In this document: positions 1-44,041 of the stretch, in pieces | Numbering within the stretch: position 1 is the first letter of the stretch | How the letters are laid out: every line of letters starts with the position of its first letter | NCBI GenBank assembly: GCA_021797815.1 | Contig: JAJZYZ010000016.1 | Coordinates: 1-44,041 of the forward strand | DNA: 44,041 nucleotides | Source of the DNA: Bacillota bacterium | GTDB taxonomy: Bacteria; Bacillota; Sulfobacillia; Sulfobacillales; JAIMBI01 | Direction: 5' to 3' | Position numbers and translations under genes: made by a program | Notes under the pieces: generated by a model | What the model saw: the letters and a program-made list of their open reading frames with translations, nothing else | Told to the model about the DNA's origin: nothing | The model's database searches: none

Positions 1-33
1 ACCCGGTGGCTCGCGCAACGCATGACGTGGACG

Positions 34-2806
34 GGTCGATCCCCGCTCACGCGGGGGAGCCATCTACCACGTCAATGCCCCTCCTTTAGTAGAGGGTCGA
101 TCCCCGCTCACGCGGGGGAGTCTCGAAGGCCACACTGCCGGGGTAATACGCGCTGGGTCGATCCCCGCTCACGCGGGGGAGCCGCGAGTGACCGGTCGGT
201 GGTCCAGGTCAAGCCGGGTCGATCCCCGCTCACGCGGGGGAGCCCCCGACCAAGTGTCCGCCCAGGACCGCCGCCGGGGTCGATCCCCGCTCACGCGGGG
301 GAGCCGCCACCTGCGCGCGGCACCAGTCGGTGGCCGTGGGTCGATCCCCGCTCACGCGGGGGAGCCAGGGGGAGCGGTGGCTCCTATGCCTACTACTAGG
401 GTCGATCCCCGCTCACGCGGGGGAGCCGGTTTTATCGCGTTTGGCGGTCGGTCGAGTCTGGGTCGATCCCCGCTCACGCGGGGGATCCGCAGGGACGTTG
501 ATCACCTGGTCGAGGCCGAGGGGTCGATCCCCGCTCACGCGGGGGAGCCTACGATAGGGATGTATACGCCACGGGTAGCCCGGGTCGATCCCCGCTCACG
601 CGGGGGAGCCTTCGGGTCGAGGTCCTCTAACACCGCCCCCGGGGGTCGATCCCCGCTCACGCGGGGGAGCCGGCGTCACGATTGATGTCGGATTGCCATA
701 GCACGGTCGATCCCCGCTCACGCGGGGGAGCCGTCCTCTGGTACTCCGGCCGCGCGTAGCAAGGCGGTCGATCCCCGCTCACGCGGGGGAGCCATTCAGA
801 CGATCCCCGTGACGACCCTGACCCAGGGTCGATCCCCGCTCACGCGGGGGAGCCCGTTGCGCTTGTTGCGCTTGCCCCGTTGCGCAGGGTCGATCCCCGC
901 TCACGCGGGGGAGCCTCTCCTGCTCGCATGGCTCGCAAGCTCGATCCAGGTCGATCCCCGCTCACGCGGGGGAGCCCTCCCATGACGCCCGAAGAGGAAG
1001 AGGCCTTAGGGTCGATCCCCGCTCACGCGGGGGAGCCGTGAAACCCCAGAGCGCGATCTCATAGGCAGTCGGTCGATCCCCGCTCACGCGGGGGAGCCCC
1101 GGGGAGCATCCAGAAGAGTCGGTGGGGCTGGGGTCGATCCCCGCTCACGCGGGGGAGCCCGCTATTTCGCAGGCTTCGGAGTGCCCGCAGGCGGTCGATC
1201 CCCGCTCACGCGGGGGAGCCATTCAGACGATCCCCGTGACGACCCTGACCCAGGGTCGATCCCCGCTCACGCGGGGGAGCCTCCCAGCTGACGGGCATGA
1301 TTAACCTCGCGCAGGGTCGATCCCCGCTCACGCGGGGGAGCCTCTATGCCGCTAGAGGCGCCGGGCCATACCGGGGGTCGATCCCCGCTCACGCGGGGGA
1401 GCCACCATCACGACCGACGAAACCTGGAACATCCTGGGTCGATCCCCGCTCACGCGGGGGAGCCGCCAAAATAGCGCCAAACGTGGGCGGGAGGAACGGT
1501 CGATCCCCGCTCACGCGGGGGAGCCGCGACCAGCGTGGGCGGTCCCACCTGCGGGGGCGGTCGATCCCCGCTCACGCGGGGGAGCCGCGGTATCGACCCG
1601 GACAAAACGGCGTATCAGGGGTCGATCCCCGCTCACGCGGGGGAGCCGCGCGGATGGCGGCGTCGAGGGAGCCGCAGTAGGGTCGATCCCCGCTCACGCG
1701 GGGGAGCCCGACCATGTGTTGATCCCTCGCCATGCTAGGAAGGTCGATCCCCGCTCACGCGGGGGAGCCCGATCGTGAACCCAGGGGTCGCGTCAACACG
1801 CGGGTCGATCCCCGCTCACGCGGGGGAGCCCGCCGCCGGTGTGCTGGCCTCTCACATCAAAAGGGTCGATCCCCGCTCACGCGGGGGAGCCCCCGCGAGG
1901 GCGTCCTGCCGCGCTTGGCGGGGAGGTCGATCCCCGCTCACGCGGGGGAACCGGGTATAGCTCATACCCTGGTAGGTATCCCCAGGGTCGATCCCCGCTC
2001 ACGCGGGGGAGCCCCGCTGCATGAACGGAAAGGCTGCTAGAATCGCGGTCGATCCCCGCTCACGCGGGGGAGCCGCGGCGTCCGAGGCATCGAGCGGAGG
2101 CGGGGTGGGTCGATCCCCGCTCACGCGGGGGAGCCCCCTACACCACCACACAGGTCACCGACGGCGGCGGTCGATCCCCGCTCACGCGGGGGAGCCCCGT
2201 CCTCCTCGAGGGGTCCGCCCCGGCCCCCGGGTCGATCCCCGCTCACGCGGGGGAGCCAGGTGTAGCCCGTGACCGCCAGCTGCCACTGGAGGTCGATCCC
2301 CGCTCACGCGGGGGAGCCGCCGCCTAGAACGTGGACAGACGGGCATCGAGGGGTCGATCCCCGCTCACGCGGGGGAGCCATCCTGACACACCACTAGAAG
2401 CTGATCCCCAACGGTCGATCCCCGCTCACGCGGGGGAGCCCGAAGCCCGCAAAGCCTGCGAAATAGCGCCAAAGGTCGATCCCCGCTCACGCGGGGGAGC
2501 CGCCCTCATCAACCTGGGCGGCGCGTTCCACGCGGGTCGATCCCCGCTCACGCGGGGGAGCCGCGAGCGACCGGTCGGTGGTCCAGGTCAAGCCGGGTCG
2601 ATCCCCGCTCACGCGGGGGAGCCGTGACCTTGGTCAGCGCCCCGCTCAGGCTCGCGGGTCGATCCCCGCTCACGCGGGGGAGCCCCGGTCGGACTCAGGA
2701 ACGGCGCCGGCTGCGGGGGTCGATCCCCGCTCACGCGGGGGAGCCTCCCGAATTGGCCGCGGCGGTCGACTCCATCAGGGTCGATCCCCGCTCACGCGGG
2801 GGAGCC
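34..2806 (-). CRISPR. Type I-E CRISPR array, 46 repeats, transcribed leftward
   Basis: A 28-bp repeat recurs at exactly 61-bp steps from 34 to 2779, giving 46 repeats and 45 enclosed spacers of 33 bp; bases 1-33 are one more spacer-length segment, so the array probably continues left of the window. Read on the minus strand the repeat has the stem CCCCGC-GTGA-GCGGGG followed by ATCGACC, matching the layout of the E. coli type I-E repeat whose 3' end supplies the 8-nt crRNA 5' handle. The strand is therefore the same as the cas genes, and the newest spacers lie at the right end by cas2. Three repeats carry one substitution each (95-122, 461-488, 1925-1952), all in the last three bases of the plus-strand form, outside stem and handle. 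Spacers at 794-826 and 1221-1253 are identical; those at 184-216 and 2563-2595 differ by one base. Confidence 0.98.
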
Positions 2807-2864
2807 TCTTGACAGCCTATCACCCTGGGACGTATGATACGACCTTCGTTGTGTTATTCACTTG
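2807..2864 (-). promoter_or_regulatory. CRISPR leader
   Basis: This 58-bp stretch lies between the cas2 stop and the leader-proximal repeat and is richer in A+T than its surroundings. It is bracketed by a 7-bp inverted repeat, CTTGACA at 2808-2814 and TGTCAAG at 2863-2869, 48 bp apart. On the minus strand the right copy reads TTGACA and overlaps the cas2 stop codon, so it could serve as a -35 element. However, the best -10-like hexamer, TATCAT at 2834-2839, is 23 bp away, too far for a standard sigma-A promoter. Position and orientation support the leader call; the roles of the individual motifs are inferred. Confidence 0.7.
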
Positions 2865-3185
2865 TCAAGGATCGCCGGGCGAACTCTCGGTGGCAACTGC
2901 TGTTCGCTTAGTCAGTACTATCCCGTCGCGTTCCACGAGCTCGACCGGAGGAATTCCTAAAACCCTGACCGATTGGCCAGCGGGGAGATCAATGGAGTCC
3001 CAAACCATTACGATACTGGCGTTCTCCTCGTCGTAGAACCAGTCGGATAAAACATCCCAAATCCTGGCTCGAACGGCTGGGGATATCCGAGCCGCTGTGT
3101 AGACGCCGGGTCCCAACTCCAACATAGACGACGCTAGAAAGCCCCTTACGCGATTAGAAGCGTTCCGCGTCACCACTACGGTCAT
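2865..3185 (-). CDS. cas2: CRISPR adaptation protein Cas2, type I-E
   Basis: This 106-residue protein is the dimeric core subunit of the Cas1-Cas2 integrase that inserts new spacers at the leader-repeat junction. The N-terminus MTVVVTR followed by an RGFL segment and LELGPGVYTA matches the Cas2e family (E. coli Cas2 begins with a similar VVVT strand and has an AGVY motif). An IWDVL helix and a VMVWD strand follow, as in the family. The start codon lies 32 bp inside the end of cas1, and the family-like N-terminus argues for this start despite the long overlap. It is the last cas gene before the leader. No DnaQ-like extension is fused to it, unlike some I-E Cas2 proteins; a separate DnaQ-like gene sits at the far end of the operon. 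Confidence 0.96.
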   Translation of the reverse strand: MTVVVTRNASNRVRGFLASSMLELGPGVYTAARISPAVRARIWDVLSDWFYDEENASIVMVWDSIDLPAGQSVRVLGIPPVELVERDGIVLTKRTAVATESSPGDP

Positions 3186-4059
3186 GGACGTGCAGTAACT
3201 CCTTTATCTGCTCGATCATGGTCGGAATGAGTTTATGGCGTCGAAACCACTCAGCGGCGGCGAGACGAACCTCCCGTTCGAGGCTCTTGTGCGGGGACTT
3301 AAGGACAGTGGATGCCGCCGAAAAAGCCAGAGGCAGAGTGACACTCACGCGGAAGAGATCGGCAATGTCCAATGAAAACGCGTTACTCGATTCCTCGTGT
3401 ATGAAACCAAGGGGCGGCAATGCCCCGACAGCAGCGACGGCTATTTCCGCCGCCGATTCTACGAACGTCGCGGCATGATTGACAGCCTGGTTTGGAATGT
3501 CGGCGGCTTCGGGATTGTCACGGTCATACCGACGGCCTATCCACTCTATCCCATGCTGGCGCGCAAGAATACGGTACGACTCGCGGAGCCGCCCCCCCTC
3601 CATGCCGCGCATCTGGGCGATGTCGCGTTGAACGGGACGCTCCCCAAATCGGATGGCGTACATTTCTCTCGCCACGTCCAGCCGTAGACTTTCGTCCGCC
3701 CACAAGGTGGCATGGGCGCGTGCCACGTCCGACCGACCTTGCCCTATGGGTGGCGCCGTGTAGAGCTTAACCCCGCCATCGCCGACGGCGGCCAGCAACG
3801 TCCCATGGCGAGCTAGCAGGCGAAGAACATCGTGCGTCACGGTTGTGCCGGGCCCTATGAGGAGCATCGAGATTGTTTGATAGGGAATAGCATAAGTACC
3901 AGGGTCCAGCTGGTCGCTGGCACTGGCGACGAACTGTAAGGTACCGTCTTCTACGGACAGCCGGCCGCGGGACAACCATAGTAGCCCATGTCTGTCCACG
4001 TGGGGAATTCGGGAGGCGGCCAGCCCTAAGCGCCCACGAAACAGATGAGGGGAACTCAT
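3154..4059 (-). CDS. cas1: CRISPR adaptation endonuclease/integrase Cas1, type I-E
   Basis: This 301-residue metal-dependent integrase works with Cas2 to capture prespacers and join them to the array. The N-terminal beta-rich half is followed by the alpha-helical catalytic half. By comparison with E. coli Cas1 (E141, H208, D221), the likely metal ligands are E154 in RGMEG, H221 in GFIHEES and D231/D234 in SLDIADLF, all present. Length is usual for Cas1e. Its ATG overlaps the cas6e stop by 4 bp (ATGA type), which implies translational coupling, and its 3' end overlaps cas2. I see no frameshift, so the adaptation module looks functional. Confidence 0.98.
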   Translation of the reverse strand: MSSPHLFRGRLGLAASRIPHVDRHGLLWLSRGRLSVEDGTLQFVASASDQLDPGTYAIPYQTISMLLIGPGTTVTHDVLRLLARHGTLLAAVGDGGVKLYTAPPIGQGRSDVARAHATLWADESLRLDVAREMYAIRFGERPVQRDIAQMRGMEGGRLRESYRILARQHGIEWIGRRYDRDNPEAADIPNQAVNHAATFVESAAEIAVAAVGALPPLGFIHEESSNAFSLDIADLFRVSVTLPLAFSAASTVLKSPHKSLEREVRLAAAEWFRRHKLIPTMIEQIKELLHVHDRSGDAERF

Positions 4060-4787
4060 CGGGGCGCACGCAGGAGCAGCATTCCGTATCCGAACGCCCG
4101 ATGACGCCCCACGCCTCTGAGCAGCAGGGTGCGAAATACGTCCGGATTTTGGACGGTCAACCGTCCTCGAAACAAAGCCTGGGGCCTAACGATGGTGTTC
4201 TGGCGACGCCCCGTAGAACCCGCCTGATCTTTTCGAACTTGGTGAACGAAGCGGAATCCCTCAAGATTCGCCTCGTCTAATAAGACGCCGTCGCCCTCTT
4301 CCAACTGGGTGCGGATCCAGTCTTTGTAGACTTGGGTTCTGTCAAGTGTGCCCGGTTCAGCATGATCTGCGCGCATCAGAAAGACGTCCTTCTCGACTCG
4401 CGGATTGGACCGGCGCCCAACGGGGCAGCAGATAACCTCGAACCCCAGCTGACGGCCAGCCCCGAAATCTGGCATCACCTTGCTCGCGATATCGGAGCGG
4501 TTCGGGGTAACGGTCGCAACCATCGGAGAAGCATAGTTTCGCATTTGCTCCTGAAGGGCTTCGGCCCCGTGCCCGCTGTACGCGAGTACGCGGGTGGGGC
4601 GGTGACCGTCCACCAACAGCCGCCAGGGGTAGGGTGCTAAGTCGCCAAAGGCTGCCTTCATCCACGCATGTGTCGTGTAGCCAAGATCTTCGTCACGCGC
4701 TGCTGCCTGCAGACTCTGCACTTTGGCGAACCGTAGTAGCGCCGCCGTGTCGATAAGTATCTCGACCATGTATAGCTCACCCATCAC
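4056..4787 (-). CDS. cas6e: crRNA-processing endoribonuclease Cas6e (CasE/Cse3)
   Basis: This 243-residue RNase cuts the repeat RNA at the base of its stem and stays bound as part of Cascade. It has the double ferredoxin-like layout with the glycine-rich signature near the C-terminus (GVGRHRAFGYGMLLL), typical of Cas6e. A histidine at residue 40 in the TTHAWMKAAF helix is in the place of the catalytic His of E. coli CasE (H20). The first ATG overlaps cas5e by 4 bp; an internal Met at residue 7 (MVEILID) resembles the usual family N-terminus and could be the real start. Its natural substrate is the stem-loop of the array in this window. Confidence 0.96.
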   Translation of the reverse strand: MMGELYMVEILIDTAALLRFAKVQSLQAAARDEDLGYTTHAWMKAAFGDLAPYPWRLLVDGHRPTRVLAYSGHGAEALQEQMRNYASPMVATVTPNRSDIASKVMPDFGAGRQLGFEVICCPVGRRSNPRVEKDVFLMRADHAEPGTLDRTQVYKDWIRTQLEEGDGVLLDEANLEGFRFVHQVRKDQAGSTGRRQNTIVRPQALFRGRLTVQNPDVFRTLLLRGVGRHRAFGYGMLLLRAPR

Positions 4788-5521
4788 TGCTGACCATCCA
4801 CAGCTATGAGCCCCTCACTTCTCCAACGGCTTCCGGCCATGAGCTGGTTTCGCCAGTCACGCAGATCATATACTGGGCGCCCGGACCCTGATTGTTGCGT
4901 GCCGTCGGCCGGCCAACATGCCTCCAGTTGGCCGGAATGGACACGTCGACGACCCGCCCGATCCCACGCGCCGACACTGCGAAGAATGTCGAGCAGGTTG
5001 GGCCCGCTCACCAGGGGTGTAGTGGGGTCAAGCAAGGGCCGGGCTGGTACGCAACTCTTACGCCCCAAAAATAGCGGCCGTTTCGGATGTCTTAGTGCCT
5101 GTCCCAAGTGTTCCAGGCTTGGCCAGTCATCAGAATCTAACGCTACAGCTATGGTCATCAGGCCATCTGCCCAGTAGTGCCGGAACCGCTGCGAGGTTCC
5201 TGCGGTCGCCTCTCCTTTCCCCCTTTGCTCCGGCTTGCCCCGAGTAGTCCAACCTGCTTCCTTCATCGAGTCCTGTCCGAGGTCGACCGTCTGATAATCA
5301 AGCAGTGGCTGAGGGGCTACGTCCCATCGTGCCGCGTACTTGACACGACTCTGCAGGCCTTCGAGCTCACGGGAGTCTCCGTGGGATAAACCGAGGGCGT
5401 TGGCGAACAATCCAGTCAACATCGCCTGACCAGGAAACCGATCAGTAAAGCCGTGCTGATCGACGACCACACCGCCGAAACTCATCATCGGGGCGTCCAC
5501 GCGAAGGATTAGAGCCTCCAT
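4784..5521 (-). CDS. cas5e: Cascade subunit Cas5e (CasD)
   Basis: This 245-residue RAMP protein caps the crRNA 5' handle in Cascade. The N-terminal strand MEALILRVDAPMMSFGG, the segment RFPGQAMLTGLFANALG and the late motif RPLFLGRKSCVPARPLL are hallmarks of Cas5e. Its ATG shares one base with the TGA of cas7e (TGATG), so the two are tightly coupled. In this subtype Cas5 is non-catalytic, and repeat cleavage is done by Cas6e. Length is normal. Confidence 0.97.
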   Translation of the reverse strand: MEALILRVDAPMMSFGGVVVDQHGFTDRFPGQAMLTGLFANALGLSHGDSRELEGLQSRVKYAARWDVAPQPLLDYQTVDLGQDSMKEAGWTTRGKPEQRGKGEATAGTSQRFRHYWADGLMTIAVALDSDDWPSLEHLGQALRHPKRPLFLGRKSCVPARPLLDPTTPLVSGPNLLDILRSVGAWDRAGRRRVHSGQLEACWPADGTQQSGSGRPVYDLRDWRNQLMAGSRWRSEGLIAVDGQQ

Positions 5522-6696
5522 CAGCTACGCCCCAGGGCCGTTTCCAACGACTCGACGATGGCGGTAGCCAGGGGCTGCCGTTCCCCCATGCCCGGCCAGT
5601 CATAGGTGGTAGCCACGCGGCGCAGCTCTGCGGTCGGGCCATACATGCTGTCCATAGCAGAAATGTATTGGGCCAGCGCACCAACCGATGACTGCATGAC
5701 GTCACCCGTGCCGGAAACGGGTCGCAAGAAGGCATTGGCGAGGCTTCGCGGCTGAGAGGTACCCACTTCAAGAACCACGCAATCAGCGCGCGCGTACGGG
5801 GCCGTCGCCCCGAGTTTGGCTCCAGGCGTGACCTCTGCTATCGCGTGAACCAGCAGCTCGAGGAGGCGTCGGGCGGGGAGCAGGTCCTGTGCCTGCCATG
5901 CATTGGAGTCGGTGCCCGAAAGATTGCTCACCAAGAGCGGGACGTCTACCACGACATAGCCGTAGAACACGCCGGCTCCAAGCTCCATATCGTTTGCATG
6001 AGCGGCGCCGGTCTCCTCGAGCCGTGCCAGGTCATCCACCACTGTGAAGAAGTCGACTTCCGTATCGAGGGCATGGGTGGTAAAGGCATGGGCAACATGC
6101 ACCGGGGCATCAACCCGAGCCAGTATGTCCGAGGTCACAAAACGACCGAACATCGCTCCCTCAAATCCCACCATGGGATCTGCCGCTCCAGCAGCCCTCA
6201 TCAATGCGGCCAGGTTGGCCCGATGCTCCTTTTTCTTTAACGTCTCGTCCAGATGGGCAATCCCAAGCTCTAAGGTCTCCTTGTGCGAGGCCTCCTCAAT
6301 CAGATGAACGAAATAGTCGATCTCCGGTTTGCCAAATAGTATGGGCTGCCGCATGGCCAACCCTTCCTCCAAGGGTTTCTTGTCCCCCGTGGACATGAAA
6401 AGATTCTTCGCCAACGTCTGTATGAGCGCCTCGGCGGCCGCAGAGTCGAGTCCGTCCTCTTCGAGCCGCGTCTTCACGATGCGATCAAAAACGTGCCGGG
6501 TACGAACCCCCGATGGGAGGCCGAGTTCCTGGTGAACCATCCACGTGCGCCAGTGCCTTTTTTGGCTCTGGCTGGAGATGCGGAGCCTCGGAGCACTGCC
6601 AAACGAGATACGTTTGGCCAAGCCGGCATCGTCGCGATTCAACAGCGTCGCATGATAGCTGGTCAGAAAGTGAATCTGTAAGAACACATCCCTCAC
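5521..6696 (-). CDS. cas7e: Cascade backbone subunit Cas7e (CasC/Cse4)
   Basis: This 391-residue RAMP protein polymerises along the spacer part of the crRNA to form the Cascade backbone, six copies in E. coli. Recognisable segments are the N-terminal IHFLTSYHATLLNRDD with RISSQSQKRHWR, then MVGFEGAMFGRFVTSD, VAHAFTTHALDTEVDFFTVVDD, and GAGVFYGYVVVDVPLLVSNL. All are family-typical and in the expected order. The gene starts 1 bp inside the end of cse2 territory (4-bp overlap, 6693-6696) and ends in a TGATG junction with cas5e. No defects are seen. Confidence 0.97.
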   Translation of the reverse strand: MRDVFLQIHFLTSYHATLLNRDDAGLAKRISFGSAPRLRISSQSQKRHWRTWMVHQELGLPSGVRTRHVFDRIVKTRLEEDGLDSAAAEALIQTLAKNLFMSTGDKKPLEEGLAMRQPILFGKPEIDYFVHLIEEASHKETLELGIAHLDETLKKKEHRANLAALMRAAGAADPMVGFEGAMFGRFVTSDILARVDAPVHVAHAFTTHALDTEVDFFTVVDDLARLEETGAAHANDMELGAGVFYGYVVVDVPLLVSNLSGTDSNAWQAQDLLPARRLLELLVHAIAEVTPGAKLGATAPYARADCVVLEVGTSQPRSLANAFLRPVSGTGDVMQSSVGALAQYISAMDSMYGPTAELRRVATTYDWPGMGERQPLATAIVESLETALGRS

Positions 6697-7166
6697 CCTT
6701 TCGTAACAGTGTGATAGAAGTCGGAAGCAATGAGCCGACGCAGTTGTTCACGCGCAGATGCGTCGTGGGTTAGGACCAGGCGAGCCGCATCCGCCCAGTT
6801 TACCGACCGCCCTTTGGCGGCGAGAAAGCGCGCCATGCGGATTACCAAAGTGCGGAGGACCGGCCCTTCGGCCGCTAGCAAGCGCTCCAATCGCGCTTCT
6901 GAGTACTGAAGATCGGCCAGGCCACGGCCGAGAGGATGGTGGGGATCATGGCCGCCAGGGCTGAGAAGCGCCAGCCCACCCACCACCGTGACCCAATCGT
7001 CGACGGATTCGGAACCGCGGTCCCACTCGTCCGGTAGGAATCGCATGGCAAAGCGGTAGAACGCCACCGGAATGCTTCGATCTGGATTGAGCCGACGGAG
7101 GCCCGCCAACTCTCCCGGGGTAGCGGCTGAGCTGGACAGATAGGCGGAAGCTCGGCCTACCACCAC
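6693..7166 (-). CDS. cse2: Cascade small subunit Cse2 (Cas11e/CasB)
   Basis: This 157-residue all-helical protein forms the Cascade belly dimer that stabilises the R-loop. Evidence is position between cas8e and cas7e, size, and helical segments with the GELAGLRRLNPDRS and AFYRFAMRFLP patterns seen in Cse2. The start is uncertain. The frame is open upstream to 7202 without an ATG, so GTG at 7164-7166 (or the adjoining GTG at 7161) is the best standard choice, although no good ribosome-binding site precedes it. The 22-bp gap after cas8e is the only real gap in the operon downstream of cas3. Confidence 0.9.
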   Translation of the reverse strand: MVVGRASAYLSSSAATPGELAGLRRLNPDRSIPVAFYRFAMRFLPDEWDRGSESVDDWVTVVGGLALLSPGGHDPHHPLGRGLADLQYSEARLERLLAAEGPVLRTLVIRMARFLAAKGRSVNWADAARLVLTHDASAREQLRRLIASDFYHTVTKG

Positions 7167-7188
7167 CGCCAGCGAAGTGCGCTCTATG

Positions 7189-8757
7189 TCAGACGTCTTG
7201 TCTCATCTCCTTTCTCATCCACGGAAAGAATCGGGGGCTGTGCAGGATTCCGAAGAAGGTCCGTTCAGCCTCAACTTGCGCGCGATAGGCTCGTCCGGCG
7301 CGGTGGGGCCAGCCCACTTCAACGTCGTGGAGCACGCTCAGGGCATGACTAGTTAGTTGCTCGACCCACTGGGTCAGGGCGTCCTGCTCGTTGTCGTCGT
7401 CGGCATGGTCCCAGACCCACGGGAAATAGTCCGCTCGCCATCGTTGTTCGAAGGCGCGGTCGGCACGGATCCACCACGCCCCTGTCGCCGTTCGGTCCAT
7501 AACCACCGTGGCGGGCCCGCCTTCCAGGTACACAAACACGGCACGTCGAAGGGCCTGGGTCGTCTTCGACGCGTAGTCGAGTCCAGCCTTGCTGAGTGAT
7601 GTCAGGTGTTGACGCCTCTCCCTGCCTCCAAAAAGTGTGGGAACCACCTGAGGCGGGATGCGAACCGTTTCCGCGTAAAATCCTTCCGTCTTCCCCTGTC
7701 CTCGGACCAGAACCGAGGCCAGCAACCACATCTCACTTCGCGCCCAGTCACTTCCTGGACGCTGCAAAGCAGATAGACCGAGGTCGTCACCAAATACCAG
7801 GCGCCGCATCACGTCTGCGGTGAGACCCCTCGGTGAGACCGTGAGGGCCTTGGCCGTGGCCTCCTTACTATCCGCAGATCCCAGCTCAGTCGGGAGCCAG
7901 GGATCGCCCAGCACGCCCAATAGTTGTTTAGCGTCGATGCGGTCGTTTTGGCAGGACACATCTTCTGCCCAGATTTGCTCCCCGTCACTCCGCAGGCGAA
8001 CACGCCGGCACACTTCTATGAAGCACGGGTCCAGCGCTGTCAAAGGTAAGGGTGTCACCCCGTCCCAGGGAACCGTCCAAAGAAGAACCAGGCCATCAGA
8101 GTCGTAATGATACGGAGCTGCGAGCAGCTCTTGGCGGTGAGCCAAAAGCCGCTCCACGGCGTCGATCCATCGACGGCCCCAACGAAAACTCTGGACGAGT
8201 TCCACCACCAGACGATTGCCGAACCCACTGTTCATGCGGGAGATGCCGCGATTGCCGGCGCCGAGATACCCGCTCATTGTTTGAAGGCTAACTAGGGCGT
8301 AAACCCAGTCATCCGGCTGCGCCCGCGTTGCCCGTGCAGCCTTAACGTCGTGATTCTTTGACGTCACCAGAAGGTCGAGCGCGTCGGGAGTGACCGCCTT
8401 CACTTTCAGACGCCCGATGTCACTGACGGGTAGCGGGGGCTGCATGAAGGCGGCGAGTCGCGGATTAGGACTAACGAGCGCCCAGGCGTCTAGAGTGTCG
8501 CCGGCCAACTCGCTCAATGCGGCCTCCCAGAACTGGGAGCGCTGCACAGCGCTCGTCTTTCCATGCCGGGCTAATAGGGCTGCGCCTAGGTAACACAGAA
8601 AGATGTGCCAGGCATCTTCCTGGTGGCGCTGTAGGGCGCCATAGGTGTCAAGCTGGTCTTGCCCCAGCGATTCCAAAAGGTCTGGCAAGGTGAGCCGCTG
8701 GCTCTGTCCGGCCAGTTCCACGCGAAAGATCGGGTCGGTCAAAAGATTCGCATTCAT
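7189..8757 (-). CDS. cas8e: Cascade large subunit Cas8e (Cse1/CasA)
   Basis: This 522-residue large subunit recognises the PAM, opens the DNA target and recruits Cas3. The opening (NLLTDPIFRVEL, then LTLPDLLESLG) and the HQEDAWHIFLCYLGAALL helix are characteristic of Cse1. The segment SGYLGAGNRGISRMNSGFGNR corresponds to the conserved glycine-rich middle of the family. The gene overlaps cas3 by 4 bp (8754-8757). Length fits the family (about 500 residues). PAM preference cannot be read from the sequence but can be compared with the spacer-end bias in the array. Confidence 0.97.
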   Translation of the reverse strand: MNANLLTDPIFRVELAGQSQRLTLPDLLESLGQDQLDTYGALQRHQEDAWHIFLCYLGAALLARHGKTSAVQRSQFWEAALSELAGDTLDAWALVSPNPRLAAFMQPPLPVSDIGRLKVKAVTPDALDLLVTSKNHDVKAARATRAQPDDWVYALVSLQTMSGYLGAGNRGISRMNSGFGNRLVVELVQSFRWGRRWIDAVERLLAHRQELLAAPYHYDSDGLVLLWTVPWDGVTPLPLTALDPCFIEVCRRVRLRSDGEQIWAEDVSCQNDRIDAKQLLGVLGDPWLPTELGSADSKEATAKALTVSPRGLTADVMRRLVFGDDLGLSALQRPGSDWARSEMWLLASVLVRGQGKTEGFYAETVRIPPQVVPTLFGGRERRQHLTSLSKAGLDYASKTTQALRRAVFVYLEGGPATVVMDRTATGAWWIRADRAFEQRWRADYFPWVWDHADDDNEQDALTQWVEQLTSHALSVLHDVEVGWPHRAGRAYRAQVEAERTFFGILHSPRFFPWMRKEMRQDV

Positions 8758-11402
8758 GCGCTCGGTGTCTCCACTTCCAGGCCAAATCGGGTGTACCGAT
8801 ACGTTCGATCTCCAAAAGCAAACCGGATGGCGGTCCTGTCTTCGTCCAGAACGGTAGCAGGAAGGGTCTGGTCCCGGGGTGCCATGAATCCTGGTATGAG
8901 CATTTCCGTGACCGTTTGCCCAAAGGGACTGATTACGGGTCGGCTCAACGGGACGCTCAGAGTATCTAAACCAAGGCGCGTTGTGACCCGTTGTCCCAGT
9001 TCCCGGAACGCCACCGTGTGGAACGGTTCGTCAAACCCTAGAATCACGTGAGAGGCCGTAACCGACAGCGCGAGTTCTTTGCCTTCTACCCGGGCTCCGT
9101 GGTTCTTCCAACGTTCTTCGGTTAGCCCACCAAGCGCATCGGGATGGGTAGTACCCTCGACCCACAGCCGATTCTCTGAAGGAACTCGCATCAACTGTCG
9201 CTCGGACACCATCTGTCGCGTAAGTTCGAGAACCCGCAGATCTTCGTATACGCTTCCTAGCCCCACCTGTGTCCAGGGGGCTTGAGCCCGTCCCGATTTG
9301 TCGAGAGCGCTGCTCATATCCTCTGGGGTTGTTAGGACCACGCATCGAGGATCCGACAATCCGGACGGGCGTACTCGGCCGGCATGTCGATGCAGGCGTC
9401 CGATGCGCTGCAGCAGCACGTCGGCCGGAGCGAGGTCCGTGACCAGGAAATCGGCGTCCAGATCCAGGCTTTGTTCGAGGGTCTGCGTGCCGATCACAAG
9501 AGCCGGTCCGTCAGGTCCTCTTGCTCCGAACCGAGACACGAGCACACGATCCATGACGGCCCGGTCGGCCCGGCTGAACCTCCCGTGGTGTGGGCACGCT
9601 AGGCCGTTGACTTGGTAGATCCAGTCGGAGGAGATGAGGGTGCTCTCCTCGACGGCGCGAAGCAATGCGATCGCCCGGGCCACCGTGTTCATAACGACCA
9701 GTACCCGCGCGCCAGCCTGCAAGGGACGCTCCAGAACCTCGCACACGCGCTCAGGGATAAACGCCCAGGGCTCCGTCTCCAAGGCGATGTGCCGATCCAC
9801 GACCGTTTCAGAAACGGGCAAAGACGTACCGTCGCGGAAGGTTAGTGCCGGATACGAGGCGTGGATGGCCTGGTCTAGAGGTGCAGGAGTGCTCGGCGGC
9901 TTGACATAACGGGACTTAGCAAGGCTCCCCAGTGTCGCTGAAAGGAGCAACGCGTACCCGTCGATGCTCAAATGATGGTCAAGGAGGCGTTCCAAAAGTG
10001 CCGTCATGTAAACATCGGACGCGTGCACCTCGTCCACCACCAGCAGGTGACGGTCGACACAGACCGATCGCAAGTGGGCATGGTTGACTTGCAGCACCGA
10101 CAGCAAGCCCTGGTCGATTGTCCCGACCACTACGGTTCCCGCCAAAAAGCGCTTAGGCCCTTCAGCCGCCCAAACCCGCTCGTTCCGCCACTGGTCCGAC
10201 TCAAGGTCCATATGCGAGTCTTCAACGGCCGCCAAGAGCGTTGACGGGTCGAGACCGTCGACTTGGGAGTACCCGGGCGTGGCGAGCACGGTGACAGGGC
10301 GAGTTAGCGGATCGGGGAACCAGCGCACTATGGTGTCGTTGACCCGGTCATACATAGCCTGCGCCGCGACACGAGTAGGCAGGGCAAAAAACAAGCCATC
10401 AACCAAGTTAGCTCGGAACAGGCGATACCACCAGTTGAGCGCAGCTTCTGTCTTGCCAGATCCTGTTTCTGCTTCTGCAATGAGGAGGTGGGCGTTTGCC
10501 GTCTCTATCGGCAAGGAGTCGAGGGCCGCCTGCAGAGGCCTTGGCGGAGAAGCATAGGGGAAGCGGTCGCGAAACGTGTCGAGGTTGTGGAGACTCACAA
10601 ATTGCCACAGAGTCCGGGGGTCGAGTCCGACAACCCGGAGGATCGCCGGAGCCGCGCTGCGATCATGCGTCACTCGCTGCTCGAATGACACATTCTCGAT
10701 AGGGAACCAGCGAGCGTTAGACCCGAGCCAGTCCGCCAAAGATACCAGGCCCGCGAATCGATGATGAAGCTGGGGGGATTTTGGCAGGGCCGGTCCGCGC
10801 TCAAGAACTCGGGGAAAGGCTCTGCGGCCCCACTCAAGAATGGCGGACACAGCGTCCATAGGGTCTCGGGTGCCATCTGACACCCACCACTCCGTACGCG
10901 CCTGCCAGTACGTGCCGCTCATTTCGCCGTTAAAGCGTACCGGTCGCCCGTGGTGAGAAAACGTGGCCAAGAGGTAGCAGTACGCGTCCACGTCGTCGGC
11001 AAACCAGTCCCCAATTGTGGGTCCCAGCACATCAAGGAAGCGCCGCTGCAAGTCCGGGTCGGACACTTCGGCGTCTAAGAGGGGGGCCAGTTCGCGAACG
11101 TGTCCAGCGCGCGGATACTCGGGAGATAGCACCTTGCGCTGAAAACCTAAATTGGCCTTGCCGGCGTCATGCAACATTGCCAGCAGGGCCAGGCGATCCA
11201 CGTCAAAGTCCGTAATCGGGCGCTCACTGCTTTCGACGAGGGCTCGGTGCATGGCGGGCATTTCCGATAGAGCCCGAAACATCACACCCACATCCAGGCA
11301 ATGTGCGGCCAGAGGCAAGGATTTCTGCTGCCCTTCTATATACTTGCCCCAGAACGCTAATCCCGGGTGATTACTCATTTTTGAGTCAGCCATTCCCCTC
11401 AC
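8754..11402 (-). CDS. cas3: CRISPR effector nuclease-helicase Cas3, type I
   Basis: This 882-residue protein degrades DNA marked by Cascade. The N-terminal HD nuclease has H34, the pair H78-D79 in MLHDAGKAN, H150-H151 in TFSHHGRP and D224 in SLADW, a full metal-binding set. The SF2 helicase part shows Walker A at about 311-318 (AETGSGKT), DEVH at 457-460, and a later LLSATLG motif III. HD domain and helicase are fused, as usual in I-E. The longest frame begins at GTG 11402; ATG codons at residues 4 and 9 are alternatives, and none has an ideally spaced ribosome-binding site. It is the first cas gene of the minus-strand operon. Confidence 0.98.
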   Translation of the reverse strand: MRGMADSKMSNHPGLAFWGKYIEGQQKSLPLAAHCLDVGVMFRALSEMPAMHRALVESSERPITDFDVDRLALLAMLHDAGKANLGFQRKVLSPEYPRAGHVRELAPLLDAEVSDPDLQRRFLDVLGPTIGDWFADDVDAYCYLLATFSHHGRPVRFNGEMSGTYWQARTEWWVSDGTRDPMDAVSAILEWGRRAFPRVLERGPALPKSPQLHHRFAGLVSLADWLGSNARWFPIENVSFEQRVTHDRSAAPAILRVVGLDPRTLWQFVSLHNLDTFRDRFPYASPPRPLQAALDSLPIETANAHLLIAEAETGSGKTEAALNWWYRLFRANLVDGLFFALPTRVAAQAMYDRVNDTIVRWFPDPLTRPVTVLATPGYSQVDGLDPSTLLAAVEDSHMDLESDQWRNERVWAAEGPKRFLAGTVVVGTIDQGLLSVLQVNHAHLRSVCVDRHLLVVDEVHASDVYMTALLERLLDHHLSIDGYALLLSATLGSLAKSRYVKPPSTPAPLDQAIHASYPALTFRDGTSLPVSETVVDRHIALETEPWAFIPERVCEVLERPLQAGARVLVVMNTVARAIALLRAVEESTLISSDWIYQVNGLACPHHGRFSRADRAVMDRVLVSRFGARGPDGPALVIGTQTLEQSLDLDADFLVTDLAPADVLLQRIGRLHRHAGRVRPSGLSDPRCVVLTTPEDMSSALDKSGRAQAPWTQVGLGSVYEDLRVLELTRQMVSERQLMRVPSENRLWVEGTTHPDALGGLTEERWKNHGARVEGKELALSVTASHVILGFDEPFHTVAFRELGQRVTTRLGLDTLSVPLSRPVISPFGQTVTEMLIPGFMAPRDQTLPATVLDEDRTAIRFAFGDRTYRYTRFGLEVETPSA

Positions 11403-11448
11403 ACCAACACATCCAGGATGAGCGTAACCAACTACGGAGGCGGCTTCA

Positions 11449-11479
11449 AATATCTGGCTCTTAAAACGCCGCTCGTCAA
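11449..11479 (-). promoter_or_regulatory. Possible cas operon promoter
   Basis: In the 73-bp gap between the exonuclease stop and cas3, the minus strand carries TTGACG (11474-11479) and GATATT (11449-11454), separated by 19 bp. The -35 match is good, while the -10 match and spacing are marginal. The -35-like hexamer overlaps the exonuclease TGA stop codon. The exonuclease could also be co-transcribed with the cas genes by read-through. Confidence 0.3.
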
Positions 11480-12102
11480 TACTTCTCCGGGGGAAGAAGA
11501 GGCGGTTGCGCCACGAGGCGATGAAGGTGCGGCCATCCCCGGGAGTCTTGTTGAAGGAGGACCCGGTATAACGTCATACAATCGGTCTCCGCACGGTGTG
11601 CCACCGATACCGCAAGGTCATAATCGGCGGCCAGGGCGCCTAAGCGCCTGGATGGATGGCCATATCGAGACCATGGGATCTGGTGCATGGAGCAGCGCCA
11701 GGGGCGCGATCTGGCTGCGGGAAAGAGTCGGACCAAAAATGCCCGGTCGAATGGTGCGTTGTGTGCGATGATCCCGTCTGCCTTGCAGATAAGTCCTGCA
11801 ACGGTTTCTTCGTGAAGACGTTGACCACGGACCTCCGCAGGCGAGATTCCATGGATGGCAAAGGCGGACGACCAGCTCCGAGCCATCGGCTCTCGAAGGC
11901 CCACATACGAGTTCACTACGCGGGCCGTCATCTGAGGACGCCACTGCAAACGAATCAAGAGTGCACCCAATTCCACGACCTCGTCCCGCTGAGGGTCGAG
12001 GCCTGTGGTCTCCACGTCCACGATTAAGATGAACTGGGTTTGCTCCACAGTCGTCACCCCGCCCTCGGGCACTGACTGCCATATTTGTCGCGCGTGCCAC
12101 AC
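11476..12102 (-). CDS. DEDDh-family 3'-5' exonuclease (DnaQ/ExoX-like), cas-adjacent
   Basis: This protein of about 208 residues is a stand-alone exonuclease. All DEDDh motifs are visible: Exo I VDVETTGL (D29, E31), Exo II HNAPFDRAFL (D119) and Exo III with H169 and D174 (HRAETD). There is no polymerase or helicase domain. The start is uncertain: GTG 12102 gives the longest frame, and GTG at 12057 or 12048 are alternatives. It lies 73 bp upstream of cas3 on the same strand. DnaQ-like exonucleases trim prespacers in type I-E adaptation in E. coli, and some I-E Cas2 proteins are fused to such a domain, so a role in adaptation is a reasonable inference. General DNA repair is the main alternative. 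Confidence 0.88.
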   Translation of the reverse strand: MWHARQIWQSVPEGGVTTVEQTQFILIVDVETTGLDPQRDEVVELGALLIRLQWRPQMTARVVNSYVGLREPMARSWSSAFAIHGISPAEVRGQRLHEETVAGLICKADGIIAHNAPFDRAFLVRLFPAARSRPWRCSMHQIPWSRYGHPSRRLGALAADYDLAVSVAHRAETDCMTLYRVLLQQDSRGWPHLHRLVAQPPLLPPEKY

Positions 12103-12178
12103 GTTTCGTCAACTAGCTAACGCCGCAGCGTCGGGGCCGAGGGGATGTCGGCAACGTTTGCAAAGCCGCGCCTAATCG

Positions 12179-13291
12179 CTAGTGACCGCCTCCTCCGGTC
12201 GTACGGGGTTCGTCTACGGTTTGCCCGGGCTTTTCAGCACTGTCGTCGGGAGGTCTCACCTCCACCCGCATGCGGGGAAGATGTTCGGGATAGCGCTCCT
12301 GGAGGTAACGGACCAGCTGTTCTTGGACCATCACGATGAGATTCCAGCGATGGGTGGAGTCGCGCGCACTGAAGAGGGCCCGCATGCCGATGGTCTCCGG
12401 GCTCACGGTCGTGACCTGGAGATTCCACACTTTGCGGTCCCAGTCGGCAGAGGCGTGGAGAATCCTCTGCAGCTCCTGGCGGACGGCGTCCACATCCACC
12501 CGGTAGTCGGCGTAGATGGTGACGTAACCCAAAAGGTCGGACGTCTTATACGTCCAGTTCTCGAAGGGCTGCTGCAAGATGTACGCCAGCGGGACGATGA
12601 GGCGGCGAAGATCCCACACCCTGACCACCACGTACGCGGCCGTAATTTCCTCGATCTGGCCCCAGTAAGCGCTCGAGGATGTGGGAGCCGAAACCACCAC
12701 GACGTCATTCAGTCGGAGCGGTTGGGTGATGGCTATCTGCAGGCCCGCAAATAGGTTCGTCAAGAGGGGCTGCGCGGCAAGACCAGCCACGATGCCGACG
12801 ATGCCGGCCGAGGCAAGGATGCTGGTGCCGAGGGCCCGTACGCCCGGAAGTGTCATAAGCATCGCGCCGATGGCGAGGATGACGACCAGGACGCCCACAA
12901 CTTTCCCGACGACATCGACCCGGGTGCGGAGCTTTCGCACCAGAAGGTCGTCGGCGCCCGCTGTCTGGTAGCGGGCCGCCGCCACCTCCGAGCCCACCCG
13001 CAGCAAGGCGATGACCACCCAGGCAATGGTAGCAATGAATGCTAAGATCGCCACCTCTTTCATGAGACCGTGCGGCGCATTCGGGAACCGGACCGTCTCC
13101 AACATCACAACGGCTCCGAGGAGGACGGCCGCCAGACGGGCCGGACCGCGAAGAGTGTCGAGAACGATGTTGCGAAGCGGCGACTGGCCCTTACGGTCGC
13201 GTACAATGGCAAACGCGAGCGCCTGCGCCAGAAGGGCCAGCAGCATGGCCGCCAGCAAGGAGAGATATGGGTCCCATGCTTGTAATGTCAT
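12179..13291 (-). CDS. MscS-family mechanosensitive ion channel
   Basis: This 370-residue membrane protein is probably a small-conductance mechanosensitive channel relieving turgor on osmotic downshock. It has two N-terminal helices, a third around 80-100, another around 130-150, and then the pore-lining TM3-like stretch with alternating Ala/Gly (ASAGIVGIVAGLAAQPLLTNLFAGL) characteristic of MscS. The beta domain follows (QIEEITAAYVVVRVWDLRRLIVP), then the alpha/beta C-terminal vestibule. It is divergently oriented to the glycosyltransferase at 13397. The 76 bp between its stop and the exonuclease gene hold nothing I recognise. Confidence 0.92.
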   Translation of the reverse strand: MTLQAWDPYLSLLAAMLLALLAQALAFAIVRDRKGQSPLRNIVLDTLRGPARLAAVLLGAVVMLETVRFPNAPHGLMKEVAILAFIATIAWVVIALLRVGSEVAAARYQTAGADDLLVRKLRTRVDVVGKVVGVLVVILAIGAMLMTLPGVRALGTSILASAGIVGIVAGLAAQPLLTNLFAGLQIAITQPLRLNDVVVVSAPTSSSAYWGQIEEITAAYVVVRVWDLRRLIVPLAYILQQPFENWTYKTSDLLGYVTIYADYRVDVDAVRQELQRILHASADWDRKVWNLQVTTVSPETIGMRALFSARDSTHRWNLIVMVQEQLVRYLQERYPEHLPRMRVEVRPPDDSAEKPGQTVDEPRTTGGGGH

Positions 13292-13396
13292 CCGATAGTC
13301 CGATGCCCCCTCTGTCTTCTTTCCTCAGTTCCGAGCTGTTCACGCGAACGCCTTGCCATAGGACTTTCGTTGACCGCCCCGGTTAAGGTAGACAGC

Positions 13397-14482
13397 ATGG
13401 ACAGACCTGTTCGAATCGCGGTCATGGTGAGAAGGCTCGGCGGCCGCGGCGGCATGGAGCGGGTGATCAACACGTTGGCGACGGCGGCCGCTCGGGCCGC
13501 ACCACCTGCCCGGCTCGAGGTGTGGTGCTTTGGGGTGCCGCATGACTCCGAGTGGCTTACCGATCTTTCTTATCGCGTCGTGAACATCGATCAGGGCACC
13601 GGACGCTTTTTTCAGCTGAAAGCGAAGCTTCCGCTCTACGCGCGGGCGGCGCGTAGATTCATGGCGGAGTCGGCGCCCGACGTCGTTCTCGCGACAGATC
13701 CGGTGTTCGTGCGGGCGCTGCTTCAGGCCAGGGGTCGGAGTGACGCGCCGCGCGTCTATTCCTGGATTCATTTTGCGGTCGACCGGGTGGCCAACCGCAG
13801 CTGGCTGTCAGACGCGGACGGACATCTGGCCATCAGCACTCAGATCGCGGACGAGATCCGCGCTCTCGGCACCCGGCGGGACCCGGTGGTGGTCGGAAAT
13901 CCTCTCTCGCACACCGACTATCCACTGCTGCCGGCACCGACTGATGAAGCGCGCATTCTCTACATCGGGCGGCTGCAAAACCATCAGAAGCGCATCGACC
14001 TCTTGGTGGAGGCACTGTCGAAGCTGACCCGCTACCGTTTCCGGCTCGATATCGCGGGCGACGGCCCCGACCGCCCCATGCTGGAGGAACTGATCTCCCG
14101 GGCGGGCATCGAGCAGCGCGTGAGGTGGCATGGGTGGCAGGCGGATCCCTGGGCGACCGTCCAGGAGGCAAGCGTGCTGGTCCTGCCGTCTGACTTCGAG
14201 GGTTTTCCCATGGTGCTGCTGGAGGCGCTGGCGCATGGCATTCCCGTGGTGGCCACTGACTGCAACGCCGGACCACGCGACGTGGTGGTGCCGGGCGCCA
14301 ACGGTCTTCTGGTTCCCACCGGTGACGTCGAGGCGCTCGGCCGCGCGCTGGAGGCCTTTCTGCGGCCGGGGGCGGAGGAAATGGCCTGGCCGGCCCTCCG
14401 ACGCCGCGAGGATGTGCTGGATCGATTTTCGGATGCCGTGGTCTGGCAGCGCATCCGTGATGCCCTCAAGGCTGGCGCCTGA
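13397..14482 (+). CDS. Glycosyltransferase family 4 (GT-B fold)
   Basis: This protein of about 361 residues is a retaining GT-B glycosyltransferase, probably acting on a cell-surface glycan. The N-terminal half contains RRLGGRGGMERVINTLA, the glycine-rich acceptor-domain loop typical of GT4. The C-terminal half has YIGRLQNHQKRIDLLVEAL and the nucleotide-sugar site SDFEGFPMVLLEALAHGIPVVATD with the EGFP...E (EX7E-like) signature. ATG 13397 is preferred because AAGGT precedes it and the family-like N-terminus begins there; TTG at 13370 is in frame upstream. Donor and acceptor cannot be told from sequence, and no other glycan genes are adjacent. Confidence 0.93.
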   Translation: MDRPVRIAVMVRRLGGRGGMERVINTLATAAARAAPPARLEVWCFGVPHDSEWLTDLSYRVVNIDQGTGRFFQLKAKLPLYARAARRFMAESAPDVVLATDPVFVRALLQARGRSDAPRVYSWIHFAVDRVANRSWLSDADGHLAISTQIADEIRALGTRRDPVVVGNPLSHTDYPLLPAPTDEARILYIGRLQNHQKRIDLLVEALSKLTRYRFRLDIAGDGPDRPMLEELISRAGIEQRVRWHGWQADPWATVQEASVLVLPSDFEGFPMVLLEALAHGIPVVATDCNAGPRDVVVPGANGLLVPTGDVEALGRALEAFLRPGAEEMAWPALRRREDVLDRFSDAVVWQRIRDALKAGA

Positions 14483-15377
14483 TCGTCGGGCCGGCGGCCC
14501 GTCTGAACGGCAGGGCACGAGCCCACAGATTTCCCGGTGATAGCGGTATCGGTGACCATTCTCGTGGGTAGCCGCGAGTCCCGGGGATACGGGGCAGGCC
14601 CGGAAAGCTCCGTCATCATGAGGCGGTAACAGGGGAGCGCGCCCCGCCGCCCCATCTTGCTCGCGCCCCCCGTGTTTAGCGAAAGACACCCCTTCAGCGT
14701 TCAGGACCGGTCCCCTCGGCAATAACGCCCCGTCAAATTTGAGAGCCCGGACCTGCGCACGGCCACCAGCCGGTGTCGCCGACGGCTTTGGTTTCCTGTG
14801 GCCGCTCGCTACCGCTCTTGCTGCCACTTTGGCATCCGGTGGCGGCCAGCGGGAGTTCGAAGGCGTACGCCGATGTCACCATGCGGGATGTGGGGCGGCG
14901 TTCCGCGAGCGCCTGCATCTATACCCCCCGTCTCCGTCACGAACCGATTCCGGCTGAAAAGCTGCGACCCGGAGCCACATGACGTGTGGCGGATTGAGCG
15001 GGGTCCTCTGACCGCGAAGGCCGTCTGGCCGGCGTCGCGCCGTGGCAGGTGAGTTGTGCGACGCCCGCCATTTAGAAGATGCGCGCCAACCCCGTCGGTA
15101 CCGGCACGTGATGACAGTGCCGCGGGCGCCCTGCGAGAGGACCCAGTGGCGGGAGGACGGGTGACTCTGTCCCCGCTCGTCCCTCGCTGAGCGGTGATCT
15201 GTTCCGCTGACCCTTGGGTGCCCGGAACACGGGGTCCAAAAGGCCCGCGACGAAGGTCCTTCAGACGCCCCATGCAGGAACGGTCAGGACGGTCGCGCGG
15301 GGTCCCATGACCGCTGTTCTCCGACGGTCACCCCCCTAGACTCGTGGTATAGAGAGCGACTCCGGGAGGCGAGACCC
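14483..15377. other. Gene-free stretch of about 0.9 kb
   Basis: I find no convincing gene here. The longest open frames (for example 14809-15273 on the minus strand) have Arg/Gly/Ser-rich translations without hydrophobic patterning or known motifs, as expected for chance frames in GC-rich DNA. Just after the glycosyltransferase stop there is a short GC palindrome (GGGCCGGCGGCCC) without a T-run. The last 30 bp carry TATAGA at about 15350 and GGGAGG ahead of the next gene. The stretch may be decayed coding DNA. Confidence 0.5.
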
Positions 15378-15962
15378 ATGGACCCAGTGCTGAAGCACAT
15401 CGCGACCGCCATGACGGTCGCCATGCTGGCCACCCTTGCCATCATCTTTACCTTAAGCGGAACTCACGTGGCGGCGGGAAGGACCAACACTTCGCAGGCC
15501 CATGCGGTCACCGCCGCGGCCCGGGCAGTGAATGTGCGCCTCGTCATCAACGCCAACGGGCCCCATGGGTGGCCGACCTTTACGTTGAGCCGGCTTAAGC
15601 TGCCTGACAACGCCATCGTGCACCTCACCATCGTGAACAACGACAATGGTGGAGGCGCGCTTGCCGGCCCGTTCGGCCAGCCCCAGGGGCTCATCGGGCC
15701 TGAGCGCGTGAATGGCAAGGCCATCACGCTGTCGAATGTCTCGGTTGCGCACACGTTTACCGTTCCTGCCCTGGGCGTGAACATCGTCGTGCCGACGGCG
15801 CCGAACAACGGAACGGTCACCGTCGAGGCCACCTTCCGGGTGACCCGGACCGGAAGCTTTCGCTGGCAGTGCATGGCCCCGTGCGGCACCGGAGCCACGG
15901 GATGGAGCGGGCCGATGGCGACGGTGGGTTACATGACAGGAAATCTCGAGGTTCAGGGCTAA
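15378..15962 (+). CDS. Secreted or membrane-anchored cupredoxin-like protein with C-x3-C motif
   Basis: This 194-residue protein has an N-terminal hydrophobic helix at about 9-28 (signal peptide or anchor), then a beta-rich domain. Candidate copper ligands are H125 in VAHTF, C165 and C169 in FRWQCMAPCG, M180 in GWSGPM and M186 in GYM. The C-x3-C spacing is that of the CuA site of cytochrome oxidase subunit II, but the following His is absent and Gly/Thr residues stand in its place. GGGAGG lies 8 bp before the ATG. A membrane protein and a ferredoxin follow on the same strand, so a respiratory or redox role is plausible but unproven. Confidence 0.7.
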   Translation: MDPVLKHIATAMTVAMLATLAIIFTLSGTHVAAGRTNTSQAHAVTAAARAVNVRLVINANGPHGWPTFTLSRLKLPDNAIVHLTIVNNDNGGGALAGPFGQPQGLIGPERVNGKAITLSNVSVAHTFTVPALGVNIVVPTAPNNGTVTVEATFRVTRTGSFRWQCMAPCGTGATGWSGPMATVGYMTGNLEVQG

Positions 15963-15986
15963 GTCAGAAGCGATAAATAGGCAAGG

Positions 15987-16010
15987 CGGGCGTTCACCCA
16001 AAAACGCCCG
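15987..16010 (+). terminator. Hairpin after cupredoxin gene, weak terminator
   Basis: CGGGCGTT (15987-15994) and AACGCCCG (16003-16010) form a perfect 8-bp stem with an 8-nt loop, 25 bp after the stop codon. Only TTG follows, not a proper T-run, so termination may be weak. Confidence 0.35.
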
Positions 16011-16044
16011 TTGACGAATTCCCTAGAGCAGGAGTGGCCGACCG

Positions 16045-17028
16045 ATGGAGTGCGCGACCCCCATCTCCACGGAAGCCGGAACGCAGTCGCCGCCAGCATC
16101 CAGGATGCCGCGGGTTAGGAATTTCATGCGCCGGGCCCTCGGAGCCTTCTGGCTTCTGGACGGTCTCTTGCAGCTGCAGCCACGCATGTTTGAGACGGCC
16201 ATGCTGCACACGGTCATGGAACCCCTGGTCGTGAGTGAGCCCACCTGGATTTCCGACACCGTATCCTGGGCCATCAGAATCATGACCCCGCATGTGGTCG
16301 TGTGGAATCTCGCCATTGTGGCCGTAGAGATTCTCATCGGGAGCCTCCTTCTATTCGGACGGCAAGGTCCCGCGGTCCGTGTCGGCCTGTGGCTGTCCAT
16401 AGGTTGGGCGGCCGTGGTCTGGTTGTTTGGCGAGGGACTCGGCGGGGTTCTGACCGGCAGCGCGACCGTCGTGAGCGGGGAGCCCGGCGCGGTGCTGCTC
16501 TATGGATGGATGGCCGTCACCCTGTTGCTTTCGGATCGGCACTGGCAATTCGGCCGCCGCCTGAGTGCGGTGCGGGACGCCCCCACGGTGTTTTTCGGGC
16601 TGGGTGCGCTGCAGCAGATGGCGCCGCTGTTCTGGACGCCCATGGGTCTCGCCTCGCAATTTCAGTCGACGTGGAGCCTCGAGCCGGCATTTTTTCAACA
16701 TACGATGTTCTGGGTGGTCATCTTGGCGTACGATCACCCGGTGGCGGTGAATCTCGCGTTTGTCATCGGACTCGCGTATGTGGCCGGAGCTCTGGCCACG
16801 CGGCGAGGCGGCGGGGTGGTATACCTCGTCGCGGGCGTGCTGATGTTCATCATGTGGTGGTGCGGGCAGGGGCTGGGTGCAATATTTACCGGATTTTCCA
16901 CCGATCTCAATACGATGCCGCTTCTGGCCCTCATGATGGTGCCGGGATATCTCGTGGACCGTGCCGTGGTGGAAACGGCCGACAGGGAGATGCGCCCGGC
17001 CGCCGGCATGCGTCCGGCATCGCTCTGA
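16045..17028 (+). CDS. DoxX/DoxD-like integral membrane protein with internal duplication
   Basis: This 327-residue polytopic protein has about eight hydrophobic helices. Two halves resemble each other: residues 126-138 (WLFGEGLGGVLTG) and 272-283 (WCGQGLGAIFTG) fall at matching places after similar helix pairs, so each half looks like a DoxX/DoxD-type four-helix unit. In thermoacidophiles DoxD-like proteins belong to thiosulfate:quinone oxidoreductase, but nothing here proves that activity. AGGAG lies 10 bp before the ATG; a later Met at residue 28 (MRRALGAFW) could be the true start. It sits between a cupredoxin-like gene and a ferredoxin gene on the same strand. Confidence 0.6.
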   Translation: MECATPISTEAGTQSPPASRMPRVRNFMRRALGAFWLLDGLLQLQPRMFETAMLHTVMEPLVVSEPTWISDTVSWAIRIMTPHVVVWNLAIVAVEILIGSLLLFGRQGPAVRVGLWLSIGWAAVVWLFGEGLGGVLTGSATVVSGEPGAVLLYGWMAVTLLLSDRHWQFGRRLSAVRDAPTVFFGLGALQQMAPLFWTPMGLASQFQSTWSLEPAFFQHTMFWVVILAYDHPVAVNLAFVIGLAYVAGALATRRGGGVVYLVAGVLMFIMWWCGQGLGAIFTGFSTDLNTMPLLALMMVPGYLVDRAVVETADREMRPAAGMRPASL

Positions 17029-17067
17029 CGACCCTGGAGCCAGTTGCAGCAGAAGGAGGCGCCCGCG

Positions 17068-17319
17068 GTGGCGTACGTGATCACGTCGGCCTGTATCAAC
17101 GAGACGACGTTTGACCCGGAGTGCGAGCGGGTGTGCGAGGCCGACGCTATTCATCGGGGCCGCTATACGCGCCTCATCGACCCGGATGCGTGCACCGACT
17201 GCGGCCTGTGCGACCCGGTGTGTCCGGTCGGTGCCATCTTTCCCCACACTCGGGTGCCGGAGTCTGAACGGGAGTGGATCGAGCTCAACCGGCAATGGTG
17301 GCAGCACGCCTCATCGTGA
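17068..17319 (+). CDS. Small ferredoxin with two Fe-S cluster motifs
   Basis: This 83-residue protein carries electrons in the cytoplasm. The start MAYVITSACIN is family-typical. The first cluster site is reduced to C9, C19 and C23 (C-x9-C-x3-C without the usual following Pro), which suggests a [3Fe-4S] or altered site. The second is a classic C-x2-C-x2-C-x3-C-P (C42, C45, C48, C52) for [4Fe-4S]. The GTG start at 17068 is preceded by AAGGAGG at 8 bp spacing, which favours it over the in-frame TTG at 17044. It begins 39 bp after the DoxX-like gene. Confidence 0.88.
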   Translation: MAYVITSACINETTFDPECERVCEADAIHRGRYTRLIDPDACTDCGLCDPVCPVGAIFPHTRVPESEREWIELNRQWWQHASS

Positions 17320-17374
17320 TTCAGCGTCTGGGTAAACCGGTGTGCGGCATGGCGTTTTCCACCCGCCGATCGGG

Positions 17375-17402
17375 TTGCGGAGGCATCGCGTCGCGTGATA
17401 TT
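17375..17402 (+). promoter_or_regulatory. Possible promoter of tRNA cluster
   Basis: TTGCGG (17375-17380) and GATATT (17397-17402) are 16 bp apart; the -10 hexamer is preceded by T in an extended TGATATT context. The tRNA-Tyr gene begins 57 bp downstream. The match is moderate. Confidence 0.4.
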
Positions 17403-17458
17403 CTGAGCCACACGGACACGGCGTGGGCGTCGTGTGGCGTGCCCGTGACAAGTACATC

Positions 17459-17544
17459 GGAGGGGTGCCCGAGAGGCTAAAGGGGGCGGTCTGTAAAATC
17501 GCTGGCTTACGCCTACGTTGGTTCGAATCCAACCCCCTCCACCA
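17459..17544 (+). tRNA. tRNA-Tyr (anticodon GTA)
   Basis: This 86-nt class II tRNA has acceptor stem GGAGGGG/CCCCTCC, anticodon GTA at 17493-17495, a long variable arm and a T arm with GGTTCGAATCC. The CCA end is encoded. It is the first of three tandem tRNA genes. Confidence 0.95.
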
Positions 17545-17551
17545 TTGATAT

Positions 17552-17628
<77 letters not shown>

Positions 17629-17629
17629 T

Positions 17630-17705
<76 letters not shown>

Positions 17706-17712
17706 GAATTAG

Positions 17713-17742
17713 CTGTCCCGGCTGGCGCCGGGGCAGTTTTTT
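17713..17742 (+). terminator. Rho-independent terminator of tRNA cluster
   Basis: A 10-bp stem CTGTCCCGGC/GCCGGGGCAG (one T-G pair) closes a 4-nt loop and runs straight into six T residues. It starts 8 bp after tRNA-Thr. Confidence 0.9.
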
Positions 17743-17831
17743 GTCGATGAGACCGGGCCCACGCTTTCCCATGCCGGCGAAGGAATGGATGGCGGTGATG
17801 GCGAACGCGGTCGAACAGGGACGGGTGCGGC

Positions 17832-18608
17832 ATGGCGATGCAGCCGGTAGAGGCGGAGGATCGGGTCGGCCAGATGCTCGCGGAGATCGAACGCGCGATC
17901 GGCGTCACGTTGGACCACGGGCGGCCCGGCCTCGCGGCCCGCGTCAAAAACCGGGCCGCCAGACGACTCGCGCCGGCTCTGCGTGCCGGAAGTCCGCCCG
18001 CCCGCCTGGACCAGTTGCTGAACCATCGAGAAGCGGCCGTGAGGGACATCGGGGCCGTTCTGCTGGCCGAATGCCGGTATCCGCGGGTCGAGCGCCTGGA
18101 ACGCGCCCGCGTTCTTTCCCTCGATGATGACTGGGAAGTGCGGGAATGGGCGGCAGGCCCGCTCCGTGAAAGTGTGCGCGACGACCTCGGATCGGGGCTG
18201 ACCGCCCTGGTGGCGGTGGGCGGACGGGTGAGGCGCGCCGCCGTGCTGGTCGCCCGCGACCTGGTCCTCGAAAGGGTGCTTGACGCGGAACAGGCGCGTC
18301 GGGTCGCGGATGCGGTGGTCGATGACCCGGACGCGCATGTGCGCAAGACTGTCGGCCGCTTCTTTCTCGGCGATACCGTCTCTCGCCGGTACCCTGCCGC
18401 GATGGCGAGCTGGCTTCGCAAACGGGCCCGGGACCGTCAGGTGAGTGAAGCATTTTGGAAGAACGTGACGGACCTCGTAAGCGCGGCGGCCGTCCGGGGC
18501 CATGGCGGGGAGTTCCGAGGGGCCATAACGGCGCTCATTTCCGCCGCATCTCCGCCGCGGGTGATGGCCAGGCTTCGAGCGTTCATGATGGAGGAACAGG
18601 ATGGCTGA
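17832..18608 (+). CDS. HEAT-repeat protein, AlkD-like superfamily
   Basis: This 258-residue all-helical protein has repeated helix pairs with Asp-then-Val-Arg turns: REAAVRDIGAVLL, DDDWEVREWAAGPL, GRVRRAAVLVARDL and DPDAHVRKTVGRFFLGD. This pattern is typical of HEAT-like repeats and of AlkD-type DNA alkylation-repair glycosylases. Catalytic identity is not established. Its stop overlaps the next start by 8 bp, and a DNA methyltransferase gene follows, so a DNA-directed role fits the setting. It could equally be a non-catalytic scaffold. Confidence 0.6.
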   Translation: MAMQPVEAEDRVGQMLAEIERAIGVTLDHGRPGLAARVKNRAARRLAPALRAGSPPARLDQLLNHREAAVRDIGAVLLAECRYPRVERLERARVLSLDDDWEVREWAAGPLRESVRDDLGSGLTALVAVGGRVRRAAVLVARDLVLERVLDAEQARRVADAVVDDPDAHVRKTVGRFFLGDTVSRRYPAAMASWLRKRARDRQVSEAFWKNVTDLVSAAAVRGHGGEFRGAITALISAASPPRVMARLRAFMMEEQDG

Positions 18609-18885
18609 GACCAAAGTCCATCTCCATTGGGGCGACGGCATCGTGGCGGAGGAAGTGCGCCTCACCACGTCTTATCACGTCGCGGTGGCGCAGCTCATCG
18701 TCATGGAGGACCACTCCGAGCTTCTTCGCTTTTGTTGGTACGACCACACCGGGCGGTTTCATCGCTCTCCGCTGATTGTGGATCCGAAGACGTGGGCCGA
18801 TCTCCTCCGGGTGGCGAAGGCGCAGGCACCCCGGCTCTACGAGCGGCTCCGCGGCGAGGATGAAGCGGCCGGTGAACAGGCTTGA
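18601..18885 (+). CDS. Small protein of unknown function coupled to HEAT-repeat gene
   Basis: This 94-residue soluble protein opens with short strands (KVHLHWGDGIVAEEVRLTTSYHVAVAQLIVM), has an aromatic LLRFCWYDHTGRFHRSP segment and ends in a helix with an acidic tail. I do not recognise a family. The ATG lies inside the last codons of the HEAT gene, with AGGA just upstream, so the two are almost certainly translationally coupled. GC-rich third positions support coding. Confidence 0.6.
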   Translation: MAETKVHLHWGDGIVAEEVRLTTSYHVAVAQLIVMEDHSELLRFCWYDHTGRFHRSPLIVDPKTWADLLRVAKAQAPRLYERLRGEDEAAGEQA

Positions 18886-19044
18886 CACGGTGGAACACTC
18901 CTATTTCGGACGCTGGTGCCGGATGGAGCAAGGGAAACCGCCGGGCGGCCGTCCGCTCGGTGCCCCCCGGGAAGCGATGGGTCTTGGCCCCAGGACGGAG
19001 CCGGGGTTTTGCTGCCCGGCCACCGCGGCCGTGGGAGGTGTGAG

Positions 19045-20049
19045 ATGGCGCGCCAGAAGACTCGCAAGCAGATCCACTTCACCGAGTACGACGGAGGGCC
19101 GGAAGGGGTTCGCGTCCCGCCGGGCTTTTCGGAAGACGGTGTGGTTGGGAGTGTGACGGGAGGAGAACGCTCCCCCGGCGCGGCGCGGGCCGTGGGGCGG
19201 ATCGTGTTGGGAGACGGCCTTCTTGCCATGCGCGCACTCCCCGACGCGTCCTTCGACGCCATTTACCTCGATCCACCCTTCCGAACCGGTAAAGCTCAAA
19301 CGGCGGACCGCGCGCAGTTTCCTGACCAATGGTCCAGCATGGACGCCTATCTGAACTGGCTCTTTCCGTTCGTGGAGGAAGCGCAGCGGCTCCTGACTCC
19401 GACCGGCTGGTTCTGGCTCCACCTCGACTGGCACAGTGTCCACTACGCGAAGGTGCTGACGGACGGGATCTTCGGGGCCCGCCACTTCCGGAACGAGATT
19501 GTGTGGCACTACACCGGACGGCGGACGCCGGCCGATCGCCGCTTCAACCAGAAGCACGACACGCTTCTTCTCTATGCGCGCAGCGAGAAGAGCCGCCTCA
19601 GTCCGCTTGCGGAAGCGTGGAGCCGGGAGGACTACCTGCACATGAAGCGTCAGCAGCTTCAGCACGATCCCGATGGCCGCGAATGGATCTGGGGACATGC
19701 GGGCCGGGGTCGCTCGCGGGCTTACAAGATCTATATCGACGAGCAGGTGAGCCGGGGACGTGCCGTCGACAGCGTCTGGGACATCCCGATTATCAACACC
19801 AGCGCGGAGGAACGTACCGGCTACCCCACACAGAAGCCAGTGGCCCTCCTGGAGCGCGTCTGCCGGACGAGTGTCCCGCCCGGTGGTCTCATCGGCGACT
19901 TCATGGCCGGATCCGGCACCACGGGCGTCGCGGCCTGTCGGACTGGCCGGCGCTTCTATCTGGTGGACCGGCTGCCGGAAGCGGTTCGGATTGCGGAAGA
20001 ACGCATGGCGGATGCCGGCTGTCCCGTGCGCGCTGAAGAAAATCCGTAG
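19045..20049 (+). CDS. DNA methyltransferase, beta class (N4-cytosine or N6-adenine)
   Basis: This 334-residue site-specific DNA methyltransferase has catalytic motif IV DPPF at 76-79 in the N-terminal half, a target-recognition region in the middle, TGYPTQKP ahead of the SAM site, and the SAM-binding motif I (FMAGSGTTG, starting near 285) at the C-terminal end. That order defines the beta class. ATG 19045 is chosen because GGAGG lies 6-10 bp before it; the longer upstream frame is low-complexity. No restriction endonuclease gene is adjacent, so it may be an orphan methylase. It follows the HEAT and small-protein genes on the same strand. Confidence 0.9.
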   Translation: MARQKTRKQIHFTEYDGGPEGVRVPPGFSEDGVVGSVTGGERSPGAARAVGRIVLGDGLLAMRALPDASFDAIYLDPPFRTGKAQTADRAQFPDQWSSMDAYLNWLFPFVEEAQRLLTPTGWFWLHLDWHSVHYAKVLTDGIFGARHFRNEIVWHYTGRRTPADRRFNQKHDTLLLYARSEKSRLSPLAEAWSREDYLHMKRQQLQHDPDGREWIWGHAGRGRSRAYKIYIDEQVSRGRAVDSVWDIPIINTSAEERTGYPTQKPVALLERVCRTSVPPGGLIGDFMAGSGTTGVAACRTGRRFYLVDRLPEAVRIAEERMADAGCPVRAEENP

Positions 20050-20148
20050 GCGTCACATGGCCTTCGATGGTGGTACATGAATGACATGGGCGTGAAAGAA
20101 TGTTCCGGCGCGCGGCATCGGTAGAGGAACGGGAAGGGAGCTTCCGCC

Positions 20149-20907
20149 GTGCGGGTTTTGGTGCTCTCAGACATCCATGGCAACACCCCGGCTCTGCAAG
20201 CGGTGCTTGCCGACAGCGAGGCCTGCCCCGTCGACGCGCTTGTGGTCACGGGGGACGTGCTGATCGGCCCGGATCCCCTGGGGGTCCTGGACCTTCTGGC
20301 GGCGGTGCCCTATCCGGTTCACACTGTGCGGGGCAACGCCGATCAAGAGCTCGTGGACGCCTTTGACGGCGTGTACGCTCCGACTGGCGACCGCTATTGG
20401 GACGAGCTCACCTTATGGGCGGCAGGGCAGATAGACCGCACCATCCGGGATCAGATCGCCGGCTGGCCGACGGGGATAACCCTGCCTGTGGACGGCATCG
20501 GCGAGGTTCTCTTCGTGCATGCCACTCCCTGGTCGCTCACTGACATCGTGCTGGTGGACACGTCCATGGCGCGCTGGGATGCCGCATTGAGGGGCATAGA
20601 CGCCGATGCCGTCGTGCTGGGACACACGCACATGCCCTTTGCCCGCCGGGTGGACCGGCGCCTCATTGTGAACGCCGGCAGCGTCGGCATGCCCTATGGG
20701 CATGAGGGCGCGTCGTGGCTGGCATTGGGGCGTCAGGTGGTGTTCGGGCAGACCCTTTACGACGTCCAGGAGGCGGCGCGGCGAATCCTCGGGGGCGGGT
20801 GTCCGGGCGCTTCCGTGTTCGTGCAAGACTTCGTGCTCTCCCATCCGAGCGACCGGGAAGCGCTGAGTGTATTCGGGTCCCGGGCCGAGGAACCGTCGGC
20901 GGATTAG
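20149..20907 (+). CDS. Metallophosphoesterase (YfcE/diadenosine tetraphosphatase-like)
   Basis: This 252-residue calcineurin-fold phosphoesterase shows the full set of metal-binding motifs: SDIHGN at 7-12, TGDVL, RGNAD, VHATP and GHTHMPF. A GTG start is used. The substrate cannot be deduced; relatives hydrolyse phosphodiesters or dinucleotides. The gene stands alone between the methyltransferase and leuS. Confidence 0.88.
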   Translation: MRVLVLSDIHGNTPALQAVLADSEACPVDALVVTGDVLIGPDPLGVLDLLAAVPYPVHTVRGNADQELVDAFDGVYAPTGDRYWDELTLWAAGQIDRTIRDQIAGWPTGITLPVDGIGEVLFVHATPWSLTDIVLVDTSMARWDAALRGIDADAVVLGHTHMPFARRVDRRLIVNAGSVGMPYGHEGASWLALGRQVVFGQTLYDVQEAARRILGGGCPGASVFVQDFVLSHPSDREALSVFGSRAEEPSAD

Positions 20908-21157
20908 GCGTTTTTCTTGGGAGTGGGTGTCCGGCCGGACGAAGCGGCCGAGGGCCCAACGGATAACGACGAACGCGGGCCCAGCCTATCGATGCGGCAG
21001 GCCAGGGTGTTACACTGGCGCACAAGACTTATCTCGCCAGGTACCGGAACGCGCCGGGTGACGGACGGATCTGAAGCCGCCCCCCTCGGCGCCGGCCCCG
21101 TGGGCGAGCTTTTCCGTTCGCATGCAGAGGCACCGGTCTTAACAGGAGGCTATCATC

Positions 21158-23596
21158 GTGGGCTACGACGCGGGAACCATCGAGGCAAAGTGGCGGAAAC
21201 GCTGGGCGGACGAAGGCGTGGGCGAGGTGGATCTCGACCGCGCTCCGCGGCCTTTTTACAATTTGCTGATGTTCCCCTATCCGTCGGCCGAGGGCCTGCA
21301 CATCGGCAATGTGTTTGCCTTCACGGGCGTCGACGTCCACGGGCGCTACAAGGCGCTTTGCGGTCACGACGTCTTTGAACCGATCGGGTTTGACGCGTTT
21401 GGCATGCACAGTGAGAACTTTGCCCTCAAGGTGAACAAGCATCCCATGGGGCTCGTGGCGGAGAACGTGCGTCATTTTCGTGAGCAGCTCCAGCGCATGG
21501 AGGGGCGGTTCGCGTGGTCGCATGTGGTTGACACAACCACCCCCGAGTACTACCGGTTCACGCAGTGGATTTTCCTGCAGATGTTCAAGCGGGGTCTCGC
21601 GGAGCGGCGCATGGCGCCTGTCAACTGGTGCCCGTCCTGCCTGACCGTGCTGGCTGACGAGCAGGTGATACAAGGAGCCTGCGAGCGTTGCGGAACGCCC
21701 GTGGTGACGCGAAACCTCGAGCAGTGGTTCCTGAAGATCACACGCTATGCGGACCGGCTCCTCGACCATCTGCCGGATCTTGACTGGTCGGAGGTGGTGA
21801 AGACCGCGCAGCGGAACTGGATCGGCCGCAGCGAGGGGCTCGAGATGGCGTTTCCGGTGGTGGATCACGAAGGGTCAGAAGTGGCGTTCTTCACGACCCG
21901 TCCCGACACCATCTATGGCGCTTCTTTCATTGTCCTCGCGCCCGAGCATCCCCTGCTGCCGGACATCGTGGCGCCGGAACGGCGGGCTATGGTGGATGCT
22001 TACGTTCGCGAGGCCGTAAATCGGCGCGACACCGACCGGATGGACATGACCCGGGAGAAGACCGGTGTAGACACCGGCGCCCGGGCACGCAATCTGGCTA
22101 CGGGCGAGGAGATTCCCATCTGGGTCGCGGACTACGTTCTTGGCACCTACGGCACCGGCGCCATTATGGCGGTGCCGGCGCACGACCAGCGCGACTTCGA
22201 GTTTGCCCGGCGATTTGGCCTGCCGGTACCGGTCGTGGTGACCCCGGAGAGCAGGCTTTCCGACCCGCTGCCCGAGGCGTTTTCCGGTGAAGGCACCCTC
22301 GTTCATTCGGGACCCTTTGACGGTCTTTCCAGCGAGGACGCGAGAGAGGCCGTCATCGACTGGGCCCGCCGAGAGGGACTGGGCCAACGACGTGTCACCT
22401 ATCGCCTGCGTGACTGGCTCATATCGCGGCAGCGCTACTGGGGTCCGCCCATTCCCCTTATCTATTGCGACGGCTGCGGCATCGTGCCGGTCCCGGAGGA
22501 GGACCTGCCGGTGGTGCTGCCCTATGTGGAGAATTTCCGGCCCACCGGAACGGGGGTGTCTCCGCTGGCGGCGGTGCCCGAGTTCGTAAATACCCCGTGT
22601 CCGCGCTGCGGGCGGCCGGCGCGCAGGGAAACTGACGTGTCGGACAACTTTCTCGATTCAGCCTGGTACTACCTGCGCTACCCCTCTACCGACCGGAACG
22701 ACGTCATCGTGGACCCGGACCGCACGGCCCGGTGGCTCCCGGTTGACATGTACATCGGCGGCAAGGAGCACTCGGTGCTGCATCTCCTGTACACACGCTT
22801 TGTGTGCATGGTGCTGAACGAGATTGGCGTCATCGACTTTGACGAGCCGTTCAAGCAGTTTCGGGCACACGGGATGATGATCATGAACGGATCCAAGATG
22901 TCGAAGTCGCGGGGCAACGTGGTGAACCCCGACCACCTCTTTGACCGCTACGGAGCCGACACCACCCGCATGTACCTGATGTTCATGGGTCCCTACCAGG
23001 AGGGCGCAGACTTTTCGGACAAGGGCATCCGCGGCATCGAGCGGTTCCTTAACCGGGTGTGGGATCTGGTCACGGGCACGTCCCTAAAGAGAAACACCGA
23101 GGGTGTGACAGAGGCGGCGCAGCGCATTCGCCACCGCACAATCGCCCGGGTGACCCGCGACATTGCGGCCCTTCACTACAACACCGCCGTAGCCGCCCTG
23201 ATGGAGTACGTAAACGCCCTCAGTCAGAGCGGGGCCACCGCCGAGGATGTGGAGACCCTGCTGGTCCTCCTGTGGCCGTTCACGCCCGCCATGGCCGACG
23301 AGCTGTGGGAGTTCACCGGCCATGCGGCGGGGATCTGGAAGGCATCCTGGCCGGTCGCGGACGAGCGCTACCTGCAGGATGCCGAGGTGGAGATACCGAT
23401 CCAGGTGAACGGCCGCGTGCGCGACCGCATGACCGTCCCGGTGGACCTACCCGAGGAGGACGCCGTCGCCCTGGCCATGGACCGCGACCGGATCAAGGCG
23501 GCGCTGTCGGGCCCGCCGACGCGCGTCGTCTACGTGCCCGGCCGGACGCTCAACATCGTCGTGCTGTCGGCGGCGGGAGCCGAAGCGTCTCCCTAA
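21158..23596 (+). CDS. leuS: Leucyl-tRNA synthetase
   Basis: This 812-residue class I synthetase charges tRNA-Leu. The signature region reads HIGN at 48-51 rather than HIGH, followed by GRYKALCGHDVF and GFDAFGMHSENFAL. The zinc module NWCPSCLTVLADEQV...CERCG follows, then the editing domain with TTRPDTIYG and GTGAIMAVPAHDQRDFEFA, and KMSKS at 580-584. The C-terminal anticodon-binding part ends with a VNGRVRDR segment as usual. The GTG start has AGGAGG 9-10 bp upstream. The 250-bp region before it shows no T-box core. The gene ends exactly where the convergent thioredoxin-like gene ends. Confidence 0.97.
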   Translation: MGYDAGTIEAKWRKRWADEGVGEVDLDRAPRPFYNLLMFPYPSAEGLHIGNVFAFTGVDVHGRYKALCGHDVFEPIGFDAFGMHSENFALKVNKHPMGLVAENVRHFREQLQRMEGRFAWSHVVDTTTPEYYRFTQWIFLQMFKRGLAERRMAPVNWCPSCLTVLADEQVIQGACERCGTPVVTRNLEQWFLKITRYADRLLDHLPDLDWSEVVKTAQRNWIGRSEGLEMAFPVVDHEGSEVAFFTTRPDTIYGASFIVLAPEHPLLPDIVAPERRAMVDAYVREAVNRRDTDRMDMTREKTGVDTGARARNLATGEEIPIWVADYVLGTYGTGAIMAVPAHDQRDFEFARRFGLPVPVVVTPESRLSDPLPEAFSGEGTLVHSGPFDGLSSEDAREAVIDWARREGLGQRRVTYRLRDWLISRQRYWGPPIPLIYCDGCGIVPVPEEDLPVVLPYVENFRPTGTGVSPLAAVPEFVNTPCPRCGRPARRETDVSDNFLDSAWYYLRYPSTDRNDVIVDPDRTARWLPVDMYIGGKEHSVLHLLYTRFVCMVLNEIGVIDFDEPFKQFRAHGMMIMNGSKMSKSRGNVVNPDHLFDRYGADTTRMYLMFMGPYQEGADFSDKGIRGIERFLNRVWDLVTGTSLKRNTEGVTEAAQRIRHRTIARVTRDIAALHYNTAVAALMEYVNALSQSGATAEDVETLLVLLWPFTPAMADELWEFTGHAAGIWKASWPVADERYLQDAEVEIPIQVNGRVRDRMTVPVDLPEEDAVALAMDRDRIKAALSGPPTRVVYVPGRTLNIVVLSAAGAEASP

Positions 23597-23932
23597 CTAC
23601 AGCTTCCGGGGCTTCTTGTCGCCACGGGCGAAGGCCGCGAGCTCCTCTTCGGACCGGAAGCCCACGAGACGGCCGGTCTCTTCGCCGTTCGCGAACCGGA
23701 TAGTGGTGGGAATACCGACCACGCGATAACGCGACGCCAACTCCGGTTCCTCATCGGTGTCGACGTGCACCATCACGGCCGCGCCGCCCACTTCGTCTGC
23801 TGCCTGTTCCGCGACTGGACCCAGCCGCCGACAGTGCGGTCACCAGTTGGCGCCGAAAACTACGACGGTGGGCGTCGTTGCCCGCAGTACGACCTCGTCA
23901 AAAGTGACCGTGTCCACTTCCGAAAGAACCAT
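23597..23932 (-). CDS. Thioredoxin-like selenoprotein candidate (in-frame TGA in active site, UPHC)
   Basis: Reading from ATG 23930-23932 to TAG at 23597 gives 112 codons in one frame, interrupted only by TGA at 23840-23842 (codon 31). The context is W30-TGA31-P32-H33-C34, so the TGA replaces the nucleophilic Cys of a thioredoxin CxxC site. Before it come a beta strand (TPTVVVFGAN); after it RRLGP, the strand AAVMVHVD, and cis-Pro75 in VGIPTT, a complete thioredoxin fold of 111 residues. AAGGAGG sits 5 bp before the ATG. A hairpin with loop GGUC follows the TGA at SECIS spacing. I infer selenocysteine insertion; an inactivating mutation or sequencing error is the alternative. CPHC is the DsbA-type motif, so this may be a strongly oxidising redox protein. 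SelA/B/C/D genes are not in the window. Confidence 0.8.
23811..23828 (-). promoter_or_regulatory. Bacterial SECIS-like hairpin in thioredoxin-like mRNA
   Basis: On the minus strand GCGGCTG (23828-23822) pairs with CAGTCGC (23817-23811), seven pairs including one G-U, closing the loop GGTC (23821-23818). Eighteen bases separate the TGA from the loop. As I recall it, E. coli fdhF has the same 18-nt spacing and the same GGUC loop, whose G23 and U24 contact SelB. The bulged U17 of fdhF is not present here; that position is a paired G. Confidence 0.65.
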
Positions 23933-24103
23933 AAAAGCCTCCTTAAAAAGCCTCCTTGACTACGTCTTGAACGACGCCTTCCCCATATGGTACCAAGCTC
24001 CACGACCCTACACAGCACGGGGGGAAGGCGACGGCTCCGGGCCACCAGGGCCGCGTGGGCCAAGACGTAGAGATTGCTATGATGGCGACAACGGAGTGAT
24101 GCG

Positions 24104-24664
24104 GTGTTCCAGCGAAACGGCGTGAGCATCCGGCCGATGGAGCTTGATGACATCGACCGTCTCTACGATTGGCACCGCGACCTCGAAATCGAGTCCGGGG
24201 CCGGATGGAGCGCGTGGATGTCGCGGGCCCGCTTCGTTCATCGTTACGAAGAGATGGTGCGCGAGCCGCCCGAGGACTTCCTGCTGTTTGGGATCGAGTA
24301 TGAAGGGGATCTCGTGGGATATGTCGAGCTGGCGGAGATCAGTCGGATCGCACGCCGGGCCGCAGTCGGCTTCGTGGTGGGCGACCGCGGCCGGCGTCGG
24401 CGCGGCATCGCCACCGACGCCCTCATCCTGACCCTCGACTACGGCTTCGCCCTGGAGGACCTTGAGCGCATCTACGCGGAGGTGTACACGTTCAACGCCG
24501 CCTCCGCCGCCCTGGTCGAGAAAGTCGGCTTCCGGCACGAGGGAACGCTCCGACAGCACGAGGTGCACCAGGGGCGGCGCACCGACCTCGCCATCTATGG
24601 CATGCTGCGCGACGAGTTCTACGAACGGTACCCGACCGTTCTGCCGAATCTCGGCCGGGAGTAG
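24104..24664 (+). CDS. GNAT-family N-acetyltransferase, RimJ/RimL-like
   Basis: This 186-residue acetyl-CoA-dependent acyltransferase has an N-terminal VSIRPMELDDIDRLYDWHRD, typical of the RimJ/RimL group. The acetyl-CoA pyrophosphate-binding loop is DRGRRRRGIATDA, and the late strand-helix YTFNAASAALVEKVGFRHEGTLRQ is characteristic. The substrate may be a protein N-terminus, an aminoglycoside-like molecule or an amino acid. A GTG start is used. It is divergent from the thioredoxin-like gene, with a 171-bp region between them. Confidence 0.9.
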   Translation: MFQRNGVSIRPMELDDIDRLYDWHRDLEIESGAGWSAWMSRARFVHRYEEMVREPPEDFLLFGIEYEGDLVGYVELAEISRIARRAAVGFVVGDRGRRRRGIATDALILTLDYGFALEDLERIYAEVYTFNAASAALVEKVGFRHEGTLRQHEVHQGRRTDLAIYGMLRDEFYERYPTVLPNLGRE

Positions 24665-24706
24665 GGGAGTAGAAGGACTGCAAGAACTGGAAGAAGGAGG
24701 CCCCTC

Positions 24707-24955
24707 ATGTACATGGTCAGCAGGATAAGGGGTGGCTGGGGCGTCCTCGCCGCCGTGATCGGAGCGGCAGGCTTCGTGCTCAGTTGGATTCCGTTCATCG
24801 GCATCGCCATCGGCTACATCCTCGGTCTTGTGGCGATTGCCACCGGCGTGGCGGGCCTCGTCCGGCCGGGATCGAAGGGGCTGGCCCTGGCCGGCATCGG
24901 CCTCGGCATCGTGACCCTCATGTTTAAGAGCATTCCCATCATTCGCTGGCTGTAG
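24707..24955 (+). CDS. Small two- or three-helix membrane protein (DUF4190-like)
   Basis: This 82-residue hydrophobic protein has helices at about 11-30, 33-53 and 58-75, separated by short Gly/Pro loops, with a conserved-looking IGYILGLVAIATGVAGLV core. AAGGAGG lies 7-8 bp before the ATG, which supports translation. The function is unknown. Confidence 0.7.
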   Translation: MYMVSRIRGGWGVLAAVIGAAGFVLSWIPFIGIAIGYILGLVAIATGVAGLVRPGSKGLALAGIGLGIVTLMFKSIPIIRWL

Positions 24956-25003
24956 GCGAGCTGCCGGACGGGTCCGTCGGCGGGTGGCGTCATCGAGCTT
25001 AAA

Positions 25004-25033
25004 TTGACACGTCGCTGGCACGGGTGCTACTAT
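25004..25033 (+). promoter_or_regulatory. Sigma-A promoter of rpmG-secE-nusG-rplK-rplA
   Basis: TTGACA (25004-25009) and TACTAT (25028-25033) are separated by 18 bp, with TGC just before the -10. This is the best consensus match near this operon and lies 29 bp before the rpmG start. Confidence 0.75.
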
Positions 25034-25061
25034 CGTTCAGCATCGATGGGAGGATGGCGTC

Positions 25062-25211
25062 GTGCGCACGGTTATTACGCTCGCCTGCACGGAGTGCCGG
25101 CGACGCAATTACACCACCAGCAAGAACAAGAAGAACGACCCGAACCGCCTCGAGCGCCGGAAGTACTGCCGGTGGTGCCGCACGCACACGGTCCATCGTG
25201 AGACGCGCTGA
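25062..25211 (+). CDS. rpmG: Ribosomal protein bL33
   Basis: This 49-residue zinc-ribbon protein of the 50S subunit starts at GTG 25062 with [12 protein letters not shown]. Two CxxC pairs (CTEC and CRWC) form the zinc site, so this is the zinc-binding (C+) form. The [21 protein letters not shown] core is diagnostic. GGGAGG precedes the GTG by about 8 bp. It leads the operon, as in many Bacillota (rpmG-secE-nusG). Confidence 0.95.
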
Positions 25212-25250
25212 CGCCTGAACGGCTCATCTCCCGGAAAGCGGGCGACCTCA

Positions 25251-25481
25251 ATGGGGATGAAGATGGGACCGAAAGGGAAGTCAACGCGGCCTACAGAACC
25301 GTCCGGCCCTCAGCAGCTGGTGCGCGACGTGGCGCTGGAGCTGAAGCGGGTGGTGTGGCCAACGCCGCGCCAGGCGCTCGGATATACCGGATTTGTTGTA
25401 CTGGCTGTCATTGTGGTCTCGTTGTTGACGGTGGTGCTGGACCTGTTTTTCGGATTCGCCATCGGCAAGATCGTGCCCTAG
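25251..25481 (+). CDS. secE: Protein translocase subunit SecE
   Basis: This 76-residue single-span SecE has the conserved amphipathic segment VRDVALELKRVVWPTPRQAL ahead of one transmembrane helix (GYTGFVVLAVIVVSLLTVVLDLFF). It clamps the SecY channel at the cytoplasmic membrane. Met3 and Met5 are alternative starts. It lies between rpmG and nusG, the usual place. Confidence 0.95.
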   Translation: MGMKMGPKGKSTRPTEPSGPQQLVRDVALELKRVVWPTPRQALGYTGFVVLAVIVVSLLTVVLDLFFGFAIGKIVP

Positions 25482-25542
25482 GACTTCACACGTCGGATAT
25501 GGTGGCTCCGGCGTATTTTTGTTGGGGAGGCGGCACCTAACC

Positions 25543-26073
25543 TTGGCGGAAAAGGAATGGTACGTCATCCATACGTACTCCGGGTACGAGAACAAGGTGA
25601 AGGCGAACCTGGAGAAGCGCGTGGAGTCCATGAACATGGAGGACAAGATCTTTCAGGTCGAAGTTCCCATGGAAGAGGAGCTCGAGGTCAAGGACGGCAA
25701 GAAGCGTCTCGTCAAAAAGAAGACGTTCCCCGGCTATGTCCTCGTGCAGATGATCATGACGGACGACTCCTGGTACGTGGTGCGCAACACCCCGGGCGTG
25801 ACCGGCTTCGTCGGTTCGGGTTCGCGGCCCATCCCGCTCCTGGAAGAGGAGATGAAAATCATCCTCGGCCAGGTCAAGCGCGAGGTGCAGGTGCCGAAGA
25901 TCCGGGTTGAGGTGGGCCAGTCCGTGGAGGTTCGGGACGGACCCTTCGAGGGATTCACGGGCGTCGTGGAGGAAGTCCATCCGGACCGTGGCAAGGTGCG
26001 GGTGGTCGTATCCATGTTCGGCCGCGACACACCATTGGAATTGGATTTCGGTCAGATTCAAGAGTTGCATTAG
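25543..26073 (+). CDS. nusG: Transcription elongation/termination factor NusG
   Basis: This protein of about 176 residues has an NGN domain (KEWYVIHTYSGYENKVKANLEKR, FPGYVLVQM, NTPGVTGFVGSG) and a C-terminal KOW domain (VEVRDGPFEGFTGVVEEVHPDRGKVRVVVSMFGRDTPLELDF). It binds the RNA polymerase clamp and couples to ribosomal protein S10 or Rho. TTG at 25543 is chosen because homologues begin just there and GGGGAGG lies 12 bp upstream; the upstream in-frame TTG at 25519 would add eight atypical residues. Confidence 0.96.
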   Translation: MAEKEWYVIHTYSGYENKVKANLEKRVESMNMEDKIFQVEVPMEEELEVKDGKKRLVKKKTFPGYVLVQMIMTDDSWYVVRNTPGVTGFVGSGSRPIPLLEEEMKIILGQVKREVQVPKIRVEVGQSVEVRDGPFEGFTGVVEEVHPDRGKVRVVVSMFGRDTPLELDFGQIQELH

Positions 26074-26118
26074 GTCGCCGCGAGCAGGCGGCAGCGGAGT
26101 GGGAGGAACGTAGAGCGC

Positions 26119-26544
26119 ATGGCCAAGAAAGTCGTGGCCGTCATCAAACTGCAGATCCAGGCGGGCAAAGCTACCCCGGCCCCGCCCGTTGGCCCGGCCC
26201 TCGGCCAGCACGGCGTCAACATTATGGCGTTCGTGAAGGAGTACAACGAGCGTACGGCCAGCCAGACGGGTCTCGTGATTCCGGTCGAGATCTCGGTCTT
26301 TGAGGACCGGTCATTCAGCTTTGTCACGAAGACGCCGCCGGCGGCCGTGCTGATCAAGAAGGCACTCAATCTCGAGAGCGGCTCCAACACGCCCAACACG
26401 AAGAAGGTCGGGCAGTTGAACCGCGCGCGGCTCCGCGAGATTGCGGAGACCAAGCTTCCGGATCTCAATACAGACAACCTGGAGGCGGCCATGCAGATGC
26501 TTGCGGGCACCGCCAGGAGCATGGGCGTCGAAATCGTCGACTGA
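26119..26544 (+). CDS. rplK: Ribosomal protein uL11
   Basis: This 141-residue protein is part of the GTPase-associated centre and binds 23S rRNA. The signature [27 protein letters not shown] is present, as is the C-terminal RNA-binding domain ending in [15 protein letters not shown]. Length is standard. It lies 45 bp after nusG and 53 bp before rplA. Confidence 0.98.
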
Positions 26545-26597
26545 CGGCCGTTCGTGGGAGGCTCGTGCCGTTTGACCACACAGGAGGGAAGAGTCTG

Positions 26598-27308
26598 ATG
26601 TCCAAAGTGACCAAGCACCAGCGGGAAGTCGCAGCCCTTTACGATCGGGACCGGTTGTACAGCCTGGAAGAGGCCGTGGCCCTCACCCGCAAGCTTGCGC
26701 GGGCCAAGTTTGACGAGACCGTCGAGGTGGCCGTTCGTCTCGGCGTCGACCCCCGCCATGCCGATCAGGTGGTGCGGGGAGCGGTGGTCTTGCCGCGCGG
26801 CACCGGACGCATGGCGCGGGTGGCCGTTTTCGCCAAAGGCGACAAGGCTAAGGAAGCGGAGCAGGCCGGCGCGGACGTCGTGGGCGCGGAAGACCTCGTG
26901 GCCCGGGTCCGCGAAGGCTGGCTTGACTTTGATTCCGCCGTCGCCACCCCAGACATGATGGGAGCGGTCGGTCAGCTCGGGCGCATCCTCGGCCCGCGCG
27001 GACTCATGCCGAACCCGAAGACCGGCACGGTGACGTTTGATGTGGCCCACGCGGTCCAGGAGATCAAGGCGGGCAAGGTGGAGTTCCGCTGCGACCAGGC
27101 GGGAATCGTGCACGGACCGATGGGGAAGGTAAGCTTCGAGGACGAGGCGCTGTTGGAAAACGTGCGGGCGTTCATCGACTCCATCGTGCGTGCCAAGCCG
27201 ACGGGAGCCAAGGGGCAGTACGTTCGCACCATTGCGCTCTCGACGACCATGGGCCCCGGCATCAAGGTAAACCCGGCGGGTATGGAGCGTTTGTCCGCTT
27301 CCGCCTGA
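26598..27308 (+). CDS. rplA: Ribosomal protein uL1
   Basis: This 236-residue L1-stalk protein begins [26 protein letters not shown] and contains the family signature [23 protein letters not shown] 26598 has AGGAGGG about 9 bp upstream, so the longer upstream frame is rejected. In many bacteria L1 represses its own rplK-rplA mRNA; no such site is evident here. A strong terminator follows, and rplJ is not next. Confidence 0.98.
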
Positions 27309-27332
27309 CCACGGCGACGCCGTTATCCTGAC

Positions 27333-27370
27333 GGGCCCCCATCTTTCGAGGGATGGGGGCCCGATTTTTT
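27333..27370 (+). terminator. Rho-independent terminator after rplA
   Basis: GGGCCCCCATC (27333-27343) and GATGGGGGCCC (27352-27362) form a perfect 11-bp stem, followed by GA and six T residues. It closes the rpmG-secE-nusG-rplK-rplA operon. Confidence 0.95.
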
Positions 27371-27489
27371 GTCCATTGTCGTCCCGACATGCGGTTACTC
27401 CAACGCTAACACGGTGTGAGCGCATCCAGATGAGGCGCATACCCGGAGTTCCGGACATAATCCGCCGCGCCAGGAGGCAGGACCACACG

Positions 27490-27672
27490 ATGCAAGAGGC
27501 GGGAAGCCTGTACGTCGGCGCGGGTTTCGCGTGCGTCGAGCGATTGGCTATCATGTCCGGAGGAACGCTTGGTGTCCGCGATCGTCTGTTGCTGGGGACT
27601 CCGGCACTCGTCTTCGGCATCGTTCTAGGAGTCGTCGGCAAAGCCTCGTTCGACGCAACGCCGGGCGAGTGA
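27490..27672 (+). CDS. Possible small hydrophobic protein upstream of ddl
   Basis: A 60-codon frame from ATG 27490 ends 17 bp before ddl. AGGAGG occurs 12 bp upstream, a little far. The C-terminal half has one hydrophobic stretch (LLLGTPALVFGIVLGVVGKA). I recognise no family, and the GC bias at third positions is only moderate, so it may be non-coding leader sequence. Confidence 0.3.
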   Translation: MQEAGSLYVGAGFACVERLAIMSGGTLGVRDRLLLGTPALVFGIVLGVVGKASFDATPGE

Positions 27673-27689
27673 GAAGGGTAGGTCGGGTC

Positions 27690-28742
27690 ATGCCACGCGT
27701 AATCGTGATGATGGGTGGGCCGTCCTCGGAGCATGAAGTCTCTCTGGCTTCGGGCCGCATGGTGGCCGATGCCCTGCCCCGTGACCGCTACCAGGTCGCC
27801 GCCCTTGTCATCGGGCGCGATGGACGCTGGGCGCTTACACCTCCCGAGGAGCTCGCCGCGCTCGAACCGCATCCGGTGGAGGGCGCGTTGGTGCCGGTCC
27901 ACCCCTCGGAAACACTCGCGGGGATGCAGGAGCTTGGTCATGCGGACGTCGTGTTCCTGGCGTTTCACGGAAAGTTTGGCGAAGACGGAACCTTGCAGGG
28001 CATGCTGGAAACCCTCGGCATTCCCTATACAGGCAGCGGGCCTCTAGCTTCGGCGCTGGCCATGCACAAAGACAAGGCCAAGGACGTTTTCCGCATGAAC
28101 GGCCTTCTGGTGCCCGAGGGACAGGTAGTAACGGTCGACCAGGTGCGAGCCGACCTGGCGGGCACCGTGACCCGGCTGCTCGCGGTCGTGGGACTGCCGG
28201 CGGTGGTAAAGCCGAATCAGGGGGGCTCGAGTCTCGGTGTGAGTCTCGTCGAGACCGGGGAGCAGTTGGAGGCCGCCCTCATGGCGGCGGCGCGGCAGGA
28301 CGCCTATGTGCTGGTGGAGGAGAAAGTAGAGGGAGTTGAGCTTACCTGCCCGATTCTGGAGACGGAAGAAGGGCTGCCGCAAGCGCTCCCCGTGATCGAG
28401 ATTGTCCCCCACCGCGGTGCTTTCTTCGACTTCGCTTCCAAGTACGAGAATGGGGGTGCCGACGAGATCGTTCCGGCACGCATTTCCGACGCGGTCAAAG
28501 ATGCCTGCCAGCAGGCGGCCCTCACGGCGCACCGGGCCTTCGGGTGCGCGGGGTTCTCCCGCACGGACATGATCTGGACGCAGCGAGGACCTGTGGTGCT
28601 CGAGATCAACACGATTCCCGGCATGACGCCAAACTCGCTCCTGCCCCGGTCGGCCCGGGCCGCAGGCATCGAGTTCTCGGCCCTGGTGGACCGCCTGGTG
28701 CGCCTCGCCCTCACGCGCGCGGAGCGTGAACGAAAGCTCTGA
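27690..28742 (+). CDS. ddl: D-alanine--D-alanine ligase
   Basis: This 350-residue ATP-grasp enzyme makes D-Ala-D-Ala for peptidoglycan. Motifs in order are GGPSSEHEVSLASG at the N-terminus, FHGKFGEDGTLQGMLE with IPYTGSG, PNQGGSSLGVSL, and the metal-binding EINTIPGMTPNSLLP near the end. ATG 27690 is the family-consistent start, with AAGGGTAGG upstream; the longer open frame reaching back to 27531 is not needed. The residues after IPYTGSG do not by themselves separate D-Ala from D-lactate specificity. Confidence 0.96.
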   Translation: MPRVIVMMGGPSSEHEVSLASGRMVADALPRDRYQVAALVIGRDGRWALTPPEELAALEPHPVEGALVPVHPSETLAGMQELGHADVVFLAFHGKFGEDGTLQGMLETLGIPYTGSGPLASALAMHKDKAKDVFRMNGLLVPEGQVVTVDQVRADLAGTVTRLLAVVGLPAVVKPNQGGSSLGVSLVETGEQLEAALMAAARQDAYVLVEEKVEGVELTCPILETEEGLPQALPVIEIVPHRGAFFDFASKYENGGADEIVPARISDAVKDACQQAALTAHRAFGCAGFSRTDMIWTQRGPVVLEINTIPGMTPNSLLPRSARAAGIEFSALVDRLVRLALTRAERERKL

Positions 28743-28906
28743 ACTCGAAGCCCTCCCGGCTGCGGCGGGTGCCCGAGCTGCCGACCACCGCACCGCGCGG
28801 ACCGCTGTTTTATCGCAGATAAGCTCATTTAGAGGTGTCGGCCGCATGCCGCATCCGTGCCCGTCAATTCCCAAAGACTGTTAAGCTTCAAGACGGGAGG
28901 GCACCG

Positions 28907-30049
28907 ATGCCCGGCGTGCAGCCGCCACGAAGTTTTCGCGACCAGGTCGCGTTCGCGCGCGACATCGTGCTGGTGTTGTTTGGCGCGGGCGTCATCGTGG
29001 CGGCCATCTGGACCGTACTCTCCCGCGTCGGCGACGTCGTGCTGGTGCTCATCCTGTCGATGATGTTCAGCATGTTCCTGTCGCCGTCGGTGAAGGTGCT
29101 GAATCGGTACATGGCCCGGCCCTGGGCCGTGCTCATCGTCGTGACGGCCGCGACGGCCCTTTTTCTGGGCGGCGGGGTGCTGGTCATCACCATCCTCATC
29201 GGACAGTTGGCGGGGCTGGCCGTCAACCTGCCGCATGAATTGACCCAGGTGGCCAATTCGGCGAGCCATCTGCTGGTCCTGGCCAAGCAGCTTGGGGTCA
29301 GCACCCAGGTGAGCGCGCTGGAAGGACGACTCGTCTCGAGCGTGGGAACGGTGTCGCGGGTGGTGCTGACCCAATCTCTGCACTTTCTTCTGGGGCTGGT
29401 ATCCGCCCTGGGCGATGCCGTCATCACGATTTTCATCACCGTCTACCTGCTTCTCGACACCCACCGCATCCAGGCCGCCATCCTCCGCCTCGTGCCGACG
29501 GGCAGCCGTTCGAGCATGCTGGACGTTCAGACGACAGTCACCCGGGTCATCCGCGGGTATCTTCGCGGCCAGCTGACCCTGTCGCTGGTGGTGGGCCTCG
29601 GGTTTGGCCTCGGCTCGTGGTTTATCGGGCTGCCCTATCCGTTTGCGCTCGGAGTATTTGCGGGCCTCATGGAACTCATACCCCTTCTGGGCCCGGTGCT
29701 GGCCGCTATCATTCCTTTCCTGCTGGCTCTTTTCGGCCATCATCCCTACGTACAGGGGCTCGAGGTGGTCGTGCTCTACACCGCGGTGCATGTGCTGGAG
29801 TCGCAGATCCTGGTCCCGCGCATCATGCGGAGCCAGGTGGGACTTCACCCCGTGCTGTCGGTGGTGGCCCTCATGACGGGGGCTCTGCTGCTCGGCATCT
29901 GGGGAGCCGTTTTCGCCGTTCCGGTAGCCGGTATCATCGTGGCTGCCTGGATTGCCGGCGTCGGGGCGTGGCGCCGCCGGCTTGTCCTCCAAAGCCCGCT
30001 GTTGATGCCAGAACCCGTGCGCGGAGAAGACACGGGTCCTCGAAGATAG
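28907..30049 (+). CDS. AI-2E family transporter / PerM-like membrane protein
   Basis: This 380-residue integral membrane protein has about eight helices: paired helices near the N-terminus, a soluble helical section around 110-160, then a C-terminal block including GLPYPFALGVFAGLMELIPLLGPVLAAIIPFLLAL. The LMELIPLLGP signature and the VLESQILVPRIMRSQVGLHPVLSVVALM segment define the family. Members export AI-2 or act in ion homeostasis; which applies is unknown. GGGAGG lies 6 bp before the ATG. It is convergent with the lipoprotein gene. Confidence 0.92.
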   Translation: MPGVQPPRSFRDQVAFARDIVLVLFGAGVIVAAIWTVLSRVGDVVLVLILSMMFSMFLSPSVKVLNRYMARPWAVLIVVTAATALFLGGGVLVITILIGQLAGLAVNLPHELTQVANSASHLLVLAKQLGVSTQVSALEGRLVSSVGTVSRVVLTQSLHFLLGLVSALGDAVITIFITVYLLLDTHRIQAAILRLVPTGSRSSMLDVQTTVTRVIRGYLRGQLTLSLVVGLGFGLGSWFIGLPYPFALGVFAGLMELIPLLGPVLAAIIPFLLALFGHHPYVQGLEVVVLYTAVHVLESQILVPRIMRSQVGLHPVLSVVALMTGALLLGIWGAVFAVPVAGIIVAAWIAGVGAWRRRLVLQSPLLMPEPVRGEDTGPRR

Positions 30050-30157
30050 CGAGAAGCCGAGGGCTGGCGGGGACGTGACCGGTACGGCCAGGGAACGGCA
30101 GTCACGGCTGTCGTCGGCGATGCGTCCCGCGTCAGCCTGGGATGGCCGCGTCCTTCA

Positions 30158-31405
30158 TCACGAGCGTGCGAGGAGGCGCGGCGAAAAGGCGCTCCAGCCC
30201 CCGCGGGCAAACTCCCACAGCACGCCCGGTCCGCTCGGACTTTGGAGAAGAACAAAGCCCGTGCGGGGACCGACAAAGTCCGCACAAGAGCTCACCCGGC
30301 CGCTTTGGATGCTGGCCGCCAGCCGCGGCGGAAGCGGCATCGCCGCCCATGTTCGCGCCGCATTGACTGTCCGGTAGAGCCGCTGTCCGGTCCAGAGCCA
30401 CCAGACCCGGGACCCCGCGGCAAATAGACGAACGACGGGCGGCACCCCCCGCATCAAGATCGGCTGTCCGGTCCGCGCCCACTGCCCATTCGCCGTCGGA
30501 GCCGACAGGACTGACAGCCGCGTCACGGTCGCCGCCGCGTTCTCGGCGCTTGCCACCGTGACCCATGCCGCACTGGTCGGAACCGGGATGGGCGCGTTGA
30601 GCTGCCAGGTGCCGGGAGTCCCGGAAAAGCGGGGCGCCGGCACCGACGCCGGCGTCCACGTGGCACCGCCGTCGGCCGTTTGATACAACACCGGTGACTC
30701 GGGGGCGCCTGACACCGTTACCAGGGTGCTGGCCGGAAGCCATCCGTCGATCGAGGTTGTCGCGACAGCTGTCCCCTTAATGCCCAGGGTCGTCGTCCCC
30801 GCAGGCGTATCCCCCTCGCCGAGGGCGGTCCAGGACGCTCCGCCATTTACGGTCTCCCACAGTTGAGTAGCATCCCGTCCCGTTCCACCGGCGAGCGTAT
30901 CGAGGCACCACAACGTTTTGTCCGTACGAATGCTGCAGCGAAGCTCGGGGTAGCCCTCGCCGGCCCGTGTGCTCCGGGGAAGCGGCGCGGACTCAAAACG
31001 CCAGCTCTCACCCGGCGCAAGGACTCCTGTGGTGATCTGCAGGCGCGAGTCCGACGACATCGTGAGCGACACCAAGAGGAGACGTCCGTCGGGCCCGGCA
31101 GAGAGCCTTGAATGGCTGCCGACCGGGTGGACGGGCGCCCACGTGTGGCCCGCATTGTCCGTTTGATAGAGCACGGAGAGGCTGATGGCCGCACCGGCGC
31201 GCGGCGTCGTCATGGCGATGGCCTGGAGGCCTGCGCTTGCGGTCGCTCCGGGGGCTGACGATGTCGATGAGGCTCGTCGGCCGGGCGGGCGGGAGGACGG
31301 AGCACGGCTCCCCTGAACACCACACCCCGCCATCAGCGAAGCCGCCGCCAGCAGCAGAAGAAACCGTCCCGGTGAGCCCTTCCCCACGGCGGACCGTGCA
31401 CGCAC
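30158..31405 (-). CDS. BNR/Asp-box beta-propeller lipoprotein
   Basis: This 415-residue protein has a lipoprotein signal peptide with lipobox LMAGC (Cys28), followed by a Ser/Pro/Arg-rich linker. At least four Asp-box-like repeats are visible: YQTDNAGHTW (80-89), WETVNGGASW, YQTADGGATW and YRTVNAARTW. This indicates a surface beta-propeller related to sialidase/photosystem-assembly folds. No sialidase active site is evident. It lies downstream of the MacAB-like genes on the same strand, across a 248-bp gap in which I see no gene, so co-transcription is possible but not shown. Confidence 0.85.
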   Translation of the reverse strand: MRARSAVGKGSPGRFLLLLAAASLMAGCGVQGSRAPSSRPPGRRASSTSSAPGATASAGLQAIAMTTPRAGAAISLSVLYQTDNAGHTWAPVHPVGSHSRLSAGPDGRLLLVSLTMSSDSRLQITTGVLAPGESWRFESAPLPRSTRAGEGYPELRCSIRTDKTLWCLDTLAGGTGRDATQLWETVNGGASWTALGEGDTPAGTTTLGIKGTAVATTSIDGWLPASTLVTVSGAPESPVLYQTADGGATWTPASVPAPRFSGTPGTWQLNAPIPVPTSAAWVTVASAENAAATVTRLSVLSAPTANGQWARTGQPILMRGVPPVVRLFAAGSRVWWLWTGQRLYRTVNAARTWAAMPLPPRLAASIQSGRVSSCADFVGPRTGFVLLQSPSGPGVLWEFARGGWSAFSPRLLARS

Positions 31406-31653
31406 GGCATACCTGCCTCTCTTCTTCCACCGCCCCGCCCGGTGCCCGATCCTGCTTCTGGCTGTAGCAACGAATGGCGGCGAGACTAAGTTTCGATGGG
31501 GGCGTCGCCCCGAGGCCTGGGTGTCGCTCGGACAGCCTCAAATGCCCCGGACGCCGCGAAAGATATGCCGGCTCGGCATCCCACCGGCGCCTGATGGCCG
31601 CGCTCGAGTCTGGGTGCGGCTTCGCTCCCCATGCGATATGGCGTGGAACCGCG

Positions 31654-32820
31654 CTATCCGGTGTAGCGGAGGGCCTCGATGGGATTCAGGCGTGAGGCCC
31701 GAAGGGCCGGATAGAGTCCGAACCCAAGCCCCACCACGGTGCTGAAGACGAAGGCCAGGACGACCGACGTGGGCGAGAAGACGGCGGGACTGTGGAGGAT
31801 GAGAGGGGCAAGGCGCAGAAGGGCCACGCCAACGCCGATGCCAAGGAGCCCCCCGGTCAGGCTCACCCCCATGGACTCGAGGAGAAACTGAAGCACGACG
31901 TCTTCGGGAACACCCCCGACCGCGCGTCGGATGCCAATCTCCCGCGTCCGTTCGGTGACCGAGACCAGCATGATGTTCATGATCCCGATCCCGCCCACCA
32001 GCAGGGACACGGCAGCAGTGCCGGCCAGAAGGTCGGTGAACGTCTGGCGCGTGGCCGACAGGGCAGCCAGGACCTGGTCCTCCGATTGAACGTTCACAGC
32101 GCTCGGACTGCCGTAAAGATTGGTGTAGAGATTGGTGAGCCAGCCGTCCACCAGCGCCGCCTGGGAGGCGGAGGCGGCCTGGACCATCACGAGGCTCAGG
32201 CCGTTGGTACCGAGAAGAGCCTGGGCGGTTGACAGGGGAATGAACACCTCGTTGTCCTGGCTGGTGCCCGGTCCCTGCCCCACCGGATTCAACACGCCCA
32301 CGATGCGAAATTGCTGGCCCAAAAGCGCCACCGACTGTCCGACCGGGTCGCTGTGTCCGAAGAGATTGGCACTGACGCTGGCGCCTAACACGACCACGTG
32401 ACGGCCGAACTGAGCGTCGACGGAGCTTAGAAAACGACCGCCGGCCAGATGAAGCGATCCCAAGTCGGCGTATGCCGGGGTGGTGCCCACCACGGGCGCC
32501 GCCACCGTCGTCGTGCCTGCCGTGAGTTTGCCGCCAGAGTCCAATACCGGCACGACTCGCTCCGCCAGGGACACATTCTGGCGGATGTAGGGCACCTCGG
32601 CGGTCGTGAAGGAGGTGCCCGCCGCCGGGCTGACAAAGAGCAGGTTGGTCCCCAGGGTTTCGATGCGGGACGTGACCGCACTGGAGGCGCCGTTGCCGAT
32701 GGCCACCAGCACAATCACGGCGGCGACGCCAATCACCACCCCCAGCATGGTCAGCAGGGTGCGAAGCTTATGACCCCATATCCCGTGCCAGGCCACCCGC
32801 GCCGCATCACTCCAGCTCAT
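31654..32820 (-). CDS. ABC transporter permease, MacB/FtsX family
   Basis: This 388-residue permease has one N-terminal transmembrane helix ([27 protein letters not shown]), a large extracytoplasmic MacB-PCD domain, then three C-terminal helices, the first including [31 protein letters not shown], which is diagnostic. It overlaps the ATPase gene by 14 bp. With the adaptor and ATPase it forms a MacAB-like tripartite exporter or mechanotransmitter; the substrate is unknown. Confidence 0.95.
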
Positions 32821-33502
32821 CGCTGTCCTCCCCCGGCAGCGCCGTCCGCAAGCGCCCGTCCTGCATGCGCAGCACGCGCTCGCACGCGCCCGCTACGTCG
32901 GGGGCATGGGTGACGACGACCACGGTGCGCCCGGTCCGGTGCAGTTCTTGCAGAACCTTCAAGATCTCCCGACCGGTGGCCGCATCCAGGTTGCCCGTGG
33001 GCTCGTCGGCCAGGAGCAAGGGGGGATCGCCCACGAGCGCCCGGGCAATCGCGACGCGCTGCTGCTGTCCCCCTGACAGCTGCATGGGATAGTGACGCAG
33101 CCGTTCACCCAACCCCATGGCTTCCAGAGCCTCGACGGCCCGCCGTTTCCGGATGCGGAGCGGGACTCGCCGGTAGATGAGCGGCAGTTCCACGTTGCCC
33201 ATGGCCGTGAGCGTGGGGATCAGATTGAAATTCTGAAATACGAAGCCGATGGTGCGGTTCCGTTCATGGGACCACATCACGGGGTCGAAGCGCCCCACTT
33301 CCCGCCCGTTCAGCCAATACTGGCCACCGGTGGCCGCGTCGAGACCGGCAAGGATATTCATCAAGGTGGTCTTGCCGCATCCCGACTGTCCCATGATGGC
33401 CACCATGGCCCCCGCCTCGATGTCGAACGTGACGTCGTGCAGCGCCCGGAACGTATTGGGACCGAGCTGATAGTCCTTGGTTAGGTGACTGACACGAATC
33501 AC
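32807..33502 (-). CDS. ABC transporter ATPase, MacB/LolD type
   Basis: This 231-residue nucleotide-binding subunit has Walker [10 protein letters not shown], a Q loop in VFQNFNLIP, the signature [15 protein letters not shown], Walker [13 protein letters not shown] and the switch His in VVTHAPD. It powers the permease encoded just downstream. The start overlaps the adaptor stop by 4 bp, giving tight coupling. Confidence 0.97.
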
Positions 33503-35085
33503 GCCTTGCCTCCCTTGCGGGAGCCGCGCCGTCTGGCGCCGGAACGATGGACCCCGCGCCCCCGGGCTTTTAGGCGGAGCTTGCCGGCCGAGGAGGTGGG
33601 GACGGCCACGACGACCTGCGTCCCGACGTGGAGGAACGACGAGCGGACCGCCACCTTGGACGGCGTCTGCAGGATGACATGAACCGGAACAGCCTTGGTG
33701 GTCGACCCGTTCAGCACCAGCACCACGGCGTGCCCGCCGTGCGTGCGCAGTGCGGCGAGAGGCACCGTGAGGGCGTTTTTCACCTTCTGGAGCACGATGC
33801 TCACATTGCTGCTGACACCGTAGTACGGAAACTTGGGCCAGCCGGTCAAACCGGCGGTGACCGAAAAGGAGGCGACACCGTTCGTGTAGGCGGCCACCGG
33901 GGCGATGGCGGTCACGACGCCCGTCAAGCGGTGACCGGGGTACGCAGGCAGGCTCGCCACGAGGTGCTGGCCCACATGAATTTCCCCTATGTTGGTTTCC
34001 GGCACCGTTACCGTCACGGACCTGCCGCCCGACGCCACCGTGACCACGGGTGTGTTTACGCTCGCCGGGTCGCTGTCGGCCGCCGTCACCATCCCCGCGA
34101 ACGGAGCCCGCATTGTAAGGGCCGCCACCTCATTGGTGAGGGCCGCCACGGAAGCCTGGTCTCCCTGCACCACGGAGCGGGCCTGGGCCTCGGCGGCGCT
34201 GAGGGCCGCGGCGCTGTCAGTGACAAACGCGTTATTCAAGGCGACCTGGCTCGCGGCAAGTGCGCTCTCATCCTGGACGACCCGGGAGGCGAGTGCGGGA
34301 TCGCTGACCTGCAGCAGGACCGTCGAGGGCGCAGCACTGGCCCCCTGCGCAATCTCGACGCTGGCGACCGTGCCGGCCGCGGGACTGCTGTACGTGGTTC
34401 CCCCCTGGGTGGCAAGGGCCTCGCCGGCGGTGACGGTCTGACCCGCTGCCACCAGAAGGTGCACGGGCCCGTTGGCCGAGGCGCGGATTGTCAGGGAGGC
34501 GAGGAGGGCCTGGTCGTTCTGGAGGGTGTCTGCGGCCACCGTCACATTGTCGCGCGCCTCCTGAATGCTGGCCGCCGCTCCGTTGCTGGTGGCCGGGCTT
34601 TCGGCGGCCGACAGCCCCGCCTGCGCCTTTTGCAGCGCGGCCTCCGCGCTGGACAGCGCGGTCTGAAGGCCCGGGTCGGTCATCTGGCCCAGAATCTGAC
34701 CTGAGACCACCGCCTGCCCCACCTGAACCCGAAGAGCGCTGACACTGGCGGAAGCGTCGGGCAGCGTGAACGTGGTGGTAGCAGTCGGCAGCACTTGGCC
34801 GGTGTCCTGGTAGGTGAGGGTTACGGTGCCACGGCGAACCGGGGCCGTGACATAACGGAGGACCGGAGGCGGCTCGCTGGCCCGGACAACGCCATAGGTG
34901 GCGCCGGCCAGCACGAGGCCGGTTCCGCAGGCCAAAAGCACGACGCGGGGCATGGACAGTCGGACTTTGCCAGGACGCGGACCCGGATCGAGCGGCGTCT
35001 GCAGGGTTCTCACCCTTCCCTTCAAGACAGGTCCGCTCTCGGCTCCGACGATGGGGATGCGGACTGGCCAACGGACGGTTGACAA
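33499..35085 (-). CDS. HlyD/MacA-like periplasmic adaptor (membrane fusion) protein
   Basis: This protein of up to 528 residues has an N-terminal membrane anchor (MPRVVLLACGTGLVLAGATYGVV, residues 45-67), biotinyl-lipoyl-like half motifs around an alanine-rich coiled-coil hairpin (about 125-310), then beta-barrel domains and a basic Arg/Lys/Gly-rich C-terminal tail. The longest frame starts at TTG 35085; a later GTG or Met45 may be the real start. It leads the adaptor-ATPase-permease operon. A second lipoyl-like segment (SSPAAGTVASVEIAQGA) lies within the hairpin region. Confidence 0.88.
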   Translation of the reverse strand: MSTVRWPVRIPIVGAESGPVLKGRVRTLQTPLDPGPRPGKVRLSMPRVVLLACGTGLVLAGATYGVVRASEPPPVLRYVTAPVRRGTVTLTYQDTGQVLPTATTTFTLPDASASVSALRVQVGQAVVSGQILGQMTDPGLQTALSSAEAALQKAQAGLSAAESPATSNGAAASIQEARDNVTVAADTLQNDQALLASLTIRASANGPVHLLVAAGQTVTAGEALATQGGTTYSSPAAGTVASVEIAQGASAAPSTVLLQVSDPALASRVVQDESALAASQVALNNAFVTDSAAALSAAEAQARSVVQGDQASVAALTNEVAALTMRAPFAGMVTAADSDPASVNTPVVTVASGGRSVTVTVPETNIGEIHVGQHLVASLPAYPGHRLTGVVTAIAPVAAYTNGVASFSVTAGLTGWPKFPYYGVSSNVSIVLQKVKNALTVPLAALRTHGGHAVVLVLNGSTTKAVPVHVILQTPSKVAVRSSFLHVGTQVVVAVPTSSAGKLRLKARGRGVHRSGARRRGSRKGGKA

Positions 35086-35424
35086 CGGGTAACAACGGTT
35101 AAGAACGGATGCACGGACACTGGTCGGTCACGGTGACGTTAGCAGGCCATTGTCAAGAAGCTATCAAGGTCGAAAAGAATGCGAACCGCGCACGTCTTGA
35201 CGGGCCGTCGTCGCCGTGCCGGCGTGACCCGCGTGCCCGTAGCGCTTCGCAATCCTGCGCGCTCGTCTGCCGGTGGCCCACATCCTATACGACGCTCCTT
35301 CGATTTCTTCACAGAACCTTGATGCGGCCCATCTACACTGCTGTCCGGTTGGTAATGGACGAAACCCGACCGGGCCGCGAGAGCGCGGCCGTGGGCGCCG
35401 TCCCACGTGAGCGGAGGTCGTGAG
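35086..35424. other. Divergent intergenic region
   Basis: This 339-bp region separates the leftward adaptor operon from the rightward lipoprotein gene and must hold both promoters. I see no clear gene. TTGTCAAGAAGC at about 35152 and TTCACA at about 35311 are weak -35-like elements without a convincing -10 at standard spacing. Confidence 0.4.
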
Positions 35425-35808
35425 GTGGAAATTGGAAAAGCTCTTCGGCGGGGAATCCTGGGAGCCGCAATGGTGTTCCTCATCGCCGGCGTCACGGCAT
35501 GCGGGTCAACGACGCCGACCGCGGCCGCGTCTTCCACGACCTCCCGCTCCCATCATCACCCGGCGCATCATGCGCAGCGCCGGCGCCTGCACGGAAAGAT
35601 CACCGCGCTCACGGCGACCACGCTGACCATCACGACGAAGAAAGGCATCGCGCGCACGGTTCACTACACGAGCACCACCCGGGTGAGAAGCGGGCACACC
35701 AGAGATTCGACCACCGCTCTCAAACTCGGCGAAGTGGTCACGGTATTGGAGAGGCGCGGGAGCGCCGTACTGCGGGCCGCGGCGATCCGGATCCGGCCCG
35801 GCACGTGA
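35425..35808 (+). CDS. Small lipoprotein with DUF5666-like beta domain
   Basis: This 127-residue protein has a signal peptide ending in lipobox IAGVTAC, a low-complexity Ser/Thr/His linker (SRSHHHPAHHAQRRR), and a small beta domain GKITALTATTLTITTKKG...LKLGEVVTV...AAAIRI resembling DUF5666 repeats. GTG 35425 with GGAGG upstream is preferred over GTG 35407. The His-rich linker could bind metal. The role is unknown. Confidence 0.7.
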   Translation: MEIGKALRRGILGAAMVFLIAGVTACGSTTPTAAASSTTSRSHHHPAHHAQRRRLHGKITALTATTLTITTKKGIARTVHYTSTTRVRSGHTRDSTTALKLGEVVTVLERRGSAVLRAAAIRIRPGT

Positions 35809-35971
35809 GCCTCGCTGACGGCTGACGGCCGCGCGGAGCAGATTCAGATCGGCCGGCGTCCTAAGATTGGCAGGCGCGGTGGCTCAGGAAGGCAGACCGG
35901 AGGGGAGCGTTGGCCGCTGCTTGAGACGCCCGCGGGAGCCTCAAGCGGCGCGCGGCAGAGCCGGCAGTGCC

Positions 35972-36000
35972 TTTACGGCGCGCCGCATTTGTGCTAAAGA
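35972..36000 (+). promoter_or_regulatory. Promoter of rplJ-rplL
   Basis: TTTACG (35972-35977) and TAAAGA (35995-36000) are 17 bp apart, with TGC before the -10 (extended -10). The transcript would carry a leader of about 135 nt before rplJ. Confidence 0.65.
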
Positions 36001-36091
36001 TATACGGACGCCCAAGACGACAGGGGCCTTCGGCTTAATCATCCTGTCCAGGCGACGAGTTTCAGAAAAGCGGCTTGCCGCGGCGACTGAT

Positions 36092-36120
36092 CCTCTGTCT
36101 TGGGCGGACAGAGGTTTTTT
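36092..36120 (+). terminator. Attenuator-like terminator in rplJ leader
   Basis: CCTCTGTC (36092-36099) and GACAGAGG (36107-36114) form a perfect 8-bp stem with a 7-nt loop, followed by six T residues. It ends 20 bp before the rplJ start, so it must be read through or regulated. Upstream sequence 36005-36090 probably corresponds to the L10-binding leader RNA known in Bacillota; I infer this from position only. Confidence 0.75.
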
Positions 36121-36140
36121 GTTGCGAGGAGGTGAGTCAC

Positions 36141-36671
36141 ATTCCGACTCCGCAGAAGGTGGAGACGGTGCGCGAGACCGCGGACATGCTCCGCGGGGCG
36201 CAGGCAGTCGTGCTGGCCGATTTCCGGCAGCTCTCGGTCGCTCAGATGAACAAGATGCGCCGGGACCTCGCCGAGACCGGCGTCCAGGTTCGCATTATCA
36301 AAAACACACTTATCAAGCGGGCCGCGGATGAAGTGGGGATTGTGGGTCTCGATCCGTACCTCACCGGGCCGACCATCGTCATGGCCGCGACCTCCGATCC
36401 GGTGGCTCCTGCCCGGGGGGTCCAGCGAAAGACGCGCGAGCTCCGCACGCTTGAGATCAAGGCGGGAATCCTGGAGGGGCGGGTGCTGGACGCCGATGCC
36501 GTCCGCACGCTCGCGAACCTTCCCGGTCAGCAGGAACTCCGCGCCCAGGTGGTGGGCACCCTGGCGCAGCCGATCCGCATGCTGGTGACGGTCCTCGACG
36601 CGCCCATTGCCGGGCTCGCTCGGGCACTTGATCAGCTGCGTCAGCAAAAGGCGGCGGCCGGGACGGCCTGA
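36141..36671 (+). CDS. rplJ: Ribosomal protein uL10, probable ATT start
   Basis: This 176-residue protein anchors the L7/L12 stalk. The sequence PTPQKVETVRETADML, VVLADFRQLSVAQMNKMRRDL and RIIKNTLIKRAADEVG is clearly L10. Homologues begin MPTP..., and here the Met position is an ATT codon at 36141. GAGGAGG at 36126-36132 lies 8 bp upstream, ideal for that ATT. The only nearby alternative in frame is GTG at 36132, which overlaps the ribosome-binding site. I therefore choose ATT, a rare start known from infC. The leader carries a terminator-like hairpin, so output is probably autoregulated. Confidence 0.93.
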   Translation: MPTPQKVETVRETADMLRGAQAVVLADFRQLSVAQMNKMRRDLAETGVQVRIIKNTLIKRAADEVGIVGLDPYLTGPTIVMAATSDPVAPARGVQRKTRELRTLEIKAGILEGRVLDADAVRTLANLPGQQELRAQVVGTLAQPIRMLVTVLDAPIAGLARALDQLRQQKAAAGTA

Positions 36672-36726
36672 GCCCGGCGTTGGAGAAGCCCACGAGGCTA
36701 TAGTCTTTTAAGGAAGAGGGATCTGC

Positions 36727-37110
36727 ATGGCGAAGGTCGAAGAAATCATCGAGAGCGTCAAGGGCATGAACGTGCTGGAACTGTCCCAGCTGGTGAAGGC
36801 CCTCGAAGAAGAGTTTGGGGTCAGCGCGGCCGCGCCGATGGCGGTAGCCGCGGCGCCCGCGGCAGGAGCCGCGGCGGAGGCCCCGGAGGTCGTCGAGCAG
36901 ACCGAGTTTGATGTCATCATCACGGCCTCGGGCGACAAGAAGGTTCAGGTGATCAAGGCGGTTCGCGAGTTGACCGGACTCTCCCTTACGGAGGCGAAGG
37001 CGGTCGTGGATGCGGCCCCGAAGGCGGTCAAGGAGAAGATCTCCCGCGCCGACGCCGAGGCTGCGAAGGCGAAGCTGGAAGAGGCAGGCGCCAGCGTCGA
37101 GATCAAGTAG
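36727..37110 (+). CDS. rplL: Ribosomal protein bL12 (L7/L12)
   Basis: This 127-residue stalk protein has an N-terminal dimerisation domain ([30 protein letters not shown]), an Ala/Pro-rich hinge ([18 protein letters not shown]), and a C-terminal factor-binding domain ([35 protein letters not shown]). Length is standard. It follows rplJ by 55 bp. Confidence 0.98.
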
Positions 37111-37125
37111 ACAACTTCATCGGAA

Positions 37126-37167
37126 GCCCGCACCCAGTCGAGCGGAGTTCTTGACTGGGTTGCGGGC
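37126..37167 (+). other. Hairpin between rplL and rpoB
   Basis: GCCCGCACCCAGTC (37126-37139) pairs with GACTGGGTTGCGGGC (37153-37167) with one bulged base, closing a 13-nt loop. No T-run follows, so it is not a classical terminator. It may be an RNase processing site, as found between rplL and rpoB in E. coli, or a partial attenuator. Confidence 0.6.
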
Positions 37168-37179
37168 CTGCCGTATTAT
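37151..37179 (+). promoter_or_regulatory. Sigma-A promoter of rpoB-rpoC
   Basis: TTGACT (37151-37156) and TATTAT (37174-37179) are spaced 17 bp apart, near consensus. The -35 lies in the loop/right arm of the rplL-rpoB hairpin. The start of rpoB is 94 bp downstream of the -10. Confidence 0.75.
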
Positions 37180-37272
37180 ATAGACTTGCTATTTTACGTC
37201 CACGTTGAGTGCCTTGTCCTGGGCGCCGAAGTCGTTTTTAGACCTAATCGGGAACAAGGAGCTGACACCTGA

Positions 37273-40200
37273 ATGGCCCAACCCCTCGAGAACCGCTCCG
37301 AGCGCGTGAGTTTCGCCTCCATCAATGAAGTGCTGGACATGCCGAACCTGATCGAGCTGCAACACAATTCCTATCGGTGGTTTTTGGAAAAAGGGCTGAC
37401 CGAGCTTCTCCGAGACATATCTCCCATTCAGGACTTTACCGGCAACCTCCAGCTGGAGTTTGTCGACCACACGCTTAAGGCTCCCAAGTATTCCGTGGAG
37501 GACTGCAAGGAGCGGGACGTCACCTATTCGGCACCGCTCCACGTCCGCGTGCGTCTCCTTAATAAAGAGACCGGCGAGATAAAGGAGCAGGACGTCTTCA
37601 TGGGCGACTTTCCGCTCATGACAGACAAGGGCACCTTCATCATCAACGGGGCCGAACGCGTCATCGTGAGTCAGCTGGTGCGCTCGCCTGGCGTCTACTT
37701 TGATGAAGAACTGGACCTGGCCGGAAAGCGGCTGTTTTCGTCGACGGTAATTCCGAACCGGGGCGCGTGGCTCGAGTTCGAGTCGGATGCGAATGACGTG
37801 CTGTCGGTCCGTATCGACCGGACCCGCAAGATCCCCGCCACCATCCTGCTCCGGGCTCTTGGCATCACCACCGACCAGCAGATCGTGGAGGCGGTCGGCG
37901 ACGACGCCCGCATCCAGCAGACGCTGGCCAAGGATCCAAGCCGGACGGTGGAAGAGGCGCTCATCGAGATCTATAAGCGCCTGCGCCCCGGAGAGCCCCC
38001 GACCGTGGAGAGCGCCAACACGCTCTTGCAGTCGCTGTTCTTCGAGCCTAAGCGGTACGACCTCGCCGGAGTTGGCCGTTACAAGATTAACAAGAAGCTG
38101 GCGATCCGCCGGCGCATCATCGGGCAGGTGGCGGCCGAGACGGTTGTGGACCCCGAAAGCGGCGAGATCTTGGTGCACGAGGACGAGCGCATCAGCCGCG
38201 AGATGGCCGAGGCCATCGACCGCGCGGGCGTCCGCTCCATGAGCATCCGGGTGGAAGACGGCCGCGAGCTTATGGTGGTCTCCAACGCCCAGCCGAACCG
38301 CGACCAGAAGACCATCACGTCGGAGGACGTGGTCGCCGTCGTGAACTACATGATGTGCCTGCACTATGGTGTGGGGTCTGTGGACGACATCGACCATCTC
38401 GGCAACCGTCGTCTGCGGTCGGTGGGAGAGCTCCTGCAAAACCAGTTCCGGGTGGGCCTGGCGCGCATGGAGAGAGTCGTGCGCGAGCGCATGACCATTC
38501 AGGACGTGGAGTCCATTACCCCGCAGGCGCTCATCAATATCCGGCCGGTTGTGGCGGCGGTCAAGGAGTTCTTCGGCTCATCGCAGCTCTCGCAGTTCAT
38601 GGACCAGACCAATCCGCTGGCGGAGCTGACGCACAAGCGGCGCCTGTCAGCCCTCGGACCGGGAGGACTCTCGCGAGAGCGGGCTGGCTTCGAGGTGCGT
38701 GACGTGCACCATTCACACTACGGCCGGATGTGCCCGATCGAGACGCCTGAGGGTCCGAACATCGGCCTCATCGGCTCATTGTCGACGTATGCCCGCGTCA
38801 ACGAGTTCGGATTCATGGAGACCCCGTACCGCCCGGTGGACAAGGAGCGCGGCGTCGTGACGGATCAGGTGGTGTACCTGACCGCGGACGAGGAGGACGA
38901 CGCCGTCATCGCGCAGGCCAACGAACCACTGGACGAGGCGGGCCGCTTTGAGCCCACCGACCCGCTCGGGCGGGTCACCGTGCGGTACAAGCATGACATT
39001 CTGGCCGTTGACCCGGACCAGGTGGATTTCATGGACGTGTCGCCGAAGCAGGTCGTGTCGATCGCGACCGCGCTTATCCCGTTCCTGGAGCATGACGACG
39101 CTAACCGCGCGCTCATGGGCGCCAACATGCAGCGGCAGGCCGTGCCGCTGCTGCGGACTGATGCGCCTGTCGTGGGCACCGGCATGGAGGGTAAGGCGGC
39201 GCGCGACTCCGGCGTGCTGGTTGTGGCGGAAGAAGACGGCGTTGTGGAGAGCGTGGCGGCGGACCATGTGATGATGCGCTACGCCTCGGGGCGTGTGGAG
39301 TCCTACAAACTCCAGAAGTTCGCGCGCTCCAACCAGGGCACATGCATCAACCAGCGGCCCATCGTGCACCCCGGTGACCGGGTCCGAGCGGGCGCCGTGC
39401 TGGCAGACGGGCCTTCCACGGACGAAGGAGAGCTGGCGCTCGGCCGCAACGTGCTGGTCGCGTTCATGCCCTGGGAGGGCTACAACTACGAGGACGCCAT
39501 CCTGATTTCGGAGCGGCTGGTCAAGGACGACGTGTTCACCAGCATTCACATCGAGGAGTACGAGTGCGACGCCCGCGACACCAAGCTCGGGCCAGAAGAG
39601 ATCACCCGCGACATTCCGAACGTCGGTGAGGAGGTCTTGAAGGACCTGGACGATCGCGGCATCATCCGCATCGGCGCCGAGGTGCGCCCGGGCGACATTC
39701 TGGTCGGCAAGGTGACGCCGAAGGGCGAGACCGAGCTCACGGCCGAGGAGAGGCTCCTGCGGGCCATCTTCGGAGAGAAGGCGCGCGAGGTGCGCGACAC
39801 CTCGCTTAGGGTGCCGCACGGAGAATCGGGCATCGTGGTTAAAGTCGAAGAGTTCAGCCGCGAGAACAAGGACGAGGAACTCTCGCCGGGTGTGAATCAG
39901 CTGGTCCAGGTGTACATCGCCCAGAAGCGGAAGATTTCCGAAGGCGACAAGATGGCCGGCCGTCATGGCAACAAGGGGGTCATCTCCAAGATCCTGCCTG
40001 AGGAAGATATGCCCTTCATGCCGGACGGGATACCCGTCGACATCGTGCTGAACCCGCTCGGAGTGCCGTCGCGGATGAACATCGGCCAGGTGCTGGAGAC
40101 GCACCTCGGATGGGCCGCGCGCGCGCTTGGCCTGCAAGTGGCAAGCCCGGTTTTCGACGGCGCCTCCGAGGATGAGGTGGCCGCGTTCCTGAACCGGGCG

Positions 40201-40914
40201 GGCCTGCCCCGCGACGGGAAGACCGTCCTCTATGACGGGCGCACCGGAGAGTCGTTCGACAACCCCATCACCGTGGGCGTGGTGTACATGCTGAAGCTGG
40301 CTCACCTGGTGGACGACAAGATCCACGCGCGGTCGACCGGCCCTTACTCACTCGTGACCCAGCAGCCCCTCGGGGGCAAGGCTCAGTTTGGCGGCCAGCG
40401 GTTCGGAGAGATGGAGGTGTGGGCGCTCGAAGCTTACGGCGCCGCCTACACGCTGCAGGAACTGTTGACCGTCAAGTCCGACGACATCGTCGGGCGGGTG
40501 AAGACCTACGAGGCCATCGTGAAGGGCGAGAATGTGCCGGAGCCGGGCGTTCCGGAGTCGTTCAAGGTGCTTATCAAGGAACTGCAGAGTCTGGGCCTTG
40601 ATGTGAAGGTGCTGAACGAGCTGGACGAGGAGATCGAACTGAGGGAGATCGACGACGAGCCGATGGAGCCCCGACGCGACCTGCTTCCCGGTTCTCTGGA
40701 CGACGAGGGCGCCCGCGAGCGTGAGTTGAAGCGGCTCATGGGAGACCAGTCCGGTGAACCGGCCCGCAAGGTGCCGGAAGGCTTCTCCGAACAGAACAGC
40801 GGAGATGAAGACTTGGAGGACGCGGAGAGCGACACGGTATTCTCCATTCTTCGCCGCGGACAGGCCGAGGCGGATGCCACTGATGAGGACACCGACGAAG
40901 GCGGGGAGGAGTAG
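37273..40914 (+). CDS. rpoB: RNA polymerase beta subunit
   Basis: This 1213-residue beta subunit is complete. The rifampicin region ([20 protein letters not shown], then [11 protein letters not shown]) carries the residues usual for drug-sensitive enzymes at the Asp, His and Ser positions. Other landmarks are [51 protein letters not shown] and, near the C-terminus, [32 protein letters not shown]. The C-terminal tail is long and acidic. It starts 162 bp after rplL with its own promoter, and rpoC follows at 4 bp. Confidence 0.99.
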
Positions 40915-40918
40915 TTTG

Positions 40919-43900
40919 TTGGACGTCAATAACTTCGACTCGATGCGGATCGCCCTGGCGTCGCCGGAGCAGATCCGGGAGTGGTCCAAAGGCGAGGTTA
41001 AGAAGCCGGAGACCATCAACTACCGGACCCTGCGTCCTGAACGGGAAGGCCTCTTCTGCGAGAAGATCTTCGGACCGGTCCGGGACTGGGAATGCCACTG
41101 CGGCAAGTACAAGCGCGTCCGCTACAAGGGCGTGGTGTGCGACCGCTGCGGCGTCGAGGTGACCCGGGCCAAGGTGCGGCGTGAGCGGATGGGCCACATC
41201 GAGCTGGCCGCGCCGGTCTCGCACATCTGGTACTTCAAGGGCATCCCGTCCCGCATGGGCCTCATCCTTGACATGTCTCCGCGGTCGCTTGAGAAAGTGC
41301 TGTATTTCGCGTCATACGTCGTAATCGAACCGGGCACCACGCCGCTTATGAAGAAGCAGCTCCTGGTCGAGGCGGAGTACCGCGAGCACCGTGAGAAGTA
41401 CGGGCAGTATTTCCGGGCGGGCATGGGCGCCGAGGCCATCAAGGAACTCTTGATGGAGATCGACCTGGAGGAGATGTCGGCCGAGCTGCGGGAGGAGCTC
41501 AACTCCTCGTCCGGCCAGCGCCGCGTCCGGGCTATCCGCCGCCTGGAAGTGGTGGAGGCGTTCCGCCAGTCGGGCAACCGGCCCGAGTGGATGATCATGG
41601 ACGTGGTTCCGGTGATCCCGCCCGACCTGCGCCCGATGGTGCAGCTGGACGGCGGGCGCTTTGCCACTTCCGATCTGAACGACCTCTACCGGCGCGTCAT
41701 CAACCGCAACAATCGTTTGAAGCGGCTCTTGGATCTGGGCGCGCCTGACATCATCGTGCGCAACGAGAAGCGGATGCTGCAGGAAGCCGTCGACGCCCTC
41801 ATCGACAACGGCCGCCGTGGCCGTCCGGTGACCGGGCCCGGCAACCGGCCGCTGAAGTCGCTGTCGGATCTGCTGAAGGGCAAGCAGGGGCGCTTTCGTC
41901 AGAACCTGCTGGGAAAGCGGGTCGACTACTCGGGACGGTCCGTGATCGTGGTTGGGCCTAACCTGAAGCTTCACCAGTGCGGGCTGCCGAAGGAGATGGC
42001 GCTCGAGCTGTTCAAGCCGTTCGTGATGAAGAAGCTTGTCAACGACGGATATGCCCACAACATCAAGTCGGCCAAGCGAATGGTGGAGCGTGTGCGTCCC
42101 GAGGTGTGGGACGTCCTGGAGGACGTCATCCGCGAGCACCCGGTTCTTCTAAACCGGGCCCCGACGCTGCACCGCCTCGGCATCCAGGCGTTTGAGCCGG
42201 TGCTGGTGGAGGGCCGCGCCATCCAGATTCACCCCCTCGTGTGCACGGCTTACAACGCCGACTTCGACGGGGACCAGATGGCCGTGCATGTGCCGCTGTC
42301 GGCCGAAGCCCAGTCCGAGGCGCGGGTGCTCATGCTGTCGTCGCACAACATCCTGAACCCGAAAGACGGTCGCCCCGTGGTGACGCCGACCCAGGACATG
42401 GTGCTCGGCTCCTATTACCTCACCCTCGATCGCACTGACGTGAAGGGCGAGGGCATGGTGCTGGCCGACGTGGCCGAGGCCATCATGGCGTACGAGCACG
42501 GGGTCTTGGACCTTCATGCCCGTGTCACCCTCCGTTTCGACGGAGAGGTGCGGCAGTCGACGCTGGGGCGGTTCCTCTTTAATGAGGCGCTGCCGCCGAA
42601 GCTCCGATTCATCGACCGGGTCGTGGACAGGCGGGAGCTTTCCCACCTGGTATCGGATCTGTTCCGGCATTTCGGCAACGGACTTACCGCGGACGTGCTG
42701 GACCAGGTGAAGGAACTGGGCTTTACCTACGCGACACGCGCCGGCACCACCATCTCCATCAGCGACATCGTGGTGCCGAAGGAGAAGGGCCAGATCCTGG
42801 AGCAGGCGGAGCTGCAGGTAGAGCAGGTGGACCGCCAGTACCGCCGGGGCCTCATCACCCAGGAAGAGCGCTACGAGCGGGTCATCGCCATCTGGACCGA
42901 GGCGAAGGAACTGGTGACCGAAGCCCTCATGGGCACGCTCGACCCGCTCAATCCGGTGTACATGATGGCAACGTCCGGGGCGCGAGGAAACATCCAGCAG
43001 ATCTCGCAGCTGGCCGGCATGCGCGGCCTGATGGCCGACCCTTCGGGGCGGATCATCGAGCTGCCGATCCGGGCTAACTTCCGCGAGGGGCTTACGGTGC
43101 TGGAGTACTTCACGTCGACCCATGGAGCCAGAAAGGGGCTTGCTGACACGGCGCTTCGGACCGCCGACTCCGGTTATCTGACGCGGCGGCTGGTGGACGT
43201 GGCGCAGGACGTCATCATCCGGGAGCCGGACTGCGGCACGACCGAGGGCGTCGAGGTGTCCGAGATCCGTGATGGCGGGCAGCTCATCGAGGGGCTTTTG
43301 GACCGCCTCGTCGGCCGGCTCGCGGCCGAGACGGTGGCACACCCCGAAACGGGCGCCATTCTCGTCGGGCCGAACCAGATGATTGACGAGGAGCTCGGTC
43401 AGTCCATCATCGACGCCGGCGTCAGCTCCGTGCGGGTGCGCTCGGTGCTCACATGCCAGGCGCGCTTCGGTGTCTGCGTGGCTTGCTACGGACGCAACCT
43501 GGCCACCGGGTCGCTGGTGGAGGTGGGAGAGGCGGTCGGCATCATCGCGGCCCAGAGCATCGGCGAACCGGGCACTCAGCTCACCATGCGGACGTTCCAC
43601 ATGGGTGGAGTCGCCGGCGCCGACATCACCCAGGGCCTGCCGCGGGTGGAGGAGCTCTTCGAGGCCCGCAAGCCGAAGGGTCAGGCCATCATCACTGAGG
43701 TGGCGGGCACCGTGCATGTTGGTGAGAACAAGGGTCGGCGCGAGGTGACGGTGACAGCCGGTCCTGGCGAGGCGGAGGCGTACGCGGTGCCTTTTGGGGC
43801 GCGCGTGCGGGTCCACGACGGTGACGTGGTGGGGGCCGGGGACGAACTGACCGAAGGGTCCGTCAATCCGCATGATCTTCTGAAGGTCCGCGGTCCGCGC

Positions 43901-44041
43901 GGTGTCCAGGACTACCTGCTCCATGAGGTGCAGCGTGTGTACCGGCTGCAGGGTGTGGACATCAACGACAAGCACATCGAGGTCATGGTCCGGCAGATGA
44001 TGCGCAAGATCAAAATCGAGGACGCGGGGGACACCTCGCTC
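40919..44041 (+). CDS. rpoC: RNA polymerase beta' subunit (3' end beyond window)
   Basis: 1041 codons are present before the window ends, without a stop. The start is TTG 40919 ([19 protein letters not shown]), 4 bp after the rpoB stop, with GGGGAGGAG upstream at 7 bp. The N-terminal zinc ribbon is [20 protein letters not shown]. The catalytic loop [12 protein letters not shown] holds the three Mg-binding aspartates. The second zinc site (CGTTEG...[13 protein letters not shown]) is near the right end, followed by [21 protein letters not shown]-like bridge/trigger-region sequence. This is the standard bacterial layout. Confidence 0.99.

What the first reader, a model, noticed from the sequence alone, without database searches (positions are those of the whole stretch)
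23597..23932. Probable unrecognised selenoprotein: thioredoxin fold with UPHC active site
The frame from ATG 23932 is open for 112 codons except for a single TGA at codon 31, exactly where the nucleophilic Cys of the W-C-x-x-C motif belongs. Both flanks are well-conserved thioredoxin sequence, including cis-Pro75, and a strong ribosome-binding site precedes the ATG. Standard gene callers would report only a 64-residue fragment from 23791. The resulting UPHC pairs Sec with the dipeptide of DsbA in a short thioredoxin, a combination I do not know as a described family.
Basis: partly seen in the sequence, partly recalled or inferred. Interest (0 to 1): 0.82.

Follow-up and report, generated by a model that had tools for sequence, protein, structure and literature searches.

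The report
Overlooked selenocysteine thioredoxin with UPHC site
The gene that looks broken by a stop codon is almost certainly an intact thioredoxin whose key catalytic residue is selenocysteine, conserved in sixteen related bacterial genomes; selenocysteine thioredoxins are already known, but this branch with its unusual active site does not seem to have been described.

Summary
The frame 23932-23597(-) is a 111-residue thioredoxin (Pfam E=2e-22) with a single in-frame TGA (23842-23840) at the nucleophile position of W-U-P-H-C. It is not a mutation or an error. The same TGA sits at the same codon in 16 of 154 genomes of the class: 15 in the window's own order (including a finished 3.47 Mb chromosome) and one in another family of the class. 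Both flanks are under coding constraint. Twelve of the 16 genes carry a hairpin with a GGUC-type loop exactly 18 nt after the UGA, fitting published bacterial SECIS rules; only 1 of 21 cysteine thioredoxin genes can form that stem. A relative (G506) has TGC instead of TGA and lacks the hairpin. The genome encodes SelB and a SelD that is itself a selenoprotein. selA and selC are missing from this assembly, but in its sister genome both lie just beyond points where contigs of this assembly end. Sec-thioredoxins (PF00085, UxxC) are an experimentally verified family, so this is a new subfamily (UPHC/UPYC/UPAC, no Asp26, single clade), not a new kind of system. The physiological role is unproven.

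The parts
23597..23932 (-). Sec-thioredoxin gene, 111 codons plus TAG stop
23840..23842 (-). in-frame TGA read as selenocysteine 31, the nucleophile of W-U-P-H-C
   Evidence: same codon in 16 genomes; TGC in G506
23831..23842 (-). redox motif U31-P-H-C34; C34 is the resolving cysteine
23811..23828 (-). putative bacterial SECIS hairpin, 7-bp stem with GGUC apical loop at 23818-23821, 18 nt after the UGA
   Evidence: rules from PMC13188914
23708..23710 (-). cis-proline P75 codon
   Evidence: invariant in 15 of 15
23938..23944 (-). ribosome-binding site AAGGAGG (second copy at 23951-23957)

Best explanation
The gene encodes a cytoplasmic selenocysteine-containing thioredoxin. Ribosomes reach UGA at codon 31. 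SelB bound to GTP and Sec-tRNA-Sec recognises the hairpin just downstream (GGUC loop 18 nt after the UGA) and inserts Sec instead of terminating. The product has a thioredoxin fold with Sec31-Pro-His-Cys34. Sec31 attacks substrate disulfides (or related oxidised substrates), Cys34 resolves the mixed selenosulfide, and thioredoxin reductase probably recycles the protein. Shown here: gene, fold family, conserved TGA, coding constraint, hairpin, Sec/Cys pair, SelB and Sec-SelD in the genome. Inferred: actual Sec insertion, use of a selC/selA that fall in assembly gaps, cytoplasmic location (no signal peptide evident), recycling by thioredoxin reductase, and substrates. Also inferred: all Sec forms of the order lack the buried Asp26 of canonical thioredoxin and have PH (PY in one) instead of GP, so the redox chemistry should differ from TrxA.
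For: TGA at the catalytic codon in 16 of 154 genomes of the class, 15 in the own order and 1 in another family. The 15 Sec forms of the order are a single clade against 21 Cys thioredoxins, support 100/99. Third-position bias after the TGA. Hairpin intact in 12 of 16 Sec genes at one fixed position, against 1 of 21 Cys genes with the stem and none with a comparably stable consensus hairpin; two pairs show changes on both sides. It fits the bSECIS rules: 4-nt loop beginning GG, 7-bp stem, 18-nt spacing, MFE -12.4 with flanks. G507 has U with the hairpin; its family member G506 has C without it. SelB and SelD with UGA at the known UxxK site in the same genome. selA over the curated cut-off in all 14 other Sec-Trx genomes of the order. 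Syntenic locus near nusG in several members.
Against: selA and tRNA-Sec are not in this assembly, explained only indirectly by contig ends. One genus (g3, four genomes) keeps the TGA but its downstream sequence does not form the consensus hairpin. Covariation is slight because the stem hardly varies (32 of 500 shuffles reach the score). No proteomic or 75Se data.
Confidence: 0.95

Rival explanations
1. Pseudogene: a thioredoxin gene broken by a nonsense mutation, or a sequencing or assembly error at one codon.
For: A standard caller would see a frame broken at codon 31; MAG-like contig set; selA and selC not in this assembly.
Against: Same TGA in 15 other genomes including a finished chromosome, no other internal stops, coding constraint on both flanks, precise placement at the nucleophile.
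Confidence: 0.01
2. UGA is recoded, but as cysteine or tryptophan (readthrough or local code change), not Sec.
For: Insertion of Cys would also give a working W-C-P-H-C site.
Against: TGA terminates many other genes of the window and terminates several of the Sec-Trx genes themselves; SelB and Sec-SelD present; SECIS-like hairpin; TGA replaces exactly the redox Cys.
Confidence: 0.02
3. The present strain has lost Sec decoding (no selA/selC) and the gene is a recent relic.
For: No SelA and no tRNA-Sec above the family cut-off in the assembly.
Against: Contig C126 begins about 0.7 kb from where selA lies in G001 and contig C1 ends about 0.8 kb before selC; SelB and SelD-UGA intact; 81% identity to the G001 protein with third-position bias shows no relaxation.
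Confidence: 0.02

Closest known systems
Selenocysteine thioredoxin (PF00085, UxxC; Kim et al. 2015, listed as experimentally verified in PMC13188914)
   Same: Short single-domain thioredoxin, Sec at the N-terminal (nucleophilic) position of the motif, Cys resolving.
   Different: Dipeptide PH (PY in one, PA in one); Asp26 replaced by V/M/L; separate clade of one Bacillota class. The active-site dipeptide of the characterised Sec-Trx could not be checked (paper not held).
Canonical TrxA (TIGR01068)
   Same: Fold, W before the motif, cis-Pro.
   Different: CGPC, CVPC and similar, with Asp26, in all 21 Cys genes compared; P0001 scores 74.4 bits against the 96.8 cut-off.
DsbA (CPHC)
   Same: Pro-His dipeptide.
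   Different: No DsbA-family (PF01323) match in the Pfam scan; only 111 aa with no room for a helical insertion.
Other Trx-like UxxC selenoproteins: SaoT (NF040730), HUIPC thioredoxin-like (NF047660)
   Same: UxxC in a Trx-like fold.
   Different: Neither model matched P0001 at E<=1e-3; motif is WUPHC.

Membership tests
Selenocysteine thioredoxin (PF00085 with UxxC) | Pfam Thioredoxin domain spanning the TGA | tested here: met
   E=2.1e-22, 79.5 bits against cut-off 23.5
Selenocysteine thioredoxin (PF00085 with UxxC) | In-frame TGA at the nucleophilic Cys, with TGA-containing homologues in other organisms | tested here: met
   16 genomes
Selenocysteine thioredoxin (PF00085 with UxxC) | Cys-containing homologue aligned at the TGA | tested here: met
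   G506 WCPAC, family of G507 WUPAC; Cys thioredoxins
Selenocysteine thioredoxin (PF00085 with UxxC) | Bacterial SECIS (3-9 nt loop with G in first two positions, 4-16 bp stem, 16-37 nt spacing, MFE <= -7.5) | tested here: met
   window gene: GGUC loop, 7 bp, 18 nt, -9.9 (hairpin alone) to -12.4 with flanks; not met by the four g3 genomes
Selenocysteine thioredoxin (PF00085 with UxxC) | Sec-decoding machinery in the genome | tested here: inconclusive
   selB and selD present; selA and selC absent from the assembly but contig ends lie beside their expected places
Selenocysteine thioredoxin (PF00085 with UxxC) | Selenium in the protein | not testable with these tools
   needs 75Se labelling or mass spectrometry
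Canonical TrxA (TIGR01068) | Equivalog score above curated cut-off; Asp26; CGPC | tested here: not met
   74.4 < 96.8 bits; V at position 26, UPHC
DsbA | PF01323 domain | tested here: not met
   not among Pfam matches
SaoT / HUIPC thioredoxin-like selenoproteins | NF040730 or NF047660 model match | tested here: not met
   no match at E<=1e-3

The most novel reading that the evidence does not exclude
A distinct Sec-thioredoxin subfamily in which Sec, the Pro-His dipeptide and loss of Asp26 together give a redox protein with a function different from general thioredoxin (for example a dedicated reductase for a peroxiredoxin or metalloid oxyanion in acidophiles), rather than just a faster TrxA.
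Probability: 0.35. Interest if true: 0.55.

Novelty: new variant of a known kind. Interest (0 to 1): 0.42.

Why it matters
It adds a conserved selenoprotein gene, likely truncated or missed by gene callers, to a Sulfobacillus-like bacterial order. It also gives a clean natural series (UPHC, UPYC, UPAC, CPAC, with and without hairpin) for testing how a SECIS element is gained or lost and what Sec does in a thioredoxin that lacks Asp26.

Tried and rejected
Rfam RF00031 search in the own genome gave nothing, but the control genomes did not ring either. RNAalifold on the ungapped alignment of all 15 order members gave no useful consensus helix, because genus g3 differs; the named helix was counted instead. 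The AlphaFold model from a two-sequence alignment had pLDDT 48 and was not used. A first tree was discarded because duplicate row names merged sequences; it was redone. The plasmid collection held only matches under 60% identity. Literature search for UPHC returned only public-health papers among those listed. Pseudogene, error and code reassignment were considered and rejected.

Full report
Observation. The minus-strand frame 23932-23597 encodes 111 residues with a single in-frame TGA at codon 31 (23842-23840) and a TAG stop. The translation with Cys at that place matches Pfam Thioredoxin at E=2.1e-22 across residues 6-102 and solved thioredoxin-fold proteins at E of 2e-20 and better. AAGGAGG precedes the ATG.

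Conservation. A search of 61 related genomes found TGA-bearing homologues in the same genus (81% identity), the same family (51-53%) and the same order (37-54%). All carry W-TGA-P-H-C (W-TGA-P-Y-C in G035) with otherwise open frames. A search of 154 genomes of the class found these 15 plus one more, G507, in a different family, with W-TGA-P-A-C; its family member G506 has W-TGC-P-A-C. In a sample of 398 genomes of the phylum, matches at E<=1e-24 with an in-frame TGA came only from this order. The 15 order members form one clade apart from 21 Cys thioredoxins (support 100/99). Between the window gene and its same-genus relative, differences after the TGA fall 1, 4 and 15 at the three codon positions, so the part after the TGA is translated. 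In several members the gene lies near nusG and often a DNA methyltransferase gene, which supports orthology; it has no obvious operon partner.

Recoding signal. In 12 of the 16 genes the stretch GCGRCUG-GGUC-CAGUCGC, or a close variant, forms a 6-9 bp hairpin whose four-base loop (GGUC; GGGC in G031) begins exactly 18 nt after the UGA. [quoted passage not shown] The window gene meets all four (-12.4 with flanks). From memory, the loop G and U occupy the same positions (G23, U24) as in E. coli fdhF. Synonymous-codon shuffles give this stem in about 2-8% of cases per gene. Only 1 of 21 Cys thioredoxin genes forms it. G506, with Cys, has no such hairpin. Two of seven pairs show a change on both sides; formal covariation is weak because the stem hardly varies. 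The four g3 genomes keep the TGA but not this hairpin. The review notes that a subset of known selenoprotein genes does not fit the model.

Machinery. The genome encodes SelB (625 aa, 332 bits, locus) and a SelD with TGA in GKSG-U-GCK, the known UxxK selenoprotein site. SelA and tRNA-Sec were not found in this assembly. In the same-genus genome G001, selA lies on contig C89, and the matching contig of our genome (C126) starts, at its first base, about 0.7 kb from selA. selC of G001 (anticodon TCA) lies about 0.8 kb beyond the point where our contig C1 (39,888 bases) ends. In G001 itself selC sits at two contig ends that share 127 bases, so the region assembles badly. All 14 other Sec-Trx genomes of the order have selA over the curated cut-off. 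Sec-containing formate dehydrogenase and PrxU have been reported in Sulfobacillus (PMC4378227; PMC7409299). That this order is Sulfobacillus-like is my inference, from the G009 chromosome length of 3,472,898 bases.

Mechanism. Best reading (0.95): SelB-dependent insertion of Sec at UGA31 gives a thioredoxin with Sec31 as nucleophile and Cys34 as resolver. All 15 order members lack Asp26 (V, M or L there), while all 21 Cys genes keep it. Asp26 normally helps deprotonate the resolving Cys (established knowledge); the low pKa and good leaving-group character of Sec may relax that need (inference). PH instead of GP should make the couple more oxidising than TrxA (from known thioredoxin/DsbA variants, memory). 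Recycling by thioredoxin reductase and a role in peroxide or metal stress are plausible but untested.

Known or new. Sec-thioredoxin (PF00085, UxxC) is on the list of experimentally verified prokaryotic selenoproteins (PMC13188914; also PMC9312934 and PMC1088965). No NCBIfam selenoprotein model was hit except a weak, sub-cut-off match to TsoB and a weak one to TIGR02187. I found no paper describing a UPHC thioredoxin or a selenoprotein thioredoxin in Sulfobacillus, but the library holds open-access papers only. I therefore call it a new variant of a known kind.

Noticed in passing
window 1-11402: CRISPR repeat array and what look like type I-E cas genes by translation (cas3 8754-11402, cse1 7189-8757, cas7, cas5, cas6, cas1, cas2).
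   Followed up: no
L023:9100-10195 (G000:C15:19166-20098): selD of the same genome is itself a selenoprotein gene: TGA in GKSG-U-GCK.
   Followed up: partly
L105:9734-9827 and L106:30-123 (G001): tRNA-Sec sits at the end of one contig and the start of another with a 127-base overlap, as if a repeat or strain variation breaks the assembly at selC; a cysteine-synthase-like gene lies just upstream.
   Followed up: partly
G000 whole genome: The Sec-Trx is the only thioredoxin hit in this assembly at E<=1e-3, whereas G001 also has a Cys thioredoxin; probably another gap, but a genome relying on Sec-Trx alone would be notable.
   Followed up: no
window 23933-23960: The ribosome-binding stretch AAGGAGGCTTTT is duplicated in tandem just before the ATG.
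   Followed up: no
G003-G006 (L026-L029): One genus keeps UPHC-Trx with TGA but has GGATCCCGTGG-type sequence in place of the GGUC hairpin; its SECIS element must be of another shape.
   Followed up: partly

What the first reader, a model, noticed from the sequence alone, without database searches (positions are those of the whole stretch)
23811..23842. SECIS-like hairpin with the fdhF loop and spacing
Exactly 18 nt after the TGA there is a GGUC tetraloop on a seven-pair stem (23811-23828). To my knowledge the E. coli fdhF SECIS also has its GGUC loop 18 nt after UGA, placing the SelB-contacting G and U at the same positions. The bulged U17 of fdhF is lacking. A chance match in both loop sequence and register, just behind an active-site TGA, is unlikely.
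Basis: partly seen in the sequence, partly recalled or inferred. Interest (0 to 1): 0.72.

Follow-up and report, generated by a model that had tools for sequence, protein, structure and literature searches.

The report
Selenocysteine signal in a bacterial thioredoxin
A small hairpin just behind an in-frame UGA codon most likely tells the ribosome to insert selenocysteine into a thioredoxin of an uncultured Bacillota bacterium; it is a new, well supported example of a known kind of signal.

Summary
On the minus strand a UGA (23842-23840) lies in the active site of a 111-aa thioredoxin (WUPHC). Eighteen nt later comes a GGUC tetraloop on a 7-bp stem. E. coli fdhF, fetched here, has GGUC at the same offset. 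The hairpin is most likely a bacterial SECIS element.

Sixteen UGA-thioredoxins were found in 154 genomes of the class (E <= 1e-24). Twelve keep a 6-bp core stem and GG(U/G)C in register. Of 34 conserved degenerate codon columns in these 12, the four most frozen are those forming loop and inner stem. None of 25 Cys-thioredoxins has GG there. All 22 UGA-FdhA genes examined carry GG(U/G)C at the same offset.

The genome has SelB and a UGA-containing SelD. SelA and tRNA-Sec were not found; in a same-genus genome both lie just beyond points where this genome's contigs end, so assembly gaps are likely.

Against: four UGA-thioredoxins of one sister genus have lost the hairpin, covariation alone is weak, SelD elements mostly differ in loop, and nothing is shown in vivo.

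New member of a known kind (bSECIS; Sec-thioredoxin).

The parts
23597..23932 (-). Sec-thioredoxin gene, 111 aa with U31, active site WUPHC
   Evidence: Read through TGA; Pfam Thioredoxin PF00085 E 2e-22, NCBIfam thioredoxin E 6e-21, below that model's cut-off; a GGAGG ribosome-binding-site-like stretch 5 nt before the ATG; dN/dS about 0.15 downstream of the UGA between G000 and G001
23840..23842 (-). in-frame TGA, read as selenocysteine at the first position of the CxxC motif
   Evidence: TGA at this codon in 16 genomes, this one included
23811..23828 (-). SECIS apical hairpin GCGGCUG-GGUC-CAGUCGC; six-pair core 23827-23822 with 23817-23812
   Evidence: RNAalifold on the 12 homologues with the GG loop returns exactly the six-pair core without being told
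23818..23821 (-). GGUC apical loop at +19 to +22 after the UGA
   Evidence: GG(U/G)C in 12 of 16 homologues and in 22 of 22 UGA-FdhA genes examined; same in E. coli fdhF
23802..23837 (-). possible lower stem that extends the hairpin towards the UGA
   Evidence: minimum-energy fold of this sequence only; not in the alignment fold, so uncertain

Best explanation
The hairpin is a bacterial SECIS element. SelB, carrying GTP and Sec-tRNA(Sec), binds its GGUC loop while the ribosome has the UGA in its A site, and delivers selenocysteine in place of termination. The product is a thioredoxin whose attacking residue of the CxxC motif is selenocysteine (UPHC). Shown: position, register, conservation of stem and loop with UGA in 12 of 16 homologues, synonymous freezing, absence from the Cys genes examined, and SelB and SelD in the genome. 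Inferred: SelB binding, Sec insertion, and that SelA and tRNA-Sec exist in unassembled gaps.
For: (1) Same loop and offset as in E. coli fdhF. (2) 16 UGA-thioredoxins among 154 genomes of the class at E <= 1e-24 (15 of them already among the 61 genomes); 12 of 16 keep the six-pair core and GG(U/G)C loop. (3) In those 12, of 34 degenerate codon columns with a residue conserved in at least 9, the four most frozen are +6 to +9 (CTG/TTG, GGT, CCA, GTC); CCA is 12/12 although it is 7.9% of Pro codons in five genes of this genome. (4) 0 of 25 distinct Cys-thioredoxin genes have GG at +19, and the Cys relative in G117, of the same family as UGA-bearing G118, does not have this hairpin. (5) 22 of 22 UGA-FdhA genes examined, unrelated proteins, have GG(U/G)C at +19 to +22; in 20 of the 22 the minimum-energy fold puts these letters in a 5-nt loop at +19 to +23. 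(6) SelB with C-terminal winged helix and a UGA-containing SelD are in the genome. (7) dN/dS downstream of the UGA is about 0.15 between G000 and G001.
Against: SelA and tRNA-Sec were not found in this genome; 14 sub-threshold tRNA-Sec matches were listed, and the eight fetched are ordinary Ser, Arg and Gly tRNAs. In the same-genus genome both genes lie next to points where this genome's contigs end. Four homologues of one genus (G003-G006) keep the UGA but have loop GAUC and two broken core pairs, and their alignment folds into something else. Covariation is thin: two pairs with changes on both sides, 38 of 500 shuffles reach the score in the 12 and 44 of 500 in the 16. SelD elements of the group mostly differ in loop. 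In 2 of 22 FdhA genes the fold pairs the first G of the loop. The bulged U of fdhF is missing. Rfam has no matching family above noise.
Confidence: 0.93

Rival explanations
1. The UGA is a real stop or a sequencing error in a decayed or ordinary Cys-thioredoxin gene, and the hairpin is a chance product of GC-rich coding sequence.
For: Loose SECIS-like hairpins are common: 231 of 2146 TGAs. SelA and tRNA-Sec were not found in this assembly.
Against: TGA at the same codon in 16 genomes; low dN/dS downstream of it; synonymous codons most frozen at the hairpin.
Confidence: 0.03
2. UGA is read through, but without SelB: ordinary suppression or insertion of another residue such as Trp or Cys, with the hairpin serving only to slow the ribosome.
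For: SelA and tRNA-Sec are not seen in the assembly; four homologues keep UGA without the hairpin.
Against: UGA replaces the nucleophilic Cys of a redox motif, as in the UxxC selenoproteins listed in PMC13188914 (passages seen); the same-genus genome has SelA and a tRNA-Sec with anticodon UCA; the loop matches that of UGA-FdhA genes in the same group.
Confidence: 0.03
3. The codon freezing reflects another constraint, such as an overlapping gene or a regulatory site, not a SECIS.
For: One search shows constraint but does not name its cause.
Against: The frozen part coincides with loop and stem; G-U/A-U and C-G/U-A exchanges keep pairing; the same loop letters and offset occur in unrelated FdhA genes and in E. 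coli fdhF.
Confidence: 0.01

Closest known systems
E. coli fdhF SECIS element
   Same: 18 nt from UGA to a GGUC tetraloop; G and U at the positions that PMC8659212 calls G23 and U24 (passages seen; that its count starts at the U of UGA is my recollection)
   Different: no bulged U in the stem (U17 in that numbering); continuous 6-7 bp upper stem; different protein
Hairpins behind the UGA of formate dehydrogenases (FdhA) in the same group (for example L181-L192)
   Same: GG(U/G)C at +19 to +22 in 22 of 22 examined
   Different: stem sequence differs; in 20 of 22 the fold has a 5-nt loop (GGUCU or GGGCU) in place of a tetraloop
Sec-containing thioredoxin family (PF00085, UxxC), listed in the review PMC13188914 (passages seen)
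   Same: thioredoxin fold, Sec at the first position of the CxxC motif
   Different: motif UPHC followed by RRLGPVA; the search for the word UPHC with selenocysteine returned no paper
Sec-FDH and PrxU reported in Sulfobacillus (PMC4378227, PMC7409299; passages seen)
   Same: selenoproteins in acidophilic Bacillota, possibly the same order
   Different: the passages seen mention no Sec-thioredoxin; that this order includes Sulfobacillus is my recollection, not a test

Membership tests
bacterial SECIS element (consensus model given in PMC13188914, section 5 read) | apical loop of 3-9 nt and upper stem of 4-16 bp | tested here: met
   4-nt loop, 7 bp
bacterial SECIS element (consensus model given in PMC13188914, section 5 read) | G in the first two loop positions | tested here: met
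   GGUC
bacterial SECIS element (consensus model given in PMC13188914, section 5 read) | 16-37 nt between UGA and apical loop | tested here: met
   18 nt
bacterial SECIS element (consensus model given in PMC13188914, section 5 read) | MFE at most -7.5 kcal/mol | tested here: met
   -14.0 for a 29-nt stretch, -20.7 for 46 nt
bacterial SECIS element (consensus model given in PMC13188914, section 5 read) | conserved with UGA in homologues (my own added criterion) | tested here: met
   12 of 16; 4 of 16, all one genus, not
bacterial SECIS element (consensus model given in PMC13188914, section 5 read) | SelB binding and Sec insertion | not testable with these tools
   needs the bench
E. coli fdhF-type SECIS | bulged U in the upper stem (U17) | tested here: not met
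   continuous stem in this sequence
Sec-decoding genome | SelB and SelD present | tested here: met
Sec-decoding genome | SelA and tRNA-Sec present | tested here: inconclusive
   not found in this assembly; contig C126 starts inside the ALAD (hemB) gene that stands beside selA in G001, and contig C1 ends about 0.8 kb before the tRNA-Sec position
thioredoxin (PF00085) | profile match with CxxC and the later Ile-Pro motif | tested here: met
   E 2e-22; residues 31 (U), P32, C34, I74 and P75 invariant in the 7 of 15 homologues then held that were aligned; residue 33 is His in 6 and Tyr in 1

The most novel reading that the evidence does not exclude
The sister genus g3 (G003-G006) still makes this selenothioredoxin although its hairpin has been lost (GAUC loop, two broken core pairs), while its FdhA genes keep GGUC at +19 in the three genomes examined: one SelB would then accept two unlike signals, or this UGA would be decoded with no canonical SECIS.
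Probability: 0.2. Interest if true: 0.55.

Novelty: new member of a known kind. Interest (0 to 1): 0.38.

Why it matters
It adds a thioredoxin to the selenoproteins of this group; a reading by the standard code stops at the UGA (the ORF list, table 11, at least 80 aa, does not give the gene). The group offers a clean test of SECIS rules: two unrelated proteins, FdhA and thioredoxin, share the same loop letters in the same register, as in E. coli, while one genus has lost the loop but kept the UGA.

Tried and rejected
Chance hairpin: rejected by loop and register counts, Cys controls and codon freezing. Loose hairpin models alone are useless in this GC-rich genome (231 of 2146 TGAs; 3 of 25 Cys genes).

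Loss of Sec decoding in this species: considered because SelA and tRNA-Sec were missing. In the same-genus genome G001 selA lies next to the ALAD gene (hemB), and this genome's contig C126 begins inside that gene; contig C1 (39,888 bases) ends about 0.8 kb short of the tRNA-Sec position. Assembly gaps are therefore likelier, but not proven.

Covariation as main proof: tried and found too weak by itself (44 of 500 and 38 of 500 shuffles reach the observed score).

An alternative element in genus g3: the alignment fold of its four members gives a long-range structure with no double changes; not convincing.

Rfam: one hit, to an unrelated family far below its cut-off. Paper searches: UPHC with selenocysteine, no paper; selenocysteine with Thermaerobacter, none; selenoprotein with Sulfobacillus, two papers seen as a listing only; selenocysteine with Sulfobacillus, four papers, of which I saw passages of two. 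Searches (20 of 369 listed; 10 of 102 listed) showed nothing on this thioredoxin in the rows listed.

Not done: a survey of all other selenoprotein families in this genome. Besides the thioredoxin only SelD and FdhA were checked here; the one FdhA match of this genome has no TGA inside. No structure was predicted.

Errors and limits of mine: one search was out of frame and replaced; the script stopped after its fdhF part, and its control was rerun. In one search, of 29 Cys loci given, 25 were counted, 3 were duplicates and L166 was missed by my pattern; L166 is shown. In one search, 25 of 30 SelD loci given were printed. Of the rows with a TGA, which I count by eye as 40, 22 were examined, chosen by me, not at random. 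The codon columns are counted from the UGA without gaps, so columns beyond an insertion or deletion are out of register for some rows. One search used E <= 1e-24, so more distant UGA members may have been missed.

Full report
What is there. On the minus strand a gene runs from ATG 23932 to TAG 23597 and codes 111 residues if its one in-frame TGA (23842-23840) is read as selenocysteine...FGANWUPHCRRLGPVAEQ.... It is a thioredoxin (Pfam PF00085, E 2e-22; the best PDB relatives by sequence are thioredoxin-domain proteins). The UGA replaces the first Cys of the CxxC motif. The gene ends directly at the end of leucyl-tRNA synthetase on the other strand (21158-23596), and a GNAT acetyltransferase (24104-24664) diverges upstream.

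The hairpin. After the UGA come 18 nt, then GGUC on a seven-pair stem, 23828-23811. The E. coli fdhF gene was fetched and shows the same 18 nt and GGUC. In the window and two 20-kb stretches of the same genome 1 of 2146 TGAs has a GGNN tetraloop there with 6 or more pairs: this one. A further sample of 602 TGAs has one, with 6 bp and not GGUC.

Homologues. A protein search of 61 genomes found 15 with a TGA at the same codon; an alignment search of 154 genomes of the class at E <= 1e-24 found these and one more, G118, from another family. Twelve of the 16 have the six-pair core and GG(U/G)C. One core pair changes from C-G to U-A in G013 and to U-G in G025, another is A-U in eight and G-U in four, and the outermost pair is A-U in G118 but broken in four of the 12. 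RNAalifold on the 12 returns just the six-pair core. The covariation score exceeds most but not all shuffles (38 of 500 reach it), so it is supporting evidence only.

Synonymous freezing. Among codon columns with one residue in at least 9 of the 12, 34 are degenerate. Ranked by how often two sequences share the codon, the top four are +8 (CCA 12/12), +9 (GTC 11/11), +7 (GGT 11, GGG 1) and +6 (CTG 10, TTG 2), the codons of the loop and inner stem. The Pro codon directly after the UGA, also 12/12 Pro, uses all four codons. In five genes of this genome CCA is 7.9% of Pro and GGT 11.3% of Gly codons (all). This points to selection on the RNA.

Controls. Of 25 distinct Cys-thioredoxin genes none has GG at +19, and one has a stem of 6 or more pairs there, with another loop. 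The Cys relative in G117, same family as G118, does not have this hairpin, though another is predicted nearer the codon. In UGA-containing FdhA genes of the group GGUC (20) or GGGC (2) stands at +19 to +22 in 22 of 22 examined; in 20 of these the fold shows a 5-nt loop at +19 to +23, and in two (L181, L116) it pairs the first G. One search lists about 40 such genes by my count, so 22 are a part. SelD is UGA-containing in 50 of the 51 rows. Of its elements, 16 of 25 printed and 5 of 6 of the SelD genes have a 3-nt loop starting GG at +18; four of the 25 and one of the six have the loop at +21; this genome and G001 have CGGGU at +17 to +21, which puts GGU at +19 to +21; three of the 25 are none of these. 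So the loop consensus is not the same for all selenoprotein genes of the group.

Exception. The four genomes of genus g3 (G003-G006) keep the UGA, but read GAUC in the loop and break two core pairs. Their downstream coding sequence is still under purifying selection (dN/dS near 0.13 for G003 against G006), and their FdhA genes, seen in three of the four, have GGUC at +19 (L181-L183). Whether their thioredoxin UGA is decoded, and how, is open.

Machinery. SelB is present with GTPase, barrel and winged-helix domains, aligning over residues 5-621 of 625 with the SelB chain of PDB 5lzb. SelD is present and is itself a UGA gene. SelA and tRNA-Sec were not found in this genome (the eight fetched sub-threshold tRNA-Sec matches are other tRNAs), but both are in the same-genus genome G001, which is the MAG of record JAKATP01, Bacillota bacterium YP2.bin78, judged by the identical 68,128-base contig length. 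In G001 selA sits beside the ALAD gene hemB; this genome's contig C126 begins inside hemB, and the search with that region returned no match over selA. In G001 the tRNA-Sec (anticodon UCA) lies at contig ends; this genome's contig C1 ends at the position 0.8 kb before it. Both absences are thus probably assembly gaps.

Literature. The bacterial SECIS model used for the membership test is in section 5 of PMC13188914 (that section read), whose table lists thioredoxin UxxC among selenoproteins (passages). PMC8659212 gives U17, G23 and U24 as key fdhF positions (passages). PMC4378227 reports putative Sec-FDH in all its Sulfobacillus genomes and PMC7409299 a Sec peroxiredoxin (passages). PMC1794560 lists Sec-thioredoxin in several other bacteria (passages). 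The listings showed no paper on this thioredoxin; two searches showed only part of their hits. That the order here is that of Sulfobacillus is my recollection from the size of one complete genome, not a result.

Verdict. Most likely a true bacterial SECIS of a Sec-thioredoxin, confidence 0.93; in kind well known, so interest is moderate. The genus that keeps the UGA and loses the element is the part worth a specialist's time.

Noticed in passing
window about 30-2800 and 3154-11402: A CRISPR array (45 copies reported, 30 of them displayed, at a 61-nt period, repeat GGTCGATCCCCGCTCACGCGGGGGAGCC-like) beside type I-E cas genes: Cas1e, Cas6e, Cas5e, Cas7e, Cas11e, Cas8e, Cas3e (Cas2 not tested). 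Of the copies displayed, those at 762 and 1189 are identical over 93 nt, spacer included.
   Followed up: partly
L026-L029 (G003-G006), TGA at the thioredoxin active site: UGA kept in four genomes of one genus although the SECIS hairpin is broken and the loop is GAUC.
   Followed up: partly
L018 1531 and L095 1531: SelD of this genus is itself a UGA gene with a 7-bp stem and CGGGU loop, an element of another shape than in thioredoxin, with GGU still at +19 to +21.
   Followed up: partly
L139 8233-8326 and L140 30-123 (G001): The tRNA-Sec gene of the same-genus MAG stands at the end of one contig and again at the start of another, as if the assembly broke on it.
   Followed up: no
G000 whole genome: The Sec-thioredoxin query finds only one match at E <= 1e-6 in this genome, while each of the 14 other genomes with the UGA form in that search shows at least one more; a Cys form may be missing or unassembled here.
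   Followed up: no
L167 (G118) and L166 (G117): In another family of the class one genome has the UGA form with the same hairpin and a relative has a Cys form without it, a candidate Sec/Cys exchange.
   Followed up: partly
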